Source of the DNA: Burkholderia cenocepacia
GTDB lineage: Bacteria; Pseudomonadota; Gammaproteobacteria; Burkholderiales; Burkholderiaceae
Assembly: GCF_900446215.1 (NCBI RefSeq)
Contig: NZ_UAQZ01000001.1
Span: 806,001-870,000, forward strand
Length of the DNA: 64,000 bases
Reading direction: 5' to 3'
Position 1 is the first letter of the stretch. Every line of letters starts with the position of its first letter. The notes under the pieces were generated by a model. It saw nothing but the letters and a program-made list of their open reading frames with translations, did no database searches and was not told where the DNA came from. Of the stretch, positions 1-64,000 are shown one piece after another. A program made the position numbers and the translations under genes.

Positions 1-478
1 CCACGCCGACGCCGGCCGGCGCCCAGTGCGCGAGCGCCCACGATTCGAATTGCGTGCCGGACTGCACGCCGACGCGCTTGCCGGCCAGCGACGCCGCCGT
101 GCCGTCGAGCCCGCTGCCGGGTCGCGCGACGAGCCGCGACTTGAAGCGGAACAGCTTCGACGAGAACAGGATCTGCTTCTCGCGCTTCGCGGTGATCGCC
201 ATCGACGACAGGATCGCGTCGATCTTGCGCGCCTGCAACGCGGGGATCATCCCGGAGAATTCGAGCTCGACCCACTGGCAGCGCAACTGCGCGCGGCGGC
301 AGATTTCGTTGCCGAGATCGACGTCGAAGCCCTTCAGGCTGCCGTCGGGCGCCTTCGCGTCCATCGGCGGATACGTCGGGTCGATGCCGAGTCGCACCAC
401 GGGCGCATCGAGCGCGGACGCGGACGTGGCGGCCAGGCCAATGCACAGGGAAACGAGCGGGGCAAGGAAACGTTTCAT
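1..478 (-). CDS. Amino-acid ABC transporter periplasmic binding protein (C-terminal part outside window)
   Basis: The gene reads leftward from ATG at 478 and runs off the window, leaving about 159 codons. It opens with a Lys/Arg start, a hydrophobic stretch and an SASA cleavage-like site near residues 20-23, so it should be exported. The mature part begins VRLGIDPTYPPMD and continues with GFDVDLGNEICRR and ARKIDAILSSMAIT, the pattern of lobe I of the family 3 binding proteins (HisJ/ArgT type, lysine-arginine-ornithine-histidine). It is clearly a paralogue of the complete protein at 49061. Substrate specificity is inferred only at the level of polar or basic amino acids. Permease genes, if present, lie outside the window. 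Confidence 0.85.
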   Translation of the reverse strand, partial: MKRFLAPLVSLCIGLAATSASALDAPVVRLGIDPTYPPMDAKAPDGSLKGFDVDLGNEICRRAQLRCQWVELEFSGMIPALQARKIDAILSSMAITAKREKQILFSSKLFRFKSRLVARPGSGLDGTAASLAGKRVGVQSGTQFESWALAHWAPAGVGV

Positions 479-577
479 GGTCGACGATAGGCAGGAAAAG
501 GAACGAACGGCATGAGCCGGACTGCCTGCGATCGTAGAAGCCCGCGGCCAGCGCCGGAACCATCGGCTGACTTATCA

Positions 578-596
578 TGATCGGTATTTCCGATCA
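578..596. promoter_or_regulatory. Inverted-repeat operator between binding-protein gene and LysR gene
   Basis: TGATCGG-TATTT-CCGATCA is a perfect 7-bp inverted repeat with a 5-nt spacer. It contains a T-N11-A LysR box (T581 to A593) and sits 19 bp upstream of the LysR start at 615, in the divergent intergenic region. It probably serves autoregulation and possibly control of the gene at 478. Confidence 0.55.
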
Positions 597-614
597 CCGG
601 CCTCGCTGCTTCCC

Positions 615-1535
615 ATGGCGTTCACGCTGTCCCAGCTCCGCATCTTCCAGGCCGTCGTCGAGCACGGCAGCCTGCGCGCGGCCGCCCGCGCGCTCGATCT
701 CGCGCAAAGCGGCGTCACGCAGCAACTGCAGGGCCTCGAGGCGACGCTCGGCGCGACGCTGTTCACGCGTACGAACCGCGGGATCGTGCCGACGGCCGTC
801 GGCCAGCGGCTGCTCGCGCGGTCCGGTGCGATCCTCGGCGAATGCGAGCAGGTCGAGCGGGAAATCCGTCAGTTGAGCGGCGCCTACGAAGGCACCGTCA
901 CGCTCGGCCTCGTGACCGAGCCGCTGATCGACGCGTTCGCGCCGGTGCTGACCGCGTTCCGCGCGCGCTTCGACAAGGTGGACGTGCACCTGCGCACCGG
1001 CACGTCGCGGATGATGATCGGCTGGCTGCGCGAAAGCGCGGTCGATTTCGCGATCGCGCTGGTCGCGAAGCAGACCGACACGACCGATCTCGCGGTCACG
1101 CCGCTGCGCACGTCGGCGCCGGTGGTCGTGTGCCGCAACGGGCACCCGGCGATGCATGCGCAATCGCTCGCCGAGCTGGCCGCCTATGGATGGGTGTCCA
1201 CGCGCTCGCCGAACCTGAGCGCCGACCCGGTCGTCAACCGGCTGCTTGCGTACTTCGACGCGCACGGCCAGCCGCCGCCGAAGATTCTCGCGACCGTCGA
1301 GGGGATGTTCGAGACGCTGCAGATCGTCACGCAGACCGATTCGCTCGCGCTCGAAACCGAAGCGATCACGCGGCACGGGCCGTTCGCCGGCGCGCTCGCG
1401 AAGATATCGGTGCGCGAACGGGCCGACGCGCAGGACGTGTGCCTGCTGCAGCGCGCGGCCGTGCCGCTGACGCCGGCCGCGCAGGAACTCGCGACGATGC
1501 TCGCGTCGTATCTGAGGGTCGTGCGCGGGCGGTAA
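615..1535 (+). CDS. LysR-family transcriptional regulator
   Basis: A 306-residue protein of normal LysR length. Residues about 4-63 form the winged helix-turn-helix (LSQLRIFQAVVEHGSLRAAA then ALDLAQSGVTQQLQGLE, LFTR), and the rest is a periplasmic-binding-like effector domain beginning near GTVTLGLVTEPL. It is divergent from the amino-acid binding protein gene, with a perfect inverted repeat carrying a T-N11-A box 19 bp upstream. It converges on the MHS permease gene at 1577. The target could be the divergent binding-protein gene or the amidohydrolase/permease pair; the sequence does not decide. The effector is unknown. Confidence 0.9.
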   Translation: MAFTLSQLRIFQAVVEHGSLRAAARALDLAQSGVTQQLQGLEATLGATLFTRTNRGIVPTAVGQRLLARSGAILGECEQVEREIRQLSGAYEGTVTLGLVTEPLIDAFAPVLTAFRARFDKVDVHLRTGTSRMMIGWLRESAVDFAIALVAKQTDTTDLAVTPLRTSAPVVVCRNGHPAMHAQSLAELAAYGWVSTRSPNLSADPVVNRLLAYFDAHGQPPPKILATVEGMFETLQIVTQTDSLALETEAITRHGPFAGALAKISVRERADAQDVCLLQRAAVPLTPAAQELATMLASYLRVVRGR

Positions 1536-1576
1536 GCGCATCGGGCCGCGTCGCGGCCCGCATCGCGCCTCGCACG

Positions 1577-2908
1577 TCAGTCCAGCGATTCCCGCGCCGT
1601 CTCGCGCAGCATCGCGACCGCGACCAGCGACAGCACCACGCACGCGGCCACGTAGCCGGCCGGCGCGAGCTTGCTGCCGGTCGTCTTCACGAGCCAGGTC
1701 GCGATCAGCTGCGCGGTGCCGCCGAAGATCGTCACCGCGAGCGCATACGCGATCGAGATCCCCGTCGCGCGCACGTGGCGCGGCAGCGACTCGCACATCA
1801 GCGCCATTTCCGATGCGGAGCCGAGCGAATAGAACAGCAGCATCAGCGCGGTCAGCGGCAGGATCACCGACAGCGTCGGATGATGGTTCATCAGCCAGAA
1901 CGCCGGGAACAGCAGCGCGACCAGCACGCCGCGGCCGACGAAGATCGGCAGGCGGCGGCTGCCGAGCCGGTCCGACAGCCAACCGAACAGCGGGCACGTG
2001 ACCAGCATCACGCAGCCCGACGCGACGCCGACGAACATCGACAGCTTCATCGGCAGGCCGAGCGTATGGATCGCGTAGGTCGGCATGTAGAAGGTCAGGA
2101 TGTAGGTCGACACCGTGCCGCCCATCACCGTGAGCATCAGCAGCAACACCGTGCGCGTGTGCTTCGAGAACAGTTCGTGCAGCACGCCGCGCTCGATGCC
2201 GTGATGGCGGTCGCCGGGCGCATCGTCCGCGAGCCGGCGGCGCAAAAACATCCCGACTGGCGCGATCAGCACGCCGACGAGAAACGGCAGCCGCCAGCCC
2301 CAACCTTCCAGCGCATCCTTCGTCATCGTGTTCGACAGCAGCGCTGCGAAGCCCGAGCCCATCAGCGCGGCGCCGCCCTGCGTCGCGAGCTGCCAGCTCG
2401 CGCGGAACCCGCGACGCGACGTGCCGCCCTGTTCGAGCAGCGTCGACGTCGCCGCGCCGAATTCGCCGCCCTGTGAGAAACCCTGCAGCAAGCGCGCGAA
2501 CACGACGAGCAGCGGCGCGGCGACGCCCACCTGCGCATAGGTCGGCGCGATCGCGATCAGGCCGGTGCCGAGCGCCATCAGCATGATCGTCAGGTTCAGC
2601 GCGGCCTTGCGTCCCTTGCGGTCCGCGTAGACGCCGAGCACGACGCTGCCGAGCGGCCGCGTGAAGAAGCCGGCGGCGAACGTCGCGACCGACAGCAGCA
2701 GCGACGTGGTCGGGTCGCTCGACGGGAAGAACAGCTTGCCGATCAGCACCGCGAAGAAGCCGTACACGGTGAAATCGAAGAATTCCAGCCAGTTGCCGAT
2801 CACGGCCGCGGCGATCGCGCCGCGCCGCGTGACGGCAGGCGCGCCCGGCGCGCCGGTGTCGGCGGCGTCCGTCGTCGCGGGGTGCAGCGCGAGATGGTCC
2901 TTCTGCAT
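1577..2908 (-). CDS. MFS transporter, metabolite:H+ symporter (MHS) family
   Basis: A 443-residue inner-membrane carrier with twelve predicted hydrophobic segments. NWLEFFDFTVYGFFAVLIGKLFF near residue 40 and FFTRPLGSVVLGVYADRKGRK are the typical MHS signatures (citrate, alpha-ketoglutarate, shikimate and ProP relatives). LLQGFSQGGEFG is also characteristic. It lies 56 bp downstream of the M20 amidohydrolase on the same strand, so the two probably form one transcript in which the carrier imports the amidated substrate or a related organic acid. A GAGAGG Shine-Dalgarno sits 6 nt before ATG 2908. Substrate is not predictable from sequence alone. Confidence 0.88.
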   Translation of the reverse strand: MQKDHLALHPATTDAADTGAPGAPAVTRRGAIAAAVIGNWLEFFDFTVYGFFAVLIGKLFFPSSDPTTSLLLSVATFAAGFFTRPLGSVVLGVYADRKGRKAALNLTIMLMALGTGLIAIAPTYAQVGVAAPLLVVFARLLQGFSQGGEFGAATSTLLEQGGTSRRGFRASWQLATQGGAALMGSGFAALLSNTMTKDALEGWGWRLPFLVGVLIAPVGMFLRRRLADDAPGDRHHGIERGVLHELFSKHTRTVLLLMLTVMGGTVSTYILTFYMPTYAIHTLGLPMKLSMFVGVASGCVMLVTCPLFGWLSDRLGSRRLPIFVGRGVLVALLFPAFWLMNHHPTLSVILPLTALMLLFYSLGSASEMALMCESLPRHVRATGISIAYALAVTIFGGTAQLIATWLVKTTGSKLAPAGYVAACVVLSLVAVAMLRETARESLD

Positions 2909-2964
2909 CGCTATCCTCTCCTGTCAATGCGGCCGGAAGCGCCGGCCGCGCGCCGCCGCCGCGA

Positions 2965-4155
2965 TCACTGTCCGAGGTAACGCTCGACGAGGCGCGTCCA
3001 GAACGCCGCGCCGATCGGCAGGTTGCGATCGTTGAAGTCGTATTTCGGGTTGTGCACCATGCAGCCGTCCTCGCCTTCGCCGTTGCCGAGCCGCACGAAC
3101 GAGCCCGGTCGCTGCTGCAGCATGAACGCGAAATCCTCGCTGCCCATCAGCAGGTCGGCCTGCTCGACCACGTGCGCATCGCCGACGAGTTCGCGCGCGA
3201 CCTGCGCGGCGAAATCCGTTTCGGCATCCGTATTGACGACGACCGGATAGCCTTCGATGTACTCGACGTTGGCAGTCGCACCGTAGCTCGCGGCCTGCGT
3301 TTCGGCCAGCTCGGTGATGCGGCGCTTGAGCAGCGCGCGCACGTCGGGGCTGAACGAACGCACGCTGAGCTCGAGGCGCGCACCGTTCGGAATCACGTTG
3401 TTCGCGGTGCCCGCGTGCATCGAGCCGACCGTGACGACCGCCGGCTGCGACGGGTCGACGTTGCGCGCGACGATCGTCTGCAGCGCCATCACGATGCTCG
3501 CCGCGACGACGACCGGATCGACCGTGAGGTGCGGCCGCGCCGCGTGGCCGCCGACGCCTTCGATCGTGATGATCGCCTTGTCGCCCGCCGACATGAACGG
3601 GCCGCGCCGCGTGAGGAATACGCCGGGCGCCGCGCCCGGATGGTTGTGCATGCCGAACACCGCATCGCACGGGAAACGCTCGAACAGGCCGTCGTCGATC
3701 ATCTTCTTCGCGCCGCTGTCGACGCCGTGCTCTTCCGCCGGCTGGAAATACAGGTGCACGGTGCCCGAGAAGTGGCGCGTCTTCGCGAGATGCTGGGCGG
3801 CGCCGAGCAGCATCGTGGTGTGGCCGTCGTGGCCGCATGCGTGCATCTTGCCGTGCGTGCCGCTCGCATACGGCAGGCCGGTCGCCTCGACGATCGGCAG
3901 CGCGTCCATGTCCGCGCGAATGCCGATGCTGCGCGTGCCGTCGCCCACCCTCAGCGTGCCGACGACACCCGTCTTGCCGACGCCGCGCGTCACCTGCCAG
4001 CCCCATTGCTCGAGCTTGTCCGCGACGAGCGCGGCCGTGTCGTGCTCTTCGTACGCGAGTTCGGGGTGGTGATGGATGTGGTGACGGATCTCGCGCAGCC
4101 CGCCGGCGGCGGGCATCAGATCCTCGACTTCGGTGAAGCGGGTATCGGTGGTCAT
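2965..4155 (-). CDS. M20-family amidohydrolase (hippurate hydrolase-like)
   Basis: A 396-residue cytosolic metallohydrolase that should cleave N-acyl or N-aroyl amino acids, like HipO and IAA-amino-acid hydrolases. Visible motifs are HHHPELAYEE near 28-37, RADMDALP near 80-87, the metal-ligand cluster MHACGHDGH with Cys107 and His109, and the catalytic Glu pair in QPAEE at 141-142. The dimerisation insert follows GDKAIITIEGVGGHAARPH. ATG 4155 is preferred over the in-frame TTG one codon earlier because AGGAG lies 7 nt before the ATG. It is the first gene of a pair with the MHS permease. A dispersed 46-bp repeat lies 90 bp upstream. Confidence 0.9.
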   Translation of the reverse strand: MTTDTRFTEVEDLMPAAGGLREIRHHIHHHPELAYEEHDTAALVADKLEQWGWQVTRGVGKTGVVGTLRVGDGTRSIGIRADMDALPIVEATGLPYASGTHGKMHACGHDGHTTMLLGAAQHLAKTRHFSGTVHLYFQPAEEHGVDSGAKKMIDDGLFERFPCDAVFGMHNHPGAAPGVFLTRRGPFMSAGDKAIITIEGVGGHAARPHLTVDPVVVAASIVMALQTIVARNVDPSQPAVVTVGSMHAGTANNVIPNGARLELSVRSFSPDVRALLKRRITELAETQAASYGATANVEYIEGYPVVVNTDAETDFAAQVARELVGDAHVVEQADLLMGSEDFAFMLQQRPGSFVRLGNGEGEDGCMVHNPKYDFNDRNLPIGAAFWTRLVERYLGQ

Positions 4156-4244
4156 CAAGGGGCTCCTGCCGTTTGTCTGCGCACGCCGCGGATGCGTGCG
4201 GGAAAGCGAGCCACTATAGCGAGCCGATATCGGTTCAAGAAGAT

Positions 4245-4290
4245 GCGGAATTTTTCACCGTGATAAGTGTTTTTAATCAGGGTTAATACG
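4245..4290. repeat. 46-bp dispersed repeat, copy 1
   Basis: This AT-rich segment matches 20200-20245 at 43 of 46 positions in the same orientation. It includes the 9-bp palindrome TCACCGTGA (4255-4263) within TTTTTCACCGTGATAAG. Here it sits upstream of the M20 hydrolase gene (minus strand), so it may carry a regulator site or promoter. It encodes no credible protein. The rest of the 4156-4394 gap shows no gene. Confidence 0.8.
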
Positions 4291-4394
4291 GGGCTTCGGT
4301 CCGGCTCGCGTCGCTTTCGATGAGATGCGAATACAGGCATCCGATGCAGCACCCGTCACGCCACGCCGAATCTCGCGTCGGCATTGCCGGCACT

Positions 4395-5303
4395 TCAAGC
4401 CTCGGATGCCGACGTGACCAACATGTCGATCAAGTTGCGGGACGCGGCCGACAGGCGGCGATGCGGCGCATAGACGACCGAAAACGGCCGTGTGCGACCG
4501 CGCAGATGGGGCAGCACTTCGACGAGATGTCCGGCCTGGATCCGATCCTGAACGATGAAGTCGTAGGTCTGGCATATACCGGCGCCGCTCTGCGCCATCG
4601 ACACGACACCGAGTACATCGTCGGACACCGCGACGTTCGAAGCCGGCAGCCAATCGATGTCCTGATCGCCGTCGCGGAATACCCAGGGCGCGATACGGCC
4701 GCTGCTGGGCAGCATGAACGGCAAACAAAGATGGTGCTCCAGGTCCGCCACATTTCCGGGCGTGCCGGCGTGCGCGACATACTCGGGCGACGCGACCAGG
4801 CACAGTGCCGCATCCTCGAGCTTGCGCGCGACCAGACCGCTGTCCGGCAATTCGCCCAGACGGATCGCCAAGTCGAAGCCCTCGGCCACGAGATCCACGT
4901 TCCGGTTCGCGATGTTCAACTCCACGCGAACGTGCGGGTGTTCCCGCGTGAACCGCCGAAGCAGCGGCGGCAGACGATAGTGCCCGTACGTCGTGGGTAC
5001 GCTCAGCCGGACATGGCCGGTCAAGGTACCGCCGTGCCCCTGAATGGCCCGCTCGGCGTCATCGATCAGCAGGAACGCCGCGCGCGATTGTTCCAGATAG
5101 AGCCGGCCGTGCTCCGTCAGGCTCAACCGCCGCGTGGAGCGACGCAGCAACTGCGTGCCCAACCGGGCTTCCAGGCGTGTGATGGCCCGGCTCAACACGG
5201 AAGGCGTGCTGCCCAATGCCACCGCGCCGGCAGTCATCGAGCCTTTTTCGACCACCGTCACGAATGCTTCCACGTCACCGAGATGGTCGAATTTGCGCGC
5301 CAT
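4395..5303 (-). CDS. LysR-family transcriptional regulator
   Basis: A 302-residue LysR protein. The N-terminal helix-turn-helix is FVTVVEKGSMTAGAVALGST followed by PSVLSRAITRLEARLGTQLL and RRSTRRLSLTEHG, closest in feel to the CrgA/AaeR-like subgroup that controls quinone and aldehyde stress genes. The effector domain starts around HVRLSVPTTYG. ATG 5303 is chosen because GGAGG lies 5 nt upstream; a TTG four codons earlier overlaps that ribosome site. It is divergent from the DJ-1/DJ-1/SDR cluster beginning at 5425, which is its most likely target. Confidence 0.9.
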   Translation of the reverse strand: MARKFDHLGDVEAFVTVVEKGSMTAGAVALGSTPSVLSRAITRLEARLGTQLLRRSTRRLSLTEHGRLYLEQSRAAFLLIDDAERAIQGHGGTLTGHVRLSVPTTYGHYRLPPLLRRFTREHPHVRVELNIANRNVDLVAEGFDLAIRLGELPDSGLVARKLEDAALCLVASPEYVAHAGTPGNVADLEHHLCLPFMLPSSGRIAPWVFRDGDQDIDWLPASNVAVSDDVLGVVSMAQSGAGICQTYDFIVQDRIQAGHLVEVLPHLRGRTRPFSVVYAPHRRLSAASRNLIDMLVTSASEA

Positions 5304-5424
5304 CTTGTCCTCCAAAGAACAAAAGCTTTACTTTTCCGCCAGTTTATCTCCGCGAACGAGCCAAATAAAGTGCGTGCGTCGTGACTGCATCGTCGAGTCA
5401 CCCATTGAAATCCAGGAGCACAGC

Positions 5425-6138
5425 ATGAATGGCGAACATCGCGACCGGCAGGATCTGTCGGTTCTATTCGTACTCACGAGCCACGCAAGGAAAGGCTCGA
5501 CCGGCGAGCCGACCGGTTTCTATCTCGGCGAAGTGACGCATCCGCTGGCCGAACTCGACGCGGCCGGCATTCCCGTCGAATTCGCATCGATTCAGGGCGG
5601 TGAACCGCCCGTCGACGGGCTCGATCTCGATGACGAAATCAACGCCCGGTATTGGAGCGATGCCGCGTTCCGAGACGCACTGCGCCACACGCAGCGGCTC
5701 GGCGACGTCGACGCGTCGAAATATGCGGCGGTCTTCTTTGCCGGCGGTCATGGCGCAATGTGGGATTTTCCCCGCAACGCCGACGTGGAGAAGGTGACGC
5801 GCACGATCTATGAAGCGGGTGGCGTGGTTGGTGCCGTATGTCACGGCCCGGCCGCACTGGTCGACGTGAAGTTCGACGACGGTACCTATCTCGTCGCCGG
5901 AAAGAATCTGAGCGCATTCACGGACGAAGAAGAACGGGCGGTCCAGCTCGATCGCGTGGTCCCCTTCCTGCTCGCGAGTACGTTGAGGCAGCGTGGCGCA
6001 CTTCACGATCCCGCACCGAACTGGACCGCGAAGGTCGTCGTCGACGGACGGCTCGTGACCGGCCAGAACCCGCAGTCGGCTTCCGGCGTGGGCGCCGCGA
6101 TGCGTCATCTGTTGCTCACCCGTTCACGACAAGCCTGA
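5425..6138 (+). CDS. Cytosolic DJ-1/PfpI-family protein (HchA-like glyoxalase/chaperone)
   Basis: A 237-residue class I glutamine-amidotransferase-like protein. GFYLGEVTHPLAELDAAGIPVEF, FFAGGHGAMWDF and AVCHGPAAL with nucleophile Cys139 are the marks of the large HchA-type DJ-1 proteins, which detoxify glyoxal or methylglyoxal or act as stress chaperones. No signal peptide is present. CAGGAG lies just upstream of ATG 5425. It is followed 21 bp later by an exported relative, and then an SDR, so a three-gene carbonyl-stress unit under the divergent LysR is likely. The enzymatic role is inferred from family membership. Confidence 0.85.
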   Translation: MNGEHRDRQDLSVLFVLTSHARKGSTGEPTGFYLGEVTHPLAELDAAGIPVEFASIQGGEPPVDGLDLDDEINARYWSDAAFRDALRHTQRLGDVDASKYAAVFFAGGHGAMWDFPRNADVEKVTRTIYEAGGVVGAVCHGPAALVDVKFDDGTYLVAGKNLSAFTDEEERAVQLDRVVPFLLASTLRQRGALHDPAPNWTAKVVVDGRLVTGQNPQSASGVGAAMRHLLLTRSRQA

Positions 6139-6159
6139 AACTTCCCGATGGAGAAAGCG

Positions 6160-7002
6160 ATGTATTCGATGCGCAAGCTCGCCGTTGCGGCAATCCTCGG
6201 CATTGCCGCATACGGCGCCCACGCTGCCAACGTGCTTGTGGTGTTGTCGGATTCCGACCACCTCGACCTGAAGGACGGCAAGGTCTTCGCGACGGGCTTC
6301 TACCTGAACGAGCTGATGCAGCCCGTCAAGGCGCTGCTCGATGCCGGCCACCAGGTGACCTTCGCGACGCCGGAGGGCAAGGCGCCGACGCTGGACGTCA
6401 CGTCGGCCGACAAGATGTACTTCAACGGCGACGAAAACGCGATGCGCGACTACCGCGCGTTGCTCGACCGGCTGCAAATCACGTCGCGCGCGCACTCCCC
6501 GGTGATCAGCCTGTCGCGGGTGGAGCAGATCGGTTACGCGCACTTCGATGCCGTCTATGTTCCCGGCGGCCATGCGCCGATGCAGGACCTGTTGACCAGT
6601 GCCGCCGTCGGCAGATTGCTGGCCGACTTTCACGCGCGCGGCAAGACCACTGCGCTCGTTTGCCACGGCCCGATTGCGCTGCTGTCGACCCTGCCCGATG
6701 CGCCGGGCTTCACGCGAAAGCTCGCGGCGGGAAACGCGGGCGACGGCGACACGAAATGGATCTATGCCGGTTACCGGATGACGGTGATCAGCAACGCGGA
6801 AGAAGAGCAAGCCAAAGGGCTGCTCGGCGGCGGCGCGATGAAGTTCTATCCGCAGATCGAATTGCAACGCGCGGGTGGCGTTTATAGCAGCAACGAGGTG
6901 CCGTTTACCGCGCACATGGTGACCGATCGCGAATTGATCACCGGACAGAATCCGGCGTCGGCGCTGGACGTCGCCAGCGAAATGCTGAAGCGGCTCAAGT
7001 AA
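6160..7002 (+). CDS. Exported DJ-1/PfpI-family protein
   Basis: A 280-residue protein with a clear signal peptide: MYSMRKLAVAAILGIAAYGA then HAA, with cleavage near residue 23. The mature part has the DJ-1 fold motifs FYLNELMQPVKALLDAGHQVTFATP, VYVPGGHAPMQDL and LVCHGPIALL with nucleophile Cys168. ATG 6160 is preferred to ATG 6148 because GGAG lies 6 nt upstream of the former. A periplasmic DJ-1 next to a cytosolic one is unusual but fits aldehyde or oxidative-stress protection in two compartments. It is co-directional with its neighbours at short spacing. Confidence 0.83.
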   Translation: MYSMRKLAVAAILGIAAYGAHAANVLVVLSDSDHLDLKDGKVFATGFYLNELMQPVKALLDAGHQVTFATPEGKAPTLDVTSADKMYFNGDENAMRDYRALLDRLQITSRAHSPVISLSRVEQIGYAHFDAVYVPGGHAPMQDLLTSAAVGRLLADFHARGKTTALVCHGPIALLSTLPDAPGFTRKLAAGNAGDGDTKWIYAGYRMTVISNAEEEQAKGLLGGGAMKFYPQIELQRAGGVYSSNEVPFTAHMVTDRELITGQNPASALDVASEMLKRLK

Positions 7003-7063
7003 TGCCGTGCAACGGACCGGCCGTGCTGGTTCCTCGATGAGTAAAGTAAAGGAGAAGCAAACC

Positions 7064-7858
7064 GTGGATCTGCAACTTGAAGGAAAAACCGCGATCGTCA
7101 CCGGCGCCACCGCCGGCATCGGGATGGCGATCGCGCGTACATTGGCATCGGAAGGCGTCGCGGTCACGATCACAGGGCGGCAACGAGACAAGCTCGACGC
7201 AGCCGTCGCCGAGCTCTCTGCTGCCGCGCCGCGCGGCAGCGTACGCGGAATCGTCGCCGACGTAAGCGGTGAGCGAGGCGTCGCGGCACTGATCGGTGCA
7301 CAGCCGGACACGGATATTCTCGTGAACAATCTCGGCTACTACGAAGCGAAGCCGTTCGCGGAAATCACCGATGACGACTGGTTGCGAATGATCGACGTCA
7401 ACGTGATGTCGGGTGTCAGGCTGTCACGGCATTACTTTCCTCGCATGCTTGCGAAGAACTGGGGGCGTGTGATCTTCATGTCCAGCGAAGTCGGTGCGTT
7501 CACGCCGCCGGACATGGTGCACTACGGTGTCAGCAAATCGGCCCAACTCGCGGTCTCGCGCGGTATGGCCGAACTGACGAAGGGAACCGGCGTGACCGTC
7601 AACAGCGTACTGCCGTCCGCCACGCGATCCGAAGGCATCGTCGCGTATCTTCGGCAAACCGCGCCTCGGCCCGATATGACCGATGCGGAAATCGAATCGC
7701 ACTTCTTCGGCACGTATCGTCCAAGCTCGCTGATCGCCCGCATGATCGAGGCCGACGAGATTGCCGCGATGGTGGCGCTGCTTGCCAGTCCTTTGGGCGC
7801 GGCATCCAATGGCGCCGCGGTGCGCGTCGAGGGCGGCACCTACCGGTCGATTCTCTGA
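7064..7858 (+). CDS. Short-chain dehydrogenase/reductase
   Basis: A classical SDR of 264 residues starting at GTG 7064, which gives VDLQLEGKTAIVTGATAGIG; GGAG lies about 9 nt upstream. An ATG at 7037 is possible but has no ribosome site. NAD(P) binding is shown by TGATAGIG, the NNLG motif, and the catalytic YGVSK (Tyr-x-x-x-Lys). The C-terminus PLGAASNGAAVRVEGG is typical of FabG-like members. It is the third gene of the DJ-1 cluster, so a carbonyl reductase role in detoxification is plausible but not proven. The 190 bp after it hold nothing recognisable. Confidence 0.85.
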   Translation: MDLQLEGKTAIVTGATAGIGMAIARTLASEGVAVTITGRQRDKLDAAVAELSAAAPRGSVRGIVADVSGERGVAALIGAQPDTDILVNNLGYYEAKPFAEITDDDWLRMIDVNVMSGVRLSRHYFPRMLAKNWGRVIFMSSEVGAFTPPDMVHYGVSKSAQLAVSRGMAELTKGTGVTVNSVLPSATRSEGIVAYLRQTAPRPDMTDAEIESHFFGTYRPSSLIARMIEADEIAAMVALLASPLGAASNGAAVRVEGGTYRSIL

Positions 7859-8049
7859 GCCGCAGGCCGCTTGTGGGCGCACATGCCTGCGGCGCCGTCG
7901 ACGCGCGCGTCTGGCCGGATACCGCGCGACGCGGTCGGCGGTAGCCGCCGCCGAGCAGCCGCTGGCTCCATCCGCCTTCAAACATATCCTCCGATTGCGG
8001 ACGACATCGTTTCGTCAGCGGCTTCAAGCTTCCCGACCTCCTCCCCGCG

Positions 8050-8982
8050 CTATGCAAATCCGTACAACTTCGCCGGGTTCGTGACGAATATCCGCTGCTG
8101 CCAGTCCGGCCGCCCGATCCAGCCGGCGATCACGTCCAGCAAGCTTGCGTCGTCCGGCTTGTCCGTCTTCTGCGTCGGGTGCGGCCAGTCGGTGCCCCAC
8201 AGCATGCGTTCCGGCGCCATGTCGATCAGCGCCTTCGCGACCGGCGCGACGTCGTCGTAGGCGGGCGCGCCCGTCCTGCTGTCGACGTACGGCCCCGACA
8301 ACGTGATCCACGTATGGCCCTTTTCCACGAGGCGTTGCGCGGTACGAAACGCGGCCGACGACAGCCCGCCGGGCTGCGGCACATGCGCGATATGGTCGAT
8401 GACGAGCGGGCAAGGCAGCGCTGCAAGATGCGGCTCCAGCTCCGGCAGCCGCGCACCCTGCACCACCAGCTCGATGTGCCATCCGAGGTTCGCGATGCGC
8501 GCGGCGAGCGGCGCCAGCATGTCGAGTGTCGTCGCACCCGGATAGCTGAGGTTGAAGCGGATCGCACGGATGCCGCCGCGATCGAGCATCCGAAGTTCGT
8601 CGTCGCTCACGGTACCGTCGACCACCGCCACGCCACGCGCGTCGGCGCCGAACTGCGCGATCGCCGCCAGCGTGCAGCGATTGTCTGTCCCGTACGTCGA
8701 CGGCGTCACGACCACGTTGCGCTTCACGCCGATACGCGCCAGCACGCTTCGGTATTGCGCGACGGTCGCATTCGGCGGGCGCAGCGTCGTGCCCGGCGCG
8801 ACCGGAAACCGGTCGTCGTAGACGTGCATGTGACAGTCGATCGCCCCGTCGGGCAACCGGAACGCCGGCCGTCCGGTGCCGCTCGACCACGTTTCGTCGG
8901 CCGCGGCCAGCCTCGGCAATGCAGCCGAAGCCAGCGCGGCGCCGGCGATCCGGAGGAATTCACGTCTCGCGATGCGCGCCAT
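8050..8982 (-). CDS. Tat-exported amidohydrolase-family (lactonase-like) protein
   Basis: A 310-residue protein of the amidohydrolase 2 family, related to 2-pyrone-4,6-dicarboxylate lactonase and fuconolactonase. The N-terminus ARREFLRIAGAALASAALPR is a good twin-arginine signal (RRxFL), implying folded export to the periplasm. The metal-binding HMHVYDD near residue 52 and WGTDWPHP near residue 260 mark the barrel active site. It is the last gene of the ten-gene operon that begins at 19163; its start lies 2 bp from the stop of the preceding MFS gene. A periplasmic lactonase upstream of uptake carriers is the inferred role. Confidence 0.85.
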   Translation of the reverse strand: MARIARREFLRIAGAALASAALPRLAAADETWSSGTGRPAFRLPDGAIDCHMHVYDDRFPVAPGTTLRPPNATVAQYRSVLARIGVKRNVVVTPSTYGTDNRCTLAAIAQFGADARGVAVVDGTVSDDELRMLDRGGIRAIRFNLSYPGATTLDMLAPLAARIANLGWHIELVVQGARLPELEPHLAALPCPLVIDHIAHVPQPGGLSSAAFRTAQRLVEKGHTWITLSGPYVDSRTGAPAYDDVAPVAKALIDMAPERMLWGTDWPHPTQKTDKPDDASLLDVIAGWIGRPDWQQRIFVTNPAKLYGFA

Positions 8983-8984
8983 GA

Positions 8985-10307
8985 TCAGATGGTCCCCGTC
9001 TTGCCGACCAGCTTGCCGGCCGCATGATTGCGCGTGAGCAGCAGCAGCGTCGCGACGCTCACGAGCGTGAGGATCGCGAGCGGCATCAATGCGAGCGCGT
9101 AGCTGCCCGTCGCCGCCTTCACCCACCCGTATACGTTCACCATCAGCCCGCCGCCGAGCAGGTTCGCGATGGCATTGACCGTCGCGAGCCCGGCCGCCAC
9201 GGTGCTGTTGGACAGCATGTCGGTCGCGAGCGCCCAGAACGGGCCCTTGAACGAATACGCGCCGACCAGCACCGCGCAGAGCATGCAGATCGTGGGCAGC
9301 AGCGATCCGCTCAGCGACGTCGCGAACAGGCCCACGCCGATCAGCAGCATCGGCACGACCGTGTGCCAGCGGCGTTCGCCGAGGCGGTCCGAGCGCCGGC
9401 CCCAGTAAACCATCAGGATCGAGGCCACCGCGTACGGCACCGAGTTCAGCAGGCCGGTTTCCATGACGGTCAAGCCGAACGACTTCAGCAACTGCGGCTG
9501 CCACACGGACAGCGTGCTGCCTGCCGCGGAAGCACACGTGTCGACGAGCGCGAGGCACAGCACATAGCGGTTGCGGAACAGTTGCGCAAGCGGCAACGAC
9601 GGCACCTTCTTGCGCGTCTTGTGGCCGGCGGCCAGCGCGTTCGAGAGCCACGCGCGCTCGTCGTCGTCGAGCCACCTCGCGTTCTCCGGCTTGTTCGTCA
9701 GCATGAACAGGCACGCGATGCCGAGCAGCACCGTGGGAATGCCTTCGAGGATGAACAGCCAGTGCCAGCCGCGCAGGCCCCAGACGCCGTCCATCTGCAA
9801 CAGCAGCGCGGAGATCGGCGAGCCGATGAAGCTCGCGGCCGGAATCGCGACCATGAACGTCGCGACGATCCGCGCGCGGTACTGCGCGGGAATCCAGTAC
9901 GACAAATACAGCAGCACGCCCGGGAAGAAGCCGGCCTCGGCCGCGCCCAGCAGGAAACGCAGCACGTAGAACGTCGTCGCGTTGTGCACGAGCGCGGTCG
10001 CCGCCGACACGATGCCCCACGTGATCATGATCCGCGCGATCCAGATTCGCGCGCCGTATTTCTGCAGCGCGAGATTGCTCGGCACTTCGAAAAAGAAGTA
10101 CGAAATGAAGAACAGGCTGCTGCCGAAACCGAAGACCTGCGCCGACATCCCGAGGTCATGGTTCATCTGCAGCGACGCCATCCCCACGTTGCCCCGGTCG
10201 ATGAAGGCAAGCAGGTAGCAGATCATCAAGAAGGGAATGAGTCGCCAGACGACCTTTCGTATGGTCCGGCGCTCGATCGCGGACGCTTCCATGAAACCGG
10301 CTTGCAT
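8985..10307 (-). CDS. MFS transporter, anion:cation symporter (ACS) type
   Basis: A 440-residue twelve-helix carrier. FLMICYLLAFIDRGNVGMAS, FFISYFFFEVPSNLALQKYGAR and IARIMITWGIVSAATALV are the standard ACS signatures shared with galactonate, tartrate and phthalate carriers. ATG 10307 follows GGAG by 5 nt. It lies 11 bp after the previous MFS gene and 2 bp before the Tat-exported amidohydrolase, so translation is probably linked. The likely cargo is a hydroxy or sugar acid processed by the operon enzymes. It resembles the ACS carrier at 15089 in the same operon, suggesting partly redundant or stereospecific uptake. Confidence 0.88.
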   Translation of the reverse strand: MQAGFMEASAIERRTIRKVVWRLIPFLMICYLLAFIDRGNVGMASLQMNHDLGMSAQVFGFGSSLFFISYFFFEVPSNLALQKYGARIWIARIMITWGIVSAATALVHNATTFYVLRFLLGAAEAGFFPGVLLYLSYWIPAQYRARIVATFMVAIPAASFIGSPISALLLQMDGVWGLRGWHWLFILEGIPTVLLGIACLFMLTNKPENARWLDDDERAWLSNALAAGHKTRKKVPSLPLAQLFRNRYVLCLALVDTCASAAGSTLSVWQPQLLKSFGLTVMETGLLNSVPYAVASILMVYWGRRSDRLGERRWHTVVPMLLIGVGLFATSLSGSLLPTICMLCAVLVGAYSFKGPFWALATDMLSNSTVAAGLATVNAIANLLGGGLMVNVYGWVKAATGSYALALMPLAILTLVSVATLLLLTRNHAAGKLVGKTGTI

Positions 10308-10318
10308 GTTGTCTCCGT

Positions 10319-11557
10319 TTATTGTGCGCCTGAGCGCGTTCCTGTGAACCGTTGCCACGCGATGACCGCCACCACGCCGCACGCCAGCACGGCGGCCATG
10401 GCGGCGAAGGTGTGTCGCACGCCGAGCGCCTCCGATGCGCTGCCGACGAGCAGGTAACCGAACGGCATCGTGCCGTTGTAGGCCATGCCGTACATCCCGA
10501 CGAGCCCGCCGCGCACGTGTTCTGGGCACTGCCGCTGAATCGTCGCGTTCGTCGACGTGGCCGCGAACGTGAGGCTGAAGCCGAGCGCGTAGAACGCGGG
10601 AATCGATCCTGCCGCATCGGTCGTCGCGGCCAGTACGGCCAGCGCGCCGACTGCCGTCCACGGCGCATACGCGATGAACCGGTGCGACGTGCGCGGCCCG
10701 AATGCCGACGACAGCAGCACCGCCGCGCTCAACGAGCCGGCGCCGGCGCACGCGAAGAACACGCCGGTAAAGCGCGCCGCGTCGTGAAAGCCCTGATCCG
10801 CGAGCAGCGGCACGAGCGTCTGGTAGCTGCCGGCGAACAGGCCGATGCACGCGAGAATCGGCAGATAGCGGGCCGAGAACGCATCGGACAGCACGTAGCC
10901 GACCGCGTCGCGCAGGCCGCTTTCCGTGCGCGACGGGCGGTCCACCGTCGCGGTCCGGATCGACCGCACGCACGCCGCCATGAAGCACAGCGCGAGCGCA
11001 TAGATCGCGAACGACGTCCGCGGGCCGAGCGTCGGATAGACGAAGCCGGCGATGGTCGGGCCGACCATGCGCCCGACGTTGTAGACCATCGTGTTCATCG
11101 CGACCGCGTTGGACGTGTGCGTCGGATCCTGCAAGCTCGTCAGCAGCAGCACCTGCCGCGCCGGCGTTTCCACCGCGCTCGACACGCCGATCGCCAGCGC
11201 ATGCGCGAGGATCAGCTTCACGCCGAGCAGGCCAAGCAGCGACAACGTGAAGAGGCTGCCCGTCAGCAGCAGCGACGTCGTCAGCACGCAGAGCGTCACG
11301 CGGCGCGCGTTGGCCGAGCCGATGCGGGAGCCCGCCACCGGTGCGACGATCAACTGCGGCCCGTACAGCAGGAAGTTGAGCAGCGCGAGGATCGCCGCCG
11401 AGCCGGACAGGTGATAGATCAGCAGATTCAGCGTGACGTTCTGCGTCCAGCTGCCGAGCACCGACGCGACCTGCCCGCTCAGGTAGCGCCGCAGCGATGC
11501 CTCCGTCAGCGCGGGAAACAGCCTGTTCACCCATCCCGCTTGCGTCGCCACGTTCAT
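10319..11557 (-). CDS. MFS transporter (EntS/MFS_3-like)
   Basis: A 412-residue MFS protein of a different branch from its neighbours. LRRYLSGQVASVLGSWTQNVTLNLLIYHLSGSA at the N-terminus and ETPARQVLL, VGRMVGPTIAGFV are the pattern of the MFS_3 group, which includes the enterobactin exporter EntS and macrolide exporters. Its start overlaps the stop of the preceding MFS gene by four bases (11554-11557), an ATGA-type coupling. Because the family is mainly export, it may export a pathway intermediate or overflow product. That is inference from context. Confidence 0.82.
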   Translation of the reverse strand: MNVATQAGWVNRLFPALTEASLRRYLSGQVASVLGSWTQNVTLNLLIYHLSGSAAILALLNFLLYGPQLIVAPVAGSRIGSANARRVTLCVLTTSLLLTGSLFTLSLLGLLGVKLILAHALAIGVSSAVETPARQVLLLTSLQDPTHTSNAVAMNTMVYNVGRMVGPTIAGFVYPTLGPRTSFAIYALALCFMAACVRSIRTATVDRPSRTESGLRDAVGYVLSDAFSARYLPILACIGLFAGSYQTLVPLLADQGFHDAARFTGVFFACAGAGSLSAAVLLSSAFGPRTSHRFIAYAPWTAVGALAVLAATTDAAGSIPAFYALGFSLTFAATSTNATIQRQCPEHVRGGLVGMYGMAYNGTMPFGYLLVGSASEALGVRHTFAAMAAVLACGVVAVIAWQRFTGTRSGAQ

Positions 11558-12834
11558 GACAGCGCCTTTCCGCGCGTTTCGGGCGCGAACAGCACGACCG
11601 CGGCCGCGGCGACGAACGCGACGATCGTCGTCGCGAGTCCGAGCACGAAGCCGCCCGACGTCGACGCCAGCGCACCGATGATCAACGGCGCGATGAAGCC
11701 GCCGAGCCGGCCGCCGTTGTATGCGAGACCCATGAAGAAGCCGCGCGATGCCGTGTTGCCGATGATCTCCGCGAGGAACGGGCCGGCACCCGCGAAGATG
11801 CCGTTCACGCTGAAGCCGGTCAGAAAGATCGCGGTCATCAGCAGCAACGGATTCGCCGACACGATATACACGCCGACGGCCAGCGCGCCGATCAGCAGGT
11901 AGCCCAGGAACATCGGCCGCCGGCCGAGCCGGTCGACCCATGCCGAGAACAGCAGGAACCCGGTGATCGCGCCGAACTGCAACGCCAGCACGAACTTCAG
12001 GCTATGCACGAAGTCGAGGTGCTTCACCGTGATCAGGAACGTCGGCGTCCACGTGAATACGCCCCAGTAGAGGTACTGCAGGAAGAAGATGAAGCAGAAG
12101 GCGGTGAGCAGGCCGCGCACGTTCGGCTTCTCGCGACTGGTCGGGCCGGGCTTGCGAGCCTGCGACTGCGCGTGCCTGCGTTCGAGCCAGATCGGTGATT
12201 CCGGCGTCTTGCGCGCGACCCAGAACAGGATGAAGAACGGCGACGCACCAATCAGGAACAGCAGACGCCAGCCGTCGCCGCCCAATCCGCCCTGCGTGGC
12301 GCCGACGATGCCCGAGATCGCGATCGCGAGAATCGCGCCGATCGGCAAGCCCATCTGCATCAGCGCACCGCCCTTGCCGCGCCGGCCCGGATGCCAGGTC
12401 TCCGCGATGAGCGCCGCGCCCGCGGTCCAGGTCCCGCCCATGCCGAGCGCGCCGAAAAAGCGCAACGTGGCGAACGCGTGCGCATCGGGCGCAAATGCGA
12501 TCAGACCGGAAAACAGCGAGTAGATGCCGACGCAGAGCAGCGCGGTGCGCACGCGCCCGATCCGGTCCGACACGAAGCCGAACAGAATGCCGCCGATGAT
12601 CTGTCCGGCCGCCGTGACGCTCGTGAACATGCCGAGTTGCGCCTTGTTCAGCCCGAACTGCAGCGCGAGCGTCGGCAGCAGCAGCGACAGCAGGAATGAG
12701 TCGTAGCTCTCGAACGTCCAGCCGAGCCCCGCGAGCGACAGCGAACGCCACTCGATACCGGTCACGCGCGTGAGCCCTTTTTCCGCGGCGGCGGCATCGA
12801 TGTCCTGCGTCGCCACGGTTGCAGTCGTCTTCAT
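11554..12834 (-). CDS. MFS transporter (aromatic-acid/sugar-acid symporter type)
   Basis: A 426-residue twelve-helix carrier. WRSLSLAGLGWTFESYDSFL at the N-terminus, FGFVSDRIGRVRTALL and ETWHPGRRGKGGALMQMGLPIGA belong to the sugar-porter-like/AAHS clade (lactate, sialate and aromatic acid H+ symporters). It overlaps the amidohydrolase stop by four bases at its start (12831-12834) and the next MFS start by four bases at its end, so all three should be translated together. Cargo is unassigned. The number of carriers in this operon (four) is high. Confidence 0.86.
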   Translation of the reverse strand: MKTTATVATQDIDAAAAEKGLTRVTGIEWRSLSLAGLGWTFESYDSFLLSLLLPTLALQFGLNKAQLGMFTSVTAAGQIIGGILFGFVSDRIGRVRTALLCVGIYSLFSGLIAFAPDAHAFATLRFFGALGMGGTWTAGAALIAETWHPGRRGKGGALMQMGLPIGAILAIAISGIVGATQGGLGGDGWRLLFLIGASPFFILFWVARKTPESPIWLERRHAQSQARKPGPTSREKPNVRGLLTAFCFIFFLQYLYWGVFTWTPTFLITVKHLDFVHSLKFVLALQFGAITGFLLFSAWVDRLGRRPMFLGYLLIGALAVGVYIVSANPLLLMTAIFLTGFSVNGIFAGAGPFLAEIIGNTASRGFFMGLAYNGGRLGGFIAPLIIGALASTSGGFVLGLATTIVAFVAAAAVVLFAPETRGKALS

Positions 12835-13877
12835 GGGCTGTCTCCGGGAATCGCGACGCGATACGTCGAGGCGGCCGTCCGGCTGAACAGCGCGGCCTTT
12901 TCGTCGACCGACATCGCGGACGTGAGTCGTTTGAAGGCGTTCCACAGCACGCGATAGCCGAACATCCCCTTGTCGACGGGGAAGTTGCTTTCGAACATGC
13001 AGCGATCGACGCCGAAAAGCTCGACGCAGGTATCGAAATACGGCTGCCACGCGGCCGCCAGGTCCTGCGACGACGGCGGCAGCGCGCGCGCGGCGAAGTC
13101 GAAACCGAACACGGTCATGCCCGCGCCGCCGAGCTTCATGCGCGTGTTCGGCAACGCGGCGAGACGCGCGAGTTGCCGTTTCCACTGCGCATGCACTTCG
13201 GCACGCCGGCCGGCATGCGGCCCCACGCCGACGGGGCCGCCAAAATGGTCGATGACGACGACGACGTCCTCGGACGCGCGCGCGAGTTCGTACAGGTCGT
13301 CGAGCTGCGTGTGATAGACCCACGCGTCGAGCGACAGCCCGTAGCGGCCGAGCGTCGTCACGCCCTGCCTGAAAGCCTGCTCCGACATCCGGTCGCGCGG
13401 CGGCGTCACCGGGCTCGACCGCACGTCGGGGCTCGCATGCCACGCGAGCGGATTGCGGATGCCGCGCAATCGCCCGCCGGACACCTGCAGCATCGTGTCG
13501 AGCACCGCATCGAGTTCCGCGCCGAGCGACAGATCGGCGCCGCCGACGATGGCCTCGCAACAGCGCGTGGGGCCGTATGCGCCGCTGTCGAACATCGCGG
13601 CGATGCCGCTCGCGAATGCCACTTCGCCCACCGGCTTGAACGCCTCCGGCCCGCTTGCACGCAACATCGAGCGGCACTGCACGTAGACCGTCGACACGAT
13701 CCGATGCCCGCCGCGCACGTCCGCGCCGAACTCGTCCGCGAGATAGCGCCCGGTCTGGCGGTCCCACAGGTGATGGTGGGCATCGACGATGGCGAGTTCG
13801 GGTTCGAGCACCGGCTCGTCGCGCAATGCGAGCCACTCGGGCCTGACCGGCAAATGGAGCGCGTGAACGGTCTGCAT
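12831..13877 (-). CDS. Cytosolic amidohydrolase-family protein (lactonase-like)
   Basis: A 348-residue amidohydrolase 2 protein without a signal peptide. The metal site VDAHHHLWDRQTGRYL near 31-45, the VVVIDHFGGP strand and CMFESNFPVDK near residue 295 are typical of the fuconolactonase/LigI-type barrel hydrolases. The start ATG 13877 is 10 bp downstream of the porin stop. It differs clearly from the exported paralogue at 8050, so the operon seems to open a lactone, or hydrolyse a related ester, on both sides of the membrane. Exact substrate unknown. Confidence 0.84.
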   Translation of the reverse strand: MQTVHALHLPVRPEWLALRDEPVLEPELAIVDAHHHLWDRQTGRYLADEFGADVRGGHRIVSTVYVQCRSMLRASGPEAFKPVGEVAFASGIAAMFDSGAYGPTRCCEAIVGGADLSLGAELDAVLDTMLQVSGGRLRGIRNPLAWHASPDVRSSPVTPPRDRMSEQAFRQGVTTLGRYGLSLDAWVYHTQLDDLYELARASEDVVVVIDHFGGPVGVGPHAGRRAEVHAQWKRQLARLAALPNTRMKLGGAGMTVFGFDFAARALPPSSQDLAAAWQPYFDTCVELFGVDRCMFESNFPVDKGMFGYRVLWNAFKRLTSAMSVDEKAALFSRTAASTYRVAIPGDSP

Positions 13878-13887
13878 CGCACTCGCC

Positions 13888-15039
13888 TCAGAACTTCTGG
13901 CGCATGCCGATCACCACGCCCGTCTGGTTGTGATCGGGCGCGACCGTGCCATAGCCGTTCACGCCGAGCGCGGAGCCGCCCTTGTTGCGCGCGAACCCCG
14001 CCGTCGCATAGATATCGGTGCGCTTCGACAGCAGATAATCCGCACACAGCACGGCGAGCCACGGGTCGGCACTCGTCGAATGCACGTCCTGGTAATAGGC
14101 CGTCGCCGTGACCACGAACGCCGGCGACACCGCGTATTGCGCGCCGGCCCAGTACAGGTTCGCCGCGCTGGCTTCGGCGCCGTTCGCGACACGGATCGGG
14201 TTCGCCGGCAGGAACGCATTCGACGCACGAAGGTAGCGATAACCGGCGAATCCCTTCACCGGCCCGATCGCATACGACGCGGCCGCCGTGGCGCGCCGCT
14301 CGGTGCCCGTGTTGGTCGCGACGGTGTTGCTGTTGCGCTGCTCGTACGACACGCTCGCGGCGAGCGGCCCTTGCGAGAAAGTCAGCGCCCCGCTGAAGAA
14401 GCGGCCGGTGAGTTGCGCGCCCGGCACCTCGGCGCCGTACCCGGTGTCGTAGCGGGTGCTATACATGGCCTGCGCCGTCAGCGGACCGGACACGCCGGTG
14501 TACTTCACCGAGTTGTCGATGCGCGCGGCCGCCGCGTAGTCGACCGACAGCACCGAGTATCGCGACGACGCGCCCATCGGGTCGAAGGCCACGGCCTGTT
14601 CGTAAAAGAGCGCGTTCTGGCGGCCGAACGTCAGTTGCTGGCCCCGGTACGCCAGCCCGACCCACGCCTGTCGGCCGAAAATCCGCGACGTCGTGGCGGC
14701 GTTCGAACCGAGGCCTTTCGTCGACTGCGCGGTCGTGCCGTCATTGATGTTGAAGCCGTTTTCCAGCTGGAAAATGGCCTTCATGCCGCCGCCGAGATCC
14801 TCGACGCCCTTCAGTCCCCAGCGCGAACCGGACAGATTGCCGGACGCTTCGCGCGTCTGCGCGCCGCCGGTATTCGTATTGTTGATGTGCTCGATACCGA
14901 CGTCGGCAATGCCGTACAGCGTGACGCTGCTTTGCGCATGCGCGGCAGCGCACCACGAGGCCGCGCTCGCGACGGTGACGGCGCCGAGCACGAAGCGGAG
15001 TTTCGGGCGGGAATGCTGGCTGGCCTGATTCGACGACAT
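13888..15039 (-). CDS. General diffusion porin (Burkholderia OpcP/Omp38 type)
   Basis: A 383-residue outer-membrane porin with a signal peptide cleaved after AAAHA. QSSVTLYGIADVGIEHINN starts strand 1, SGSRWGLKGVEDLGGGMKAIF is the conserved second hairpin, and the protein ends with the strand GVVIGMRQKF carrying a terminal Phe as required for Bam recognition. Its place between two MFS genes in the operon suggests substrate-linked expression to admit the operon's substrate. The intact SRWGL motif here is the internal reference that reveals the nonsense mutation in the porin at 52740. Confidence 0.92.
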   Translation of the reverse strand: MSSNQASQHSRPKLRFVLGAVTVASAASWCAAAHAQSSVTLYGIADVGIEHINNTNTGGAQTREASGNLSGSRWGLKGVEDLGGGMKAIFQLENGFNINDGTTAQSTKGLGSNAATTSRIFGRQAWVGLAYRGQQLTFGRQNALFYEQAVAFDPMGASSRYSVLSVDYAAAARIDNSVKYTGVSGPLTAQAMYSTRYDTGYGAEVPGAQLTGRFFSGALTFSQGPLAASVSYEQRNSNTVATNTGTERRATAAASYAIGPVKGFAGYRYLRASNAFLPANPIRVANGAEASAANLYWAGAQYAVSPAFVVTATAYYQDVHSTSADPWLAVLCADYLLSKRTDIYATAGFARNKGGSALGVNGYGTVAPDHNQTGVVIGMRQKF

Positions 15040-15088
15040 GAAGTCTCCAAACTGTTTTTTGTGGGTGGGTGTTCTGGCGAAAGCAAAT

Positions 15089-16468
15089 TCACGCCTCGCG
15101 GACGGCAGGCGCTTCGCCGGCGCCCGAGCCCGGATCGCCGAGCCATGCGATGGTCAACGCGCCGAGCAGCAGCACACCCGACACGGCGATGAGCGGCGCG
15201 GTGAAGCCGCCGGAGAATTGCTTGAGCGCACCGATCATTGACGGCCCGACGAAGCCGCCGAGATTGCCGACCGACACGATCAACGCGAGTCCGCCCGCGG
15301 CGGCCCGGCCGGTGAGGAATCCCGACGGGATGGCCCAGTAAGTCGCCTGGAACGCGAGGATTCCGCTCACCGTGACGCACAGTGCGATCAGCTTGAAAAC
15401 CGGCGCATGAATGAAGGTGCTCGCACACAGCGCCACGGCCGCGACGGCCAGCGCACCGGCGACATACGGAATCCGGTTGGCCGCGCGATTGGCGAGACGC
15501 GCCCACCAGAGCATCACGCCGGCGCCGATCGCATACGGAATGGCCGTCAGCCAGCCGACCACCGCGTGTTCGACGCCGAACTGCTTGATGATCTGCGGCA
15601 TCCACAAGCCGACGCCGAGCGAGCCGACGATCCCGCAGAAGTTGACGAACGCGAGCACGAACACACGCCAGTTCGTCATCGCGTCGCGCAGTGTGCTGCC
15701 GTGCTTCGCGCCGATGTCGCGCTGCTCGAACGCGAGGCGCTTCGCGAGCGACGCCTTCTCTTCGTCATTGAGCCACGCGGCTTTCTCGGGACGGTCGGCC
15801 AGCACGAACAGGCACGCGATGCCGAGCATCACCGCAGGGACGCCTTCGATCAGCAGCAGCCATTGCCAGCTGCGCAGCCCATGCAGGCCGCCGAGTTCGA
15901 GTAGCGCGCCCGAAATCGGCGAGCCGATCATGTTCGCGACGGGAATGCCGACGAGGAAGGCGGCCGTCACCTTCGCACGCCACTTGCCGGGAAACCAGTG
16001 CGTGAAATACAGGTAGATGCCGGGCGTGAATCCCGCCTCGGCGAGCCCGAGCAGAAAACGCGCGGCCGCAAAGCTCTTCGGTCCGACGACGAACGCCGTC
16101 GCCATCGAGAACAGGCCCCACGTGATCATGATTCTCGCGATCCATACGCGCGCCCCGACCTTCTGCATGATCAGGTTGCTCGGAATCTCGAACAGGAAAT
16201 AGCCGATGAAGAACAGGCCTGCACCGACACCGAACTGCTCGGCCGTCAGACCGAGATCCTTGTTCATCGTGAGCGCCGCGAAACCGACGTTGGTCCTGTC
16301 GAGATAGCTGATCACGTAGCAGACGAAGATGAACGGCAGAATGCGCCGGAACGCCCTGGCGAGCGTGCGCTCGCTGGCCGCGTAATCGTCGCCGGCAAGC
16401 TGGGCCGAGGACGGTGCGTCGGCGCGCGGTGCGTCGTCGCCGGCACGCAGCGCGTGCGAAATGGTCAT
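15089..16468 (-). CDS. MFS transporter, anion:cation symporter (ACS) type
   Basis: A 459-residue carrier with a hydrophilic N-terminal extension of about 40 residues. FIFVCYVISYLDRTNVGFAA, FFIGYFLFEIPSNLIMQKVG and ARIMITWGLFSMATAFV are classical ACS signatures (tartrate, galactonate, phthalate carriers). A strong AAGGAG lies before ATG 16468. It sits between the SMP-30 lactonase and porin genes on the same strand. It is the carrier closest to the enzymes of the operon, and therefore the best candidate for the main uptake system. Confidence 0.88.
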   Translation of the reverse strand: MTISHALRAGDDAPRADAPSSAQLAGDDYAASERTLARAFRRILPFIFVCYVISYLDRTNVGFAALTMNKDLGLTAEQFGVGAGLFFIGYFLFEIPSNLIMQKVGARVWIARIMITWGLFSMATAFVVGPKSFAAARFLLGLAEAGFTPGIYLYFTHWFPGKWRAKVTAAFLVGIPVANMIGSPISGALLELGGLHGLRSWQWLLLIEGVPAVMLGIACLFVLADRPEKAAWLNDEEKASLAKRLAFEQRDIGAKHGSTLRDAMTNWRVFVLAFVNFCGIVGSLGVGLWMPQIIKQFGVEHAVVGWLTAIPYAIGAGVMLWWARLANRAANRIPYVAGALAVAAVALCASTFIHAPVFKLIALCVTVSGILAFQATYWAIPSGFLTGRAAAGGLALIVSVGNLGGFVGPSMIGALKQFSGGFTAPLIAVSGVLLLGALTIAWLGDPGSGAGEAPAVREA

Positions 16469-16554
16469 GCTTGTCTCCTTCGTCGCGCGGCTGGCGGCGC
16501 GATCTTTCGGCATGCGGGCGGGAAGCCGACGCGCGGCTTCCCGGCTCGTGGATC

Positions 16555-17496
16555 TCAGTCCTGCTTCACTGCCCGTTTCGCGGCCTGTTTCGGCAGCGGG
16601 CCGGCAATACTCATGTCCGCTTTCAGGACGGAACCGGACGTCGATTCGGTGATGAAGAGCGTCTTCATGTCCGGGCCGCCGAAGCACACGCTCGTGAGCG
16701 ACGCCCCTTTCGGTCCGGTCAGGATCTCGACGGGCTCCGCGCAATGGTTGAGCACCCACACGCGGCCAAGCCCCGGATTCGCGACGAACAGGCGGCCTTC
16801 GAGATCGACGGTGAGGCCGTCGGGACCGCTCGGTCCGTACGACGTGAAGAACTGGCTGACCTTGCTGACCGACCCGTCGGCCTGCAGCGGCATACGCCAC
16901 ACGGCATTGCCGCGCGTCATCGCGACGAACAGCACCTTCTCGTCGCGCGACAGGACGAGCCCGTTCGGGCTCGGGCAGGTGCCGAGCAGCATGTCGAGCT
17001 TGCCGTCGGGCGACAGCCGATACACGCGGCCCGTCGGATCGTGCAGCCCGGTCTGCCCCTGATCGGTGAAATAGAGGTTGCCGGCCGAGTCGAACGTCAG
17101 GTCGTTCACGCCCTTGAAGCGCTCGGTGTTGCGGCGCTCGAGATGCGGGCGAATTTCACCTCGCTCGATATCGAGCAGCATCAGGCCGTTCCGGTAGTCG
17201 GTGATGATCAGGTGCGATGCGTCGAAGCGCTTCATCCCGTTGGGCTCGCCGTCGTATTCGACGACGAGATCCCAGTCGCCCGACGGCGAAATGCGGAAAA
17301 TGCGCCCGTGCGGAATGTCGGTGACGAACAGATAGCCGTCCGGGTCCCAGACCGGCCCTTCGAGAAAGGAGTCCGTGACCATGCCGCCGCGATTCGCGCG
17401 CGCCCATTCCGTGCGGACGTCCGGCTTGCGAAACTTCTCCGGCATGCGCGTGAACACATCGGCTTCGCGCACGTCGGGACTCGTCAGATAAAACAT
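16555..17496 (-). CDS. SMP-30/gluconolactonase-family protein
   Basis: A 313-residue six-bladed beta-propeller lactonase. EGPVWDPDGYLFVTDIPHGRIFRI near residues 46-69 supplies the metal-binding Glu, GVNDLTFDSAGNLYFTD near 129-145 holds the catalytic Asn-Asp pair, and GPDGLTVDLEGRLFVA near 233-248 the second Asp. It should hydrolyse an aldonolactone or similar lactone in the cytosol. It lies 21 bp after the D-2-hydroxyacid dehydrogenase gene. Dehydrogenase plus lactonase is a frequent pair in sugar-acid breakdown. Confidence 0.87.
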   Translation of the reverse strand: MFYLTSPDVREADVFTRMPEKFRKPDVRTEWARANRGGMVTDSFLEGPVWDPDGYLFVTDIPHGRIFRISPSGDWDLVVEYDGEPNGMKRFDASHLIITDYRNGLMLLDIERGEIRPHLERRNTERFKGVNDLTFDSAGNLYFTDQGQTGLHDPTGRVYRLSPDGKLDMLLGTCPSPNGLVLSRDEKVLFVAMTRGNAVWRMPLQADGSVSKVSQFFTSYGPSGPDGLTVDLEGRLFVANPGLGRVWVLNHCAEPVEILTGPKGASLTSVCFGGPDMKTLFITESTSGSVLKADMSIAGPLPKQAAKRAVKQD

Positions 17497-17517
17497 GCGT
17501 ACCTCGATGTCCAGGGT

Positions 17518-18465
17518 TCAAGCCGCGCTGTGCGCGCGTTCGTCGAGCACCGCGAGAACGTTGGCGGCCGCGCCCTTGCCCATGTTCACGTACGCGGCAT
17601 CGCTCACGCCGCCGACATGCGGAGACAGAATCACGTTGGGGATCTGCTGGAACGGGTGCGGCACCGTCATCGGCTCGACATCGAAGCTGTCGAGGCCGGC
17701 CGCGCGCAATTGGCCGCTCGCCAGCGCGTCGGCAAGCGCGGCTCCGTCGATCAAGCCACCGCGTGCGGTATTGACGAGAATCGCGCCGCGCTTGAAACGC
17801 GCGAACGTGTCGCGGTTGAGCATCCGGCGGTTGTCGGCCGTCAACGGGCAATGCAGCGACACGACGTCCGACTCCGCGTACAGCGTGTCGAGCGCCACGC
17901 GCTTCACACCCGCGGGCGCTTCCTTCGCGAACGGATCGAACGCGAGTACCTTCATGCCGAACGCCGCACCGATCGCGGCCACGCGCCGGCCGATCGCGCC
18001 GAGTCCGACGAGGCCGAGCGTGCGCCCGTCGAGTTCGACGGACTTGTGCGTCGCCTTGTCCCAATGGCCCTCGCGCATGCGGATATCGAGCTGCGGAACC
18101 GACTTCGCACACGCGAGCAGCAACGCCCATGCGTGCTCGGCGACGGCGGCCGCATTCGCGCCGACCGCGGCGCGCACCGCGATACCGCGTGCGGCAGCCG
18201 CGTCCTGATCGATCACGTCGATGCCGCTGCCGTGCTTCGAAATCACCTGCAGGTGCTCGGCGGCGTCCATGATGCGGGCGTTGATCTTGCCGTACCGGAC
18301 GATGATCGCGACCGGCTTGTGCTCGATGCAGAGCGCTACGATGTCGTCCTCGGTCGGTTGCTTGCCGGCGAACACGACGTCGAACTGCGCAAGCATCTCG
18401 AGCGCTTGCGGCGCCAGGTCGGCGGCGGTCACGAGGACCACGGGCTGATGCGAAGCGGTCTGCAT
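17518..18465 (-). CDS. D-isomer specific 2-hydroxyacid dehydrogenase
   Basis: A 315-residue NAD(P)-dependent dehydrogenase. The Rossmann motif is GLVGLGAIGRRVAAIG near 145-160, catalytic Arg lies in NTARGGLID, and the catalytic His in SPHVGGVSDAAY near 280. Family members (phosphoglycerate, glyoxylate/hydroxypyruvate, hydroxyisocaproate dehydrogenases) reduce 2-keto acids reversibly. The start overlaps the stop of the RraA-type gene by one base (TGATG), so the two are translationally coupled. Together they could process a 2-keto or 2-hydroxy acid that the aldolase splits to pyruvate. Confidence 0.9.
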   Translation of the reverse strand: MQTASHQPVVLVTAADLAPQALEMLAQFDVVFAGKQPTEDDIVALCIEHKPVAIIVRYGKINARIMDAAEHLQVISKHGSGIDVIDQDAAAARGIAVRAAVGANAAAVAEHAWALLLACAKSVPQLDIRMREGHWDKATHKSVELDGRTLGLVGLGAIGRRVAAIGAAFGMKVLAFDPFAKEAPAGVKRVALDTLYAESDVVSLHCPLTADNRRMLNRDTFARFKRGAILVNTARGGLIDGAALADALASGQLRAAGLDSFDVEPMTVPHPFQQIPNVILSPHVGGVSDAAYVNMGKGAAANVLAVLDERAHSAA

Positions 18466-19163
18466 CACAGCGCCTCGCCTTCGGCCAGCATGCCGGCCGC
18501 GCGCAGTTCCTTCTCGATCCAGCCCGGACGAAGATCGCCCTTGTGGATCGCAGCGATACGCGCGGTTTCGAAGTCGAGCTTTTTCTGCGCGAGATCGACG
18601 ATGCGCGCGACGTCGGCGCGTGCAATGACGACGACGCCGTCGGCGTCGCCGACCACCAGGTCGCCCGGATTGACCGTCGCGCCGCCCAGCGAGATCGGCG
18701 CATTCACGCGCCCCGCGATGCTTTTGGTCGGGCCGCACGGATTGAGGCCGGCCGAGAAGATCGGGTAGTCGCCGTTGGCCAGTTCGTGCGCGTCGCGCAC
18801 CGCGCCGTCGATGACGATGCCGGCGATGCCGCTCGCCTTCGCCTGCGCCGCCATGATTTCGCCAAGCAGCGCGCACGAGATGTCGCCCTTGCCGTCGACC
18901 ACGACGACGTCGCCTGGCTTCGCGACGGCGAGCGCCGCATGGATCGCCAGGTTGTCGCCCGGACGGACTTCGACCGTGACTGCGGGGCCGGCGACCTTCA
19001 TCTTCGGCGACAGCGGCCGCACGCGGCCATGCACCGTGCCGCGGCGGCCCGCGACGTCGGCGAGGATCGCGGCCTGGTAACGCGCGGCCGCCTGAACGAG
19101 TTCCGGCGAGATGCGTTCGATGTCGCGATTGATCGGAGAAGTACTGACGGATGGCTTGCTCAT
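18465..19163 (-). CDS. RraA-family protein (HMG/CHA-type class II aldolase or decarboxylase)
   Basis: A 232-residue RraA-fold protein. ADVAGRRGTVHGRVRPL, GDNLAIHAALAVAKPGDVVVVDG and GIVIDGAVRDAHEL contain the Gly and Arg-Asp residues that bind metal and pyruvate in 4-hydroxy-4-methyl-2-oxoglutarate/4-carboxy-4-hydroxy-2-oxoadipate aldolases. This makes a metal-dependent aldolase more likely than the RNase E inhibitor role of E. coli RraA. The C-terminal extension VDLAQKKLDFETARIAAI is usual in catabolic members. ATG 19163 (MSKPSVS) opens the ten-gene operon; a perfect palindrome lies 20 bp upstream. Confidence 0.85.
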   Translation of the reverse strand: MSKPSVSTSPINRDIERISPELVQAAARYQAAILADVAGRRGTVHGRVRPLSPKMKVAGPAVTVEVRPGDNLAIHAALAVAKPGDVVVVDGKGDISCALLGEIMAAQAKASGIAGIVIDGAVRDAHELANGDYPIFSAGLNPCGPTKSIAGRVNAPISLGGATVNPGDLVVGDADGVVVIARADVARIVDLAQKKLDFETARIAAIHKGDLRPGWIEKELRAAGMLAEGEAL

Positions 19164-19183
19164 GACTCGACCTCGGGTTGTGC

Positions 19184-19226
19184 GTTGTACTATGTACAAC
19201 ACTGGTGTACATAGTGAAATCACTAT
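19184..19226. promoter_or_regulatory. Operator region of the 8-19 kb operon
   Basis: GTTGTAC-TAT-GTACAAC (19184-19200) is a perfect 7-bp inverted repeat with 3-nt spacer; ATAGTG-AAAT-CACTAT (19211-19226) is a second perfect one. Both lie just upstream of the RraA start (minus strand). The first shares the 6-3-6 geometry of the TTTTAC-N3-GTAAAA sites near the divergent IclR gene, so one regulator may bind all of them. Confidence 0.6.
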
Positions 19227-19263
19227 AACGAGACAACCCATACCAGGGCACTGGCGTTTACCC

Positions 19264-19298
19264 TTTTACGTGGTAAACCAGCGTTTTACTCTGTAAAA
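19264..19298. promoter_or_regulatory. Tandem IclR-type operator pair before the IclR gene
   Basis: Two copies of one palindrome lie 20 bp apart, about two helical turns: TTTTAC-GTG-GTAAAC (19264-19278) and TTTTAC-TCT-GTAAAA (19284-19298). They are 31 bp upstream of the IclR start at 19329, fitting autoregulation. Confidence 0.65.
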
Positions 19299-19328
19299 TA
19301 TCCGTTGTGTGTCGACGGGAGAGAAGGA

Positions 19329-20039
19329 ATGGGAAATGACGGCGTGGTTGCCGTGGAAAAGGCGCTTTCGCTGCTGGACTGCTTCAAGCCGGGCGCCGAA
19401 TCGCAGTCGCTCGCGACACTGTCGCAAGCCTCCGGCATGCACAAGACGACGGTCTATCGGCTGATGAACTCGCTGGAGCGAATGGGCTATGTCGTGCGCG
19501 CGCAGTCCGGCAACTATTCGCTTGGGCACCGCGTGCTGTACCTCGGCAAGCTGTACGAGCAGTCCTTCCATCTGTCCACGGTGGTCGAACCGGCGCTGCA
19601 TGCGCTGGCCGCGCTGACGAAGGAAAGCGCATCGTACTACGTGCACGACAACGGGCAGCGGCTTTGCCTGTTTCGGGTCGAGCCGTCCGAAGGCCTGCGT
19701 GAAACGCGGCTCGCGGGCACGATGCTGCCGCTCGACGACACGGCCATCAGCCAGGTGATCCGTTTCTGGGGGCTCGGCGAACCGATCTATGACAAGCCGC
19801 CCGCACTGCCCCTCTTCACCGCGGGTGCACGCGATGTGCACACCGCAGCGTTCGCGGTGCCGGTCTTCGGCGCCGGCGACAAGTTCATGGCGGCGCTGAC
19901 GCTGTCCGGTCCTGCGTCGCGCCTCAGCGTCGCGCACGAGTCGGGTGAACTGGATCGACCGCAGCTGGATGCGGCCGCCGATCTATCGCGGAAGCTGGGC
20001 GCGAGTGTCGCGCTCTGCGAGAACGTCTACGGCATCTGA
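19329..20039 (+). CDS. IclR-family transcriptional regulator
   Basis: A 236-residue IclR protein. The winged helix-turn-helix spans residues about 6-65 (VAVEKALSLLDCF, LATLSQASGMHKTTVYRLMN, LGHRVL), followed by a GAF-like effector domain (PALHALAALTKESASYYVHDNGQRLCL). GGGAG lies 7 nt before ATG 19329. It is divergent from the RraA-led operon, and palindromes lie on both sides of the shared control region, so it is the probable local regulator. Effector likely a substrate or intermediate of that operon. Confidence 0.9.
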   Translation: MGNDGVVAVEKALSLLDCFKPGAESQSLATLSQASGMHKTTVYRLMNSLERMGYVVRAQSGNYSLGHRVLYLGKLYEQSFHLSTVVEPALHALAALTKESASYYVHDNGQRLCLFRVEPSEGLRETRLAGTMLPLDDTAISQVIRFWGLGEPIYDKPPALPLFTAGARDVHTAAFAVPVFGAGDKFMAALTLSGPASRLSVAHESGELDRPQLDAAADLSRKLGASVALCENVYGI

Positions 20040-20056
20040 TCGCCGCTTCCGCAACG

Positions 20057-20202
20057 GCCGAGCAGCAGGCGCAGCGGCACGTCGTCGCGGCGCGACGGGT
20101 CGACGATCAGCGCCGCGCGCCGCCTGCGCGACCCATTCGGTACGCATCCCGCCCGGCTCGAGCATGCACACGCGCACGCCGAACGACGCGGCTTCCTACG
20201 CG
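20057..20202 (-). pseudogene. Decayed fragment of a short-chain dehydrogenase gene
   Basis: Two blocks match the SDR gene at 29957-30832. Positions 20057-20117 match 30098-30158 with one mismatch in 61, and 20123-20202 match 30268-30347 with about eight mismatches in 80. The two blocks are offset by 104 bases relative to each other, so a 104-base internal deletion, not a multiple of three, has broken the frame. What remains covers roughly codons 162-190 and 225-245 of the paralogue. There is no start or stop context. The fragment ends exactly where the dispersed 46-bp repeat begins, so a rearrangement probably removed the 5' half. Confidence 0.85.
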
Positions 20203-20245
20203 GAATTTTTCACCGTGATAAGCGTTTTTAAACAGGGTTAGTACG
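20200..20245. repeat. 46-bp dispersed repeat, copy 2
   Basis: It matches 4245-4290 at 43 of 46 positions, same orientation, including the TCACCGTGA palindrome (20210-20218). It is fused to the truncated end of the SDR remnant, and a small hairpin (GCCCGC...GCGGGC, 20249-20265) follows before the MFS gene end at 20274. Confidence 0.8.
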
Positions 20246-20273
20246 AACGCCCGCATGACGCGGGCGGCGTTCC

Positions 20274-21608
20274 TTACGCATGCGTCGAGCGCGGCCGGTC
20301 GTTCGTCAGCACAACCGCATGGCCGGTGGACATCGAACGTGACTGGAAGTCCTCGCCGCGCGATTCGCGCGACGCGATCACCGCGACGAACGCCGGCAGC
20401 GCCATCAGGATCGCGTAGCCGGCGACAAAGATCGCCGAACCCGTATAGCTGACGAGCAGCGTGCCGACGATCGGCGCGATCGATCCGCCGAGCACCGATG
20501 CAAGCTGATAGCTGGTCGACAGCGCGGTGAAGCGCACGCGCGTCGGAAACAGTTCGGCCATGTACGCGGCCATCGGTCCGAGAATGATCCCGTGGCACGT
20601 CAGGCACGCGATCAACGCCAGTTGCAGATGAACGTAGTCGCTGCCTGGCGACAGCGTGAACAGCGAACAACCGGCGATCGCCGCGCCGAGCAGGCCGGCG
20701 ATCAGCACCGGGCGCCGTCCGATCCGGTCCGACACGTGCGCGGCAATCAGGATGACGACGACCTCGATCGCCGACGCCCACATCAGCGCGGACAGTGCCT
20801 GCGGTCTGCTGAAGTGCAGATAGCCGGTCGCGAGTCCGAGCGCGAACGTCGAAAACAGATACAGGAACGTGTTCTCCGCGGCTTTCACGAAGAACGCACG
20901 CGCCATTTGCCGCCCGTTGCTCGCGCAGGTGTCGCGCAGCGACGCGCGCTCGACCGTCTGGTGCGCGGCCGACAGCTCGGCGAACGCCGCCGATTCCTCG
21001 ACGCGCCGGCGCGTCCAGAAGCCGACGATCACGAGCAGCGCGGAAATGAAGAACGGAATCCGCCACGCCCAGTCGACGAATGCGGCATCGCCGTAGAATC
21101 GCTGCACCATCCCGATCACGAACGCGGTCAGCACGTTCGCGAGCGGCCCGGCGAACATCGTGAAGCTGGTCCAGAAGCCGCGCTGCGCGCCGGGCATCGA
21201 CTCGGCGATCATCAGGATCGCGCCGGTCGCTTCGCCGCCGACCGCGATGCCCTGCACGATGCGCAGCAGCACGAGCAGCAGCGGCGCCGCGATGCCGATC
21301 GACGCATAGGTCGGCAGCAAGCCGACGCAGAACGTGCTGATGCCCATCATCAGCAGACTGACGACGAGCGTCTTGCGGCGGCCGATGCGGTCGCCGATCA
21401 TCCCGAACACGATGCCGCCGAGCGGCCGCGCGACGAAGCCGACGGCGAACGTCGCGAGCGCGAGCAGCGTGGCGGCGAGCGGATTGCCGACGACGAAGAA
21501 CTGCTTGTCGAACACGAGCACCGCACACGCGGCGAACGCGAAAAAGTCGTACCACTCCAGCGTGGTGCCGACGGTACAGGCGAACATCAGGTTGGCACGC
21601 TTCTTCAT
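20274..21608 (-). CDS. MFS transporter, metabolite:H+ symporter (MHS) family
   Basis: A 444-residue carrier with MHS signatures: TLEWYDFFAFAACAVLVFDKQFF near residues 16-38, FVARPLGGIVFGMIGDRIGRRK and IVQGIAVGGEATGAILMIAES. It follows the P450 fusion gene by 66 bp on the same strand. It is therefore likely to import the P450's aromatic or terpenoid acid substrate. The C-terminal 25 residues are hydrophilic. It is related to the MHS carrier at 1577 but the two are not close duplicates. Confidence 0.88.
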   Translation of the reverse strand: MKKRANLMFACTVGTTLEWYDFFAFAACAVLVFDKQFFVVGNPLAATLLALATFAVGFVARPLGGIVFGMIGDRIGRRKTLVVSLLMMGISTFCVGLLPTYASIGIAAPLLLVLLRIVQGIAVGGEATGAILMIAESMPGAQRGFWTSFTMFAGPLANVLTAFVIGMVQRFYGDAAFVDWAWRIPFFISALLVIVGFWTRRRVEESAAFAELSAAHQTVERASLRDTCASNGRQMARAFFVKAAENTFLYLFSTFALGLATGYLHFSRPQALSALMWASAIEVVVILIAAHVSDRIGRRPVLIAGLLGAAIAGCSLFTLSPGSDYVHLQLALIACLTCHGIILGPMAAYMAELFPTRVRFTALSTSYQLASVLGGSIAPIVGTLLVSYTGSAIFVAGYAILMALPAFVAVIASRESRGEDFQSRSMSTGHAVVLTNDRPRSTHA

Positions 21609-21674
21609 CGCGCATGTCTCCGGTTTTTTTGTGGTTTGCGTGGGGCGAGCGACGCCGCGGCGACGCCCGTGGAT

Positions 21675-24020
21675 TCAGAGTTCGAGCACGAGCCGCTCGC
21701 CGCCGCACGCGCGCGAACAGCAGGTCATCATGCGATCGTGCGCGTCGCGTTCGGCGCGCGTCAGCACGCTGTCGCGATGATCGACGCGGCCGGCCAGCAC
21801 CCGCACTTCGCAGGATCCGCACAGCCCTTCGCGGCAGTCGCTCTGCACGTCGATGTTCGCGTGCTGCAATGCGTCGAGCACCGTCTGGTTCGCCGCGACC
21901 GTCAGCGTGATGCCGGAATCCTTCAGTTCGACTTCGAACGGGCGCTCCTTCGATGGGTCGAGGGCCGCACGCGTCGACACGAAATGCTCGACACGCAGCG
22001 CATCGCGCGGCCAGTGCGCGCAACTCGCTTCGAGCGCATCGAGCATCCGCGCGGGGCCGCACGCGTAGATGCGCGTGTCGTCGGCCGGCTGGGCGAACAG
22101 CGCGCGGAAGTCGTTGCGCGAACCTTCGTCCGACACGTAGACGTGCAGACGCTCGCCGTGCAGCGCCGTGAGCGCGTCGAGCAGCGCCATCGACGCGCGT
22201 CGTGCGCCGCTATAGTGGATCTCGTAGTCGATGCCGCGCACCTTCGCTTCGCGCGCCATCGCGCTGATCGGCGTAATGCCGATGCCGCCCGCGACGAAGA
22301 TCGCCTTGCCGGCGTCGGTCGCGAAACGGAAGTGATTACGCGGCCCGCGGATCTTCAGCACGTCGCCGGCGCGCAGATTCGCATGCACCCATGCCGATCC
22401 GCCGCGGCCCTGCGCTTCGTGCAGCACCGCGATCTCGTACGCGTCGCGCTCGGCCGGGTCGCCGCACAGCGAATACTGGCGCGTGATGCCGGTATCGCCG
22501 CAGATCACGTCGATATGCGCGCCGGGCGTCCAGCGCGGCAGCATGCGGCCGTCGCCGGACACGAGGCGGACCTGCGCGACGCGATCCGCGCACCTCGACA
22601 CGCGCTGTACCTTCACCACGCGACTCACCGCGTGCGACGACGGCTCGCCGATGCGCACCGCCGTGCGCGCGCGCAGCGCCGACGGGTCGCGGCGCTCGGG
22701 ATTCGCCGCCGGATCCCATTCGACATACAGGTGCTCGGGGCCGCGGAACGACGTGTTCGGCACATACGTGAAGCGCTGTTCCGCCAGCTTCATATGCGGC
22801 AGACGGCGCGTGAATTCCTCGAGGAAGATCTGCATCTCCATGCGCGCGAGATTCTTGCCCATGCACTGATGCGACCCGTAGCCGAACGTGAGCTGATCGC
22901 TCGCATTCTCCCGGCGGATGTCGAACAGGTCCGCATCCGCGAAGCGCGCTTCGTCATGATTCGCGGACGACGTGACGATCAACAGCTTCGAGCCGGCGGG
23001 CACCGCGACGCCGCCGATCGTGACGTCCTTCGTCGCGAGCCGTCGCCACGCGGCGACCGAGCCGTTGTGGCGCAGGCACTCCTCGACCGCGTTCGGGATC
23101 AGCGACGGGTCGTCGCAGATGTCGCGCCACGCATCGGGATGCTGCAGCAGCAGCTTCATCGCATTGGCCGTCGCGTTCGCGGTCGTCTCGTGCGCGGCGA
23201 CGATCCCCGCCATCATCATCGAGTGCAGATACGAATCGGTGATCACGTCGGGCAGCGTCTTCTGCTTGCGGATCCCGTACTGCATCCAGCCCGGCCCGGA
23301 CGGATCCTCGCGCATCTTGTCGAGCACCTTGCCCGCGAACTGCCAGAACTTGCCGACCGCATGCGCGACCGCGACCTGCTCCTCCGGTTTCGGACGGCCC
23401 CACGTGTTGATCGTATGGGCGATCGAGTATTCGCGCAGCGTGTCCATGTCCTCTTCCGGCACGCCGAGAAAGTGCAGCGCGACGGTCAGCGGCACCTCCC
23501 ACAACATCTGGTCGACCAGATCCGCGCGGCCGTCGTCGATGAAGCGGTCCACGTATTCGCGCGCGAGCCGGCGCACCATCGGTTCGTGACGCTTCAGCGC
23601 TTCGGGCGTGAACGGGTCCAGCAGCGCACGGCGACGCGGCATGTGCGCGGGCTCGTCCTCGTTGACGAGCGTGCGGTTCAGCGCGAAGCCGTACGACGCG
23701 AGCACCGCGTTCGCCTCGGCGCCCGTCGGGGTGATCTTCTCCAGCGCGATCGACGGACTGAACGTGAGGTTGTCGCGAAAGATGGCCTTGATGTCGTCGT
23801 AGCGCGTGACGATCCAGTACCCCAGCTTCGGGCTGTAAAACACCGGCTCCCGCTCGCGCGCCCAACGGACGTATTCGGGCGGATCCTGCTGGTAACCGTC
23901 GTCGAACGGATCGAACGCGGCCGCGGCCGCGCTGACCGGGCACCCGTTCGGCGCGGTCGCCGCTGCCGGCGCAGGATGAAACGGACATTTCGACGACGCG
24001 TGATGCTCGATGGCGGACAT
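21675..24020 (-). CDS. Self-sufficient cytochrome P450 fused to phthalate-family reductase (CYP116B-like)
   Basis: A 781-residue single-chain monooxygenase. Residues 1-about 450 are the P450: I-helix GIVAAHETTANAT, K-helix EECLR, and the haem loop FGYGSHQCMGKNLAR with Cys386 as thiolate ligand. Next comes an FMN domain with RQYSLCGDP, an NADH site with VAGGIGITPISAM, and a C-terminal plant-type [2Fe-2S] ferredoxin with CREGLCGSC and a final Cys in TCCSRAC. This haem-FMN-Fe2S order is that of P450RhF/CYP116B enzymes, so no separate redox partner is needed. Reactions of the class are hydroxylation and dealkylation of aromatics; the physiological substrate is unknown. It shares a transcript with the MHS carrier. 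Confidence 0.93.
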   Translation of the reverse strand: MSAIEHHASSKCPFHPAPAAATAPNGCPVSAAAAAFDPFDDGYQQDPPEYVRWAREREPVFYSPKLGYWIVTRYDDIKAIFRDNLTFSPSIALEKITPTGAEANAVLASYGFALNRTLVNEDEPAHMPRRRALLDPFTPEALKRHEPMVRRLAREYVDRFIDDGRADLVDQMLWEVPLTVALHFLGVPEEDMDTLREYSIAHTINTWGRPKPEEQVAVAHAVGKFWQFAGKVLDKMREDPSGPGWMQYGIRKQKTLPDVITDSYLHSMMMAGIVAAHETTANATANAMKLLLQHPDAWRDICDDPSLIPNAVEECLRHNGSVAAWRRLATKDVTIGGVAVPAGSKLLIVTSSANHDEARFADADLFDIRRENASDQLTFGYGSHQCMGKNLARMEMQIFLEEFTRRLPHMKLAEQRFTYVPNTSFRGPEHLYVEWDPAANPERRDPSALRARTAVRIGEPSSHAVSRVVKVQRVSRCADRVAQVRLVSGDGRMLPRWTPGAHIDVICGDTGITRQYSLCGDPAERDAYEIAVLHEAQGRGGSAWVHANLRAGDVLKIRGPRNHFRFATDAGKAIFVAGGIGITPISAMAREAKVRGIDYEIHYSGARRASMALLDALTALHGERLHVYVSDEGSRNDFRALFAQPADDTRIYACGPARMLDALEASCAHWPRDALRVEHFVSTRAALDPSKERPFEVELKDSGITLTVAANQTVLDALQHANIDVQSDCREGLCGSCEVRVLAGRVDHRDSVLTRAERDAHDRMMTCCSRACGGERLVLEL

Positions 24021-24056
24021 GATTGACTCCGATGCGATGATTTAGCGTAAATCTAA

Positions 24057-24069
24057 TACGCATTGCGTA
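24057..24069. promoter_or_regulatory. Palindromic operator between P450 and IclR genes
   Basis: TACGCA-T-TGCGTA is a perfect 13-bp palindrome in the 113-bp divergent region, 37 bp upstream of the P450 start. It is a candidate site for the IclR protein at 24134. Confidence 0.5.
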
Positions 24070-24133
24070 ATCGCAGGACTGGGGTAAACCTTGGCGGTCC
24101 GCCGTCGGCGGCCGTCGGGCTAGAATCCGCCGT

Positions 24134-24949
24134 ATGAAAAAAATCACCGGAACGAAACAGACCGCACCCGCCGAGCGGGACCGCAGGCAACGCGTTCAAT
24201 CCGCGTCGACCGGCCTTCTCGTGCTGAAGGAACTGGCGGCATCGGGCGGCCGCGCGACACTGACCGCGCTCGCGGCACGGCTCGACGAGAATCCCGCGAA
24301 AGTGCACAGATATCTGGCGAGCCTGATGGAAGCGTCGTTCGTCACGCAGGATCGCGGCACGCAGCAGTACGTGCTCGGACCGCAATGCATCTCGATCGGG
24401 CTCGCCGCGATGCGGATGGCCGACCCGATACGACTCGCCGAGCCGTCGCTGGTGCGCCTGCGCGAGCGCCTCGAAGTGACGTGCTTCGTCGCGATCATGG
24501 GCAACCGCGGGCCGACGATCATGCGGTTCGAGGAGCCCGGCCTGCCGGTGACGGTCAACGTGCGCGCGGGCTCCGTCATGTCGTTGCTGTGGTCGGCGAC
24601 GGGCCGGCTGTTCCTCGCGCTGCTCGACGAACCTCGCGTGCGGAAACTCGCGGAAGAAGAGCTTGCATCGGCGCCGGCCGAATTGCGCGCCCAGCTCGAC
24701 CGACGCGATCCGGTCGGCAAATTGCAGCGCGAGATCCGCGCGGCCGGCCTCGCCAGCGTCCGCGACACGAACCTGAAGGGCATCAGCGCGGTGTCGGCAG
24801 CGCTATTCGACGCAAACGGGCATATGTGCGGCGCACTCACCGCGCTGGGCGCCACGGGCGGCTTCGACGCGTCGATCGACGGGCCGGTCGCGACGGCGCT
24901 GCGCCACGAGGCCACGCTGATCAGCGCCGAGCTCGGGTACACGGGCTGA
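24134..24949 (+). CDS. IclR-family transcriptional regulator
   Basis: A 271-residue IclR protein with a basic 25-residue N-terminal extension (MKKITGTKQTAPAERDRRQR). The helix-turn-helix is TLTALAARLDENPAKVHRYLASLMEASFV; the effector domain follows from PIRLAEPSLVRLRERL to AALFDANGHMCGALTALGATGGF. It is divergent from the P450-MHS pair and separated from it by a palindrome, so it is the likely controller of that pathway. Confidence 0.9.
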   Translation: MKKITGTKQTAPAERDRRQRVQSASTGLLVLKELAASGGRATLTALAARLDENPAKVHRYLASLMEASFVTQDRGTQQYVLGPQCISIGLAAMRMADPIRLAEPSLVRLRERLEVTCFVAIMGNRGPTIMRFEEPGLPVTVNVRAGSVMSLLWSATGRLFLALLDEPRVRKLAEEELASAPAELRAQLDRRDPVGKLQREIRAAGLASVRDTNLKGISAVSAALFDANGHMCGALTALGATGGFDASIDGPVATALRHEATLISAELGYTG

Positions 24950-25014
24950 CCCCGTCGCCGCTACGGCGTCCGCGGATCCGCCCGGACGCCGGCTCGCCCT
25001 CCGCTTGATTTTTG

Positions 25015-25027
25015 AGACGAACGGTCT
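25015..25027. promoter_or_regulatory. AcuR-type operator, site 1
   Basis: AGACGAACGGTCT, with AGAC and GTCT arms, lies 12 bp before the TetR start at 25039. Nearly the same sequence occurs in front of acuI (25696-25708), so this is probably the autoregulatory site. Confidence 0.65.
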
Positions 25028-25038
25028 ATTATTCGGCC

Positions 25039-25677
25039 ATGGACACGCGCACCGATCCGCCGCGCCGCCGCGGCCGGCCACCCAAGCAGCACGACGACCT
25101 CGTCGCCACGCGCGACATGCTGCTGCGCACCGGGCTCGAGATCCTCACCGAAAAGGGCTTTTCGGCCACCGGGCTCGACGAGATCCTCGGGCGCGCCGGC
25201 GTGCCGAAAGGCTCGTTCTATCACTACTTCGACAGCAAGGAAGCGTTCGGCCTCGAACTGATCGACCGCTACGCCGAGTTCTTCGCCCGCAAGCTCGACC
25301 GCCATTTCAGCCAGCTGGAACGCTCGCCGCTGGCGCGCGTGCGCGCGTTCGTCGACGACGCCCGCGACGGCATGGCCCGCCATGCGTACCACCGCGGCTG
25401 CCTGATCGGCAACCTCGGCCAGGAAATGGGCACGCTGCCCGAGAGCTTCCGCGCGCGTCTGCGCGCGACGTTCGAAGACTGGCAGCGCCGCCTCGCCGAA
25501 TGCCTGGCCGACGCGCAGCAGGCGGGCGAACTGGCGGATGCCGCCGCCCCCGCCGAGCTGGCCGCATTCTTCTGGATCGGCTGGGAAGGCGCCGTGCTGC
25601 GCGCGAAGCTCGAACGCAGCGACCAGCCGCTCGCGCTGTTCGCGCAATTTTTCTTCAATGGATTGCCTCGCCGCTGA
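25039..25677 (+). CDS. acuR: TetR-family regulator, AcuR-like
   Basis: A 212-residue TetR protein beginning MDTRTDPPRRRGRPPKQ. The helix-turn-helix is LEILTEKGFSATGLDEILGRAGVPKGSFYHYF near residues 35-67. The ligand domain resembles the TetR_C group of AcuR, which represses acrylate-utilisation genes in Rhodobacter. It is followed directly by the acryloyl-CoA reductase gene acuI, and the same AGACGA(A/T)CGGTCT motif stands in front of both genes. ATG 25039 is preferred over an upstream TTG, which would place the operator inside the coding sequence. Acrylate or an acryloyl thioester is the inferred effector. Confidence 0.85.
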   Translation: MDTRTDPPRRRGRPPKQHDDLVATRDMLLRTGLEILTEKGFSATGLDEILGRAGVPKGSFYHYFDSKEAFGLELIDRYAEFFARKLDRHFSQLERSPLARVRAFVDDARDGMARHAYHRGCLIGNLGQEMGTLPESFRARLRATFEDWQRRLAECLADAQQAGELADAAAPAELAAFFWIGWEGAVLRAKLERSDQPLALFAQFFFNGLPRR

Positions 25678-25693
25678 ATTTTTTTACCATTAA

Positions 25694-25710
25694 CTAGACG
25701 ATCGGTCTAG
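25694..25710. promoter_or_regulatory. AcuR-type operator, site 2
   Basis: CTAGAC-GATCG-GTCTAG is a perfect 6-bp inverted repeat located 13 bp before the acuI start, overlapping the leader up to the AAGGAGG ribosome site. It shares its core with the site at 25015-25027. Confidence 0.7.
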
Positions 25711-25722
25711 AAAGGAGGACGG

Positions 25723-26706
25723 ATGTTCCAGGGCATCGTGATCGACAAGGACGAGACCGGCCAGCACGTGAGGCTGCACACGCTGGACGACGCGCAGTTG
25801 CCGGCCGGCAACGTGACGATCCGCGTGGGCTATTCGACGCTGAACTACAAGGACGGGCTGGCGATCACCGGCAAGAGCCCGGTCGTGCGCAAGTTCCCGA
25901 TGGTGCCGGGCATCGACCTGGTCGGCGAAGTCGAAGCGAGCACGCACCCGGATCACCGTCCGGGCGACCGGGTCGTGCTCAACGGCTGGGGCGTCGGCGA
26001 AACGCACTGGGGCGGCCTCGCGCAGAAGGCGCGGGTCGACGGCGACTGGCTGGTGCCGCTGCCGTCCGCGTTTTCGCCGCAACAGGCGATGGCCATCGGC
26101 ACGGCCGGCTACACCGCGATGCTGTGCGTGATGGCGCTGGAACGGCACGGCGTGCGGCCGGACGACGGCGAGATCGTCGTGACCGGCGCGGCCGGCGGCG
26201 TGGGCAGCGTCGCGACGGCCCTTCTCGCGCGACTCGGATACCGGGTCGTCGCCGTGACGGGCCGCCCGGCCGATGCCGACTATCTGCGGCAACTCGGCGC
26301 GGCCGAGATCCTGGATCGCGCGTCATTCAGCGTACCCGGCAAGCCGCTCGGCAAGGAACGCTGGGCCGGCGCCGTCGACGTGGCCGGCAGCCACGTCCTC
26401 GCCAACGTGTGCGCGACCACGCGCTACCGCGGCGTGGTGACGGCCTGCGGCCTCGCCGCCGGCATGGACTTCCCCGCGACCGTCGCGCCGTTCATCCTGC
26501 GCGGCGTCACGCTCGTCGGGATCGACAGCGTGATGTGTCCGCGCGCCGAGCGGCTGGAAGCCTGGCGCCGGCTCGCGTCCGATCTCGACGTCGAGAAGCT
26601 GGGCGCCATCGGCCATCAGGTCGGCCTGAGCGACGCCATTCCGCTGGCGGCGGAACTGATCGACGGCAAGGTGCGCGGCCGCATCGTCGTCGACGTCAAT
26701 GCCTGA
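25723..26706 (+). CDS. acuI: Acryloyl-CoA reductase AcuI (MDR family)
   Basis: A 327-residue zinc-independent medium-chain reductase of the YhdH/AcuI group. [47 protein letters not shown] and the NADPH site [16 protein letters not shown] near residues 151-166 match AcuI closely. It should reduce toxic acryloyl-CoA to propionyl-CoA with NADPH, in acrylate, DMSP or 3-hydroxypropionate metabolism. AAGGAGG precedes ATG 25723. It forms an operon with acuR upstream and an AhpD-fold gene 33 bp downstream. Confidence 0.92.
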
Positions 26707-26739
26707 TCGCCCTTCGTGCCACTTTATCCAGGAGACCTC

Positions 26740-27318
26740 ATGACTGCTCCAGACAACGCCCCCGTCAGCCGCTTTCCCGTGCCGGCGCTCGAAGACCTGC
26801 CCGACGACATTCGCGCACGCATCGCGGCCGTCCAGGAAAAATCGGGCTTCGTCCCGAACGTGTTCCTCACCCTCGCGCACCGCCCGGACGAGTTTCGCGC
26901 GTTCATGGCGTACCACGACGCGCTGATGGACAAGCCGGGCAACCTCAGCAAGGCCGAACGCGAGATGATCGTCGTGGCCACCAGCGCCGCGAACCAGTGT
27001 CAGTACTGCGTGATCGCGCACGGCGCGATCCTGCGCATTCGCGCGAAGGACCCGCTGATCGCCGACCAGGTCGCCACCAACTACCGCAAGGCCGACCTCA
27101 CCGCGCGCCAGAAGGCGATGCTGGACTTCGCGATGAAGGTGTCGCAGGCCGCGCATCAAGTGGGCGAACCGGACTTCGACGCGCTGAAGACGCACGGCTT
27201 CACCGAAGACGACATCTGGGACATCGCGGCGATCTCGGCCTTCTTCGGGATGTCCAACCGCCTCGCGAACGTGACGAACATGCGGCCCAACGCGGAGTTT
27301 TACGCGCTGGGCCGCTGA
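26740..27318 (+). CDS. Peroxidase-related AhpD-fold protein
   Basis: A 192-residue carboxymuconolactone decarboxylase/AhpD-like protein starting at ATG 26740 (MTAPDNAPVSRF) with GGAG just upstream. FMAYHDALMDKPGNLSKAEREMI and NQCQYCVIAHGA carry the Cys-x-x-Cys plus His triad of AhpD peroxidases. It matches the subgroup named uncharacterised peroxidase-related enzymes. The position directly after acuI suggests protection from reactive electrophiles or peroxide during acrylate metabolism; this is inference. Confidence 0.87.
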   Translation: MTAPDNAPVSRFPVPALEDLPDDIRARIAAVQEKSGFVPNVFLTLAHRPDEFRAFMAYHDALMDKPGNLSKAEREMIVVATSAANQCQYCVIAHGAILRIRAKDPLIADQVATNYRKADLTARQKAMLDFAMKVSQAAHQVGEPDFDALKTHGFTEDDIWDIAAISAFFGMSNRLANVTNMRPNAEFYALGR

Positions 27319-27351
27319 CGGCCTCGAGCGCGGCGAGCGCGACCTCGTCGC

Positions 27352-27388
27352 CACGGAAAGCCGGCGTACGCGCGTCCGGCCTTCCGTG
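27352..27388. terminator. Hairpin between convergent genes
   Basis: CACGGAAAGCCGG pairs with CCGGCCTTCCGTG (12 of 13) around an 11-nt loop. It lies between the AhpD-like gene and the convergent serine hydrolase gene. It lacks a T tract, so termination strength is uncertain. Confidence 0.45.
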
Positions 27389-27436
27389 CGTTGCGGCAGG
27401 AAATGCGCCGCGGCCGGATGGCCGCGGCACGCGCGC

Positions 27437-28780
27437 TCAATCCCGCAGTTCCCGCGCGATCGCGCTGTAGAACACCGACGCTTCGAGCGGCAGCGTATCG
27501 AACGACGGCTCCGCCTTCGGCCACGTCGACCATTGCACGATCACGAGATGCTCGGCGCGATTGACCATGATGACCTGACCGAAGATGCCGAGCGCCCACA
27601 GCGAACCGCGCAACGACGCCGCGGGCGTCGGGTCCGTGCCCTTCGCATCGACCGGCACCGCGTTGTTCCACCACTGGTAGCCGTAGATGCCGTCGGGATG
27701 CCCGGCCGACACCGACTGCCGCGCCTGCGTCCAGTCCGACGCCTGGTCGAGCCAGCCGTCCGGCAAAATCCGCGTGCCGTCGGGCAGCTTGCCGCCACCC
27801 AGCACGAATTCACCGAAGCGCCCCCAGTCTTCCAGCGTCGCATTGAAGCCGTGCGCGCCGACGTCGTGCCGCCCTGCGCGATACGCGTGCCACACACCGT
27901 CGCTCGCCATCCCGTACGGCTTCCAGATCGTCTTTTCGAGATAAGCGGCGAGCGACATGCCGGTCGCGCGCTCGAGCACGTCGCCGAGCAGCCACGCACC
28001 GCCGGAACTGTACGACCAGGTCTGCCCGGGCGGATGCGCGCGACCGAGCCCCTTGACCAGCGTGCGCACGCACGCGTACGTGCCGGGCCGCGCCTCGCAT
28101 TGCGTGAGCTTCGCGAAATCGGAATCCGGATTCGTGTAGCTCTCGTTCCACGCGACGCCGGACGTGTGCTGGATCAACTGCTTCAGCGTCACGCCGTCCC
28201 ACGCGGTGCCCTTCAGGTCCGGCTCGTAATCGGTCACGCGATCGTCGAGCGACTTGATCTTCCCTTCCCGCAACGCGACACCGACGAGCGTCGACACGAC
28301 CGACTTGCCGACCGAGCGCGACGTCCACAACGTCGTATCGGTGTTGCCGTCGCCCAGATACTTGTATGCGATCTTGCCGTCCTTCAGCACCAGCAGGCCG
28401 GCCACGTCCTGATGCTTCAGGTAGTCCTTCAGCGTGTAGCGCTTGCCGTGCACTTCGTACGACACGTCGGTCAGCATGCGGGCGGCATCGACCAACGGCG
28501 TGGCCGCGCGATGGTGGAACACGTCGCCCGGATAGTTGCGATAGTCGTTGCGAAAGCCGATCACGCGATCCGGCTGGCTCCACGTCAGCATCCGCTTCGG
28601 GTCGGGCAGCGTCGCGTCGAACGGCGCGGGGCACGTGGCGAGCGCGACGCCGCCGCACGTCGCGGCGGCCGGCGCCGCGGCAGACGACGCGACTTGCGCG
28701 AACGACGCCGTCGCCGCGCTGCCCGCGACGACCGCCGCCGCGAGCGCGATGCCGAATGAACGATCGAACCTCGGTTTCAT
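27437..28780 (-). CDS. Exported serine hydrolase, beta-lactamase class C/NylB-like family
   Basis: A 447-residue protein with a signal peptide (MKPRFDRSFGIALAAAVVAG, cleavage near SFA). The nucleophile motif Ser-Val-Gly-Lys occurs in TSRSVGKSVVSTLVG near residue 170, the tyrosine motif in TWSYSSGGAWLLGDVLERATG, and HTSGVAWNESY lies between. This is the fold of beta-lactamase/esterase EstB and 6-aminohexanoate-dimer hydrolase. A true beta-lactamase is unlikely, given the NylB-like layout. ATG 28780 has AAGGA upstream. Monocistronic, divergent from a LysR gene; substrate is probably a small amide or ester. Confidence 0.85.
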   Translation of the reverse strand: MKPRFDRSFGIALAAAVVAGSAATASFAQVASSAAAPAAATCGGVALATCPAPFDATLPDPKRMLTWSQPDRVIGFRNDYRNYPGDVFHHRAATPLVDAARMLTDVSYEVHGKRYTLKDYLKHQDVAGLLVLKDGKIAYKYLGDGNTDTTLWTSRSVGKSVVSTLVGVALREGKIKSLDDRVTDYEPDLKGTAWDGVTLKQLIQHTSGVAWNESYTNPDSDFAKLTQCEARPGTYACVRTLVKGLGRAHPPGQTWSYSSGGAWLLGDVLERATGMSLAAYLEKTIWKPYGMASDGVWHAYRAGRHDVGAHGFNATLEDWGRFGEFVLGGGKLPDGTRILPDGWLDQASDWTQARQSVSAGHPDGIYGYQWWNNAVPVDAKGTDPTPAASLRGSLWALGIFGQVIMVNRAEHLVIVQWSTWPKAEPSFDTLPLEASVFYSAIARELRD

Positions 28781-29016
28781 GGGTGTCCTTGTCGACGATG
28801 TCCGGTCGCGCCTGCGCAAGAAAGTTTCCGCCGCACGGCCCGAACGTTTCAGAGGGCGGCGCCATCGTCACCGGCGTCCGACGCGCGGCATACGCGCGTC
28901 GATCACGCCCACGGCGGCTCCCGCATCGCGCCCTCAAAACCAGTATCGAGTGCGCGCGTCGACGAGGCAAAACGGCACATGTGGGAAAATCCCCCGCATC
29001 CGCCGGAAGGGACATC

Positions 29017-29928
29017 ATGGGCGCACTGACTTACTCGCTCGCGCAGATCGAGGCGTTCGCGTGCATTGCCGAACACGGCAGCATCACGAAGGCCGCCGCG
29101 CATCTCGGCAAGGACCGCTCGACCGTCAGCGAGCTGCTGGAATTCTTCGAAATCGAACTGGGCTTTGCGCTGTTCGCGCGCAGCGGACGGTCGCTGTCGC
29201 TGACGTCGGAGGGCGAGCGCCTGCAACGCCAGGCGCGCCTGCTGCTGCGGCAGGCGCAGGCGTTCGGCGCCGCGGCGAAAGGCGTGCCGTCCGGCATCGC
29301 CGACGCGATCCGCATCGCCTACGATCCGTTCGTGCCGCGCACGCTGCTGCATGCGCTGATCGACGATCTCGCCGCGTCGGGCATCGACGTCAGTACCTGG
29401 AGCGCGTCGCGCGACGAAGCCGAGGCGGCGCTCGTGTCCGGCGCCGCGCAGGTCGCGATCAGTCTCGCGCGCAACCGGTTCGTCGCGGCCGAGCTCGAAT
29501 GGCGGGCGGTCGGCGCGATCGAGATCGGCTTTTACGCGTCGGCCGACCTGTTTCCGGCCACCGGGTCGCCGGTCACGGTCCCCGCGCTCGCCGCGAAGCC
29601 GCAGGTCGTGATGCACCGCTCGCTGGGCACGCAGTTCGCGCAACTGCTGCAGGTCTCGGACCGGCTCGTGTACGCGAACGAACTCGAAACCGTGCGTCAC
29701 CTGCTTCAGCACGGCCATGGCTGGGGCTTCCTGCCGACGCATTTCGACGCCGGGCGCTGGCCGTCCGTCACGCGCATCGACACGGAGGTCGGGCACGGCA
29801 GCCTTGTCCATTCGATCGTCGCGGTGTGGAAGCCCGGCACGTGGAACCCGTCGCCGATCCTCGAAGCGATCGACGCCGCCGGCGCGGCATGGGAGAAAGC
29901 CGCGCAGCGGCAGCACGGCGCGCGCTGA
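29017..29928 (+). CDS. LysR-family transcriptional regulator
   Basis: A 303-residue LysR protein. The helix-turn-helix is FACIAEHGSITKAAAHLGKD then RSTVSELLEFFEIELGFALF, with effector domain from ADAIRIAYDPFVPRTLLHAL. The GGAAGGG leader lies before ATG 29017. It is divergent from the serine hydrolase gene (236 bp between), a possible target, and convergent with the SDR gene. The intergenic DNA shows no obvious strong palindrome. Confidence 0.88.
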   Translation: MGALTYSLAQIEAFACIAEHGSITKAAAHLGKDRSTVSELLEFFEIELGFALFARSGRSLSLTSEGERLQRQARLLLRQAQAFGAAAKGVPSGIADAIRIAYDPFVPRTLLHALIDDLAASGIDVSTWSASRDEAEAALVSGAAQVAISLARNRFVAAELEWRAVGAIEIGFYASADLFPATGSPVTVPALAAKPQVVMHRSLGTQFAQLLQVSDRLVYANELETVRHLLQHGHGWGFLPTHFDAGRWPSVTRIDTEVGHGSLVHSIVAVWKPGTWNPSPILEAIDAAGAAWEKAAQRQHGAR

Positions 29929-29956
29929 ACGCCACGCGCCGTGCTGCCGATCGCCG

Positions 29957-30832
29957 TTAATCGATCGCCTTCAACGCATCGAGCCCGTCCGGCAGCTTCG
30001 CGTCCGGAAACTGCGTCGACAACGTGGCGTCCCGCCACCGCGCCGCCTCTTCCGCGCGCTGCCGCTCCGCCTGCTCGCAGACGAACAGCGCATCGCCGCC
30101 GAGCAGCAGGCGCAGCGGCACGTCGTCGCGGCGCGACAGGTCGACGATCAGCGCCGCGATGCGTGCGGGGTCACCGATTTCATGGCCGCCATACGCGCCG
30201 AGCAGGTCGAGAATCTTGCCGACCGACGGCTGATAGTCGGGCAGCAGATCGTCGAGGCCGCGCTTCGCCTGCGCGGCCCATTCGGTACGCATCCCGCCCG
30301 GTTCGAGCGTGCACACACGCACGCCGAACGGCGCGACTTCCTTCGCGAGCACGTCGCTGAACCCGCCGACCGCCCACTTGGCGGCCTGATACGCGGACAA
30401 TCCGGGCGTCGACGTGCGCCCGCCGACCGACGACACCTGGAAGATGTGCCCCGCACGCTGTGAGCGCATCGTCGGCAGCACCGCGCGCGTGAGGTTGATC
30501 ACGCCGAACAGGTTCGTTTCGATCTGGTCGCGGAAAGCGTTGGCGCTCATCTGCTCGAACGGCGCCGTGTGGCCGTAGCCCGCGTTGTTCACCAGCACGT
30601 CGATGCGGCCGAACGCCGCGCGTGCCGTCGCGACGGCCTGCGCGGCCGCGGCTTCGTCGGTGACGTCGAGTTCGACCGGCAGCAGCCGGTCGCCATACCG
30701 TTCGGCCAGATCGGCCAGTCGCGCCGGATCGCGCGCGCCGGCCACCAGCCGGTCGCCCGCCGCCAGCACCGCTTCCGAGATCGCTCGCCCGAGGCCGCGT
30801 GCGGCCCCCGTTACCAACCAGACTTTCGACAT
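29957..30832 (-). CDS. Short-chain dehydrogenase/reductase
   Basis: A 291-residue classical SDR. VTGAARGLGRAI near residues 7-18 is the dinucleotide site, NNAGYGH follows, and SAYQAAK gives the Tyr-x-x-x-Lys pair, with the extended C-terminus LRLLLGGDALFVCEQAERQRAE typical of oxidoreductases that use larger substrates. It lies downstream of a TetR gene on the same strand, with a gap of 153 bp that holds a TetR-type operator. Part of a close paralogue survives as a broken remnant at 20057-20202. Confidence 0.9.
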   Translation of the reverse strand: MSKVWLVTGAARGLGRAISEAVLAAGDRLVAGARDPARLADLAERYGDRLLPVELDVTDEAAAAQAVATARAAFGRIDVLVNNAGYGHTAPFEQMSANAFRDQIETNLFGVINLTRAVLPTMRSQRAGHIFQVSSVGGRTSTPGLSAYQAAKWAVGGFSDVLAKEVAPFGVRVCTLEPGGMRTEWAAQAKRGLDDLLPDYQPSVGKILDLLGAYGGHEIGDPARIAALIVDLSRRDDVPLRLLLGGDALFVCEQAERQRAEEAARWRDATLSTQFPDAKLPDGLDALKAID

Positions 30833-30868
30833 TTTTCGCTCCTTGAGCGTGATGAAACGATGAAAATG

Positions 30869-30888
30869 AATGATTACTCACTCATTAA
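30869..30888. promoter_or_regulatory. TetR-type operator upstream of the SDR gene
   Basis: The minus-strand sequence AATGAGTGAGTAATCATT lies here, 37 bp before the SDR start. AATGA and TCATT arms form an inverted repeat. The AATGAGTGAG core recurs upstream of the TetR gene (31579-31588). Confidence 0.6.
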
Positions 30889-30985
30889 TGTGGGCGATGT
30901 GTCGATCATCCATGACTTGCATCGCCCGGCTTGAAACGCGCTACCCGTCGTCGCGCCATGCGCCGCCACGACGACGAACCTCGAC

Positions 30986-31564
30986 TCACACCGCGTGCAA
31001 CACGGCCCACAATGCGCGAAACCCGGCTTCCCGGTACGCATCGGCCCGCGCCGGATCGCGCGCGATCGACTCCATCGCGGTTTCCGCGATCGACGTAAAC
31101 AACGCCGCGCAGAACGCATGCGCTTCGTCGCGGTGCAGCGCGCCCGACGCGGCGACCTGCTCGCGCAGCAGCGCACCGATCCCGCCGAAGCCTTCCGAGC
31201 CGGCCGCCCGATGCGCGTCGTCGATGCGGCCGCTCACGCCCAACTGCCGCAGCGCGCGCCGGCCGTCCGGATTCGCGACACCCCACGACACATAGCCGTT
31301 CCACGCATGCCGCACGGCCTGCTCGGCCGGCGCGTGTTCCGGAAACCCGGTCATCATCGCGTCGCGCAGGTCGGCCTTCAGGCTCAGGTACAGCGCGTTC
31401 AGTAACGCATCCTTGGTCTCGAAATAGGTGAACACCGTGCCTTCCGCGACGCCGGCGAGCTTCGCGATGCGCGCGGTCGTCGCGCTCGCGCCGTCCTCGG
31501 CGAGCGCGCGCGCGGCCGCGGCGAGGATGGCTTCGTGCTTGTCGGGACTGCGCGGTCGGGCCAC
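30986..31564 (-). CDS. TetR-family transcriptional regulator
   Basis: A 192-residue TetR protein starting at GTG 31564 (VARPRSPDKHEAILAAAARA) with AAGGA 7 nt upstream. The helix-turn-helix is LAEDGASATTARIAKLAGVAEGTVFTYFETKDALLNALY. A longer form from TTG 31594 would read through the operator and is less likely. The gene is upstream of the SDR gene, and each is preceded by an AATGAGTGAG motif, so it probably represses both itself and the dehydrogenase until an electrophilic or lipophilic ligand binds. Confidence 0.88.
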   Translation of the reverse strand: MARPRSPDKHEAILAAAARALAEDGASATTARIAKLAGVAEGTVFTYFETKDALLNALYLSLKADLRDAMMTGFPEHAPAEQAVRHAWNGYVSWGVANPDGRRALRQLGVSGRIDDAHRAAGSEGFGGIGALLREQVAASGALHRDEAHAFCAALFTSIAETAMESIARDPARADAYREAGFRALWAVLHAV

Positions 31565-31578
31565 GTTCGATTCCTTTA

Positions 31579-31600
31579 ATGAGTGAGCGCTCAATCATAA
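31579..31600. promoter_or_regulatory. TetR autoregulatory operator
   Basis: AATGAGTGAGCGCTCAATCAT contains the palindrome TGAGCGCTCA and the AATGAGTGAG core shared with the site at 30869-30888. It lies 15 bp upstream of the GTG start. Confidence 0.6.
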
Positions 31601-31766
31601 TCAAGCGGCCGACAGGAATGCAAGCCTTGTTACATCTGGGGGGAACGCATACGCAATCCATCAAAACGGTGCACTATTAGCGTTTTGCCGTACCGGCGCC
31701 GGCCATCCGGCGCCCGATGCCCTCGACGTTCGTTTCACGTTCACCGTTTCAAACCGCGAACCTCCC

Positions 31767-33242
31767 ATGACGAATCAGCCTTCCCAGACCGCGGCCGACC
31801 GGCCCGTCGACATGATCATCTTCGGCGGCGGCGGCGACCTGGCCGCCCGCAAGCTGTTGCCCGCGCTGTACATGGCGCACCTGCACTGCAATCTTCCGCC
31901 CGAGACGCGCATCATCGCCGTCGGCCGCCGCGACTGGGGCATCGACGGTTATCGCAAGTTCATGGACGAGCAGTCGCGCCCGTTCATCGACGAGAAGGCG
32001 TTCGACGCCGACGCGTGGAGCCGCTTCCTCGACCTGTTCAAGTACGTGCTGATCGACGTGAACGCGCCGGACGACTACCAGCGGCTCGCCGAAGCGGCGC
32101 GGAGCGAGGCGGTCCGCGTGTTCTACCTGTCGACGTCGCCGGAGCTGTTCACGACGATCTGCGACAACCTGTCGGCCGCGCACCTCGTCGACGCGCACTC
32201 GCGCGTCGTCCTCGAAAAGCCGCTGGGCCACGATCTCGCGTCCGCGAAGGCGATCAACGACGCGGTCGGCAAGCACTTCGAGGAATCGCAGATCTATCGG
32301 ATCGACCACTATCTCGGCAAGGAAACCGTGCAGAACCTGATGGTGCTGCGCTTCGGCAACCCGATCTTCGGGCCGCTGTGGCAGGCGCCGAACATCCGCA
32401 GCGTGCAGATCACGGTGGCGGAGACGGTCGGCGTCGGCAGCCGCGCGGGCTTCTACGACCATACCGGCGCGCTGCGCGACATGGTGCAGAACCACCTGCT
32501 GCAACTGCTGTGCATCGTCGCGATGGAGCCGCCCGTGTCGCTCGACCCGGATGCGGTACGCGACGAGAAGCTGAAGGTGCTGCGCTCGCTGCGGCCGATG
32601 TCGCTGTCGGACGTCGCGCGCGACACGGTGCGCGGCCAGTACACGGCCGGCGCGGTCGACGGCCAGCCGGTCAAGGGCTATCTCGAGGAGGACAACGTGC
32701 CGGCGGACAGCCGCGCGGAAACCTTCGTCGCGCTGCGCGCGCACATCAACAACTGGCGCTGGGCGAACGTGCCGTTCTTCCTGCGCACCGGCAAGCGGCT
32801 GCAGCGCCGCCAGTCGGAAATCGTGATCGAGTTCGCGGACATGCCGTTCTCGATCATCCCGACCGGTCCGCGCAATTACGGCAACCGCCTCGTGATCCGG
32901 CTCCAGCCGGAAGAGTCGATCCAGTTGCAGATGCTCGCGAAGGAGCCGGGCAGCGGGATGAATATGGTGCCGGTGAGCCTGAACCTCGACCTGCAGCAGG
33001 CGATTCCGGAACGGCGCGCGGAAGCGTACGAGCGGCTGCTGATCGACGTGATCCGCGGCCGCCTCACGCACTTCATGCGCCGCGACGAACTCGAAGCCGC
33101 GTGGTCGTGGGTCGAGCCGATCCTCGACGGCTGGAAGCAGCTCGGCGACCGGCCGCGCCTGTACACGGCCGGCACGTTCGGGCCCGCGGCTTCGTCGGCG
33201 CTGCTCGCGCGCGACGGGATGTCGTGGGCCGAAGAGGCGTAA
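31767..33242 (+). CDS. zwf: Glucose-6-phosphate 1-dehydrogenase
   Basis: A 491-residue enzyme converting glucose 6-phosphate to 6-phosphogluconolactone with NAD(P)+, the entry to the Entner-Doudoroff and pentose phosphate routes. The dinucleotide motif is IIFGGGGDLAARKLLPALY near residues 17-35. The substrate site is RIDHYLGKE with His181, and VLEKPLGHD lies before it. The coenzyme motif reads GGGGDLA rather than the textbook GASGDLA. The gene is alone, without edd or pgl neighbours. AT-rich DNA at 31590-31680 probably carries its promoter. Length is normal for the family. Confidence 0.97.
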   Translation: MTNQPSQTAADRPVDMIIFGGGGDLAARKLLPALYMAHLHCNLPPETRIIAVGRRDWGIDGYRKFMDEQSRPFIDEKAFDADAWSRFLDLFKYVLIDVNAPDDYQRLAEAARSEAVRVFYLSTSPELFTTICDNLSAAHLVDAHSRVVLEKPLGHDLASAKAINDAVGKHFEESQIYRIDHYLGKETVQNLMVLRFGNPIFGPLWQAPNIRSVQITVAETVGVGSRAGFYDHTGALRDMVQNHLLQLLCIVAMEPPVSLDPDAVRDEKLKVLRSLRPMSLSDVARDTVRGQYTAGAVDGQPVKGYLEEDNVPADSRAETFVALRAHINNWRWANVPFFLRTGKRLQRRQSEIVIEFADMPFSIIPTGPRNYGNRLVIRLQPEESIQLQMLAKEPGSGMNMVPVSLNLDLQQAIPERRAEAYERLLIDVIRGRLTHFMRRDELEAAWSWVEPILDGWKQLGDRPRLYTAGTFGPAASSALLARDGMSWAEEA

Positions 33243-33254
33243 TCGCACGCGACG

Positions 33255-33277
33255 GCGTGCCGCCGCGCGGCACGCCC
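33255..33277. terminator. Hairpin after zwf
   Basis: GGCGTGCCGC pairs perfectly with GCGGCACGCC around a 3-nt loop, between convergent zwf and LysR genes. No T tract follows, so it may act bidirectionally only weakly. Confidence 0.45.
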
Positions 33278-33311
33278 GTTCCCGACGGGCAGCCCCACCT
33301 GCCCTGTATCG

Positions 33312-34253
33312 CTACTGCGGCACCATCCACGCGGCCTTGCGCCGCGCCGGCGCATCGCCGCCGCTGCCGCCGCCCAGCACCTCGATCAGGTAGTCGACGA
33401 ACGACGCGATCCGCGACGAAATCGCGGTATTGCGGTAGTACACCGCGTGAATCGGCTGCTGGACGTCGAGCGTCTGGCGCGCGAGTACCTGCGCGAGCCG
33501 CCCCGCCTCGCGATCCCGCGCGGTCACGAAATCGGACAGGCAGACGACGCCCGTGCCCTCCAGCGCCAGCTGCCGCAGCGTTTCGCCGCTCGACGAATAC
33601 ACGTCCGGCTCGATGCGGCACGCTTCGCCGTCCGCGCCGAGGATCGGCCATACGTTCAACGATTCGGGCTGCGTGAAGCCGAGCAGCGTGTGCTTCGCGA
33701 GATCCTCGACCTTGCGCGGCTGGCCATGCGCTTCGAGGTACGCGGGGCTCGCGAGCATGCGTACCCGGCTGTTGCCGATCCGCCGGCTGTGCAGCGTCGA
33801 ATCCTTCAACCGGCCGATCCGGATCGCGACGTCGGTGCGCCGCTCCAGCAGGTCGGTGATGCCCTCGTTGCTGTTCAGTTCCAGTTCGACCTTCGGGAAG
33901 CGTTCGCGGTAGCCGCGCACGAGCGGCACGATCACGTGCAGCATGAACGGCGTCGCGGCGTCGACGCGCAGGCGTCCGGACGGCATCTCGCGCCGCGCGA
34001 GCATCTGTTCTTCCGCACTCTCGACCGATTCGATGATCGCGCGCGCGTCCTGCAGGAATGCGCGCCCCTCTTCGGTCAGTTCGAGCCGGCGCGTGGTCCG
34101 GCGCAGCAGCGTGGTCTTCAGCTTTTCCTCGAGCCGCGCGAGCGTGCGGCTCGTCGCCGACACGGTGAGGTCGAGTTGCTGGGCGGCCGCCGTGATCGAA
34201 CCGGTGTCGACCACGGCGGTAAAGGCCTGGAGTTCGTCGAGGGTGGTTTTCAT
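33312..34253 (-). CDS. LysR-family transcriptional regulator
   Basis: A 313-residue LysR protein of the CrgA/DmlR-like type. The helix-turn-helix is FTAVVDTGSITAAAQQLDLT followed by VSATSRTLARLEEKLKTTLL and RRTTRRLELTEEG; the effector domain starts at GRLRVDAATPFMLHV. It is divergent from the MFS-MoaF-LLM genes. The shared region contains TTGAAATCAAA, which recurs inside a 25-bp perfect palindrome ahead of dkgB, so a small redox regulon under this protein is likely. Confidence 0.88.
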   Translation of the reverse strand: MKTTLDELQAFTAVVDTGSITAAAQQLDLTVSATSRTLARLEEKLKTTLLRRTTRRLELTEEGRAFLQDARAIIESVESAEEQMLARREMPSGRLRVDAATPFMLHVIVPLVRGYRERFPKVELELNSNEGITDLLERRTDVAIRIGRLKDSTLHSRRIGNSRVRMLASPAYLEAHGQPRKVEDLAKHTLLGFTQPESLNVWPILGADGEACRIEPDVYSSSGETLRQLALEGTGVVCLSDFVTARDREAGRLAQVLARQTLDVQQPIHAVYYRNTAISSRIASFVDYLIEVLGGGSGGDAPARRKAAWMVPQ

Positions 34254-34259
34254 TGTTGA

Positions 34260-34271
34260 CTTGAAATCAAA
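34260..34271. promoter_or_regulatory. LysR-type half palindrome in divergent promoter
   Basis: CTTGAAATCAAA lies 7 bp from the LysR start and 84 bp before the MFS start. It matches the centre of the palindrome at 36915-36939 in 11 of 12 bases. Confidence 0.5.
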
Positions 34272-34354
34272 ACAATTTGGTTTATAGACCAGTTTTTCAG
34301 CAAAAGTAAAGCCGGCACACTGCGATCCATTCCTACTGAAACCCGGATCCCGTC

Positions 34355-35557
34355 ATGCCACTCGCGTTGCTCGCGCTGACCATCAGCGCCTTTGCCATCG
34401 GCACCACCGAATTCGTGATCGTCGGGCTGATCCCGACGATCGGCGCCGATCTCGGCGTCAGCCTGCCGTCCGCCGGCCTGCTCGTCAGCCTGTATGCGCT
34501 GAGCGTCGCGATCGGCGCGCCGCTCCTCACCGCGCTCACCGGCCGCGTGCCGCGCAAGGCGCTGCTCGCCGGGCTGATGGCGCTCTTCACCGTCGGCAAC
34601 CTCGTCGCGTGGCAGGCGCCCGGCTACGAATCGCTGATCGTCGCGCGCATCCTCACCGGCCTCGCGCACGGCGTGTTCTTCTCGGTCGGCTCGATCATCG
34701 CGACCACGCTCGTGCCGAAGGACAAGGCCGCCAGCGCGATCGCGACGATGTTCAGCGGGATGACCGTCGCGTTCGTCGCCGGCATTCCGCTCGGCACCTT
34801 CATCGGCCAGCACTTCGGCTGGCGCGCGACGTTCCTGATCGTCGCGCTGTTCGGGCTGGTCGCGTTCCTCGGTGCGGTCGCCTTCGTGCCGCGCGGGTTG
34901 CCGCAGACGCCGCCGGCGCCGCTCGCCCGTCAGCTGCGCGTGCTGGCCCAGCCGCGCCTGCTGCTCGTCTATGCGATGACGGCCGTCGGTTACGGCGGCT
35001 CGCTGATCGCATTCACCTATATGGCGCCGCTGCTCGAACAAATCGCCGGCTTCACGCCGTCGCAGGTCAGCCTCGTGCTCGTCGGCTACGGCGTCTCGGT
35101 CGCGGTCGGCAACGTGTGGGGCGGCAAGCTCGCGGACGCCGTCGGCCCCGTGAAGGCGCTCAAACGGATCTTCCTGCTGCTCGCGATCGTGCTGCTCGCG
35201 CTGACCTTCACGATCCACGTGAAATGGCTCGCGGTGCTGACGATGCTCGCGTGGGGCGCCGTGGCGTTCGGCAACGTGCCGGGGCTGCAGGTGTACGTCG
35301 TCAAGCAGGCGCGCCACTTCGCGCCGGATGCCACCGACGTCGCATCGGGCTTCAACATCGCCGCCTTCAACCTCGGCGTGGCCGGCGGCTCGTCGCTCGG
35401 CGGCCTGATCGTCGCGAACGTCGGCCTCGGCCACACGCCGTGGATCGCCGCCGTCGTCACGCTCGGCGCCTTTGCGCTCACCGCGCTGAGCGGCCGTCTC
35501 GACCGCCGCCACGGGCTGCCGGAACGCACGGCCGAACCGGTCGAACTCGCCCATTGA
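34355..35557 (+). CDS. MFS drug/sugar efflux transporter (AraJ/YdhP-like)
   Basis: A 400-residue twelve-helix exporter of the DHA1 family. The N-terminus MPLALLALTISAFAIGTTEF followed by VIVGLIPTIGADLGVSLP, and then SVAIGAPLLTALTGRVPRK, are hallmarks of AraJ/YdhP/Cmr-type proteins. It probably exports a small toxic or sugar-like compound. It opens a plus-strand run with a MoaF-like gene 29 bp later and an LLM flavin gene, under the divergent LysR. Confidence 0.87.
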   Translation: MPLALLALTISAFAIGTTEFVIVGLIPTIGADLGVSLPSAGLLVSLYALSVAIGAPLLTALTGRVPRKALLAGLMALFTVGNLVAWQAPGYESLIVARILTGLAHGVFFSVGSIIATTLVPKDKAASAIATMFSGMTVAFVAGIPLGTFIGQHFGWRATFLIVALFGLVAFLGAVAFVPRGLPQTPPAPLARQLRVLAQPRLLLVYAMTAVGYGGSLIAFTYMAPLLEQIAGFTPSQVSLVLVGYGVSVAVGNVWGGKLADAVGPVKALKRIFLLLAIVLLALTFTIHVKWLAVLTMLAWGAVAFGNVPGLQVYVVKQARHFAPDATDVASGFNIAAFNLGVAGGSSLGGLIVANVGLGHTPWIAAVVTLGAFALTALSGRLDRRHGLPERTAEPVELAH

Positions 35558-35586
35558 ACGTCACTTTTTTGCAGGAGCTACCCAGC

Positions 35587-35910
35587 ATGAACGCATCGAC
35601 CCAACGTCCGCCGTTCGCCGGCAAGACCTTCGAAGTCCGTTACGACGGCCTCACCGCGCTCAACGCGTACGACGAGGACGGCCGCCACATGCGCTACGCG
35701 ATCACCGAAGGCCCGTACGCGGGCGCGAAGGGCGAAGTCGAATACACGTGGCAACGCATCGCCGGCGAGACCTACGCGATCTCGTGGCAGGAAGCCGATC
35801 GCGCGACCGTCGTGCATATCGACGACTTCGCCGCCGGCACGTCGCGCTCGTTCTTCACCGCGGCGTCGCTCGACTTCTACCGCCTCGACGGCAGCCTGCG
35901 CGCGGTCTGA
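35587..35910 (+). CDS. Small MoaF-like lipocalin-fold protein
   Basis: A 107-residue cytosolic protein. GKTFEVRYDGLTALNAYDEDGRHMRY, GEVEYTWQRIAGETYAISWQE and SLDFYRLDGSLRAV resemble the MoaF-related calycin domain found beside oxidoreductases. AGGAG lies 10 nt before ATG 35587. It is co-directional between an MFS exporter and an LLM flavin enzyme. A small-ligand binding role is inferred from the fold; the actual function is unknown. Confidence 0.7.
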   Translation: MNASTQRPPFAGKTFEVRYDGLTALNAYDEDGRHMRYAITEGPYAGAKGEVEYTWQRIAGETYAISWQEADRATVVHIDDFAAGTSRSFFTAASLDFYRLDGSLRAV

Positions 35911-35926
35911 ACGGAGCAACCCGATC

Positions 35927-36877
35927 ATGTCCACCTCCCTCGACAAGCTCGCCGCCGGCGGCTTCAGCATCGGCATCGAACTGCCGCTCGACAACGACTG
36001 GACCCCGTCCGGCAACGCCAAACGCCGGCATGACGGCCGCCACGCCGGCGTGCCCGACCTCGGCATCCACGCGGAGCTCGCGCAACTGGCCGACACGCTC
36101 GGCTTCCGCGCGCTCTGGGTGCGCGACGTGCCGGTGTACGACCCGTCGTTCGGCGACGCCGCACAGGTGTTCGAAACGTTCTCGTATCTCGGCTACCTCG
36201 CCGGCATCACGCACGACATCCTGCTCGGCACCGCGGCCGTCGTGCTGCCGCTGCGCGAACCGCTGCTGACGCTGAAATCGGCCGCGACGATCCAGGAGCT
36301 GAGCGGCGGGCGCCTGCTGCTCGGCGTCGCGAGCGGCGACCGGCCGGTCGAATATCCGCTGTTCGGCCGCGACTTCGCGTCGCGCGGCGCGAACTTCCGC
36401 GACCAGATCGCGCTGCTGCGCGACGGCGCGCGCGGGCATCTGCCGCCCGGCCTGGAAGTGCTGCCCGCGGCCCGTTCGCCGGTGCCGCTGCTCGTCGCGG
36501 GCCTCGCCCAGCAGACGCCCGCGTGGATCGGCGAGCACATGGACGGCTGCCTCGCGTATCCGGGCACGCCGGCCGACCACCTGCAACGCGCCGCGAACTG
36601 GCGTGCGGTGGCGGGCGACAAGCCGTACGTGAGCTTCATCCATCTCGACCTCGCGGAAGATCCGCACGAACCGCTGCAGCGGCACCGCTTCGGCGCGCGC
36701 GCGGGGCGCATCGCGCTGACGGAGGAACTCGCGGCGATGCGCGATGCGGGCGTGCAGCACATCGGCCTGCATTTTCGCCGCAACCAGCGGCCGCTCGACG
36801 AGACGATGGCCGAGATCGCATCGGACGTGCTGCCTGCGTTCCATCCGAAAACGAATCCACGGACGCTCGCCGCATAA
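35927..36877 (+). CDS. LLM-class flavin-dependent oxidoreductase
   Basis: A 316-residue bacterial-luciferase-like monooxygenase. LGFRALWVRDVPVYDPSFGDAAQVFETFSYLGYLAGIT, LLGTAAVVLPLREPLLTLKSAATIQELSGGRLLLGVASGDRPVEY and the FMN-binding barrel pattern are typical of the TIGR03571-type LLM proteins. It follows the MoaF-like gene by 16 bp. Together with the neighbouring aldo-keto reductase and ene-reductase it suggests conversion of xenobiotic or stress-derived carbonyls. Natural substrate unknown. Confidence 0.85.
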   Translation: MSTSLDKLAAGGFSIGIELPLDNDWTPSGNAKRRHDGRHAGVPDLGIHAELAQLADTLGFRALWVRDVPVYDPSFGDAAQVFETFSYLGYLAGITHDILLGTAAVVLPLREPLLTLKSAATIQELSGGRLLLGVASGDRPVEYPLFGRDFASRGANFRDQIALLRDGARGHLPPGLEVLPAARSPVPLLVAGLAQQTPAWIGEHMDGCLAYPGTPADHLQRAANWRAVAGDKPYVSFIHLDLAEDPHEPLQRHRFGARAGRIALTEELAAMRDAGVQHIGLHFRRNQRPLDETMAEIASDVLPAFHPKTNPRTLAA

Positions 36878-36914
36878 GACCGGCGAGCACCTTCAGATAG
36901 GCGAATGGCCGATC

Positions 36915-36939
36915 AATATTTGATTTCAAATCAAATATT
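36915..36939. promoter_or_regulatory. 25-bp perfect palindrome upstream of dkgB
   Basis: AATATTTGATTT-C-AAATCAAATATT is perfectly symmetric around C36927. It lies 90 bp before the dkgB start in a short AT-rich patch. Its centre recurs in the LysR/MFS divergent promoter at 34260. Confidence 0.7.
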
Positions 36940-37028
36940 TTTGACCTCTAAAGGCGTTTATTTCATCAGTCTCAAGCGCCAGAATGACTTCCATACCGCA
37001 ATCGTTCCAACTCTTTCAGGAGCACATG

Positions 37029-37835
37029 ATGAGCAAGATTCCCGCATTCGGCCTCGGTACCTTCCGCCTGCAAGGCCAGGTCGTCATCGACTCGGTCCGC
37101 AACGGCCTCGACGTCGGCTACCGCGCGATCGACACCGCGCAGATCTACGGCAACGAAGCCGAAGTCGGCGAAGCGATCGCCGCATCGGGCGTACGCCGCG
37201 AAGACCTGTTCCTCACGACGAAGATCTGGGTCGACAACTACGCGCCGGAGAAACTGGCGGCCAGCCTCGAGGACAGCCTGCGCAAGCTGCGCACCGACGT
37301 CGTCGACCTGACGCTGATCCACTGGCCGGCCCCGGGCAACGGCGTGTCGATCGACGCGTTCATGACCGCGCTGGCGGACGCGAAGGCGAAGGGTCTCACG
37401 CGCCAGATCGGCATCTCGAACTTCAACATCGCACTGACGAAGGAAGCGATCGCGGCCGTCGGCAAGGATGCGATCGCGACGAACCAGATCGAACTGAGCC
37501 CGTACCTGCAGAACCGCAAGCTGGTCGAGTTCCTGAACGCCGAAGGCATTCACGTGACGTCGTACATGACGCTCGCGTACGGCAAGGTGCTCGGCGACCC
37601 GGTGATCGGCGCGATCGCGCAGCGTCACGACGCAACGCCGGCGCAAGTCGCGCTCGCGTGGGCGCTGCAACTCGGCTACTCGGTGATTCCGTCGTCGACC
37701 AAGCGCGAGAACCTCGCCAGCAACCTGCTCGCGCAGACGCTGCGCCTGACCGACGAAGACATGGCGCAGATCGCCGCGCTCGAACGCAACGGCCGCGAAG
37801 TCGACCCGGCCGGCCTCGCGCCGAAGTGGGACTGA
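37029..37835 (+). CDS. dkgB: Aldo-keto reductase DkgB-like (2,5-diketo-D-gluconate/methylglyoxal reductase)
   Basis: A 268-residue AKR aligned from memory along its whole length with E. coli DkgB ([35 protein letters not shown]). The catalytic tetrad is Asp35, Tyr40, Lys65 and His98 in [15 protein letters not shown] and LIHWP. ATG 37029 is chosen over the adjacent ATG 37026 because AGGAG is better spaced. The enzyme reduces 2-keto aldehydes such as methylglyoxal with NADPH. An IS110 element lies 17 bp after the stop codon and separates it from the ene-reductase gene. Confidence 0.92.
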
Positions 37836-37851
37836 GTAACCGTCTTCCGAG

Positions 37852-39010
<1,159 letters not shown>

Positions 39011-39084
39011 TACAAGCGCGCCGCGCCTTCATCCGATATGACCCGTCCGCGGCCCGCAGGCCGCGGCACCGACAGGACACCATC

Positions 39085-40200
39085 ATGACCCAGGACCCGC
39101 TGTTCCAACCGCTGCAATTCGGTACGCTGACGCTGCCGAACCGCATCGTGATGCCGCCGATGACGCGCTCGCGCGCCAGCCAGCCCGGCGACGAAGCCAA
39201 CGAACTGATGGCCGCGTACTACGCGCAGCGCGCGAGTGCGGGCCTGATCGTCAGCGAAGGCACCTACATCGCGCCGCTCGGCAAGGGCTACGCATGGACG
39301 CCCGGCATTCACACGCCGTCGCAGGTCGCCGGCTGGCGCAAGGTGACGGACGCCGTGCATGCCGCGCACGGCCGCATCTTCGCGCAGCTGTGGCACGTCG
39401 GCCGGCTGAGCCATACGAGCCTGCTCGGCGGCCAGCAACCGGTATCGTCGTCGCCGCTCCAGGCGAAGGGCGTGAACGTGTTCGTCGCCGGTGAAGACGG
39501 CAGCACGCCGGGCTTCGTGCCGGCGTCCGAGCCGCGCGCACTGTCGATCGACGAGATCCGCGAGATCGTCGACCAGTACCGCGCCGCCGCCCGCCATGCG
39601 ATCGAAGCGGGCTTCGACGGCGTCGAGCTGCACGGCGCGAACGGCTACCTCGTGAACCAGTTCATCGACTCGAACGCGAACACGCGTACCGATGCGTACG
39701 GCGGCTCGCTGGAAAACCGGCTGCGGTTCCTGCGCGAAGTCACGCAGGCGCTGATCGACGGCACCGGCGACGCGTCGCGCGTCGGCATCCGCCTCGCGCC
39801 GTTGACCACGCTGAACGGCTGCGTCGATGACGATCCGGAAACCACCTATCTCGCCGCCGCGAAGCTGCTCGGCGAACTCGGCGTCGGCTACCTGCACATC
39901 GCGGAAGCCGACTGGGACGACGCGCCGCTGATGCCGGTCGCCTTCAAGCAGCAACTGCGCGCCGCGTTCCCGGGTGTGCTGATCTATGCCGGCGCGTACA
40001 CCGCCGAGCGCGCCCGCGAAGCGATCGCCGCCGGCTGGGCCGACCTCGTCGCCTTCGGCCGCCCGTTCGTCGCGAACCCCGACCTGCCCGAGCGGCTGCG
40101 CACCGGCGCCGCGCTCGCGCCGCACGATCGCAACACGCTGTTCGGCGGGGGCGCCCGAGGCCTGACCGACTATCCGACGCTCGCGCAAGCCGCGGCGTAA
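39085..40200 (+). CDS. Old yellow enzyme-type alkene reductase (NemA-like)
   Basis: A 371-residue FMN-dependent ene-reductase. LFQPLQFGTLTLPNRIVMPPMTRSRA, AQLWHVGRLSH, and GVELHGANGYLVNQFIDSNANTRTDAYGGSLENR with the His-x-x-Asn substrate pair are typical OYE motifs; RPFVANPDLPERLRTG closes the FMN site. It reduces activated C=C bonds such as N-ethylmaleimide, nitro-esters and enones. It is probably part of the electrophile-defence set with dkgB and the LLM enzyme, now separated from them by the IS element. A GACAGGA leader precedes the ATG. Confidence 0.92.
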   Translation: MTQDPLFQPLQFGTLTLPNRIVMPPMTRSRASQPGDEANELMAAYYAQRASAGLIVSEGTYIAPLGKGYAWTPGIHTPSQVAGWRKVTDAVHAAHGRIFAQLWHVGRLSHTSLLGGQQPVSSSPLQAKGVNVFVAGEDGSTPGFVPASEPRALSIDEIREIVDQYRAAARHAIEAGFDGVELHGANGYLVNQFIDSNANTRTDAYGGSLENRLRFLREVTQALIDGTGDASRVGIRLAPLTTLNGCVDDDPETTYLAAAKLLGELGVGYLHIAEADWDDAPLMPVAFKQQLRAAFPGVLIYAGAYTAERAREAIAAGWADLVAFGRPFVANPDLPERLRTGAALAPHDRNTLFGGGARGLTDYPTLAQAAA

Positions 40201-40219
40201 CACGCTACAGGAATCTGAA

Positions 40220-41182
40220 ATGAAAACAACGCTCGCCCGGCTCGCGCTCGCCGCGATCCTGCCGTTCGCGGCCGCGCAAGCGGCCCACGCCGCCCCGTCC
40301 GCTCCGGCGGCCGACTGGTATCCGTCCGTCTATGGCGCGAACGACGAAATCGGCGCGGCCAACCTGCTGACGCCCGACGTCGTCAAGCAGGCGGTCGGCC
40401 TCGTGAAGGTCGGCAAGGCCTATCCGTTGGCCGTGCCGGTGGACAAGAACCTGCCGGCGTTCCGTCACCGCAGCTTCCGGCTATACAACGTGCAGGTCGG
40501 CCAGCAGGCCGGCAAGAGCCTCGGTCCGAACAAGTTCACGTTCAACGACGAACTCGTCAACGCATGGACCGGCGTCGGCACGCAGCTCAACGGCATCGGC
40601 CACATCGGCATCGACAACGTGTACTACAACGGCAACCGCGCGGCCGATTTCGTGACCGTCGACGGCGTGAAGAAGCTCGGCGTCGAGAAGGTGCCGCCGA
40701 TCGTCACGCGCGGCGTCGTGCTCGACATGACCGCCTACTACGGCAAGCCGATCGTGCCGGGCGGCACCGAATTCACGGTCGCCGACATCCAGGCCGTGCT
40801 GAAGAAGCAGGGGCTGACGCTGCGCAAGGGCGACGTCGTGCTGTTCAACACCGGCTGGCTGGAGTTGGTCGGCAAGGACGACAAGCAGTTCCTCGAGGTC
40901 GAGCCCGGCATCGGCATGGAAGCCGCGAAATGGCTGGCCGACCAGGGGATCGTCGCGTTCGGCGGCGACACGTGGGCGTCGGAGGTCTATCCGAATCCGC
41001 ACACGCGGGACGAATTCCCGATCAACCAGTACATGCTCGCGAAGCGCGGCATCTACAACCTGGAACTGATCGACAGCCGCGCGCTGGTGCGCGACAAGGC
41101 GTGGGAATTCCTGTTCGTGCTCGGCCAGCCGCTGTACGTCGGCTCCACGCAGGTCAACATCAATCCGGTCGCGATCCGCTGA
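40220..41182 (+). CDS. Exported cyclase-family (kynurenine formamidase-like) protein
   Basis: A 320-residue protein with signal peptide MKTTLARLALAAILPFAAAQ then AAHAAP (cleavage near residue 24). NDEIGAANLLTPDVVKQAVGLVKVGKAYPLAVPVD and GDVVLFNTGWLELV place it in the cyclase family. The usual metal motif His-x-Gly-Thr-His-x-Asp-x-x-x-His is altered to GTQLNGIGHIG, so His and Asp are replaced by Gln and Asn. Metal binding or catalysis may therefore differ. It follows the ene-reductase by 19 bp, likely in one transcript. Confidence 0.8.
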   Translation: MKTTLARLALAAILPFAAAQAAHAAPSAPAADWYPSVYGANDEIGAANLLTPDVVKQAVGLVKVGKAYPLAVPVDKNLPAFRHRSFRLYNVQVGQQAGKSLGPNKFTFNDELVNAWTGVGTQLNGIGHIGIDNVYYNGNRAADFVTVDGVKKLGVEKVPPIVTRGVVLDMTAYYGKPIVPGGTEFTVADIQAVLKKQGLTLRKGDVVLFNTGWLELVGKDDKQFLEVEPGIGMEAAKWLADQGIVAFGGDTWASEVYPNPHTRDEFPINQYMLAKRGIYNLELIDSRALVRDKAWEFLFVLGQPLYVGSTQVNINPVAIR

Positions 41183-41318
41183 TCGCGTGCGCCCTGCGGC
41201 AATCGCGGCGACTATCGCCGCGATTGTCATTTCCGTATTGCAGCCTGTGCGATGGGCGTCTAATGTTGACGGGATCGACGCCGTACGACCGTCACCCGAC
41301 TTGAAAGGACGCCCCCTC

Positions 41319-41837
41319 ATGCCAAGCCGCTCCCTGACACGCGACATGCTGCTGGCCCTTGTGGCCAGTCTTTCCCTGTCGGCTTTCACCGCGCCCGCAC
41401 ACGCCGACGAGGCCGCCGGCCTCGCGCCGCCAGCACCGGCCACGCCGGTGCTGACGACCACCGCGACCGGCGTGCAGATCTATGCGTGCGAATACGATGC
41501 CGACCACCGGCTCGCGTGGGCCTTCAAGCGCCCGGAGGCGATGCTGTTCGATGAAAGCGGCACGCTCGTCGTGCGGCACGGCGCGGGGCCGTCGTGGGAA
41601 GCGCTCGACGGCAGCCGCATTACCGGCAAGAAGCTCGCGGAAATGCCGAGCGCAAGCGCGGCCAGCGTTCCGCAGCTGCTGCTCGCGGCGGCGCCGGCCG
41701 CAACCGGCACGCTCGCCGGCGTGCGCTTCGTGCAGCGGCTCGACACGGCGGGCGGCACGCCGCCGGCCGCGACGTGCACAACCGAGCATGCGGTCGGCCG
41801 CTTCCCGTACTTCGCGCGCTACGTGTTCCTGAAGTGA
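41319..41837 (+). CDS. Exported DUF3455-like protein
   Basis: A 172-residue protein with a signal peptide (MPSRSLTRDMLLALVASLSL, cleavage after AHA). TGVQIYACEYDADHRLAWAFKRPEAMLFD, GAGPSWEALDGSRITGKKLAEM and CTTEHAVGRFPYFARYVFLK follow the DUF3455 pattern of secreted proteins of unknown function. AAGGA is 11 nt before ATG 41319, slightly far. The 120 bp after it hold no recognisable feature. Confidence 0.75.
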   Translation: MPSRSLTRDMLLALVASLSLSAFTAPAHADEAAGLAPPAPATPVLTTTATGVQIYACEYDADHRLAWAFKRPEAMLFDESGTLVVRHGAGPSWEALDGSRITGKKLAEMPSASAASVPQLLLAAAPAATGTLAGVRFVQRLDTAGGTPPAATCTTEHAVGRFPYFARYVFLK

Positions 41838-41959
41838 CACGCACGGCGTCGCAAGCGACGGGCATCATCCCGTCGCCTTTCGCCATGTCCCAATTCAATC
41901 AGTGATCCTATATTCGATGCGGGGAAGCGTGAAATCGCCGACACCTTCGTTCCATCTGG

Positions 41960-42625
41960 TCAGCGTGTCCGCATCGACAATTCGACGTCGCCGCCGAACG
42001 GCACCGACAGATAGCCGTTTTCCGGTGCGCGCACGTAAGCAAGGTAGTCGGGGCTGTATTCCGCGTTGTCGGCCACGACGAACGCTCCCGCCCTGAGCCG
42101 CGGCTCGACCAGCGCGAGAATCTCCGGATACAGCGCCTTCGCTCCGTCGAGCAGCAGCAGATCGACCGCATCCGGCAGATCGTAAGCCAGCGTACGCAGC
42201 GCATCGCCTTCGCGAATCTCCACGAGATCAGCCAATCCTGCCGCCGTCAGGTTCGCCTGTGCGCGCACGACCTTCGACGGTTCAAACTCGCTCGTAATCA
42301 GCCGCCCGCCGCCGTTGTCGCGCAGCGCGGCCGCGAGATGCAGCGTCGAAATGCCGAACGACGTACCGAATTCGACGATTGCCGTCGCGCCGCCGCTGCG
42401 CGCGAGCATGTACAGCAGCATGCCCGTCTCGCGTGACACGGGAAGCGGGTAGTCCTTCAGGCGCGCATACAGATCGGCGTAGTCCGTCTTGCTGCGCATC
42501 AGCCGCGCTTGCTCGTCGCGCGACACGTTGGCGAAGGCCGGGCTCGTCGCGGGCGACGACGCGTCGGCTTCGTCGAACAGGCGCGCCAGCAGCGAAGCCA
42601 GCGGGTCGAGCATCAGGGTGGTCAT
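41960..42625 (-). CDS. Class I SAM-dependent O-methyltransferase-like protein
   Basis: A 221-residue methyltransferase. IVEFGTSFGISTLHLAAAL near residues 83-101 is the SAM-binding motif I, ITSEFEPSKVVRAQANLTAAGL motif II, and DLLLLDGAKALYPEILALVEPRLRAGAFVVADN the metal-site region typical of catechol O-methyltransferase-like proteins. GGAG lies 8 nt before ATG 42625. It is divergent from a TetR gene, its probable regulator. Acceptor unknown. Confidence 0.85.
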   Translation of the reverse strand: MTTLMLDPLASLLARLFDEADASSPATSPAFANVSRDEQARLMRSKTDYADLYARLKDYPLPVSRETGMLLYMLARSGGATAIVEFGTSFGISTLHLAAALRDNGGGRLITSEFEPSKVVRAQANLTAAGLADLVEIREGDALRTLAYDLPDAVDLLLLDGAKALYPEILALVEPRLRAGAFVVADNAEYSPDYLAYVRAPENGYLSVPFGGDVELSMRTR

Positions 42626-42718
42626 GCGATATCTCCGGTAGCGGTTGAGTGCGTCGTTGCACCCGACTAGAATATGACGAACTATTCAGGTTTTACTATT
42701 CGCATTGGCAAACCGCTC

Positions 42719-43351
42719 ATGACCGCCCGCCGAAACGCCCCGATCGCCACGCGCAAGCAGCCTCGGCAGGCGCGCTCGACCCGTCTCGTCGAGGACGTCC
42801 TGCAGGCGGCTATTCAGGTTTTGGCGAGTGAAGGTGCGCAGCGCTTCACGATGGCGCGCGTGGCCGAGCGGGCCGGCGTGAGCGTCGGCTCGCTGTACCA
42901 GTACTTCCCGAACAAGGCGTCCGTGCTGTTCCGGCTCCAGCACGACGAGTGGCGGCAGACGTACGACATGCTGTGCGGGATACTGCAAGACACGCGAAAG
43001 ACGCCCCCGGAGCGGCTGCGCACCGCCGTCCACGCGTTCATCCGTTCGGAATGCGACGAGGCGCCGATGCGCATCGCCCTCGACGATGCCGCCCCGCTCT
43101 ATCGCGACGCTCCCGAGGCGCGGGAAGTGAAGGTCGAGGGCAACCGGGCGTTCAGCGCGTTCATGCGCGAAGCGCTGCCCGACGCGCCTGACGCGACGCA
43201 TGCGCTCGCGTGCGAGCTGATCCTGACGACGCTCACCACGGGCGGCAAGGCGTTCTCCGAAACGGCGCGCACGCCGGCGGAAATCGATGCCTATTCGGCC
43301 GCGATGGCCGACATGTTCTGTGCGTATCTCGCGCATCTCGCGCACGATTGA
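42719..43351 (+). CDS. TetR-family transcriptional regulator
   Basis: A protein of about 210 residues, starting MTARRNAPIATRKQPRQARS. The helix-turn-helix is VLASEGAQRFTMARVAERAGVSVGSLYQYFPNKASVLFRL. The ligand domain ends in MADMFCAYLAHLAHD. An in-frame ATG at 42674 would lengthen it by 15 residues, but that stretch coincides with the repeated ACTATTC motif in the promoter (42681-42687 and 42695-42701), so the later start is preferred. It is divergent from the methyltransferase. Confidence 0.86.
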   Translation: MTARRNAPIATRKQPRQARSTRLVEDVLQAAIQVLASEGAQRFTMARVAERAGVSVGSLYQYFPNKASVLFRLQHDEWRQTYDMLCGILQDTRKTPPERLRTAVHAFIRSECDEAPMRIALDDAAPLYRDAPEAREVKVEGNRAFSAFMREALPDAPDATHALACELILTTLTTGGKAFSETARTPAEIDAYSAAMADMFCAYLAHLAHD

Positions 43352-43881
43352 GGCCCGTGCCGACACGGAAACCGCGCACGCGCGCCGGCTGCATCGTCCG
43401 GATGCAGGTTGCGCACGGCGATGAACCCCGTCACCCGCCCCGGTTCGCACCGGCTTCCCGGTTCATCCTGAAAGCAGTTCGTAAAATCCAATGCCTCGCC
43501 CGCAGGCGCCCCACCCGTCGACCCTGCATTCAAATAGTCGCCTTAACGGATTCGAACTAGGCGTATACACGCGGGTCGACACGACGGAGCCCCGTTGCAC
43601 GCCGATATAAGCGCTGCGACATGCGCTGCATGCTCTTCGCCCGATGGGACGTGATGGGCGGCTCGCCTAACCTTCGCTACGGCAAAGCACACGTGACGGG
43701 GTCGCCCACACCACGCGTCGTCCGACGCGACACCCTCGCGATCGTCTCGATTCGCACGTAACGACACGCATCACGCGTCATGCGTCCCCACGACGTTGCC
43801 GAACAATCCCAACTAGATACGAGACACCCTGACGACGGTTCGCTACGGGCCGTTTCAGCATGCTGATAAAGGAGCAAGCTC
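43352..43881. other. Long non-coding leader before the purine permease
   Basis: About 530 bp with no credible gene on either strand. It contains CAGCATGCTG (43856-43865), a near-palindrome around CGCATCACGCGTCATGCG (43768-43785), and a GGAG ribosome site before ATG 43882. The length suggests regulation of the permease at RNA or promoter level, but I do not recognise a known riboswitch. Confidence 0.5.
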
Positions 43882-45270
43882 ATGAGTGATACCCCGGTGC
43901 AGCCGACGGTCGGCGTCGGCGCGGAAGAAACTGACTTTGGCACCAAGGGAGTCATCGACCGCTACTTCGGCATTGCGTCGCGCGGCAGCACGCAGCGCCG
44001 CGAGATCATTGCCGGCGTGACCACCTTCCTCGCGATGGTCTATTCCGTGTTCGTCGTGCCCGGCATGTTCGGCAAGGCCGGCTTCGACACGAGCGCCGTG
44101 TTCGTCGCGGTGTGTCTCACCACCGCGTTCGGCTCGCTGCTGATGGGCCTGTGGGCAAAGCTGCCGATCGCGATCGGCTGCGCGATCTCGTTGACCGCGT
44201 TCACCGCGTTCGGCCTCGTGCTCGGCAAGGGGCTGCCTCCGACGGTCGCGCTCGGCGCCGTGTTCCTGATGGGCCTCGTGTTCACCGGCATCTCGATCAC
44301 CGGCGTGCGTTCGTGGATCCTGCGCAACCTGCCCGCGGGCGTCGCGCACGGCACCGGGATCGGCATCGGCCTGTTCCTGCTGCTGATCGCGTCGAACGAC
44401 GTCGGCCTCGTGATCAAGAACCCGGGCGCCGGCCTGCCGGTCTCGCTCGGCCAGATCACCGCGTTCCCGGTCATCATGTCGGTCATCGGCCTCGCCGCGA
44501 TCTTCGGCCTCGAAAAACGTCGCGTGCCGGGCGGCATCCTGCTCGTCGTGATCGCGATCTCGGTGTTCGGCCTGATCTTCGATCCGGGCGTGAAATACCG
44601 CGGCATCTTCGCGCTGCCGTCGCTGAGCGCGCCGGGCCACGCATCGCTGATCGGCGCGATGGACATCAAGGGCGCGCTGTCGATGGCCGTGCTGCCGAGC
44701 GTGCTCGCGCTGGTGATGACCGCCGTGTTCGACGCGACCGGCACGATCCGCGCGGTCGCGGGCCAAGCCGGCCAGCTCGACGAGAACGGCCGCATCATCA
44801 ACGGCGGCCGTGCGCTGACCGCCGATTCGATCAGCTCGATCTTCTCCGGTTTCCTCGGCGGCGCGCCGGCGGCGGCCTACATCGAGTCGAGCGTCGGCGT
44901 GGCCGCCGGCGCGAAGACGGGCCTCGCGGCGGCCGTGGTCGGCCTGCTGTTCCTCGTCGTGATGTTCTTCTCGCCGCTCGCGGGCCTCGTGCCGTCGTAC
45001 GCCACCGCACCGGCGCTGATGTACGTCGGCCTGCTGATGCTCGGCAGCGTGAGCAAGCTGCACATGGACGACATGGTCGACGCGATGTCGGGCCTCGTGT
45101 GCGCGGTGTTCATCGTGCTGACCGCGAACATCGTGACGGGCATCATGCTCGGCTTCTCGACGCTCGTGATCGGCCGCCTCGCCAGCGGCGAATTCCGCAA
45201 GCTCAACGTCGGCACCGTGCTCATCGCGGCCGTGCTCGTCACGTTCTATCTCGGCGGCTGGGCCATCTGA
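43882..45270 (+). CDS. NCS2-family purine permease (AzgA/GhxP-like)
   Basis: A 462-residue inner-membrane carrier. [47 protein letters not shown]-like [38 protein letters not shown] and [33 protein letters not shown] are the hallmarks of the AzgA branch, which imports adenine, guanine or hypoxanthine by proton symport. About twelve to fourteen hydrophobic segments are visible. It is monocistronic, with a long leader upstream and a clear terminator at 45360. Confidence 0.9.
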
Positions 45271-45359
45271 GCCCGGGACATGCGCGACGTCGCCTGCAGA
45301 AGGGCGGCGCGCATCGGGACGACATCGTCTCCTCCACCATCGTCGTTGATGGTCTCCAG

Positions 45360-45390
45360 GCCTGGGAACGCGAGTTTCCAGGCTTTTTTT
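45360..45390 (+). terminator. Rho-independent terminator after the purine permease
   Basis: GCCTGGGAA-CGCGAG-TTTCCAGGC forms a 9-bp stem (one G-T pair) followed by seven T residues. Confidence 0.85.
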
Positions 45391-45483
45391 GTCCGTGCGG
45401 CGCAGCGTGACGCGCTCCGTGAAAACGGCGCGACGCCCGTTCGCGCCCGGTGCTACGATCGCGTTTTGCCTTCAGGAGTCGCG

Positions 45484-46077
45484 ATGAACACCCTCGGCAT
45501 CGTCTCCGAATCGAGCACCCGGGCCTCGGCGCGCAAGCCGCCGTTCATTCCGTCGTTCGGCTTCCACGAAGTGCACGAATCGCAGCCGATCGGCGCGCCG
45601 CCCGCGCGCATCATCGACGTCGTCGCGTCGCTCGACATGCGCGCCGATCCCGTCATCGACACGCTGCTGACGGTGCGCGAATTCCCGGCGGCCATCGCCG
45701 GCGCGCTGCGCAACGTACCGGCCGGCCCCGACCGCGCGCGCTTCGGCTTCGACGCCTTCACGCCGCTTCATCGCGACGACACGTCGCTGTCGCTCGGCTT
45801 GATCGGGCGCTTCTGGCGCCCGGCGCCCGACGTGCGCACCATCGCCGATGCCGACGCCTTCGTCCGGCACGACGACCCGCGCGACGCCAAGCTGGTGCTC
45901 CGGTTCGAGGTGGTCGGGCTCGCCTCGGGCGCGCACATCCTGCGCACCGAAACCTTCGTCCATTGCCCGAGCGCACGCACGCGCTGCCTGTTCACGCCGT
46001 ACTGGCTCGCGATCCGGCTGGGAAGCGGCTGGATCCGGCGTCGTACGCTGGCGGCGGTCGAGCTCGCGCTGGCCTGA
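45484..46077 (+). CDS. Unrecognised 197-residue protein
   Basis: I do not recognise the family. The protein is soluble, 197 residues, with CAGGAG well placed before ATG 45484. IDVVASLDMRADPVIDTLLTVREFP, SLGLIGRFWRPAPDVRTIADADAF and the ending FTPYWLAIRLGSGWIRRRTLAAVE suggest an SRPBCC or DUF2867-like helix-grip fold, where a terminal Trp-Arg-rich helix covers the cavity. It stands alone between the permease terminator and a convergent membrane-protein pair. The function cannot be inferred. Confidence 0.75.
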   Translation: MNTLGIVSESSTRASARKPPFIPSFGFHEVHESQPIGAPPARIIDVVASLDMRADPVIDTLLTVREFPAAIAGALRNVPAGPDRARFGFDAFTPLHRDDTSLSLGLIGRFWRPAPDVRTIADADAFVRHDDPRDAKLVLRFEVVGLASGAHILRTETFVHCPSARTRCLFTPYWLAIRLGSGWIRRRTLAAVELALA

Positions 46078-46086
46078 TTCGCCGCG

Positions 46087-46488
46087 TCAGAACGGCTTGA
46101 TCACGGCCAGCCCGACGACGAGCGCCATCGCGACGAGCGCCACGCCCGCCGTCTGCCCGAGCCACGGCGCCGGCACGACGACGAGATCGTCGCGCGCCAT
46201 GCGCCGCAGCGTGCCGGCCAGGATTCCGTGCAGCACCGACAGCGCGACGACGATCGCGAGCTTCACCAACAGCCATGCGGTGCCGAACCAGTGACCGCTC
46301 AGCGCGAGCGCGATGCCGGCGATCCACACGATCGCGAGCGCGGGCGCCGTCACCGTGCGATCCCAGCGCCGCACCGCGCGATGCACGGCGAGGTTCGCGA
46401 TCCGGACCGCGACCGACGACAACAGCAGCCCGCCGACGAACGTGACGACGGCGGCCAGATGCACGGCCTTCAGCACCAGGTAGATCAT
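46087..46488 (-). CDS. Small CopD/DUF2269-like membrane protein
   Basis: A 133-residue membrane protein with four hydrophobic segments, beginning MIYLVLKAVHLAAVVTFVGGLLLSS. The conserved His in the first helix (KAVHLAAV) and WFGTAWLLVKLAIVVALSVLHGILAG recall CopD/DUF2269 and haem-membrane proteins. Its start overlaps the stop of the upstream DUF3817-like gene by four bases, so they are coupled and probably form one membrane complex. Confidence 0.72.
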   Translation of the reverse strand: MIYLVLKAVHLAAVVTFVGGLLLSSVAVRIANLAVHRAVRRWDRTVTAPALAIVWIAGIALALSGHWFGTAWLLVKLAIVVALSVLHGILAGTLRRMARDDLVVVPAPWLGQTAGVALVAMALVVGLAVIKPF

Positions 46489-46793
46489 CGCGCGTGCCGC
46501 CTGCGCGCGATCCAGCCGGCGCTCGCCAGCCCCGCAAACGGCACGACGGCCGACAGCACGAGCCGCGCGACCTCGCCCTTGCTCCACAGCCCGCTCGACG
46601 CGGTGCCGACCACCGCCCACACGTACATCGCGAACGCGATGCCGTGAATCGGGCCCATGATCGATACCGCGACCGGATAACCGGCCAGATGCTTGAGCGG
46701 CACGGCCACGCACACCAGCGCGACGAGGGTGGTCGCCTCCAGCAGCGACAGGTATTGCAGGTTCCGCAACGCGTTGCGATCGTCTTGTGTCAT
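46485..46793 (-). CDS. DUF3817-like membrane protein
   Basis: A 102-residue protein with three hydrophobic segments. LRNLQYLSLLEATTLVALVCVAVPLKHLAGYP and MGPIHGIAFAMYVWAV are the signatures of DUF3817 (YdzA-like) integral membrane proteins. ATG 46793 has GGAG 8 nt upstream. An overlap ATGA couples it to the CopD-like gene. Function unknown. Confidence 0.8.
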   Translation of the reverse strand: MTQDDRNALRNLQYLSLLEATTLVALVCVAVPLKHLAGYPVAVSIMGPIHGIAFAMYVWAVVGTASSGLWSKGEVARLVLSAVVPFAGLASAGWIARRRHAR

Positions 46794-46899
46794 CGGCAGG
46801 GCTCCAGGTAGTCCGCGGCGATTGTCGCGTGTAGTGCGGGTTCGAGCCATTGGCTAGAATGACATCTTTCAACGGATTCTGGCCACGGCCACGAATGCC

Positions 46900-47847
46900 A
46901 TGCACACGGTCGCCGTGCTTGCTTTGCCCGATGTCGTCCCGTTCGATCTGGGTGTCGCGTGCGACACGTTCGCGCGCGTGCGGGCGCCCAACGTCGCGCA
47001 GGCGTACCGTGTCCGCGTGTGCAGCGACCAGCCGCGCGTCGGCGGCGACCTGTTCGAGCTGCGCCCGCCGTTTCGCCTCGATGCGCTGGCCGACGCCGAC
47101 ACGATCATGGTTCCCGGCACCTCCGTGCCGCTCGCGCCGACGTCGCGCCGCGTGCTCGACGCGCTGCGCGCGGCGGCCGCGCGCGGCTGCCGGATCGCGT
47201 CGATCTGCAGCGGCGCGTTCGTGCTCGCGGAAGCCGGGCTGCTCGACGGCCTGCGCGCGACGACGCACTGGCTCGCGGCCGCCGAACTCGCGCGCCGCTA
47301 CCCGAACGTCGACGTCGATCCGAACGTGCTGTTCGTCGACAACGGGCGGATCCTGACGTCGGCCGGCGCGGCGGCCGGCCTCGATCTGTGCCTGCACATG
47401 ATCCAGGCCGACTATGGCGCGGCGGTCGCCGTCGATGCCGCCCGCAGCGCGGTGGCGCCGCGCGTGCGCGAAGGCGGGCAGGCGCAGTTCATCGCGCCCG
47501 AATGGCCGGCCGGCGGCGACGGGCTGCACGACCTGCTGGACTGGCTGCACGCGAACCTGCGCCAGCCGCTGACGCTCGACGCGATCGCGCGCAAGGCGTC
47601 GACGAGCGTGCGCACGCTGACGCGGCGCTTCCAGGAGCAGACCGGCACGTCGCCCGGCCAATGGCTGCAGACCGCGCGCGTGCGGCATGCGCAGCAGTTG
47701 CTGGAGGTGACCGAGCTGTCGATCGAACATGTGGCGACGGAAGCCGGGTTCGGTTCGGTCACCGCGTTTCGCGAGCGCTTCGCGCGCATCGTCGGCACGT
47801 CGCCACAGCGCTATCGGCAGGCGTTCCGCGCGCGCGCCGATGCGTGA
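46900..47847 (+). CDS. GlxA-like AraC regulator with DJ-1/PfpI domain
   Basis: A 315-residue protein. Residues 1-about 190 form an amidase-like DJ-1/PfpI domain (TVAVLALPDVVPFDLGVACDTF, RIASICSGAFVLAEAGLLDG with Cys103), and residues about 215-315 an AraC double helix-turn-helix (LDAIARKASTSVRTLTRRFQEQTGTSPGQWL, VATEAGFGSVTAFRERFARIVGTSPQRYRQAF). GlxA/ArgR/GbdR-type regulators of this form control amine or glycine-betaine catabolism. It is divergent from the DUF3817 pair, 106 bp away. The target is not evident. Confidence 0.9.
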   Translation: MHTVAVLALPDVVPFDLGVACDTFARVRAPNVAQAYRVRVCSDQPRVGGDLFELRPPFRLDALADADTIMVPGTSVPLAPTSRRVLDALRAAAARGCRIASICSGAFVLAEAGLLDGLRATTHWLAAAELARRYPNVDVDPNVLFVDNGRILTSAGAAAGLDLCLHMIQADYGAAVAVDAARSAVAPRVREGGQAQFIAPEWPAGGDGLHDLLDWLHANLRQPLTLDAIARKASTSVRTLTRRFQEQTGTSPGQWLQTARVRHAQQLLEVTELSIEHVATEAGFGSVTAFRERFARIVGTSPQRYRQAFRARADA

Positions 47848-47913
47848 CGTCGTCCGGATCGCCGCCTGAAGCTTGAACCCGCCGCCCCCTTTCGCGCCAA
47901 CCGGACCCGACCG

Positions 47914-48834
47914 ATGACCCGCATCCGCAATCCCCTGAACATCGCGCAGCTCCAGGCGTTCGTCTCCGCCGCGCACCTGAAGAGCCTGCGCGCCGCCGCG
48001 CGCGAGCTCGGCGTCACGCAGCCGGCGATCACGCATACGATCCGCGAACTCGAAACGGCGCTCAACGCGGAGCTGCTCGCGCGCAGCGTGCGCGGCGTCG
48101 AGCTGACCGCCTGCGGCGAGGCGCTGCTGCCGCGCGCCGAGCAGTTGCTCGGCGACGTCCGCCGCACGGTCGAGGCCGTCGAGCAGGTGAAAGGCGAGAT
48201 GTCGGGCCGCGTCGCGGTCGGCACGATGCCGTCGATCGCGCTGACCGCGCTGCCGCACGCGGTGACGGCGTTCCGCCGGTCGATGCCGAACGTCAGCCTG
48301 CATCTGGAGGAAGTGACGGTGCCCGACGCGCTCGCGCAGTTGCGCAACGGCACGCTCGACATCGCTGCAATGCACCATGTGCCCGCGCTCGACCGCGATT
48401 TCACGCAATTGCCGCTGCTGTCGACCGAATTCACGATCGTGATGCGCGACGGCCACCCGCTCGCGCACGCGCGCCGGTTAGAGGAACTGCTCGACGCCGA
48501 ATGGATCGTCACCGTCGGCGCCGAGCAGTTTCCGCACAGCGTGATGGTCGGGATGTTCGAGGCGCACGGGCTGCCGCTGCCGAAACGTCTGCTGCGCTCG
48601 CCGATGTCGTTCGCGGTGACGCTCGGGCTCGTCGCGCGCTCGGACGTGATCGGCTGCTTCACGCGCCCGCTCGCCGCGATGGTCGCGCCGCTCGGCATCC
48701 GCACGGCCGAACTGGACGAAAGCATGCCACGCTTCGACCTGTCGATCATCGCGCGGCGCGACCTGCTGCCCACGCCCGCCGTGTCGCACTTCGTCACCTG
48801 CCTGCAGCGCGCGGTCAACGAAACGCTCGGCTGA
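47914..48834 (+). CDS. LysR-family transcriptional regulator
   Basis: A 306-residue LysR protein with helix-turn-helix IAQLQAFVSAAHLKSLRAAA, RELGVTQPAITHTIRELETALN, LLARSVRGVELTACGEALLP, and an effector domain from GRVAVGTMPSIALTALPHAV. The pattern is near that of CbL/GalR-type LysR regulators of aromatic catabolism. It sits 66 bp after the GlxA-like gene, and 226 bp before the amino-acid binding protein. Target and effector unknown. Confidence 0.88.
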   Translation: MTRIRNPLNIAQLQAFVSAAHLKSLRAAARELGVTQPAITHTIRELETALNAELLARSVRGVELTACGEALLPRAEQLLGDVRRTVEAVEQVKGEMSGRVAVGTMPSIALTALPHAVTAFRRSMPNVSLHLEEVTVPDALAQLRNGTLDIAAMHHVPALDRDFTQLPLLSTEFTIVMRDGHPLAHARRLEELLDAEWIVTVGAEQFPHSVMVGMFEAHGLPLPKRLLRSPMSFAVTLGLVARSDVIGCFTRPLAAMVAPLGIRTAELDESMPRFDLSIIARRDLLPTPAVSHFVTCLQRAVNETLG

Positions 48835-49060
48835 ATCGTTCCTGTGGATGAAACGGCGGCGCACCCGGCGCGCCGCCGCCGGGCCCGGTATCGGGGCTTG
48901 TCCTAGGCGCCCCGCCGGTATTTTGTCTTGATAATCTTGCGCACGTCGCGCGCCCCCATCGGGCGGGCGAAACGGACTGTCCGACGCGAAGCCGCGGCGG
49001 GCCGAAGGCTTACGGCGCGGCACAACCGCGCACCCATCGAACAAAACGAGGAGTCACCGA

Positions 49061-49843
49061 GTGAAAAAGATTCTTGCGGCTGTGACCGTCGCCCTGCTCG
49101 CCGTATCGGCCGGCAGCGCGTACGCGAAGGACTGGTCGACCGTGCGGTTCGGCGTCGACGCAAGCTACCCGCCTTTCGAATCGAAAGGCGCCGACGGCAA
49201 GGTGGTCGGCTTCGACGTCGATCTCGGCAATGAAATCTGCCGCCGCATGAACGCGAAGTGCGTGTGGATCGAAAACGACTTCGACGGGATGATCCCGGCG
49301 CTGAAGGCCCGCAAGTTCGACGGCGTGCTGTCGTCGATGTCGATGACGCCGGCGCGTCAGGAACAGATCGCTTTCTCCGCGAAGCTGTTCAACACGCCGA
49401 CGCGCCTCGTCACGAAGAAGGGCACGGGCCTGATGCCGACGGCCGAATCGCTGAAGGGCAAGTCGGTCGGCGTCGAGCAGGGCACGATCCAGGAAACCTA
49501 CGCGAAGACGTACTGGGCCTCGAAGGGCGTGAACGTCGTGCCTTACCAGAACCAGGACCAGGTCTACGCCGACCTGATCTCCGGCCGTCTGGACGGCGCG
49601 CTGCAGGACGCGGTGCAAGCCGAGATCGGCTTCCTGAAGACCCCGCGCGGCGCGAACTTCGACTTCGCCGGCAAGGATCTCGACGATCCGAAGACGCTCG
49701 GCAACGGCGCCGGTATCGGCCTGCGCAAGGAAGACACCGACCTGAAGGCGAAGATCGACGGCGCGATCGCCGCGATGCGCAAAGATGGCACGTACGACAA
49801 GATCGCGAAGAAGTACTTCGATTTCGACGTCTACGGCAAGTAA
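49061..49843 (+). CDS. Amino-acid ABC transporter periplasmic binding protein (ArgT/HisJ type)
   Basis: A 260-residue protein starting at GTG 49061 with GAGGAG upstream. The signal peptide is MKKILAAVTVALLAVSAGSA then YAK. WSTVRFGVDASYPPFESKGAD, VVGFDVDLGNEICRRMNAKC, ARKFDGVLSSMSMTPARQEQIAFS and AEIGFLKTPRGANFDFAGKDL show a complete type 3 binding protein for lysine, arginine, ornithine or histidine. A strong terminator follows, so no permease gene is co-transcribed. The truncated gene at the left window end is a paralogue. Confidence 0.92.
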   Translation: MKKILAAVTVALLAVSAGSAYAKDWSTVRFGVDASYPPFESKGADGKVVGFDVDLGNEICRRMNAKCVWIENDFDGMIPALKARKFDGVLSSMSMTPARQEQIAFSAKLFNTPTRLVTKKGTGLMPTAESLKGKSVGVEQGTIQETYAKTYWASKGVNVVPYQNQDQVYADLISGRLDGALQDAVQAEIGFLKTPRGANFDFAGKDLDDPKTLGNGAGIGLRKEDTDLKAKIDGAIAAMRKDGTYDKIAKKYFDFDVYGK

Positions 49844-49877
49844 TACGGCCGACGAACGCGCGATTCGGCGCGACGGG

Positions 49878-49909
49878 AACGGGCTCCGCACGGAGCCCGT
49901 TTTTTTTTT
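49878..49909 (+). terminator. Rho-independent terminator after the binding protein gene
   Basis: GGGCTCCG-CA-CGGAGCCC, extended by flanking ACG/CGT pairs, followed by ten T residues. It is the strongest terminator in the window. Confidence 0.92.
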
Positions 49910-50069
49910 GCGCACGACGCGGACGCCGTTATTTTTTCCGCGCCAAGCTGATGATTCTCAACGGAAAACCGCTTGTTCTGGCGCCGGTTTGATGGCGGCG
50001 AGGAAGGCAACGTACAATCGTTCTTCCACGCACACGGATCATTCGCGGCTGCGCCGCACTCCCCCCATC

Positions 50070-51185
50070 ATGCAAACGCAGACCCATCCGCTGATTTCCC
50101 CCGCCGTCGGCACCGAACGCCAGATCACCAGCTTCCACTACGGCCCGCGCGGCGGCAAGAAGGTCTACATCCAGTCGTCGCTGCACGCGGACGAGTTGCC
50201 CGGCATGCTGGTCGCCACGCTGCTGCGCCGCAAGATCGCCGCGCTCGAGACGGCCGGCAAGCTGCGCGGCGAAGTCGTCATCGTGCCCGTGCCCAACCCG
50301 ATCGGCCTGTCGCAACACGTGTTCGGCGATCATCTCGGCCGCTTCGAGCTCGGCTCGATGCAGAACTTCAACCGTAACTTCTACGATCTCGCGGCGCTCG
50401 TGCTGCCGCGCGTCGAAGACCGCCTCACGAACGACGCGCAGCGCAATCTCGCGGTCGTACGCACCGCGATGCGCGAAGCGCTCGACGAACAGAAACCGCG
50501 CACCGAACTCGATTCGCAGCGCCTCGCGCTGCAGAAGCTGTCGTTCGACGCCGACATCGTGCTCGACCTGCACTGCGACAGCGATGCGGTGATGCACCTC
50601 TACACGAACCCCGACCTCTGGGAAGACGTCGAACCGCTGGCGCGCTACCTCGATGCGCAGGCGTCGCTGCTCGCGCTGAACTCGGTCGGCAATCCATTCG
50701 ACGAAATCCACAGCTTCTGCTGGTCGGATCTGCGCAGCCGCTTCGGCGACCGCTTCCCGATCCCGAACGGCGCGATTTCCGTCACGGTGGAACTGCGCAG
50801 CGAACGCGACGTGTCGTACGAGTTCGCCGAAAAGGATGCCCAGGCGATCATCGAATACCTGACCGAGCGCGGTGTCGTCGAAGGCACGCCGGCGCCGCTG
50901 CCGCCGCTCGCGCATCCGGCCACGCCGCTCGCGGGCACCGATCCGCTCGTCGCGCCCGTGTCGGGCGTGATCGTGTTCCGTACGCCGGTCGGCGTGATGA
51001 TCGAGGCCGGCCAGGCCGTGGCCGACATCGTCGATCCGCTGACCGATCGCGTCGTCACGCTGAAGAGCAGCGTGTCGGGCGTGCTGTACGCGCGCCAGAT
51101 CGTCCGTTTCGCGACGGCCGGCATGGAAGTCGCGCGCATTGCCGGCGCGACCGCGATCCGCACCGGTTCGCTGCTGTCGGCCTGA
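50070..51185 (+). CDS. M14-type succinylglutamate desuccinylase/aspartoacylase-like protein
   Basis: A 371-residue zinc hydrolase. QSSLHADELPGMLVATLLRR gives zinc ligands His39 and Glu42; VLDLHCDSDAVMHLYT gives the second His near residue 170, and VTVELRSERDVSYEF the catalytic Glu. The C-terminal third (LVAPVSGVIVFRTPVGVMIEAGQAVADIVDPLTDRV) is the biotinyl-like beta barrel of the AspA/AstE group. It should remove an acyl group from an N-acyl amino acid or amide, possibly linked to the amino-acid uptake protein upstream. Substrate inferred only at class level. Confidence 0.88.
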   Translation: MQTQTHPLISPAVGTERQITSFHYGPRGGKKVYIQSSLHADELPGMLVATLLRRKIAALETAGKLRGEVVIVPVPNPIGLSQHVFGDHLGRFELGSMQNFNRNFYDLAALVLPRVEDRLTNDAQRNLAVVRTAMREALDEQKPRTELDSQRLALQKLSFDADIVLDLHCDSDAVMHLYTNPDLWEDVEPLARYLDAQASLLALNSVGNPFDEIHSFCWSDLRSRFGDRFPIPNGAISVTVELRSERDVSYEFAEKDAQAIIEYLTERGVVEGTPAPLPPLAHPATPLAGTDPLVAPVSGVIVFRTPVGVMIEAGQAVADIVDPLTDRVVTLKSSVSGVLYARQIVRFATAGMEVARIAGATAIRTGSLLSA

Positions 51186-51250
51186 GCCTGCACGCCCGGC
51201 CCGCGCGCCGGGCCGCGGCGCGCGTCGCCGGCCCTCGCCTGCGTCAAACG

Positions 51251-51276
51251 AAATCGCCCGCTTGCGCGGGCGATTT
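51251..51276. terminator. Bidirectional terminator between M14 gene and metQ
   Basis: AAATCGCCCGC-TTGC-GCGGGCGATTT is a perfect 11-bp stem with A/T-rich ends, so each strand has a short U run. It serves two convergent genes. Confidence 0.85.
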
Positions 51277-51339
51277 GCTTTCCGAAGCGCGCGTCTCGCC
51301 GCCGATACCGTGTCGCCGGCCGCTACGCGTGAAGACCGC

Positions 51340-52146
51340 TCAGAACGCCGGCACGATCGCGCCGCCGAACTTCTGGTCGATGAACTTGCGCACGTCGTCC
51401 GATTCATAGGCCGCGACGAGCTTCTTCACCCACGGCTTGTCCTTGTCCTGCGCGCGCACCGCGATCAGGTTCGCGTACGGCCCGCGCAGATCCTCGATCG
51501 CGATCGCATCCTTCACCGGCGTGAGCCCGGCCTTGACCGCGTAGTCGGTGTTGATCGACGCGGCGTCGACGTCGGGCAATGCGCGCGGCAGTTGCGCGGC
51601 GTCGAGTTCGACGATCTTGATCTTCTTCGGGTTCTCGGCGACGTCGAGCGGCGTCGCGTTCACGCCATTCGTGCCGACGCCCGGCTTCAGCTTGATCACC
51701 CCGTATTTCTGCAGCAGCAGCAGCGCGCGGTTGCCGTTCGACGGATCGTTCTGGATCCCGACCTTCGCGCCGACCGGCAAATCCTTCAGCGACTTGAGCT
51801 TCTTCGAATAGAAACCCATCGGCGCGGTATAGGTGAGCCCGACGTTGACGATCTTGTAGCCGCGCTGCTTGATCTGGCTGTCGAGGAACGGCTGGTGCTG
51901 GAAGCCGTTCGCATCGAGATCGCCGGAATCGAGCGCCGCGTTCGGCTGCACGTAGTCGTTGAATTCGATGACCTTGATCGCGAGGCCTTCGCGCGCGGCG
52001 ACCTTCGTCACTTCGGTCCAGATCTGCGCGTCGGGGCCGCTCATCGTGCCGATCTTCAGCGTTTGCGGGTCGGCGTGCGCGGCGGGCGCGGCGAATGCCA
52101 GCGCGGCGGCGAGTACGCCGAGGCCGGTCAGGATCGAATGTCGCAT
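51340..52146 (-). CDS. metQ: Methionine ABC transporter binding lipoprotein-like protein (MetQ/NlpA family)
   Basis: A 268-residue binding protein starting at ATG 52146 (MRHSILTGLGVLAAALAFAA, cleavage after AHA). QTLKIGTMSGPDAQIWTEV, VIEFNDYVQPNAALDSGDLDANGFQHQPFLDSQI and YTAPMGFYSKKLKSLKDLPVGAKVGIQNDPSNGNRALLLL are the NlpA family signature. It lacks the usual lipobox Cys, so it may be a soluble periplasmic protein. No metN or metI genes are adjacent. Methionine specificity is by family. Confidence 0.88.
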   Translation of the reverse strand: MRHSILTGLGVLAAALAFAAPAAHADPQTLKIGTMSGPDAQIWTEVTKVAAREGLAIKVIEFNDYVQPNAALDSGDLDANGFQHQPFLDSQIKQRGYKIVNVGLTYTAPMGFYSKKLKSLKDLPVGAKVGIQNDPSNGNRALLLLQKYGVIKLKPGVGTNGVNATPLDVAENPKKIKIVELDAAQLPRALPDVDAASINTDYAVKAGLTPVKDAIAIEDLRGPYANLIAVRAQDKDKPWVKKLVAAYESDDVRKFIDQKFGGAIVPAF

Positions 52147-52301
52147 GGGGTGTCCTCTTGTCCCGTGTCGTTTGTTGGAGCACGGATCGTGGCACGGGGC
52201 CCGAGCGCCACCAACCAAGCTTATTTCATGTGCATATTCCTGATCGAGGTCGAACGACAGACAAATTCGGTATAACCCCGGATGTACATCCCGGGCAGAA
52301 T

Positions 52302-52589
52302 TTAGGGCCTGCTTGCATAGGGAACGTGCATGCGAATGCCTGAAATCGCTCGCAGGGCCAGGAGTGAGGAGCGCCGTTTGGCCGCGCCAAACAAGCGACG
52401 AACGACGCCGCCATGCGGGCGATTTCAGGCATTCCCGTGGATTGAATTTTTAGTTTGGGGTTGCCACGAGAACGGCCGCTCGCCGCGTTGCGCTCCTTGC
52501 GAATACGCGAGTATTCGCGGCGTCGCGCGCCTCGCGAGCGGCCGTTCTCGTGGCAACGCATGCACGTTCCCTATGCAAGCAGGCCCTAA
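52302..52589. repeat. 288-nt three-branched inverted-repeat element
   Basis: A perfect 33-bp inverted repeat (52302-52334 with 52557-52589) encloses two further perfect stems. Arm 1 is 52335-52349 with 52419-52433 (15 bp), containing an inner hairpin GTTTGGC-CGC-GCCAAAC (52376-52392). Arm 2 is 52460-52483 with 52534-52557 (24 bp), containing GCGAATAC-GCGA-GTATTCGC (52499-52518). An AT-rich linker (52434-52459) separates the arms. The element ends in TTA...TAA. Nothing credible is encoded. It could be a mobile MITE-like element or a structured RNA. It lies between metQ and the porin gene; the rest of the gap (52147-52739) holds only promoter-like DNA and a GGATGTACATCC palindrome at 52280. Confidence 0.93.
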
Positions 52590-52739
52590 TGTCGCATCGG
52601 CACCACACATTCTTCATATGACAGTCGCTGTCATATTCATTACGTGGCCCGCCGATAAAGTTGCGCCGGTCCGTGAAAGCGCCCGCAGAGAGCGCCGGAA
52701 CCGCAACTGGACACGCCATTTATTCGCTCGGAGAATCCT

Positions 52740-53891
52740 TTGAACAAGAAACTGTTGACCATCGCCGCCCTGGCAGCAACGGCCGGCACGGCACACGCAC
52801 AAAGCAGCGTGACCCTGTACGGCGTCATCGATGCCGGTATCAGCTACGTGAACCACAGCAAGACCGCCAACGGCGGCACGGGCAAGCTGTTCAAGTACGA
52901 CGACGGCGTGGCCCAGGGCAGCCGTTGAGGCCTGCGCGGCACCGAAGACCTCGGTGGCGGCCTGAAGGCGATCTTCGTGCTCGAAAACGGCTTCAACAGC
53001 GGCAACGGCTCGATCGGCCAGGGCGGCGCGATCTTCGGTCGCCAGGCTTACGTCGGCCTGAGCCAGTCGCAATACGGCACGGTCACGTTCGGTCGCCAAT
53101 ACTCGTTCTCGACCGACATCCTCGGTTCGAACTACTCGACGGGTGGCAACACGGTCGCGGGTAACTATGCGTACCACGTGAACGACATCGACCAGCTCAC
53201 GTCGAGCCGCATCAACAACGCCGTGAAGTTCCAGAGCGCGAACTATTCGGGCTTCACGTTCGGCGCGTTGTACGGCTTCTCGAACTCGACCGACTTCGCA
53301 GGCGCACAGGGCACGGGCACCAACAACACCGGCGGTTCGTCGCGCGCATACAGCTTCGGCCTGAACTACGCGAACGGCCCGATCTCGGTCGGCGCGGCGT
53401 ACACGGACATCCGTTTCCCGAGCCAGTCGACGCCGGCCTTCTCGACGTCGATCGCGAACCTGAGCACCGGCAACGTCCGCGACCTCCGCACGTACGGCGT
53501 GGGTGGCCGCTACGTCTGGGGCCCGGCAACGGCATGGCTGCTGTGGACGCGTACGCAGTTCTCGACGGTGTCGGGCTCGGGCGGCACGTTCTACAACGCA
53601 TACGAAGCGGGCGCGAAGTACGCATTCACGCCGGCACTGTCGGGCGGCCTCGGCTACACGTACACGAACGCGACGCAAAACGGCAACTCGTGGCACTGGA
53701 ACCAGGTCAACGGTATCGCCGACTACGCCCTCAGCAAGCGTACGGACGTGTACGGCCTGGTCGTGTACCAGCAGGCTTCGGGCCGCGGCGTGCAAGCGCA
53801 GATCGGTTCGAGCACGAGCTACTTCAACACGTCGGGCACGGGTTCGAAGAACCAGATCGCCGCACGTATCGGTATCCGTCACAAGTTCTAA
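52740..53891 (+). pseudogene. Porin gene (OpcP/Omp38 type) interrupted by an in-frame TGA
   Basis: The frame starts at TTG 52740 (signal peptide to AHA) with GGAG upstream. Codon 63 is TGA (52926-52928), between GVAQGSR and GLRGTEDLGGGLKAIFVLENGFN. The paralogue at 13888 reads SGSRWGLKGVEDLGGGMKAIF, so TGA replaces a conserved Trp codon, one base from TGG. The frame then continues without a break for 320 codons to a canonical C-terminal strand ending in Phe. Without readthrough no porin is made. A sequencing error is possible. The initiation codon is TTG, also unusual. Confidence 0.88.
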
Positions 53892-53939
53892 AGCATCCGC
53901 TTAACTGTCCGCTCAACCTGCGGATCACGACGGCAAGAA

Positions 53940-53968
53940 GCGCCCCGCTCCACGCGGGGCGCTTTTTT
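53940..53968 (+). terminator. Rho-independent terminator after the porin gene
   Basis: GCGCCCCGC-TCCAC-GCGGGGCGC forms a perfect 9-bp stem followed by six T residues. Confidence 0.9.
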
Positions 53969-54027
53969 ATGGGCTTTTAAGTTTCGCTTAATTCTGGGCT
54001 GAGAGGATGCTCTCACCCCCCCTGTTG

Positions 54028-54056
54028 GCCGCCTGAGCATCGGCGGCTTTTTTTTT
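54028..54056 (+). terminator. Second terminator-like hairpin
   Basis: GCCGCC-N8-GGCGGC followed by nine T residues, 60 bp after the porin terminator and before the DUF2866-like gene. Probably a fail-safe terminator. Confidence 0.7.
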
Positions 54057-54106
54057 AAACGCCGACGGCGCCGCCATCGATTGCCCACAAGACAGGATCG
54101 GAGGCC

Positions 54107-54370
54107 ATGATGATCGAAGATACCGTTTTCAGCCATCTGCACGCGATTCTGACGTGCCAACACTCGCTGCCGGTCCAGAGCTGCCGCGTCTCGGTCGAAA
54201 TGCAGCGCCCCTGGGGCCGCCCGTATCGCCTCGTCGAATGGACGATGCATCTCGACGCCCCCGCGCGGCGCCAGATCGTGCCGGCCGAATCGACCGACGA
54301 AGAGATCGCCGAGGTCGTCGCGTCGCACGTGCCGGGCCGGCTTTACGGCGACGGCCGGCTGCAGTTCTGA
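54107..54370 (+). CDS. Small DUF2866-like protein
   Basis: An 87-residue soluble protein. FSHLHAILTCQHSLPVQSCRVSVEMQRPWGRPYRLVEWTM and APARRQIVPAESTDEEIAEVVASHV fit the DUF2866 family, which I recall as mainly Burkholderia. GGAGG lies only 2 nt before ATG 54107; the next ATG (54110) is better spaced and may be the true start. Function unknown. Confidence 0.72.
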   Translation: MMIEDTVFSHLHAILTCQHSLPVQSCRVSVEMQRPWGRPYRLVEWTMHLDAPARRQIVPAESTDEEIAEVVASHVPGRLYGDGRLQF

Positions 54371-54494
54371 ACGCGTCTGCGCGCCACCCGCTTCCCGTCT
54401 TTCGGCCGCGCCGCACGCATCGTGCGGCAGTCGGTCTCGTTTGACGCGGCAACGAAACCTGCTACGCTGCGCGTTTTCGTCCACGCAACACACG

Positions 54495-54878
54495 ATGGAA
54501 AACGCATTCAACGAACGTGGCGTCATGGTCACGCGCAACGGCCTGTCGGCCGCGGGGCAGGTATTCGCACTGCGTGACATCCGCCACGTCGACGTCGTCA
54601 AGATTCCGAAGAACCGTCTCGTGCCGTCGCTGATCTCGCTGATCGGCGCGGCCATCGCCGTCGCAGGCGGCATCGCCGCATCGAGCGCCGCGCTCGTGGT
54701 CGGCGTGATGCTCGCCGTGGTCGGCTACCTCGCGTGGACCACGCAGGACATCACGTATCGGCTGATGGTCGAGATGCCCGACGGCAAGCGCGAAGCGCTG
54801 TCGAGCGTCGACGCCGAGTTCGTCGAACGCGTCGCGCAGGTCGTGCGCGACGCGCAGTCCGCCACCGCGGCCGGCTGA
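54495..54878 (+). CDS. Small membrane protein, DUF6232-like
   Basis: A 127-residue protein with two hydrophobic helices (LVPSLISLIGAAIAVAGGIA, ALVVGVMLAVVGYLAW). ERGVMVTRNGLSAAGQVFALRDIRHVDVVKIPKNR precedes them, and TYRLMVEMPDGKREALSSVDAEFVERVAQVV follows; this beta-strand/two-helix/beta layout is that of DUF6232-type proteins. Monocistronic. Function unknown. Confidence 0.8.
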   Translation: MENAFNERGVMVTRNGLSAAGQVFALRDIRHVDVVKIPKNRLVPSLISLIGAAIAVAGGIAASSAALVVGVMLAVVGYLAWTTQDITYRLMVEMPDGKREALSSVDAEFVERVAQVVRDAQSATAAG

Positions 54879-55065
54879 TTCCGTTCGCCTTCGTGCCCGC
54901 GCCGGCTCGCGCGGGCAGGATGCACGCCGCGAATGTCGGTTCGCGGCGTTCGCGTTGAAACGCGCGGCGCCCGCCGCGCGCCGCCACCCCCTCCCCGCCA
55001 CTGCACGCGCCGACCGCCTAGTATGGAAAGAGCGGCTCGCCGCCGCATCGTCCGAGGAGGCCAGC

Positions 55066-55293
55066 ATGAACGCTCAATCGCTGTCCGGCATGCTTCGCGC
55101 GCAGGAACTGCTGATCGTGTCGATGATCCGCGCGCTTCCCCCTGATGCACGCCGTGCGCTCGTCGAGCTCTACACCGAGCAGATCGCGTTCGCCGAACAG
55201 GCCGGTATCGAAAGCCACGGCGATCGCGCCACGCACGACGCGTTCATCGCGCATGCGCGCAACCTGCTGATCCGCATCGAAGCGCTGGCCTGA
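55066..55293 (+). CDS. Small hypothetical protein
   Basis: A 75-residue, mostly helical, acidic protein: MNAQSLSGMLRAQELLIVSM then IRALPPDARRALVELYTEQIAFAEQ. GAGGAGG lies 5 nt before ATG 55066, which strongly supports translation. No family recognised. It lies 225 bp upstream of the haem operon but on the far side of the Fur box, so it is probably not part of it. Confidence 0.7.
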   Translation: MNAQSLSGMLRAQELLIVSMIRALPPDARRALVELYTEQIAFAEQAGIESHGDRATHDAFIAHARNLLIRIEALA

Positions 55294-55373
55294 GTTTCTC
55301 GAGACTTCCCCCGGCTCGCCCGAGCCGCGCAAGCGAGCGCTCACTCGCATGGGCCGTCTGGCGTCCTTGTATT

Positions 55374-55392
55374 GATAATAATTCTCATTTAC
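55374..55392. promoter_or_regulatory. Fur box upstream of hmuRSTUV
   Basis: GATAATAATTCTCATTTAC matches the 19-bp Fur consensus GATAATGATAATCATTATC at 13 positions. It lies 126 bp before the hmuR start in an AT-rich patch. Confidence 0.8.
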
Positions 55393-55517
55393 ACTGTTAA
55401 AGTTGTCAGTTGCCTTTCACATCGCCGTTTGCCGCCTGTCGCGCGCAAACGGGCCAGCCAGGTGAACGCGTCACCCAGCCAGCCTTCGGGCTTGTTATCG
55501 TCAATGGGAGACCACCT

Positions 55518-57791
55518 GTGCATTGCTATACGCTGGCGCGGCGGCCGATCTGTGCCGCACTGTTCGGCGCGTTCGGCCTGTCCGCCGCCCCGGCTCACGC
55601 CGATTCGTCGCCGCAAGGCGCCACCCCGCCGTCCGCCGTCCTGACCACCGCCGCCGCCTCCACGCGCGGCGACGCGGCGCTGCTCGATCCCGTCACCGTC
55701 ACGGCCACCCGCACCGCCACCGCGGCGAGCCGCACGGCAGCGTCCGTGTCGGTGATCACCGACGAGGATCTCGAAGCGCAGCAGGCCACCAACATCAAGG
55801 ACGCACTGCGCTACGAGCCGGGCATCACGGTGCGCCGCACCGCGTACCGTCCCGGCAGCGCCGCGCTCGGCGGCGGCCGCGACGGCGATTCGAGCATCAA
55901 CATCCGCGGCCTCGAAGGCAATCGCGTGCTGCTGATGGAAGACGGCATCCGCCTGCCGAACGCGTTCTCGTTCGGGCCGCTCGAAGCGGGCCGCGGCGAC
56001 TACGCGGATCTCGACACGCTCAAGCGCATCGAGATCCTGCGCGGGCCGGCGTCGGCGCTCTATGGCAGCGACGGCCTGACCGGCGCGGTGAACTTCATCA
56101 CGAAGGACCCGCGCGACCTGCTGTCGGTCTACAACAAGCCTTACTACTTCTCGTTCCGGCCGAGCTACGACTCGACCGATCGCAGCATCGGCGCGACCGT
56201 GTCGGCCGCGGGCGGCAACGATCGCGTCCAGGGGATGATCATCGCCGACGGCCGGCGCGGCCACGAGGTCGACACGCGCGGCGGCAACAACACGGCAAGC
56301 ACGCTGCGCACGACGTCGAACCCGCAGGACGTATATTCGGAATCGCTGCTCGGCAAGCTCGTGCTGACGCCAACCACGCGCGACACGATCAAGTTCACCG
56401 CCGAAACGGTGCAGCGGCGCGTGAGCACCGACGTGCTGTCGGCGATCAATGCGCCGACCACGCTCGGCCTCACGACCCACGACCGGCTCGAACGCAACCG
56501 CTTCAGCGTCGACTACGACTTTCGCGACGACGCGCTCCGCTGGTTCCAGACCGCGCACGTGCAGTTCTACTACCAGGACGCGAAGCAGGATCAATACGCG
56601 TTCGAGACGCGCGGCAAGCTGCCCTCGCGTTCGCGCGACAACCAGTACAAGGAACGCACGTTCGGCGGCGCCGCGTTCGCCGAGAGCGGCTTCGCGACCG
56701 GCCCGCTCGCGCACAAGCTGCTGGTCGGCCTGGACGGCAGCCTGTCGCGCGTGACCAACCTGCGCGACGGCACGGTGCCAGGCGTCGGCGAAGCGTTCCC
56801 GAACAAGGCGTTCCCCGACACCGACTACACGCTGTTCGGCGCGTTCGTGCAGGACCAGATCGGCTACGGCCGCCTGCTCGTCACGCCGGGCCTGCGCTTC
56901 GACACGTACCGGCTGAGCCCGACCGAGAACGATCCGCTGTTCACCGGCAAGGCCGTGTCGACGAGCGCGAACGAACTGTCGCCGCGCGTCGCCGTGCTCT
57001 ACGAGATCACGCCCGCGGTCATTCCGTACGTGCAGTACGCGCACGGCTTCCGCGCGCCGACGCCCGACCAGGTGAACAGCAGCTTCTCGAATCCGGTGTA
57101 CGGCTACACGTCGATCGGCAATCCGAACCTGAAGCCCGAAACCAGCGACACGTTCGAAGCCGGCCTGCGCGGCAAGGCCGGCACCGGCTACGGCATCGTG
57201 CGCTACAGCGCGGCCGCGTTCACCGGCCGCTACCGCAACTTCATCTCGCGCACGACGATCGCCGGCAGCGGCCGGCCGGTCGACCCGTTCGTGTTCCAGT
57301 ACGTGAACTTCGCCGACGCACGCATTCATGGCCTCGAAGGCCGCGCCGAATGGGTGATGCCGAACGGCATCACGCTGAAGACGGCGATGGCGTTCACGAA
57401 GGGCTCGACGCAGAACGACGGCGCGGCCAGCCAGCCGCTGAACACCGTGAACCCGTTCTCGGCCGTGTTCGGCGTGCGGTACGAGCCGACCGAACGCTGG
57501 TTCGTGCAGACCGACCTGCTGTTCCAGGCCGCCAAACGCGACAAGGACGTCGACAAGTCCGACTGTTCGAACAAGGCGTGCTTCACGCCGCCGTCGTCGT
57601 TCGTCGTCGACCTGCGCGGCGGCTACCGCTTCAACAAGCACGTGAGCGCGACGATCGGCATCCGCAACCTGTTCGACCGCAAGTACTGGAACTGGTCGGA
57701 CGTGCGCGGCATCGCGGCCGATTCGCAGGTGCTCGACGCGTATTCGTCGCCCGGCCGCACGGTCGCCGTCAGCATGAAAGTGGATTTCTGA
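55518..57791 (+). CDS. hmuR: TonB-dependent haem/haemoglobin receptor
   Basis: A 757-residue outer-membrane receptor. GTG 55518 (VHCYTLARRPICAALFGAFG then LSAAPAHADS) is preferred because GGAG lies 8 nt upstream and a signal peptide follows directly. DPVTVTATRTATAASRTAASVSVITDEDLEAQQ is the TonB box and start of the plug, RVLLMEDGIRLPNAF the plug core, and YVQYAHGFRAPTPDQVNSSF with NLFDRKYWNWSDVRG the barrel signatures of haem receptors. It ends in VKVDF. First gene of a Fur-controlled haem uptake operon. Confidence 0.93.
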   Translation: MHCYTLARRPICAALFGAFGLSAAPAHADSSPQGATPPSAVLTTAAASTRGDAALLDPVTVTATRTATAASRTAASVSVITDEDLEAQQATNIKDALRYEPGITVRRTAYRPGSAALGGGRDGDSSINIRGLEGNRVLLMEDGIRLPNAFSFGPLEAGRGDYADLDTLKRIEILRGPASALYGSDGLTGAVNFITKDPRDLLSVYNKPYYFSFRPSYDSTDRSIGATVSAAGGNDRVQGMIIADGRRGHEVDTRGGNNTASTLRTTSNPQDVYSESLLGKLVLTPTTRDTIKFTAETVQRRVSTDVLSAINAPTTLGLTTHDRLERNRFSVDYDFRDDALRWFQTAHVQFYYQDAKQDQYAFETRGKLPSRSRDNQYKERTFGGAAFAESGFATGPLAHKLLVGLDGSLSRVTNLRDGTVPGVGEAFPNKAFPDTDYTLFGAFVQDQIGYGRLLVTPGLRFDTYRLSPTENDPLFTGKAVSTSANELSPRVAVLYEITPAVIPYVQYAHGFRAPTPDQVNSSFSNPVYGYTSIGNPNLKPETSDTFEAGLRGKAGTGYGIVRYSAAAFTGRYRNFISRTTIAGSGRPVDPFVFQYVNFADARIHGLEGRAEWVMPNGITLKTAMAFTKGSTQNDGAASQPLNTVNPFSAVFGVRYEPTERWFVQTDLLFQAAKRDKDVDKSDCSNKACFTPPSSFVVDLRGGYRFNKHVSATIGIRNLFDRKYWNWSDVRGIAADSQVLDAYSSPGRTVAVSMKVDF

Positions 57792-57840
57792 TGCGCGTTG
57801 CCCGCGCGCCTACCCCAACCGTTACTCGAAGGAGTCCGAC

Positions 57841-58932
57841 ATGATGCAATCCGCCCTTCCCGGTCAATCAGCCACGCCGGCCCGCGCGGCCGCCGCGCTG
57901 CGCGACGCGTTCATCAAACTCAAGACCGAGCGTCAGCTGCGCAACCGCGACGTCGCGCAGGCGCTTGGCGTCAGCGAAGGCGAGGCGCTCGCCGCGTTCG
58001 TCGGCGAGCACGTCGTGCGGCTCGACGCGCGCTTTCCGGCGATGTTCGAGGAAATGCCGCGCCTCGGCCGCGTGATGGCGCTGACGCGCAACGACACGGC
58101 CGTCCACGAAAAGGACGGCGAGTACGCGCAGATGAGCCACGACGGCCCGGTCGGGCTCGCGCTCGGCGACATCGACCTGCGCATCTTCTATCGTCACTGG
58201 GTGTCGGCGTTCGCGGTGCGCGACGAGACCGCGCACGGCCCGCTGAAGAGCCTGCAGTTCTTCGACGCGCAAGGTCATGCGATCCACAAGGTCTACCTGC
58301 GCGCGCACAGCGATCACGCCGCATACGACGCGTTCGTCGAACGCTGGCGCGCGCCGTCGCAGGAGCCGGGCCTCGAGGTCGCGCCCGCCGCAGCGAAAAC
58401 GCCCGAGCGCGCCGACACCGAGATCGACGTCGCGGGCTTTCGCGCCGCGTGGGACGCGATGACCGACACGCACCAGTTCTTCGGCATCACGCAACGCTTC
58501 GGCGTGAGCCGCATGCAAGCGCTGCGCCTCGCCGATCCGCGCTACGCATATCCGGTCGAAACCGCGCATGCGTTGCGCCACGTGCTCGAACAGGCCGCGA
58601 AAAGCGGCCAGCCGATCATGGTGTTCGTCGGCAACGCGGGGATGATCCAGATCCATACGGGCCCCGTCGCGAACGTGCGCGAGGTCGGCGCGTGGATCAA
58701 CGTGCTCGATCCGGGCTTCAACCTGCATGTGCGCGAAGACCTGATCGCCGCCGCGTGGGTCGTGAAGAAGCCGACGAGCGACGGCATCGTCACGTCGCTC
58801 GAACTGTTCGACCGGCAGGGCGACCACGTCGCGCTGCTGTTCGGCGAGCGCAAGCCCGGCAAGGTCGAGCGCGACGACTGGCGCGCGCTCGTCGCGACGC
58901 TGCCGGCGGCCGCACGCGGAGCCGCGCGGTGA
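57841..58932 (+). CDS. hmuS: Haem-degrading/haem-carrier protein HmuS
   Basis: A 363-residue cytosolic protein of the HemS/ChuX family, made of two similar halves (each with RFPAMFEEMPRLGRVMALTRN-like or ITQRFGVSRMQALRLADPRYAY motifs, and QFFDAQGHAIHKVYLR against LELFDRQGDHVALLFGER). It should bind haem delivered by the ABC importer and either degrade it or pass it on. AAGGAG precedes ATG 57841. Its stop overlaps the GTG start of hmuT, so translation is coupled. Confidence 0.9.
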   Translation: MMQSALPGQSATPARAAAALRDAFIKLKTERQLRNRDVAQALGVSEGEALAAFVGEHVVRLDARFPAMFEEMPRLGRVMALTRNDTAVHEKDGEYAQMSHDGPVGLALGDIDLRIFYRHWVSAFAVRDETAHGPLKSLQFFDAQGHAIHKVYLRAHSDHAAYDAFVERWRAPSQEPGLEVAPAAAKTPERADTEIDVAGFRAAWDAMTDTHQFFGITQRFGVSRMQALRLADPRYAYPVETAHALRHVLEQAAKSGQPIMVFVGNAGMIQIHTGPVANVREVGAWINVLDPGFNLHVREDLIAAAWVVKKPTSDGIVTSLELFDRQGDHVALLFGERKPGKVERDDWRALVATLPAAARGAAR

Positions 58933-59846
58933 ACGGGCGGCGGTTCGATCCGCGCCGCCGGTCGCTGCTGGCCGGCGCGGCGGCCGGCGCGCTCGCGGGC
59001 GTACTGCCCGGCGGCGTGCTCGCGCAGGGCGTGGTCGCCGCGCCGAAACGCGTGATCGTGATCGGCGGCGCGCTCGCGGAAACCGCATTCGCGCTCGGCG
59101 GCGCCGAGACGCCGCGTTACCGGCTCGTCGGCGCCGACACGACGTGCACGTATCCCGACGCCGCGAAGCGCCTGCCGAAGGTCGGCTACCAGCGGGCGCT
59201 GTCGGCCGAAGGGCTGCTGTCGCTGCGGCCCGATCTCGTGCTGGCCTCGGCGGAAGCCGGCCCGCCGACGGCGATCGCGCAGGTGAAAGGCGCCGGCGTC
59301 ACGGTGACGACGTTCGACGAGCGCCACGACGTCGAATCGGTGCGCGCGAAGATCACCGGCGTCGCGCAGGCGCTCGACGTGCGCGACGCCGGCGCCGCGC
59401 TGCTGCAGCGTTTCGATCGCGACTGGCAGGCCGCGCGCGACGCGGTCGCCGCACGCGTGCCCGGCGGCGCGCAGCCGCCGCGCGTGCTGTTCGTGCTGAA
59501 CCATACCGGCACCCAGGCGCTCGTCGCCGGCCAGCGCACGGCCGCCGACGCGATGATCCGCTACGCGGGCGCGCGCAACGCGATGCAGGGCTTCGATCAC
59601 TACAAGCCGCTGACGACCGAGGCGCTCGCGGCGGCCGCGCCCGACGTCGTGCTGATCTCCGACGAAGGGCTGGCGGCCGTCGGCGGCCACGCCGCGCTGC
59701 TCGCGACGCCGGGCTTCGGCGCGACGCCGGCCGGCCGCGCGCGGCGCGTCGTGTCGCTCGACGCGCTGTTCCTGCTCGGCTTCGGCCCACGCCTGCCGCT
59801 CGCCGTCACGACCCTGCACCGACGCCTGTCGGATGCGCTCGCCTGA
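58929..59846 (+). CDS. hmuT: Periplasmic haem-binding protein HmuT
   Basis: A 305-residue type III binding protein (fold with long connecting helix). The start is GTG 58929, overlapping the hmuS stop by four bases. FDPRRRSLLAGAAAGALAGV is a Tat-like signal (Arg-Arg-Arg-Ser-Leu-Leu). VIVIGGALAETAFALGG, GADTTCTYPDAAKRLPKVGYQRALSAEGLLSLRPDLVLAS and GFDHYKPLTTEALAAAAPDVVLISDEGL are HmuT motifs. It delivers haem to HmuU. Confidence 0.9.
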   Translation: MNGRRFDPRRRSLLAGAAAGALAGVLPGGVLAQGVVAAPKRVIVIGGALAETAFALGGAETPRYRLVGADTTCTYPDAAKRLPKVGYQRALSAEGLLSLRPDLVLASAEAGPPTAIAQVKGAGVTVTTFDERHDVESVRAKITGVAQALDVRDAGAALLQRFDRDWQAARDAVAARVPGGAQPPRVLFVLNHTGTQALVAGQRTAADAMIRYAGARNAMQGFDHYKPLTTEALAAAAPDVVLISDEGLAAVGGHAALLATPGFGATPAGRARRVVSLDALFLLGFGPRLPLAVTTLHRRLSDALA

Positions 59847-59861
59847 ATCCGGATCGACCCG

Positions 59862-60950
59862 ATGCCCGCTCACGCCTCGCCCTTCAACGCGCCATCGTCC
59901 GCCTCGCGCGCCGGCGCCGCGCGCCTCGGCACGTCGCGCCGCTTCGCGCCGTTCGTCCTGGCCGCGCTCGCCATTCTCATGGGCGCGATGTCCGTCGTCG
60001 CGCTGTGCGTCGGCGCGTACCGCATTCCGCTGGCGGAAGCCTGGGCCGCGCTGAGCGGCGACCCGGCCGCGCAGCAGGCGCGCGCGGTGCTGCTCGACAT
60101 CCGCGCGCCGCGCGTCGTGCTCGCGCTGCTGGTCGGCGGCGGCTTCGGCGCGACCGGCGCCGCGATGCAGGCGCTGTTCCGCAATCCGCTCGCCGATCCC
60201 GGGCTCGTCGGCGTATCGAGCGGCGCCGCGCTCGGCGCGACCACGCTGATCGTGCTCGGCCCCGCGCTCTTCGCCGCCCACGCGAGCGCGGCCGCACTGC
60301 CCGTGGCCGCGTTCGCGGGCGGGCTCGCGGTCGCGGCGCTCGTCTACCGGCTGGCCGCGTCGCGCGGCCGGCTCGCGCTGCCGCTGCTGCTGCTCGCCGG
60401 CATCGCGATCAATGCGCTGGTCGGCGCGGCGATCGGGCTGCTCACGTTCGTCGCCGACGACGCACAGCTGCGCTCGCTGACCTTCTGGAGCCTCGGCAGC
60501 CTCGGCGGCGCGCAATGGCCGACGCTGGCGGCCGTCGCGCCGTGCGTCGCGCTCGGCGGCGTGCTGCTCGTGCGCGAGCGCGACGCGCTGAACGCACTGC
60601 AGCTCGGCGAAACCGAAGCGCTGCATCTCGGCGTGCCCGTGCAGCGACTGAAGCGGCGCGTGCTCGTCGCGGTCGCGCTCGCGGTCGGCGCGCTCGTGTC
60701 GTGCGCGGGCATCATCGGTTTCATCGGGCTCGTCGCGCCGCATTGCGTGCGCCTCGCGTGCGGCCCCGACCAGCGCATCGTGCTGCCCGGCGCCGCATTG
60801 CTCGGCGCGTTGCTGACGCTCGCGGCCGATCTCGCCGCGCGCACGGTCGCCGCGCCCGCCGACATTCCGCTCGGCGTGCTGACCGCGCTGCTCGGCGCGC
60901 CGTTCTTCCTCGCGTTGCTGTGGAAGAACCGCGGCGCGCTCGGCGGGTAA
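59862..60950 (+). CDS. hmuU: Haem ABC permease HmuU (FecCD family)
   Basis: A 362-residue inner-membrane protein with about ten hydrophobic helices. [66 protein letters not shown] and [38 protein letters not shown] are the FecCD signatures. A Ser-Ala-rich N-terminal extension of about 30 residues precedes the first helix. It lies 15 bp after hmuT. Confidence 0.92.
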
Positions 60951-60969
60951 TTCCTTCTTCACGACGACC

Positions 60970-61791
60970 ATGCTGACTGCCCACCACCTCGACGTCGCCC
61001 GCCGGCACGGCACGATCCTGCGCGACCTGTCGCTGTCGATCGAACCCGGCCGCGTGACCGCGCTGCTCGGCCGCAACGGCGCGGGCAAGAGCACGCTGCT
61101 GAAAACCTTCGCCGGCGAACTCACCGGCAGCGTCGCGCCGCACGGCGTGCGCGTGACGGGCGACGTCACGCTGAACGGCGAACCGCTCGCACGCATCGAC
61201 GCGCCGCGGCTCGCGTGCCTGCGCGCGGTGCTGCCGCAGGCCGCGCAGCCGGCGTTCCCGTTCAGCGTCGACGAAATCGTGCTGCTCGGCCGCTATCCGC
61301 ATGCGCGGCGCAGCGGTGCGACGTCGCACCGCGATCGCGACATCGCATGGCGCGCGCTCGAACGCGCGGGCGCCGACGCGCTCGTCGGCCGCGACGTCAC
61401 GACGCTGTCGGGCGGCGAACTCGCACGCGTGCAGTTCGCCCGCGTCCTCGCGCAGCTGTGGCCCGATCACGACACGACGGAACCCGGCCCGCGTTACCTG
61501 CTGCTCGACGAGCCGACCGCCGCGCTCGATCTCGCGCACCAGCACCGCCTGCTCGATACCGTGCGCGCCGTCGCGCGCGAATGGCAGCTCGGCGTGCTCG
61601 CGATCGTCCACGATCCCAACCTCGCCGCGCGGCATGCGGATGCGATCGCGATGCTCGCCGACGGCACGATCGTCGCGCATGGCGCACCGCGCGACGTGAT
61701 GACGCCTGCTCATATCGCGCAGTGCTACGGCTTCGCGGTGAAGATGGTGGAAACCGGCGACGGGACGCCGCCGGTGATGGTGCCCGCGTAG
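60970..61791 (+). CDS. hmuV: Haem ABC transporter ATPase HmuV
   Basis: A 273-residue ATPase. Walker A is GRNGAGKST, signature [18 protein letters not shown], Walker [12 protein letters not shown], with switch His in [15 protein letters not shown]. Its upstream gene is hmuU with a 19-bp gap. It energises haem import. The stop codon is part of a hairpin GTGCCCGCG-TAG-CGCGGGCAC. Confidence 0.93.
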
Positions 61792-61800
61792 CGCGGGCAC
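61780..61800. terminator. Stem-loop at the end of hmuV
   Basis: GTGCCCGCG-TAG-CGCGGGCAC is a perfect 9-bp stem whose loop is the hmuV stop codon. Only a weak T run follows. It separates hmuV from the convergent TRIC-type gene. Confidence 0.6.
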
Positions 61801-61843
61801 GTCTTTCAGCTGATGCGGCCTGACTGAATGCCGGCGCGCGCGC

Positions 61844-62455
61844 TCAATGCTCGACGTCCGCCGCGCCGAAGCTCCGCATCTTCCAGCCGAGCCGTACGGC
61901 GAGCATCCGCATCGAGAAGCCGGCCGCCAGCGCGACGAGCGTCGCGAACCCCGTGTCGATGCCGAGATGCTGCATCCCGACATACAGCGAACCCGTGACG
62001 AACGCGACGCTCGCGTACAGCTCCTCGCGCAGGATCAGCGGCATCTCGTTGCAGAGTAAATCGCGCAGCATCCCGCCGCACACGCCCGTGATCGCGCCGG
62101 CCAGCACGACGATGATCGGCGCCGTGCCGGTCGACGCGCCGACGTCGCAGCCGATGATCGTGAACGCCGCGAGGCCGATCGCATCGACGGTGACGAACAG
62201 CGTCTTCATCCGCGCGACGTGCCGTGCCGCCCACGACGCGACGGTCGCCGCGACGAGCGTGATCACCAGGTATTCGGGATGCGCGATCCAGCCGAGCGGA
62301 TAGTGGCCGAGCAGCACGTCGCGCACGGTGCCGCCGCCGAGCGCCGTCACCGCGCCGACGAGCGCGAGGCCGAAGCGGTCCATCCCGCGGCGCATGCCCA
62401 TCAGCGCCCCCGACATCGCTTCCGCGACGATCGCAATCAGATAGAGCGTATGCAT
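61844..62455 (-). CDS. TRIC/UPF0126-family membrane protein
   Basis: A 203-residue protein with six to seven hydrophobic segments. GALMGMRRGMDRFGLALVGAVTALGGGTVRDVLLGHYP and its internal repeat FTIIGCDVGASTGTAPIIVVLAGAITGVCGGMLRDLLCNEMPLILREELYA are the doubled GGG-x-x-RD-x-L motif of the family, now regarded as bacterial TRIC-type cation channels. The start ATG 62455 is 8 bp after the stop of the PBP gene, so they may be co-transcribed. Confidence 0.88.
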   Translation of the reverse strand: MHTLYLIAIVAEAMSGALMGMRRGMDRFGLALVGAVTALGGGTVRDVLLGHYPLGWIAHPEYLVITLVAATVASWAARHVARMKTLFVTVDAIGLAAFTIIGCDVGASTGTAPIIVVLAGAITGVCGGMLRDLLCNEMPLILREELYASVAFVTGSLYVGMQHLGIDTGFATLVALAAGFSMRMLAVRLGWKMRSFGAADVEH

Positions 62456-62463
62456 GGCGCGCG

Positions 62464-64000
62464 TCAGTCGTCGGTCCGGAACAGGTCGAGCACGCGTTCG
62501 CGCTCGGCCGCATCGACGGCGGCAGGCATCGGCTCGTCGCGCTTGCCGTTGTCGGCCGGCGCGTCGGGCGCATCGATGGCCGCCGCGCCGCCGCACGCGA
62601 AGCGGCTGCGGATATACGCCGGCACGTCGGCCGTGCACGTGCCGCGCGTGTATTCCGCGTAGACGAAATCGCCGTCGACGAGCGCGACGTCCTGGGGCGG
62701 CATCGCCGCGACCGGCGTGCGCCCGTCGACGGCCGTCTTCATGTAGTCGAGCCAGACCGGCAGCGCGAGCGTCGCGCCGGTCGCGCGCCCCATTGGGCGC
62801 GGCGTGTCGTAGCCGAGCCACGCGACCGCGACGATGCCCGACGAATAGCCGGCGAACCATACGTCCTTCGACCCGTTCGACGTGCCCGTCTTGCCGGCCG
62901 CGTCGTCACGCCGCAGCGCGAGCGCGCCGCGCGCGGTGCCGGCCCGCACGACGTCGCGCAGCATGCTGTCCATCACGAACGCATTGCGCGCCGATACGAC
63001 CCGCTCGCCCGCCGGCACGGTCGCCTCGTACATCGCGCCGCCGTGACGCTGCTTCACCGACAGGATCAGGCGCGGCTCCATCCGCGTCCCGCCATTCGCG
63101 AACACGCTGTAGGCGCTCGCGAGTTCGAGCGGCGTCACGGCGCCCGCGCCGAGCGCGAGCGGCAGCGACGCCGGATTGCGCTGCGCGTCGAAGCCGAAAT
63201 GCACCGCGTGCTGCTGCACGTAGCGCGCGTCGGTGGCCTGCATCAGGCTGACCGCGACCAGGTTCTTCGAGCGCACGAGCCCGCGCCGCACCGGGATGAA
63301 GCCTTCGTAGCGATTGCCGAAATTGCGCGGACGCCACGGCCGCGCGCCGGTTTCCGCGTGCGTGAGCGTGCGCTGGGTATCGTCGACGAGCACGCCGGGG
63401 AAGTAGCCCTTCTCCAGCGCCGCCGAATAGACGAACGGCTTGAAGCTCGACCCCGGCTGGCGATACGCCTGCAGCGCATGGTCGAACACGTTGCGATTGA
63501 AATCCGCGCCGCCGACCAGCGCGAGCATGTCGCCGGTGGCCGCATCGAGCGACACGAGCGCGCCTTCGAGCCCGTTGCGCGTCTCGCGCTTCGCGCGCGC
63601 CTGGCGGCTCAGCGTGCGCTCGAGCGCGGCTTCGGCCGCGCGCTGGTCGCGCATCGAGATCGTCGTCGTCACGTCGAGGCCGAGCGTGTACGCGTCGTCG
63701 TGAAACCGCTCGACCATCATTCGGCGCGCGCGCTCGGCGACGTACGGCGCCGCGACGATGCCGGGCGGCGGCGTGGTCGCCAGCGCGATCGGCGCGTCGA
63801 CGGCCGCGCGATACGTCGCATCGTCGAGTTGCCCGAGCGCGTGCATCCGGCCGAGCACGTAGTTGCGCCGCGCGGTCGCGCGCGCGGGATTGACGACCGG
63901 GTTGAACGCGGACGGCGCCTTCGGCAGCCCCGCGAGCACGGCCGCCTCGCCCGCGCTCAGCGCATCGAGCGGCTTGCCGAAGTACACGTGCGCGGCGGCC
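62464..64000 (-). CDS. Class A penicillin-binding protein (PBP1a-like), N-terminal part outside window
   Basis: The frame is open to the window edge, so the N-terminal membrane helix and most of the glycosyltransferase domain lie outside. Visible are the end of the GT51 domain (VYFGKPLDALSAGEAAVLAGLPKAPSAFNPVVNP) and the transpeptidase domain with RQPGSSFKPFVYSAAL (Ser-x-x-Lys nucleophile), the SVFANGG region and AGKTGTSNGSKDVWFAGY (Lys-Thr-Gly). The C-terminal tail is low complexity. It is a bifunctional peptidoglycan synthase; PBP1a versus PBP1c-type cannot be decided here. Confidence 0.9.
   Translation of the reverse strand, partial: AAAHVYFGKPLDALSAGEAAVLAGLPKAPSAFNPVVNPARATARRNYVLGRMHALGQLDDATYRAAVDAPIALATTPPPGIVAAPYVAERARRMMVERFHDDAYTLGLDVTTTISMRDQRAAEAALERTLSRQARAKRETRNGLEGALVSLDAATGDMLALVGGADFNRNVFDHALQAYRQPGSSFKPFVYSAALEKGYFPGVLVDDTQRTLTHAETGARPWRPRNFGNRYEGFIPVRRGLVRSKNLVAVSLMQATDARYVQQHAVHFGFDAQRNPASLPLALGAGAVTPLELASAYSVFANGGTRMEPRLILSVKQRHGGAMYEATVPAGERVVSARNAFVMDSMLRDVVRAGTARGALALRRDDAAGKTGTSNGSKDVWFAGYSSGIVAVAWLGYDTPRPMGRATGATLALPVWLDYMKTAVDGRTPVAAMPPQDVALVDGDFVYAEYTRGTCTADVPAYIRSRFACGGAAAIDAPDAPADNGKRDEPMPAAVDAAERERVLDLFRTDD

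Follow-up and report, generated by a model that had tools for sequence, protein, structure and literature searches.

What is the elaborately folded inverted repeat found at 52302..52589 of a 64,000-nt stretch of Burkholderia cenocepacia DNA (the window, as analysed here in its full length), and are its paired arms kept as DNA, as RNA or as both? A preliminary description of this locus had seen a 33-bp outer stem enclosing two further stems, had compared the TA at its ends with that of IS630-derived MITEs and had left a non-autonomous mobile element, a recombinase substrate and a structured RNA as candidates. The current analysis assigns the repeat to a dispersed multicopy family of small mobile elements, found in Burkholderia as well as in related bacteria. 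The explanation that we favour overall, and regard as probable, is that of a non-autonomous element mobilised by IS427-type transposases, with arms re-made by template switching and a core that is better tolerated on one strand. According to this explanation, an IS5-family (IS427-type) transposase would move the element of about 282 nt in trans, and template switching between hairpin arms during replication would copy one arm onto the other. The same template switching would sometimes invert the spacer, and the transcribed plus-strand core would be better tolerated by, or be useful to, the host operon than the minus-strand core.

The first T and the last A of 52302..52589 belong to the target sequence and the adjoining TAs are the duplicated target, so that the element proper comprises 282 nt (52305-52586), an extent also drawn from the comparison of occupied and empty sites. 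The left copy of the TA (52303..52304), which stands in the context Y-TA-R, is defined by the same comparison, and the right copy (52587..52588) by the empty sites and the count of sites with TA on both sides; neither is assigned to a strand. On the plus strand, arm complementarity and covariation define an outer stem P1, which is the 29-bp terminal inverted repeat (5' arm 52305..52333, 3' arm 52558..52586), a left arm stem P2 (52335..52358 and 52410..52433) closed by an apex (52359..52409), and a right arm stem P4 (52460..52483 and 52534..52557). Complementarity of the outer arms (52302-52334 and 52557-52589) is 100% over 33 nt, and the perfect 33-bp outer stem of the preliminary description is therefore present. 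Its perfect 24-bp inner stem is likewise found, the right arm (52460-52483 and 52534-52557; 24 nt) being 100% complementary; the perfect run of 15 bp also exists and sits inside a longer left arm (52329-52358 and 52410-52439) of 30 nt with 87% complementarity.

The minimum free energy of the element as RNA is -213.5, compared with -119.05 +/- 5.4 for 200 dinucleotide shuffles (z = -17.49), none of which folds as well, so that the elaborate fold is real. It is refined by the linker on the plus strand (52434..52459; mean column identity 0.469), where CCC and GGG at the base (columns 130-132 and 156-158) are kept in 29 of 29 sequences of a diverse alignment. This invariance makes a short third hairpin (P3) with an AT-rich variable loop, and with it a four-way junction, likely. 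Since the three pairs of P3 never vary, this hairpin contributes no evidence of covariation. The longest listed reading frames overlapping the element, of 137 and 111 aa, both extend out of it; the element is thus short and has no transposase of its own. A single weak minus-strand site, not above shuffles (1 versus a mean of 0.7), was the yield of a search of the window copy for intrinsic terminators, and no sigma-70 promoter was found within this copy, the one promoter-like site falling outside the element. Comparison with Rfam gave four weak matches in the window (E 0.01-0.38), far under the gathering scores, and two weak matches among five loci, both in 4-143 of L296 and away from the element. 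Phage records were without match to the element.

In the window the element is situated between two genes whose transcription is directed away from it, namely an NlpA/MetQ-like lipoprotein gene on the minus strand (51340..52218) and a Gram-negative porin gene on the plus strand (52740..53891), both assigned by Pfam. The porin frame is broken by an in-frame stop near 52926 (about 52.93 kb), and the neighbours had been correctly labelled as metQ and a broken porin gene. The search for empty sites that had been proposed for this locus was successful: the metQ-porin site is without the element in 24 of the 37 loci read (24 genomes), where four bases, mostly TCAG, separate the flanks. A full element occupies it in the genome of the window, in genomes G056 and G058 and in B. 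cenocepacia; the copy in G025 is without most of the right arm, and G022 and G012 have remnants or diverged copies. A copy in G022 (L042) and one in G016 (L138, G016:C3:930641-930694) are collapsed to scarcely more than both terminal repeats, which form a small near-perfect palindrome. L138, a repeat-only palindrome of 50 nt, has been left out of the alignments and the context counts.

The genome of the window encodes one full-length copy, that of the window, and two degraded relatives. A half copy on contig 5 (G000:C5:14136-14262) is 89% identical to the right half of L286, and its subfamily has otherwise been seen outside the genus and in a small number of genomes within it. Matches to the element have been identified in 58 of 65 genomes of the genus, with at least 23 BLAST matches in the top genome; copy numbers in the genus are lower bounds, 11 candidates having been scored per genome. 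At the level of the family, 102 of 398 genomes and 10 of 25 genera have matches, and PLSDB records added one Caballeronia copy. When named genomes were scanned with a pattern of the P2 apex 113 stretches were obtained, the best 80 of the 113 all being from Burkholderia or Paraburkholderia. A search of 399 genomes of the order revealed a divergent copy in 17, of which 14 are outside the family; of these 14, 13 match over the P2 apex (69-86% identical) and the remaining one over a stretch of 27 nt in another part. The 151 rows extracted represent 150 distinct places (L271 and L281 being one place) at 94 sites, 22 of which are common to at least two genomes; as the best matches of longer lists they over-represent intact copies. 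The search of Burkholderia genomes suggested in the preliminary description thus reveals a dispersed family, and the case that it had taken as speaking against a mobile or RNA role, namely an element unique to its locus with stems that do not covary, is the opposite of what is found, for 58 of 65 genomes have matches and the stems covary. Neither a description of the element, in the titles and abstracts of the open literature, nor its motif strings, in the open-literature papers searched, have been found.

TA flanks the element on either side at 63 of 93 sites, and 56 of the 63 fit YTAR (Y-TA at one side, TA-R at the other), which bears out the insertion at TA targets and the TA duplication proposed earlier. 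Such a target fits IS5, as given in PMC10359306. The commonest end of the family, GGGTCTGTTTACAT, is identical to the 14 terminal nt of insertion sequences of the IS5 family (IS427 type). The string TA|GGGTCTGTTTACAT is present at one end of an IS of 826 bp in genome G016 and of another of 824 bp in G020, both flanked by TA, whereas the other ends agree with GGGTCTGTTTACAT at 11 and 13 of 14 positions, respectively. The window copy has the end GGGCCTGCTTGCAT, which matches the IS427-type end at 11 of 14 positions. The IS of G016 shows the features of the IS427 group in its length, its TA flanks and a transposase with PF13340 and PF01609 (Pfam) in two frames; the domains and the two frames were checked in this IS alone, and the protein of the G020 IS is 84% identical to that of G016. 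A table in PMC3281130 lists IS427 elements at 832-865 bp with a 2-bp duplication in all but one of the rows consulted, so that the two ISs are slightly below the tabulated sizes, while their 2-bp duplication fits.

The search of the window's genome for a close IS427-type IS was negative, the best relatives being 33-34% identical, and G020 has such an IS without any match to the element. An IS5-type IS occurs at nine loci of the window's genome (L070-L078), 99.7-100% identical over the shared stretch. Its best motif, GGGGCTGTTAAC, lies near one end and agrees at 11 of 14 positions, and this IS is a possible alternative mobiliser. Genome G009 encodes two composites of 1429 bp (L081, G009:C2:3506366-3507794, and L082, G009:C1:361849-363277) that are 99.3% identical. 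In both, an IS110-type gene (PF01548, PF02371) is inserted in the left-arm apex, and they occupy two different TA-flanked sites, so the element and its insert appear to have moved as a unit. The absence of a transposase frame, the terminal repeats, the empty sites and the dispersed copies support the non-autonomous mobile element among the candidates named at the outset, and the remark that it is more orderly than a simple deletion derivative is supported. The features of a MITE that were examined are all present, namely the short length without transposase, terminal inverted repeats, a target site duplication with empty sites, many copies and an IS with shared ends.

The stems of the element evolve as matched pairs. 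In a diverse alignment of 29 copies with the given structure (A1, from which L279, L281 and L290 are left out), 96.8% of 2291 cells are paired and 44 of 79 pairs have changed on both sides, comprising 18 of 29 in P1, 15 of 23 in P2 and 11 of 24 in P4, with P3 invariant; the paired cells amount to 98.8% in P2 and 93.0% in P4. Of the five measures compared with 500 shuffles, four have an observed value that no shuffle attains; on the remaining one, further pair types, 73 shuffles attain it, so that this measure is unremarkable. Slid structures pair 29.5-40.8% of the cells. The compensatory changes that had been proposed as a check are accordingly observed in P1, P2 and P4. For P1, counted in 76 of 89 copies (those of at least 290 nt being left out), 2109 of 2128 cells are Watson-Crick and 108 cells at 14 of 28 pairs are doubly changed. 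Pair 24:259, which the consensus has as an A.C mismatch, stands outside these 28; across the 89 copies it is A.C in 39, A-T in 26, G-C in 23 and C-G in one. The retention of A.C in 39 of 89 copies indicates that the correction between arms is incomplete.

Matched changes are also seen in place. The first 89 copies include 18 sites shared between genomes, at which each copy was compared with the first of its site; the 899 comparisons in P1 yielded 18 differences that are compensated and 22 that are single. By arithmetic, about 0.9 double differences would be expected if the arms were independent. The P2 stem has 10 compensated and 26 single differences in 713 comparisons, and the P4 stem two and nine in 775. 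The compensated changes include transversions, such as G-C to T-A and A-T to T-A. Gene conversion by another copy with different matched arms could be the source of changed copies at one site, and the number of independent events would then be smaller. The rare mismatches of the outer stems comprise 13 G.T and 12 A.C cells, and this absence of a wobble bias argues that the pairing is largely kept at the DNA level. Selection on a folded RNA would likewise produce covariation, and in P2 and P4 as folded G.T exceeds A.C by 113 to 3 and 218 to 21, an excess that comes largely from a few columns and from a fold that permits G.U. The homogenisation of arms in situ is a feature of template switching, which we infer to be the main cause of the arm pairing.

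Inversion of the spacer, another feature of template switching, is found at the locus of the window itself. B. cenocepacia NZ_CP091013.1 has the 54-nt interior of the right arm (52482..52535, without assigned strand) as an exact reverse complement, 54 of 54 bases, and the rest of the 282 nt is identical. Inversion of the whole core between genomes is seen at 4 of 22 shared sites, the flip at L259, with doubtful end points, being the weakest of the four. Six sites of the divergent type include three with such a flip, of which one is doubtful, and 14 co-directional sites include one (Fisher p = 0.06), a difference that is only suggestive of flips being freer away from co-directional genes. In yeast, arm homogenisation together with spacer inversion has been reported as a result of template switching (PMC8604942), and template switching has been proposed to create and maintain RNA hairpins (PMC8794818).

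The orientation of the core with respect to genes has been analysed at 93 sites, using a gene caller based on codon usage for which the window served as training set. The core is directed with its neighbours at 48 sites and against them at eight, lies between divergent genes at 17 and convergent genes at six, and 14 sites are incomplete. Most copies with both neighbours called therefore have neighbours of one common direction, and among co-directional genes the core has their direction at 48 of 56 sites (p = 4.7e-8). The window copy, being between divergent genes, is uninformative in this respect. The bias is 34:6 at sites of a single genome and 14:2 at shared sites; it comes mainly from the genus, with 42:5 there and 6:3 in copies from other genera. 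As the terminal repeats are near mirror images, a transposase should not sense the orientation, and the bias favours some effect at the level of RNA; selection would then act on the transcribed strand. At 15 of the 48 co-directional sites and at one of the eight opposite ones, the stop codon of a neighbouring gene is composed of the target TA together with the element's first base. For seven stretches from the plasmid collection annotation was sought, and five have none at the place. In P. sprentiae an annotated full copy has the stop codon 3 nt into the match and the next gene 18 nt behind, all co-directional; the half copy annotated in B. stagnalis has divergent neighbours.

The P2 apex, on the plus strand, is the most conserved part of the element, with a mean column identity of 0.844, followed by the P4 apex (0.814) and the P4 stem (0.811), while the P1 and P2 stems have 0.725-0.742. 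Three loci from outside the family (L294, L295 and L296) are predicted to form an outer stem that encloses two arms whose stems differ in sequence. A short middle hairpin is predicted in L294 and L296 and none in L295; the ends are GAGCCT-type in L295 and L296 and GGGTCT in L294, and the two apices of L294 and L296 resemble inverted copies. The alignment folds at -165.2 on the plus strand compared with -154.7 on the minus strand. Docking of the P2 and P4 apices as a coupled interaction was considered and dropped, as the arms of one copy match each other no better than those of other copies (means 21.34 and 21.30). An RNA-level role of the element is plausible, the strand bias and the conserved P2 apex being arguments that RNA still matters. 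Pairing at the DNA level and relevance of the RNA are compatible, and both can be true.

The favoured explanation has two main rivals. One of them, unlikely as a full account and still a serious one, is that the element is a structured RNA or mRNA-processing module under selection, whose apices would bind a protein or be cut and which the mobile ends merely spread. The orientation at 48 of 56 sites in spite of symmetric terminal repeats, the P2 apex that exceeds the P1 and P2 stems in conservation and is recognisable in 13 genomes of other families, the nested arms built from other stems in L294-L296, the strong covariation with G.T far over A.C in folded P2 and P4, and the somewhat better fold of the plus strand are all consistent with it. 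Against it stand the outer stems, which have no preference for G.U among their rare mismatches, the frequent A.C mismatch of P1, the compensated transversions and a P4 stem that equals its apex in conservation; the site of the window is empty in 24 genomes, and Rfam has no match at threshold. The other rival takes the element as an ordinary MITE, in which the orientation bias would reflect a preference at insertion, or polarity of the minus orientation alone, and the stems would be passive products of homogenisation. All features of membership that were tested agree with this doubtful but economical view, which has no need of a host function, and the seemingly freer flips away from co-directional genes would suit it. 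It does not account for the persistence of the architecture and of the P2 apex in families with different stems and ends. A more far-reaching proposal, speculative and rather improbable, would combine these elements into a four-way-junction RNA module with conserved apices, carried across families of Burkholderiales on exchangeable IS5-type ends, kept in sense in operons where it may alter or insulate two cistrons, and with stems re-made by template switching.

Two further candidates come from the preliminary description. A site-specific invertible element or recombinase substrate could account for the exact 54-nt inversion and the whole-core inversions at 4 of 22 shared sites, and inversion of an arm in place does occur as that candidate supposes. 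The segments that flip are nevertheless different and nested, with end points in inverted-repeat arms and not at one fixed site, and template switching at inverted repeats yields the same product, so that a dedicated recombinase is unnecessary; we consider this candidate very improbable. Descent from IS630 was suggested by the TA, and a duplicated TA is also typical of IS630. A DDE_3 (IS630-type) transposase gene was not found in the genome of the window and is present in 19 of 65 genomes of the genus; among 30 DDE_3 loci fetched, only L177 has the full first 10 nt of the element ends, and there a copy of the element adjoins the IS630-type gene. With the other loci lacking matching ends of their own and the ends of the element agreeing with those of IS5/IS427-type ISs, an IS630-derived MITE has hardly any probability left.

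The element shares with MITEs of the IS5 family (IS427 group) the absence of a transposase, terminal inverted repeats, the YTAR target with TA duplication, ends in common with ISs and the large number of copies. It differs from them by an outer stem of about 30 bp around nested arms, stems that evolve as matched pairs, the conserved P2 apex and the orientation bias with flanking genes. REP and BIME palindromes are, like the element, extragenic and present in many copies; the element is far longer and has a TA duplication and IS5-type ends. ERIC, Correia (CE) and BOX repeats have other hosts and other ends. They are, like the element, short folded repeats in transcribed intergenic DNA according to PMC3049150, where the effects of ERIC on transcripts depend on orientation, CE are targets of RNase III and a BOX repeat may provide a gene with its stop codon. 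By description, the element differs from these three in its 282 nt and nested arms, the comparison at the sequence level being that with Rfam alone. With inverted repeats homogenised by template switching, as treated in PMC8604942 and PMC8794818, it has in common the homogenised arms, compensated changes of several bases and spacer inversion; what sets it apart is its nature as a mobile element of bacteria, which is dispersed over many loci and has several nested arms.

The 151 rows, with their 150 places and 94 sites, constitute a natural bacterial series whose orthologous sites record both matched changes in the arms and inversions of the spacer. With this series it becomes testable whether covariation of stems comes from selection on RNA or from mutational template switching. 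It is common practice to regard covariation as proof that an RNA is functional, and much of it has a DNA-level explanation here; the strand bias, which is independent of it, nonetheless points to an effect of the RNA. If that effect is true, many operons of Burkholderia would have an unannotated intercistronic control element.

A REP-like unit of 27 nt (CCCCAAGGGGACTTCCTT...) has been identified in 19 of the 151 rows (L127-L137, L139, L140, L246, L251, L264, L266, L267 and L279). It is at one of two mirror positions of the left arm in 16 rows; L136 and L137 have it at both positions, and L279 has it at a different place. Of four genomes searched, three also contain similar units at places other than the listed copies, which makes independent insertion possible, and the unit was therefore dropped as proof of copying from arm to arm. 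An intercistronic site between genes that we take to be glcE and glcF from their translations is occupied in nine rows (L026, L028, L034, L092, L139, L247, L251, L276 and L279), representing seven genomes of the genus and two of another genus, and the copies of either genus belong to a subfamily of their own. Occupation of this site in two genera indicates that the insertion is very old or has been repeated.
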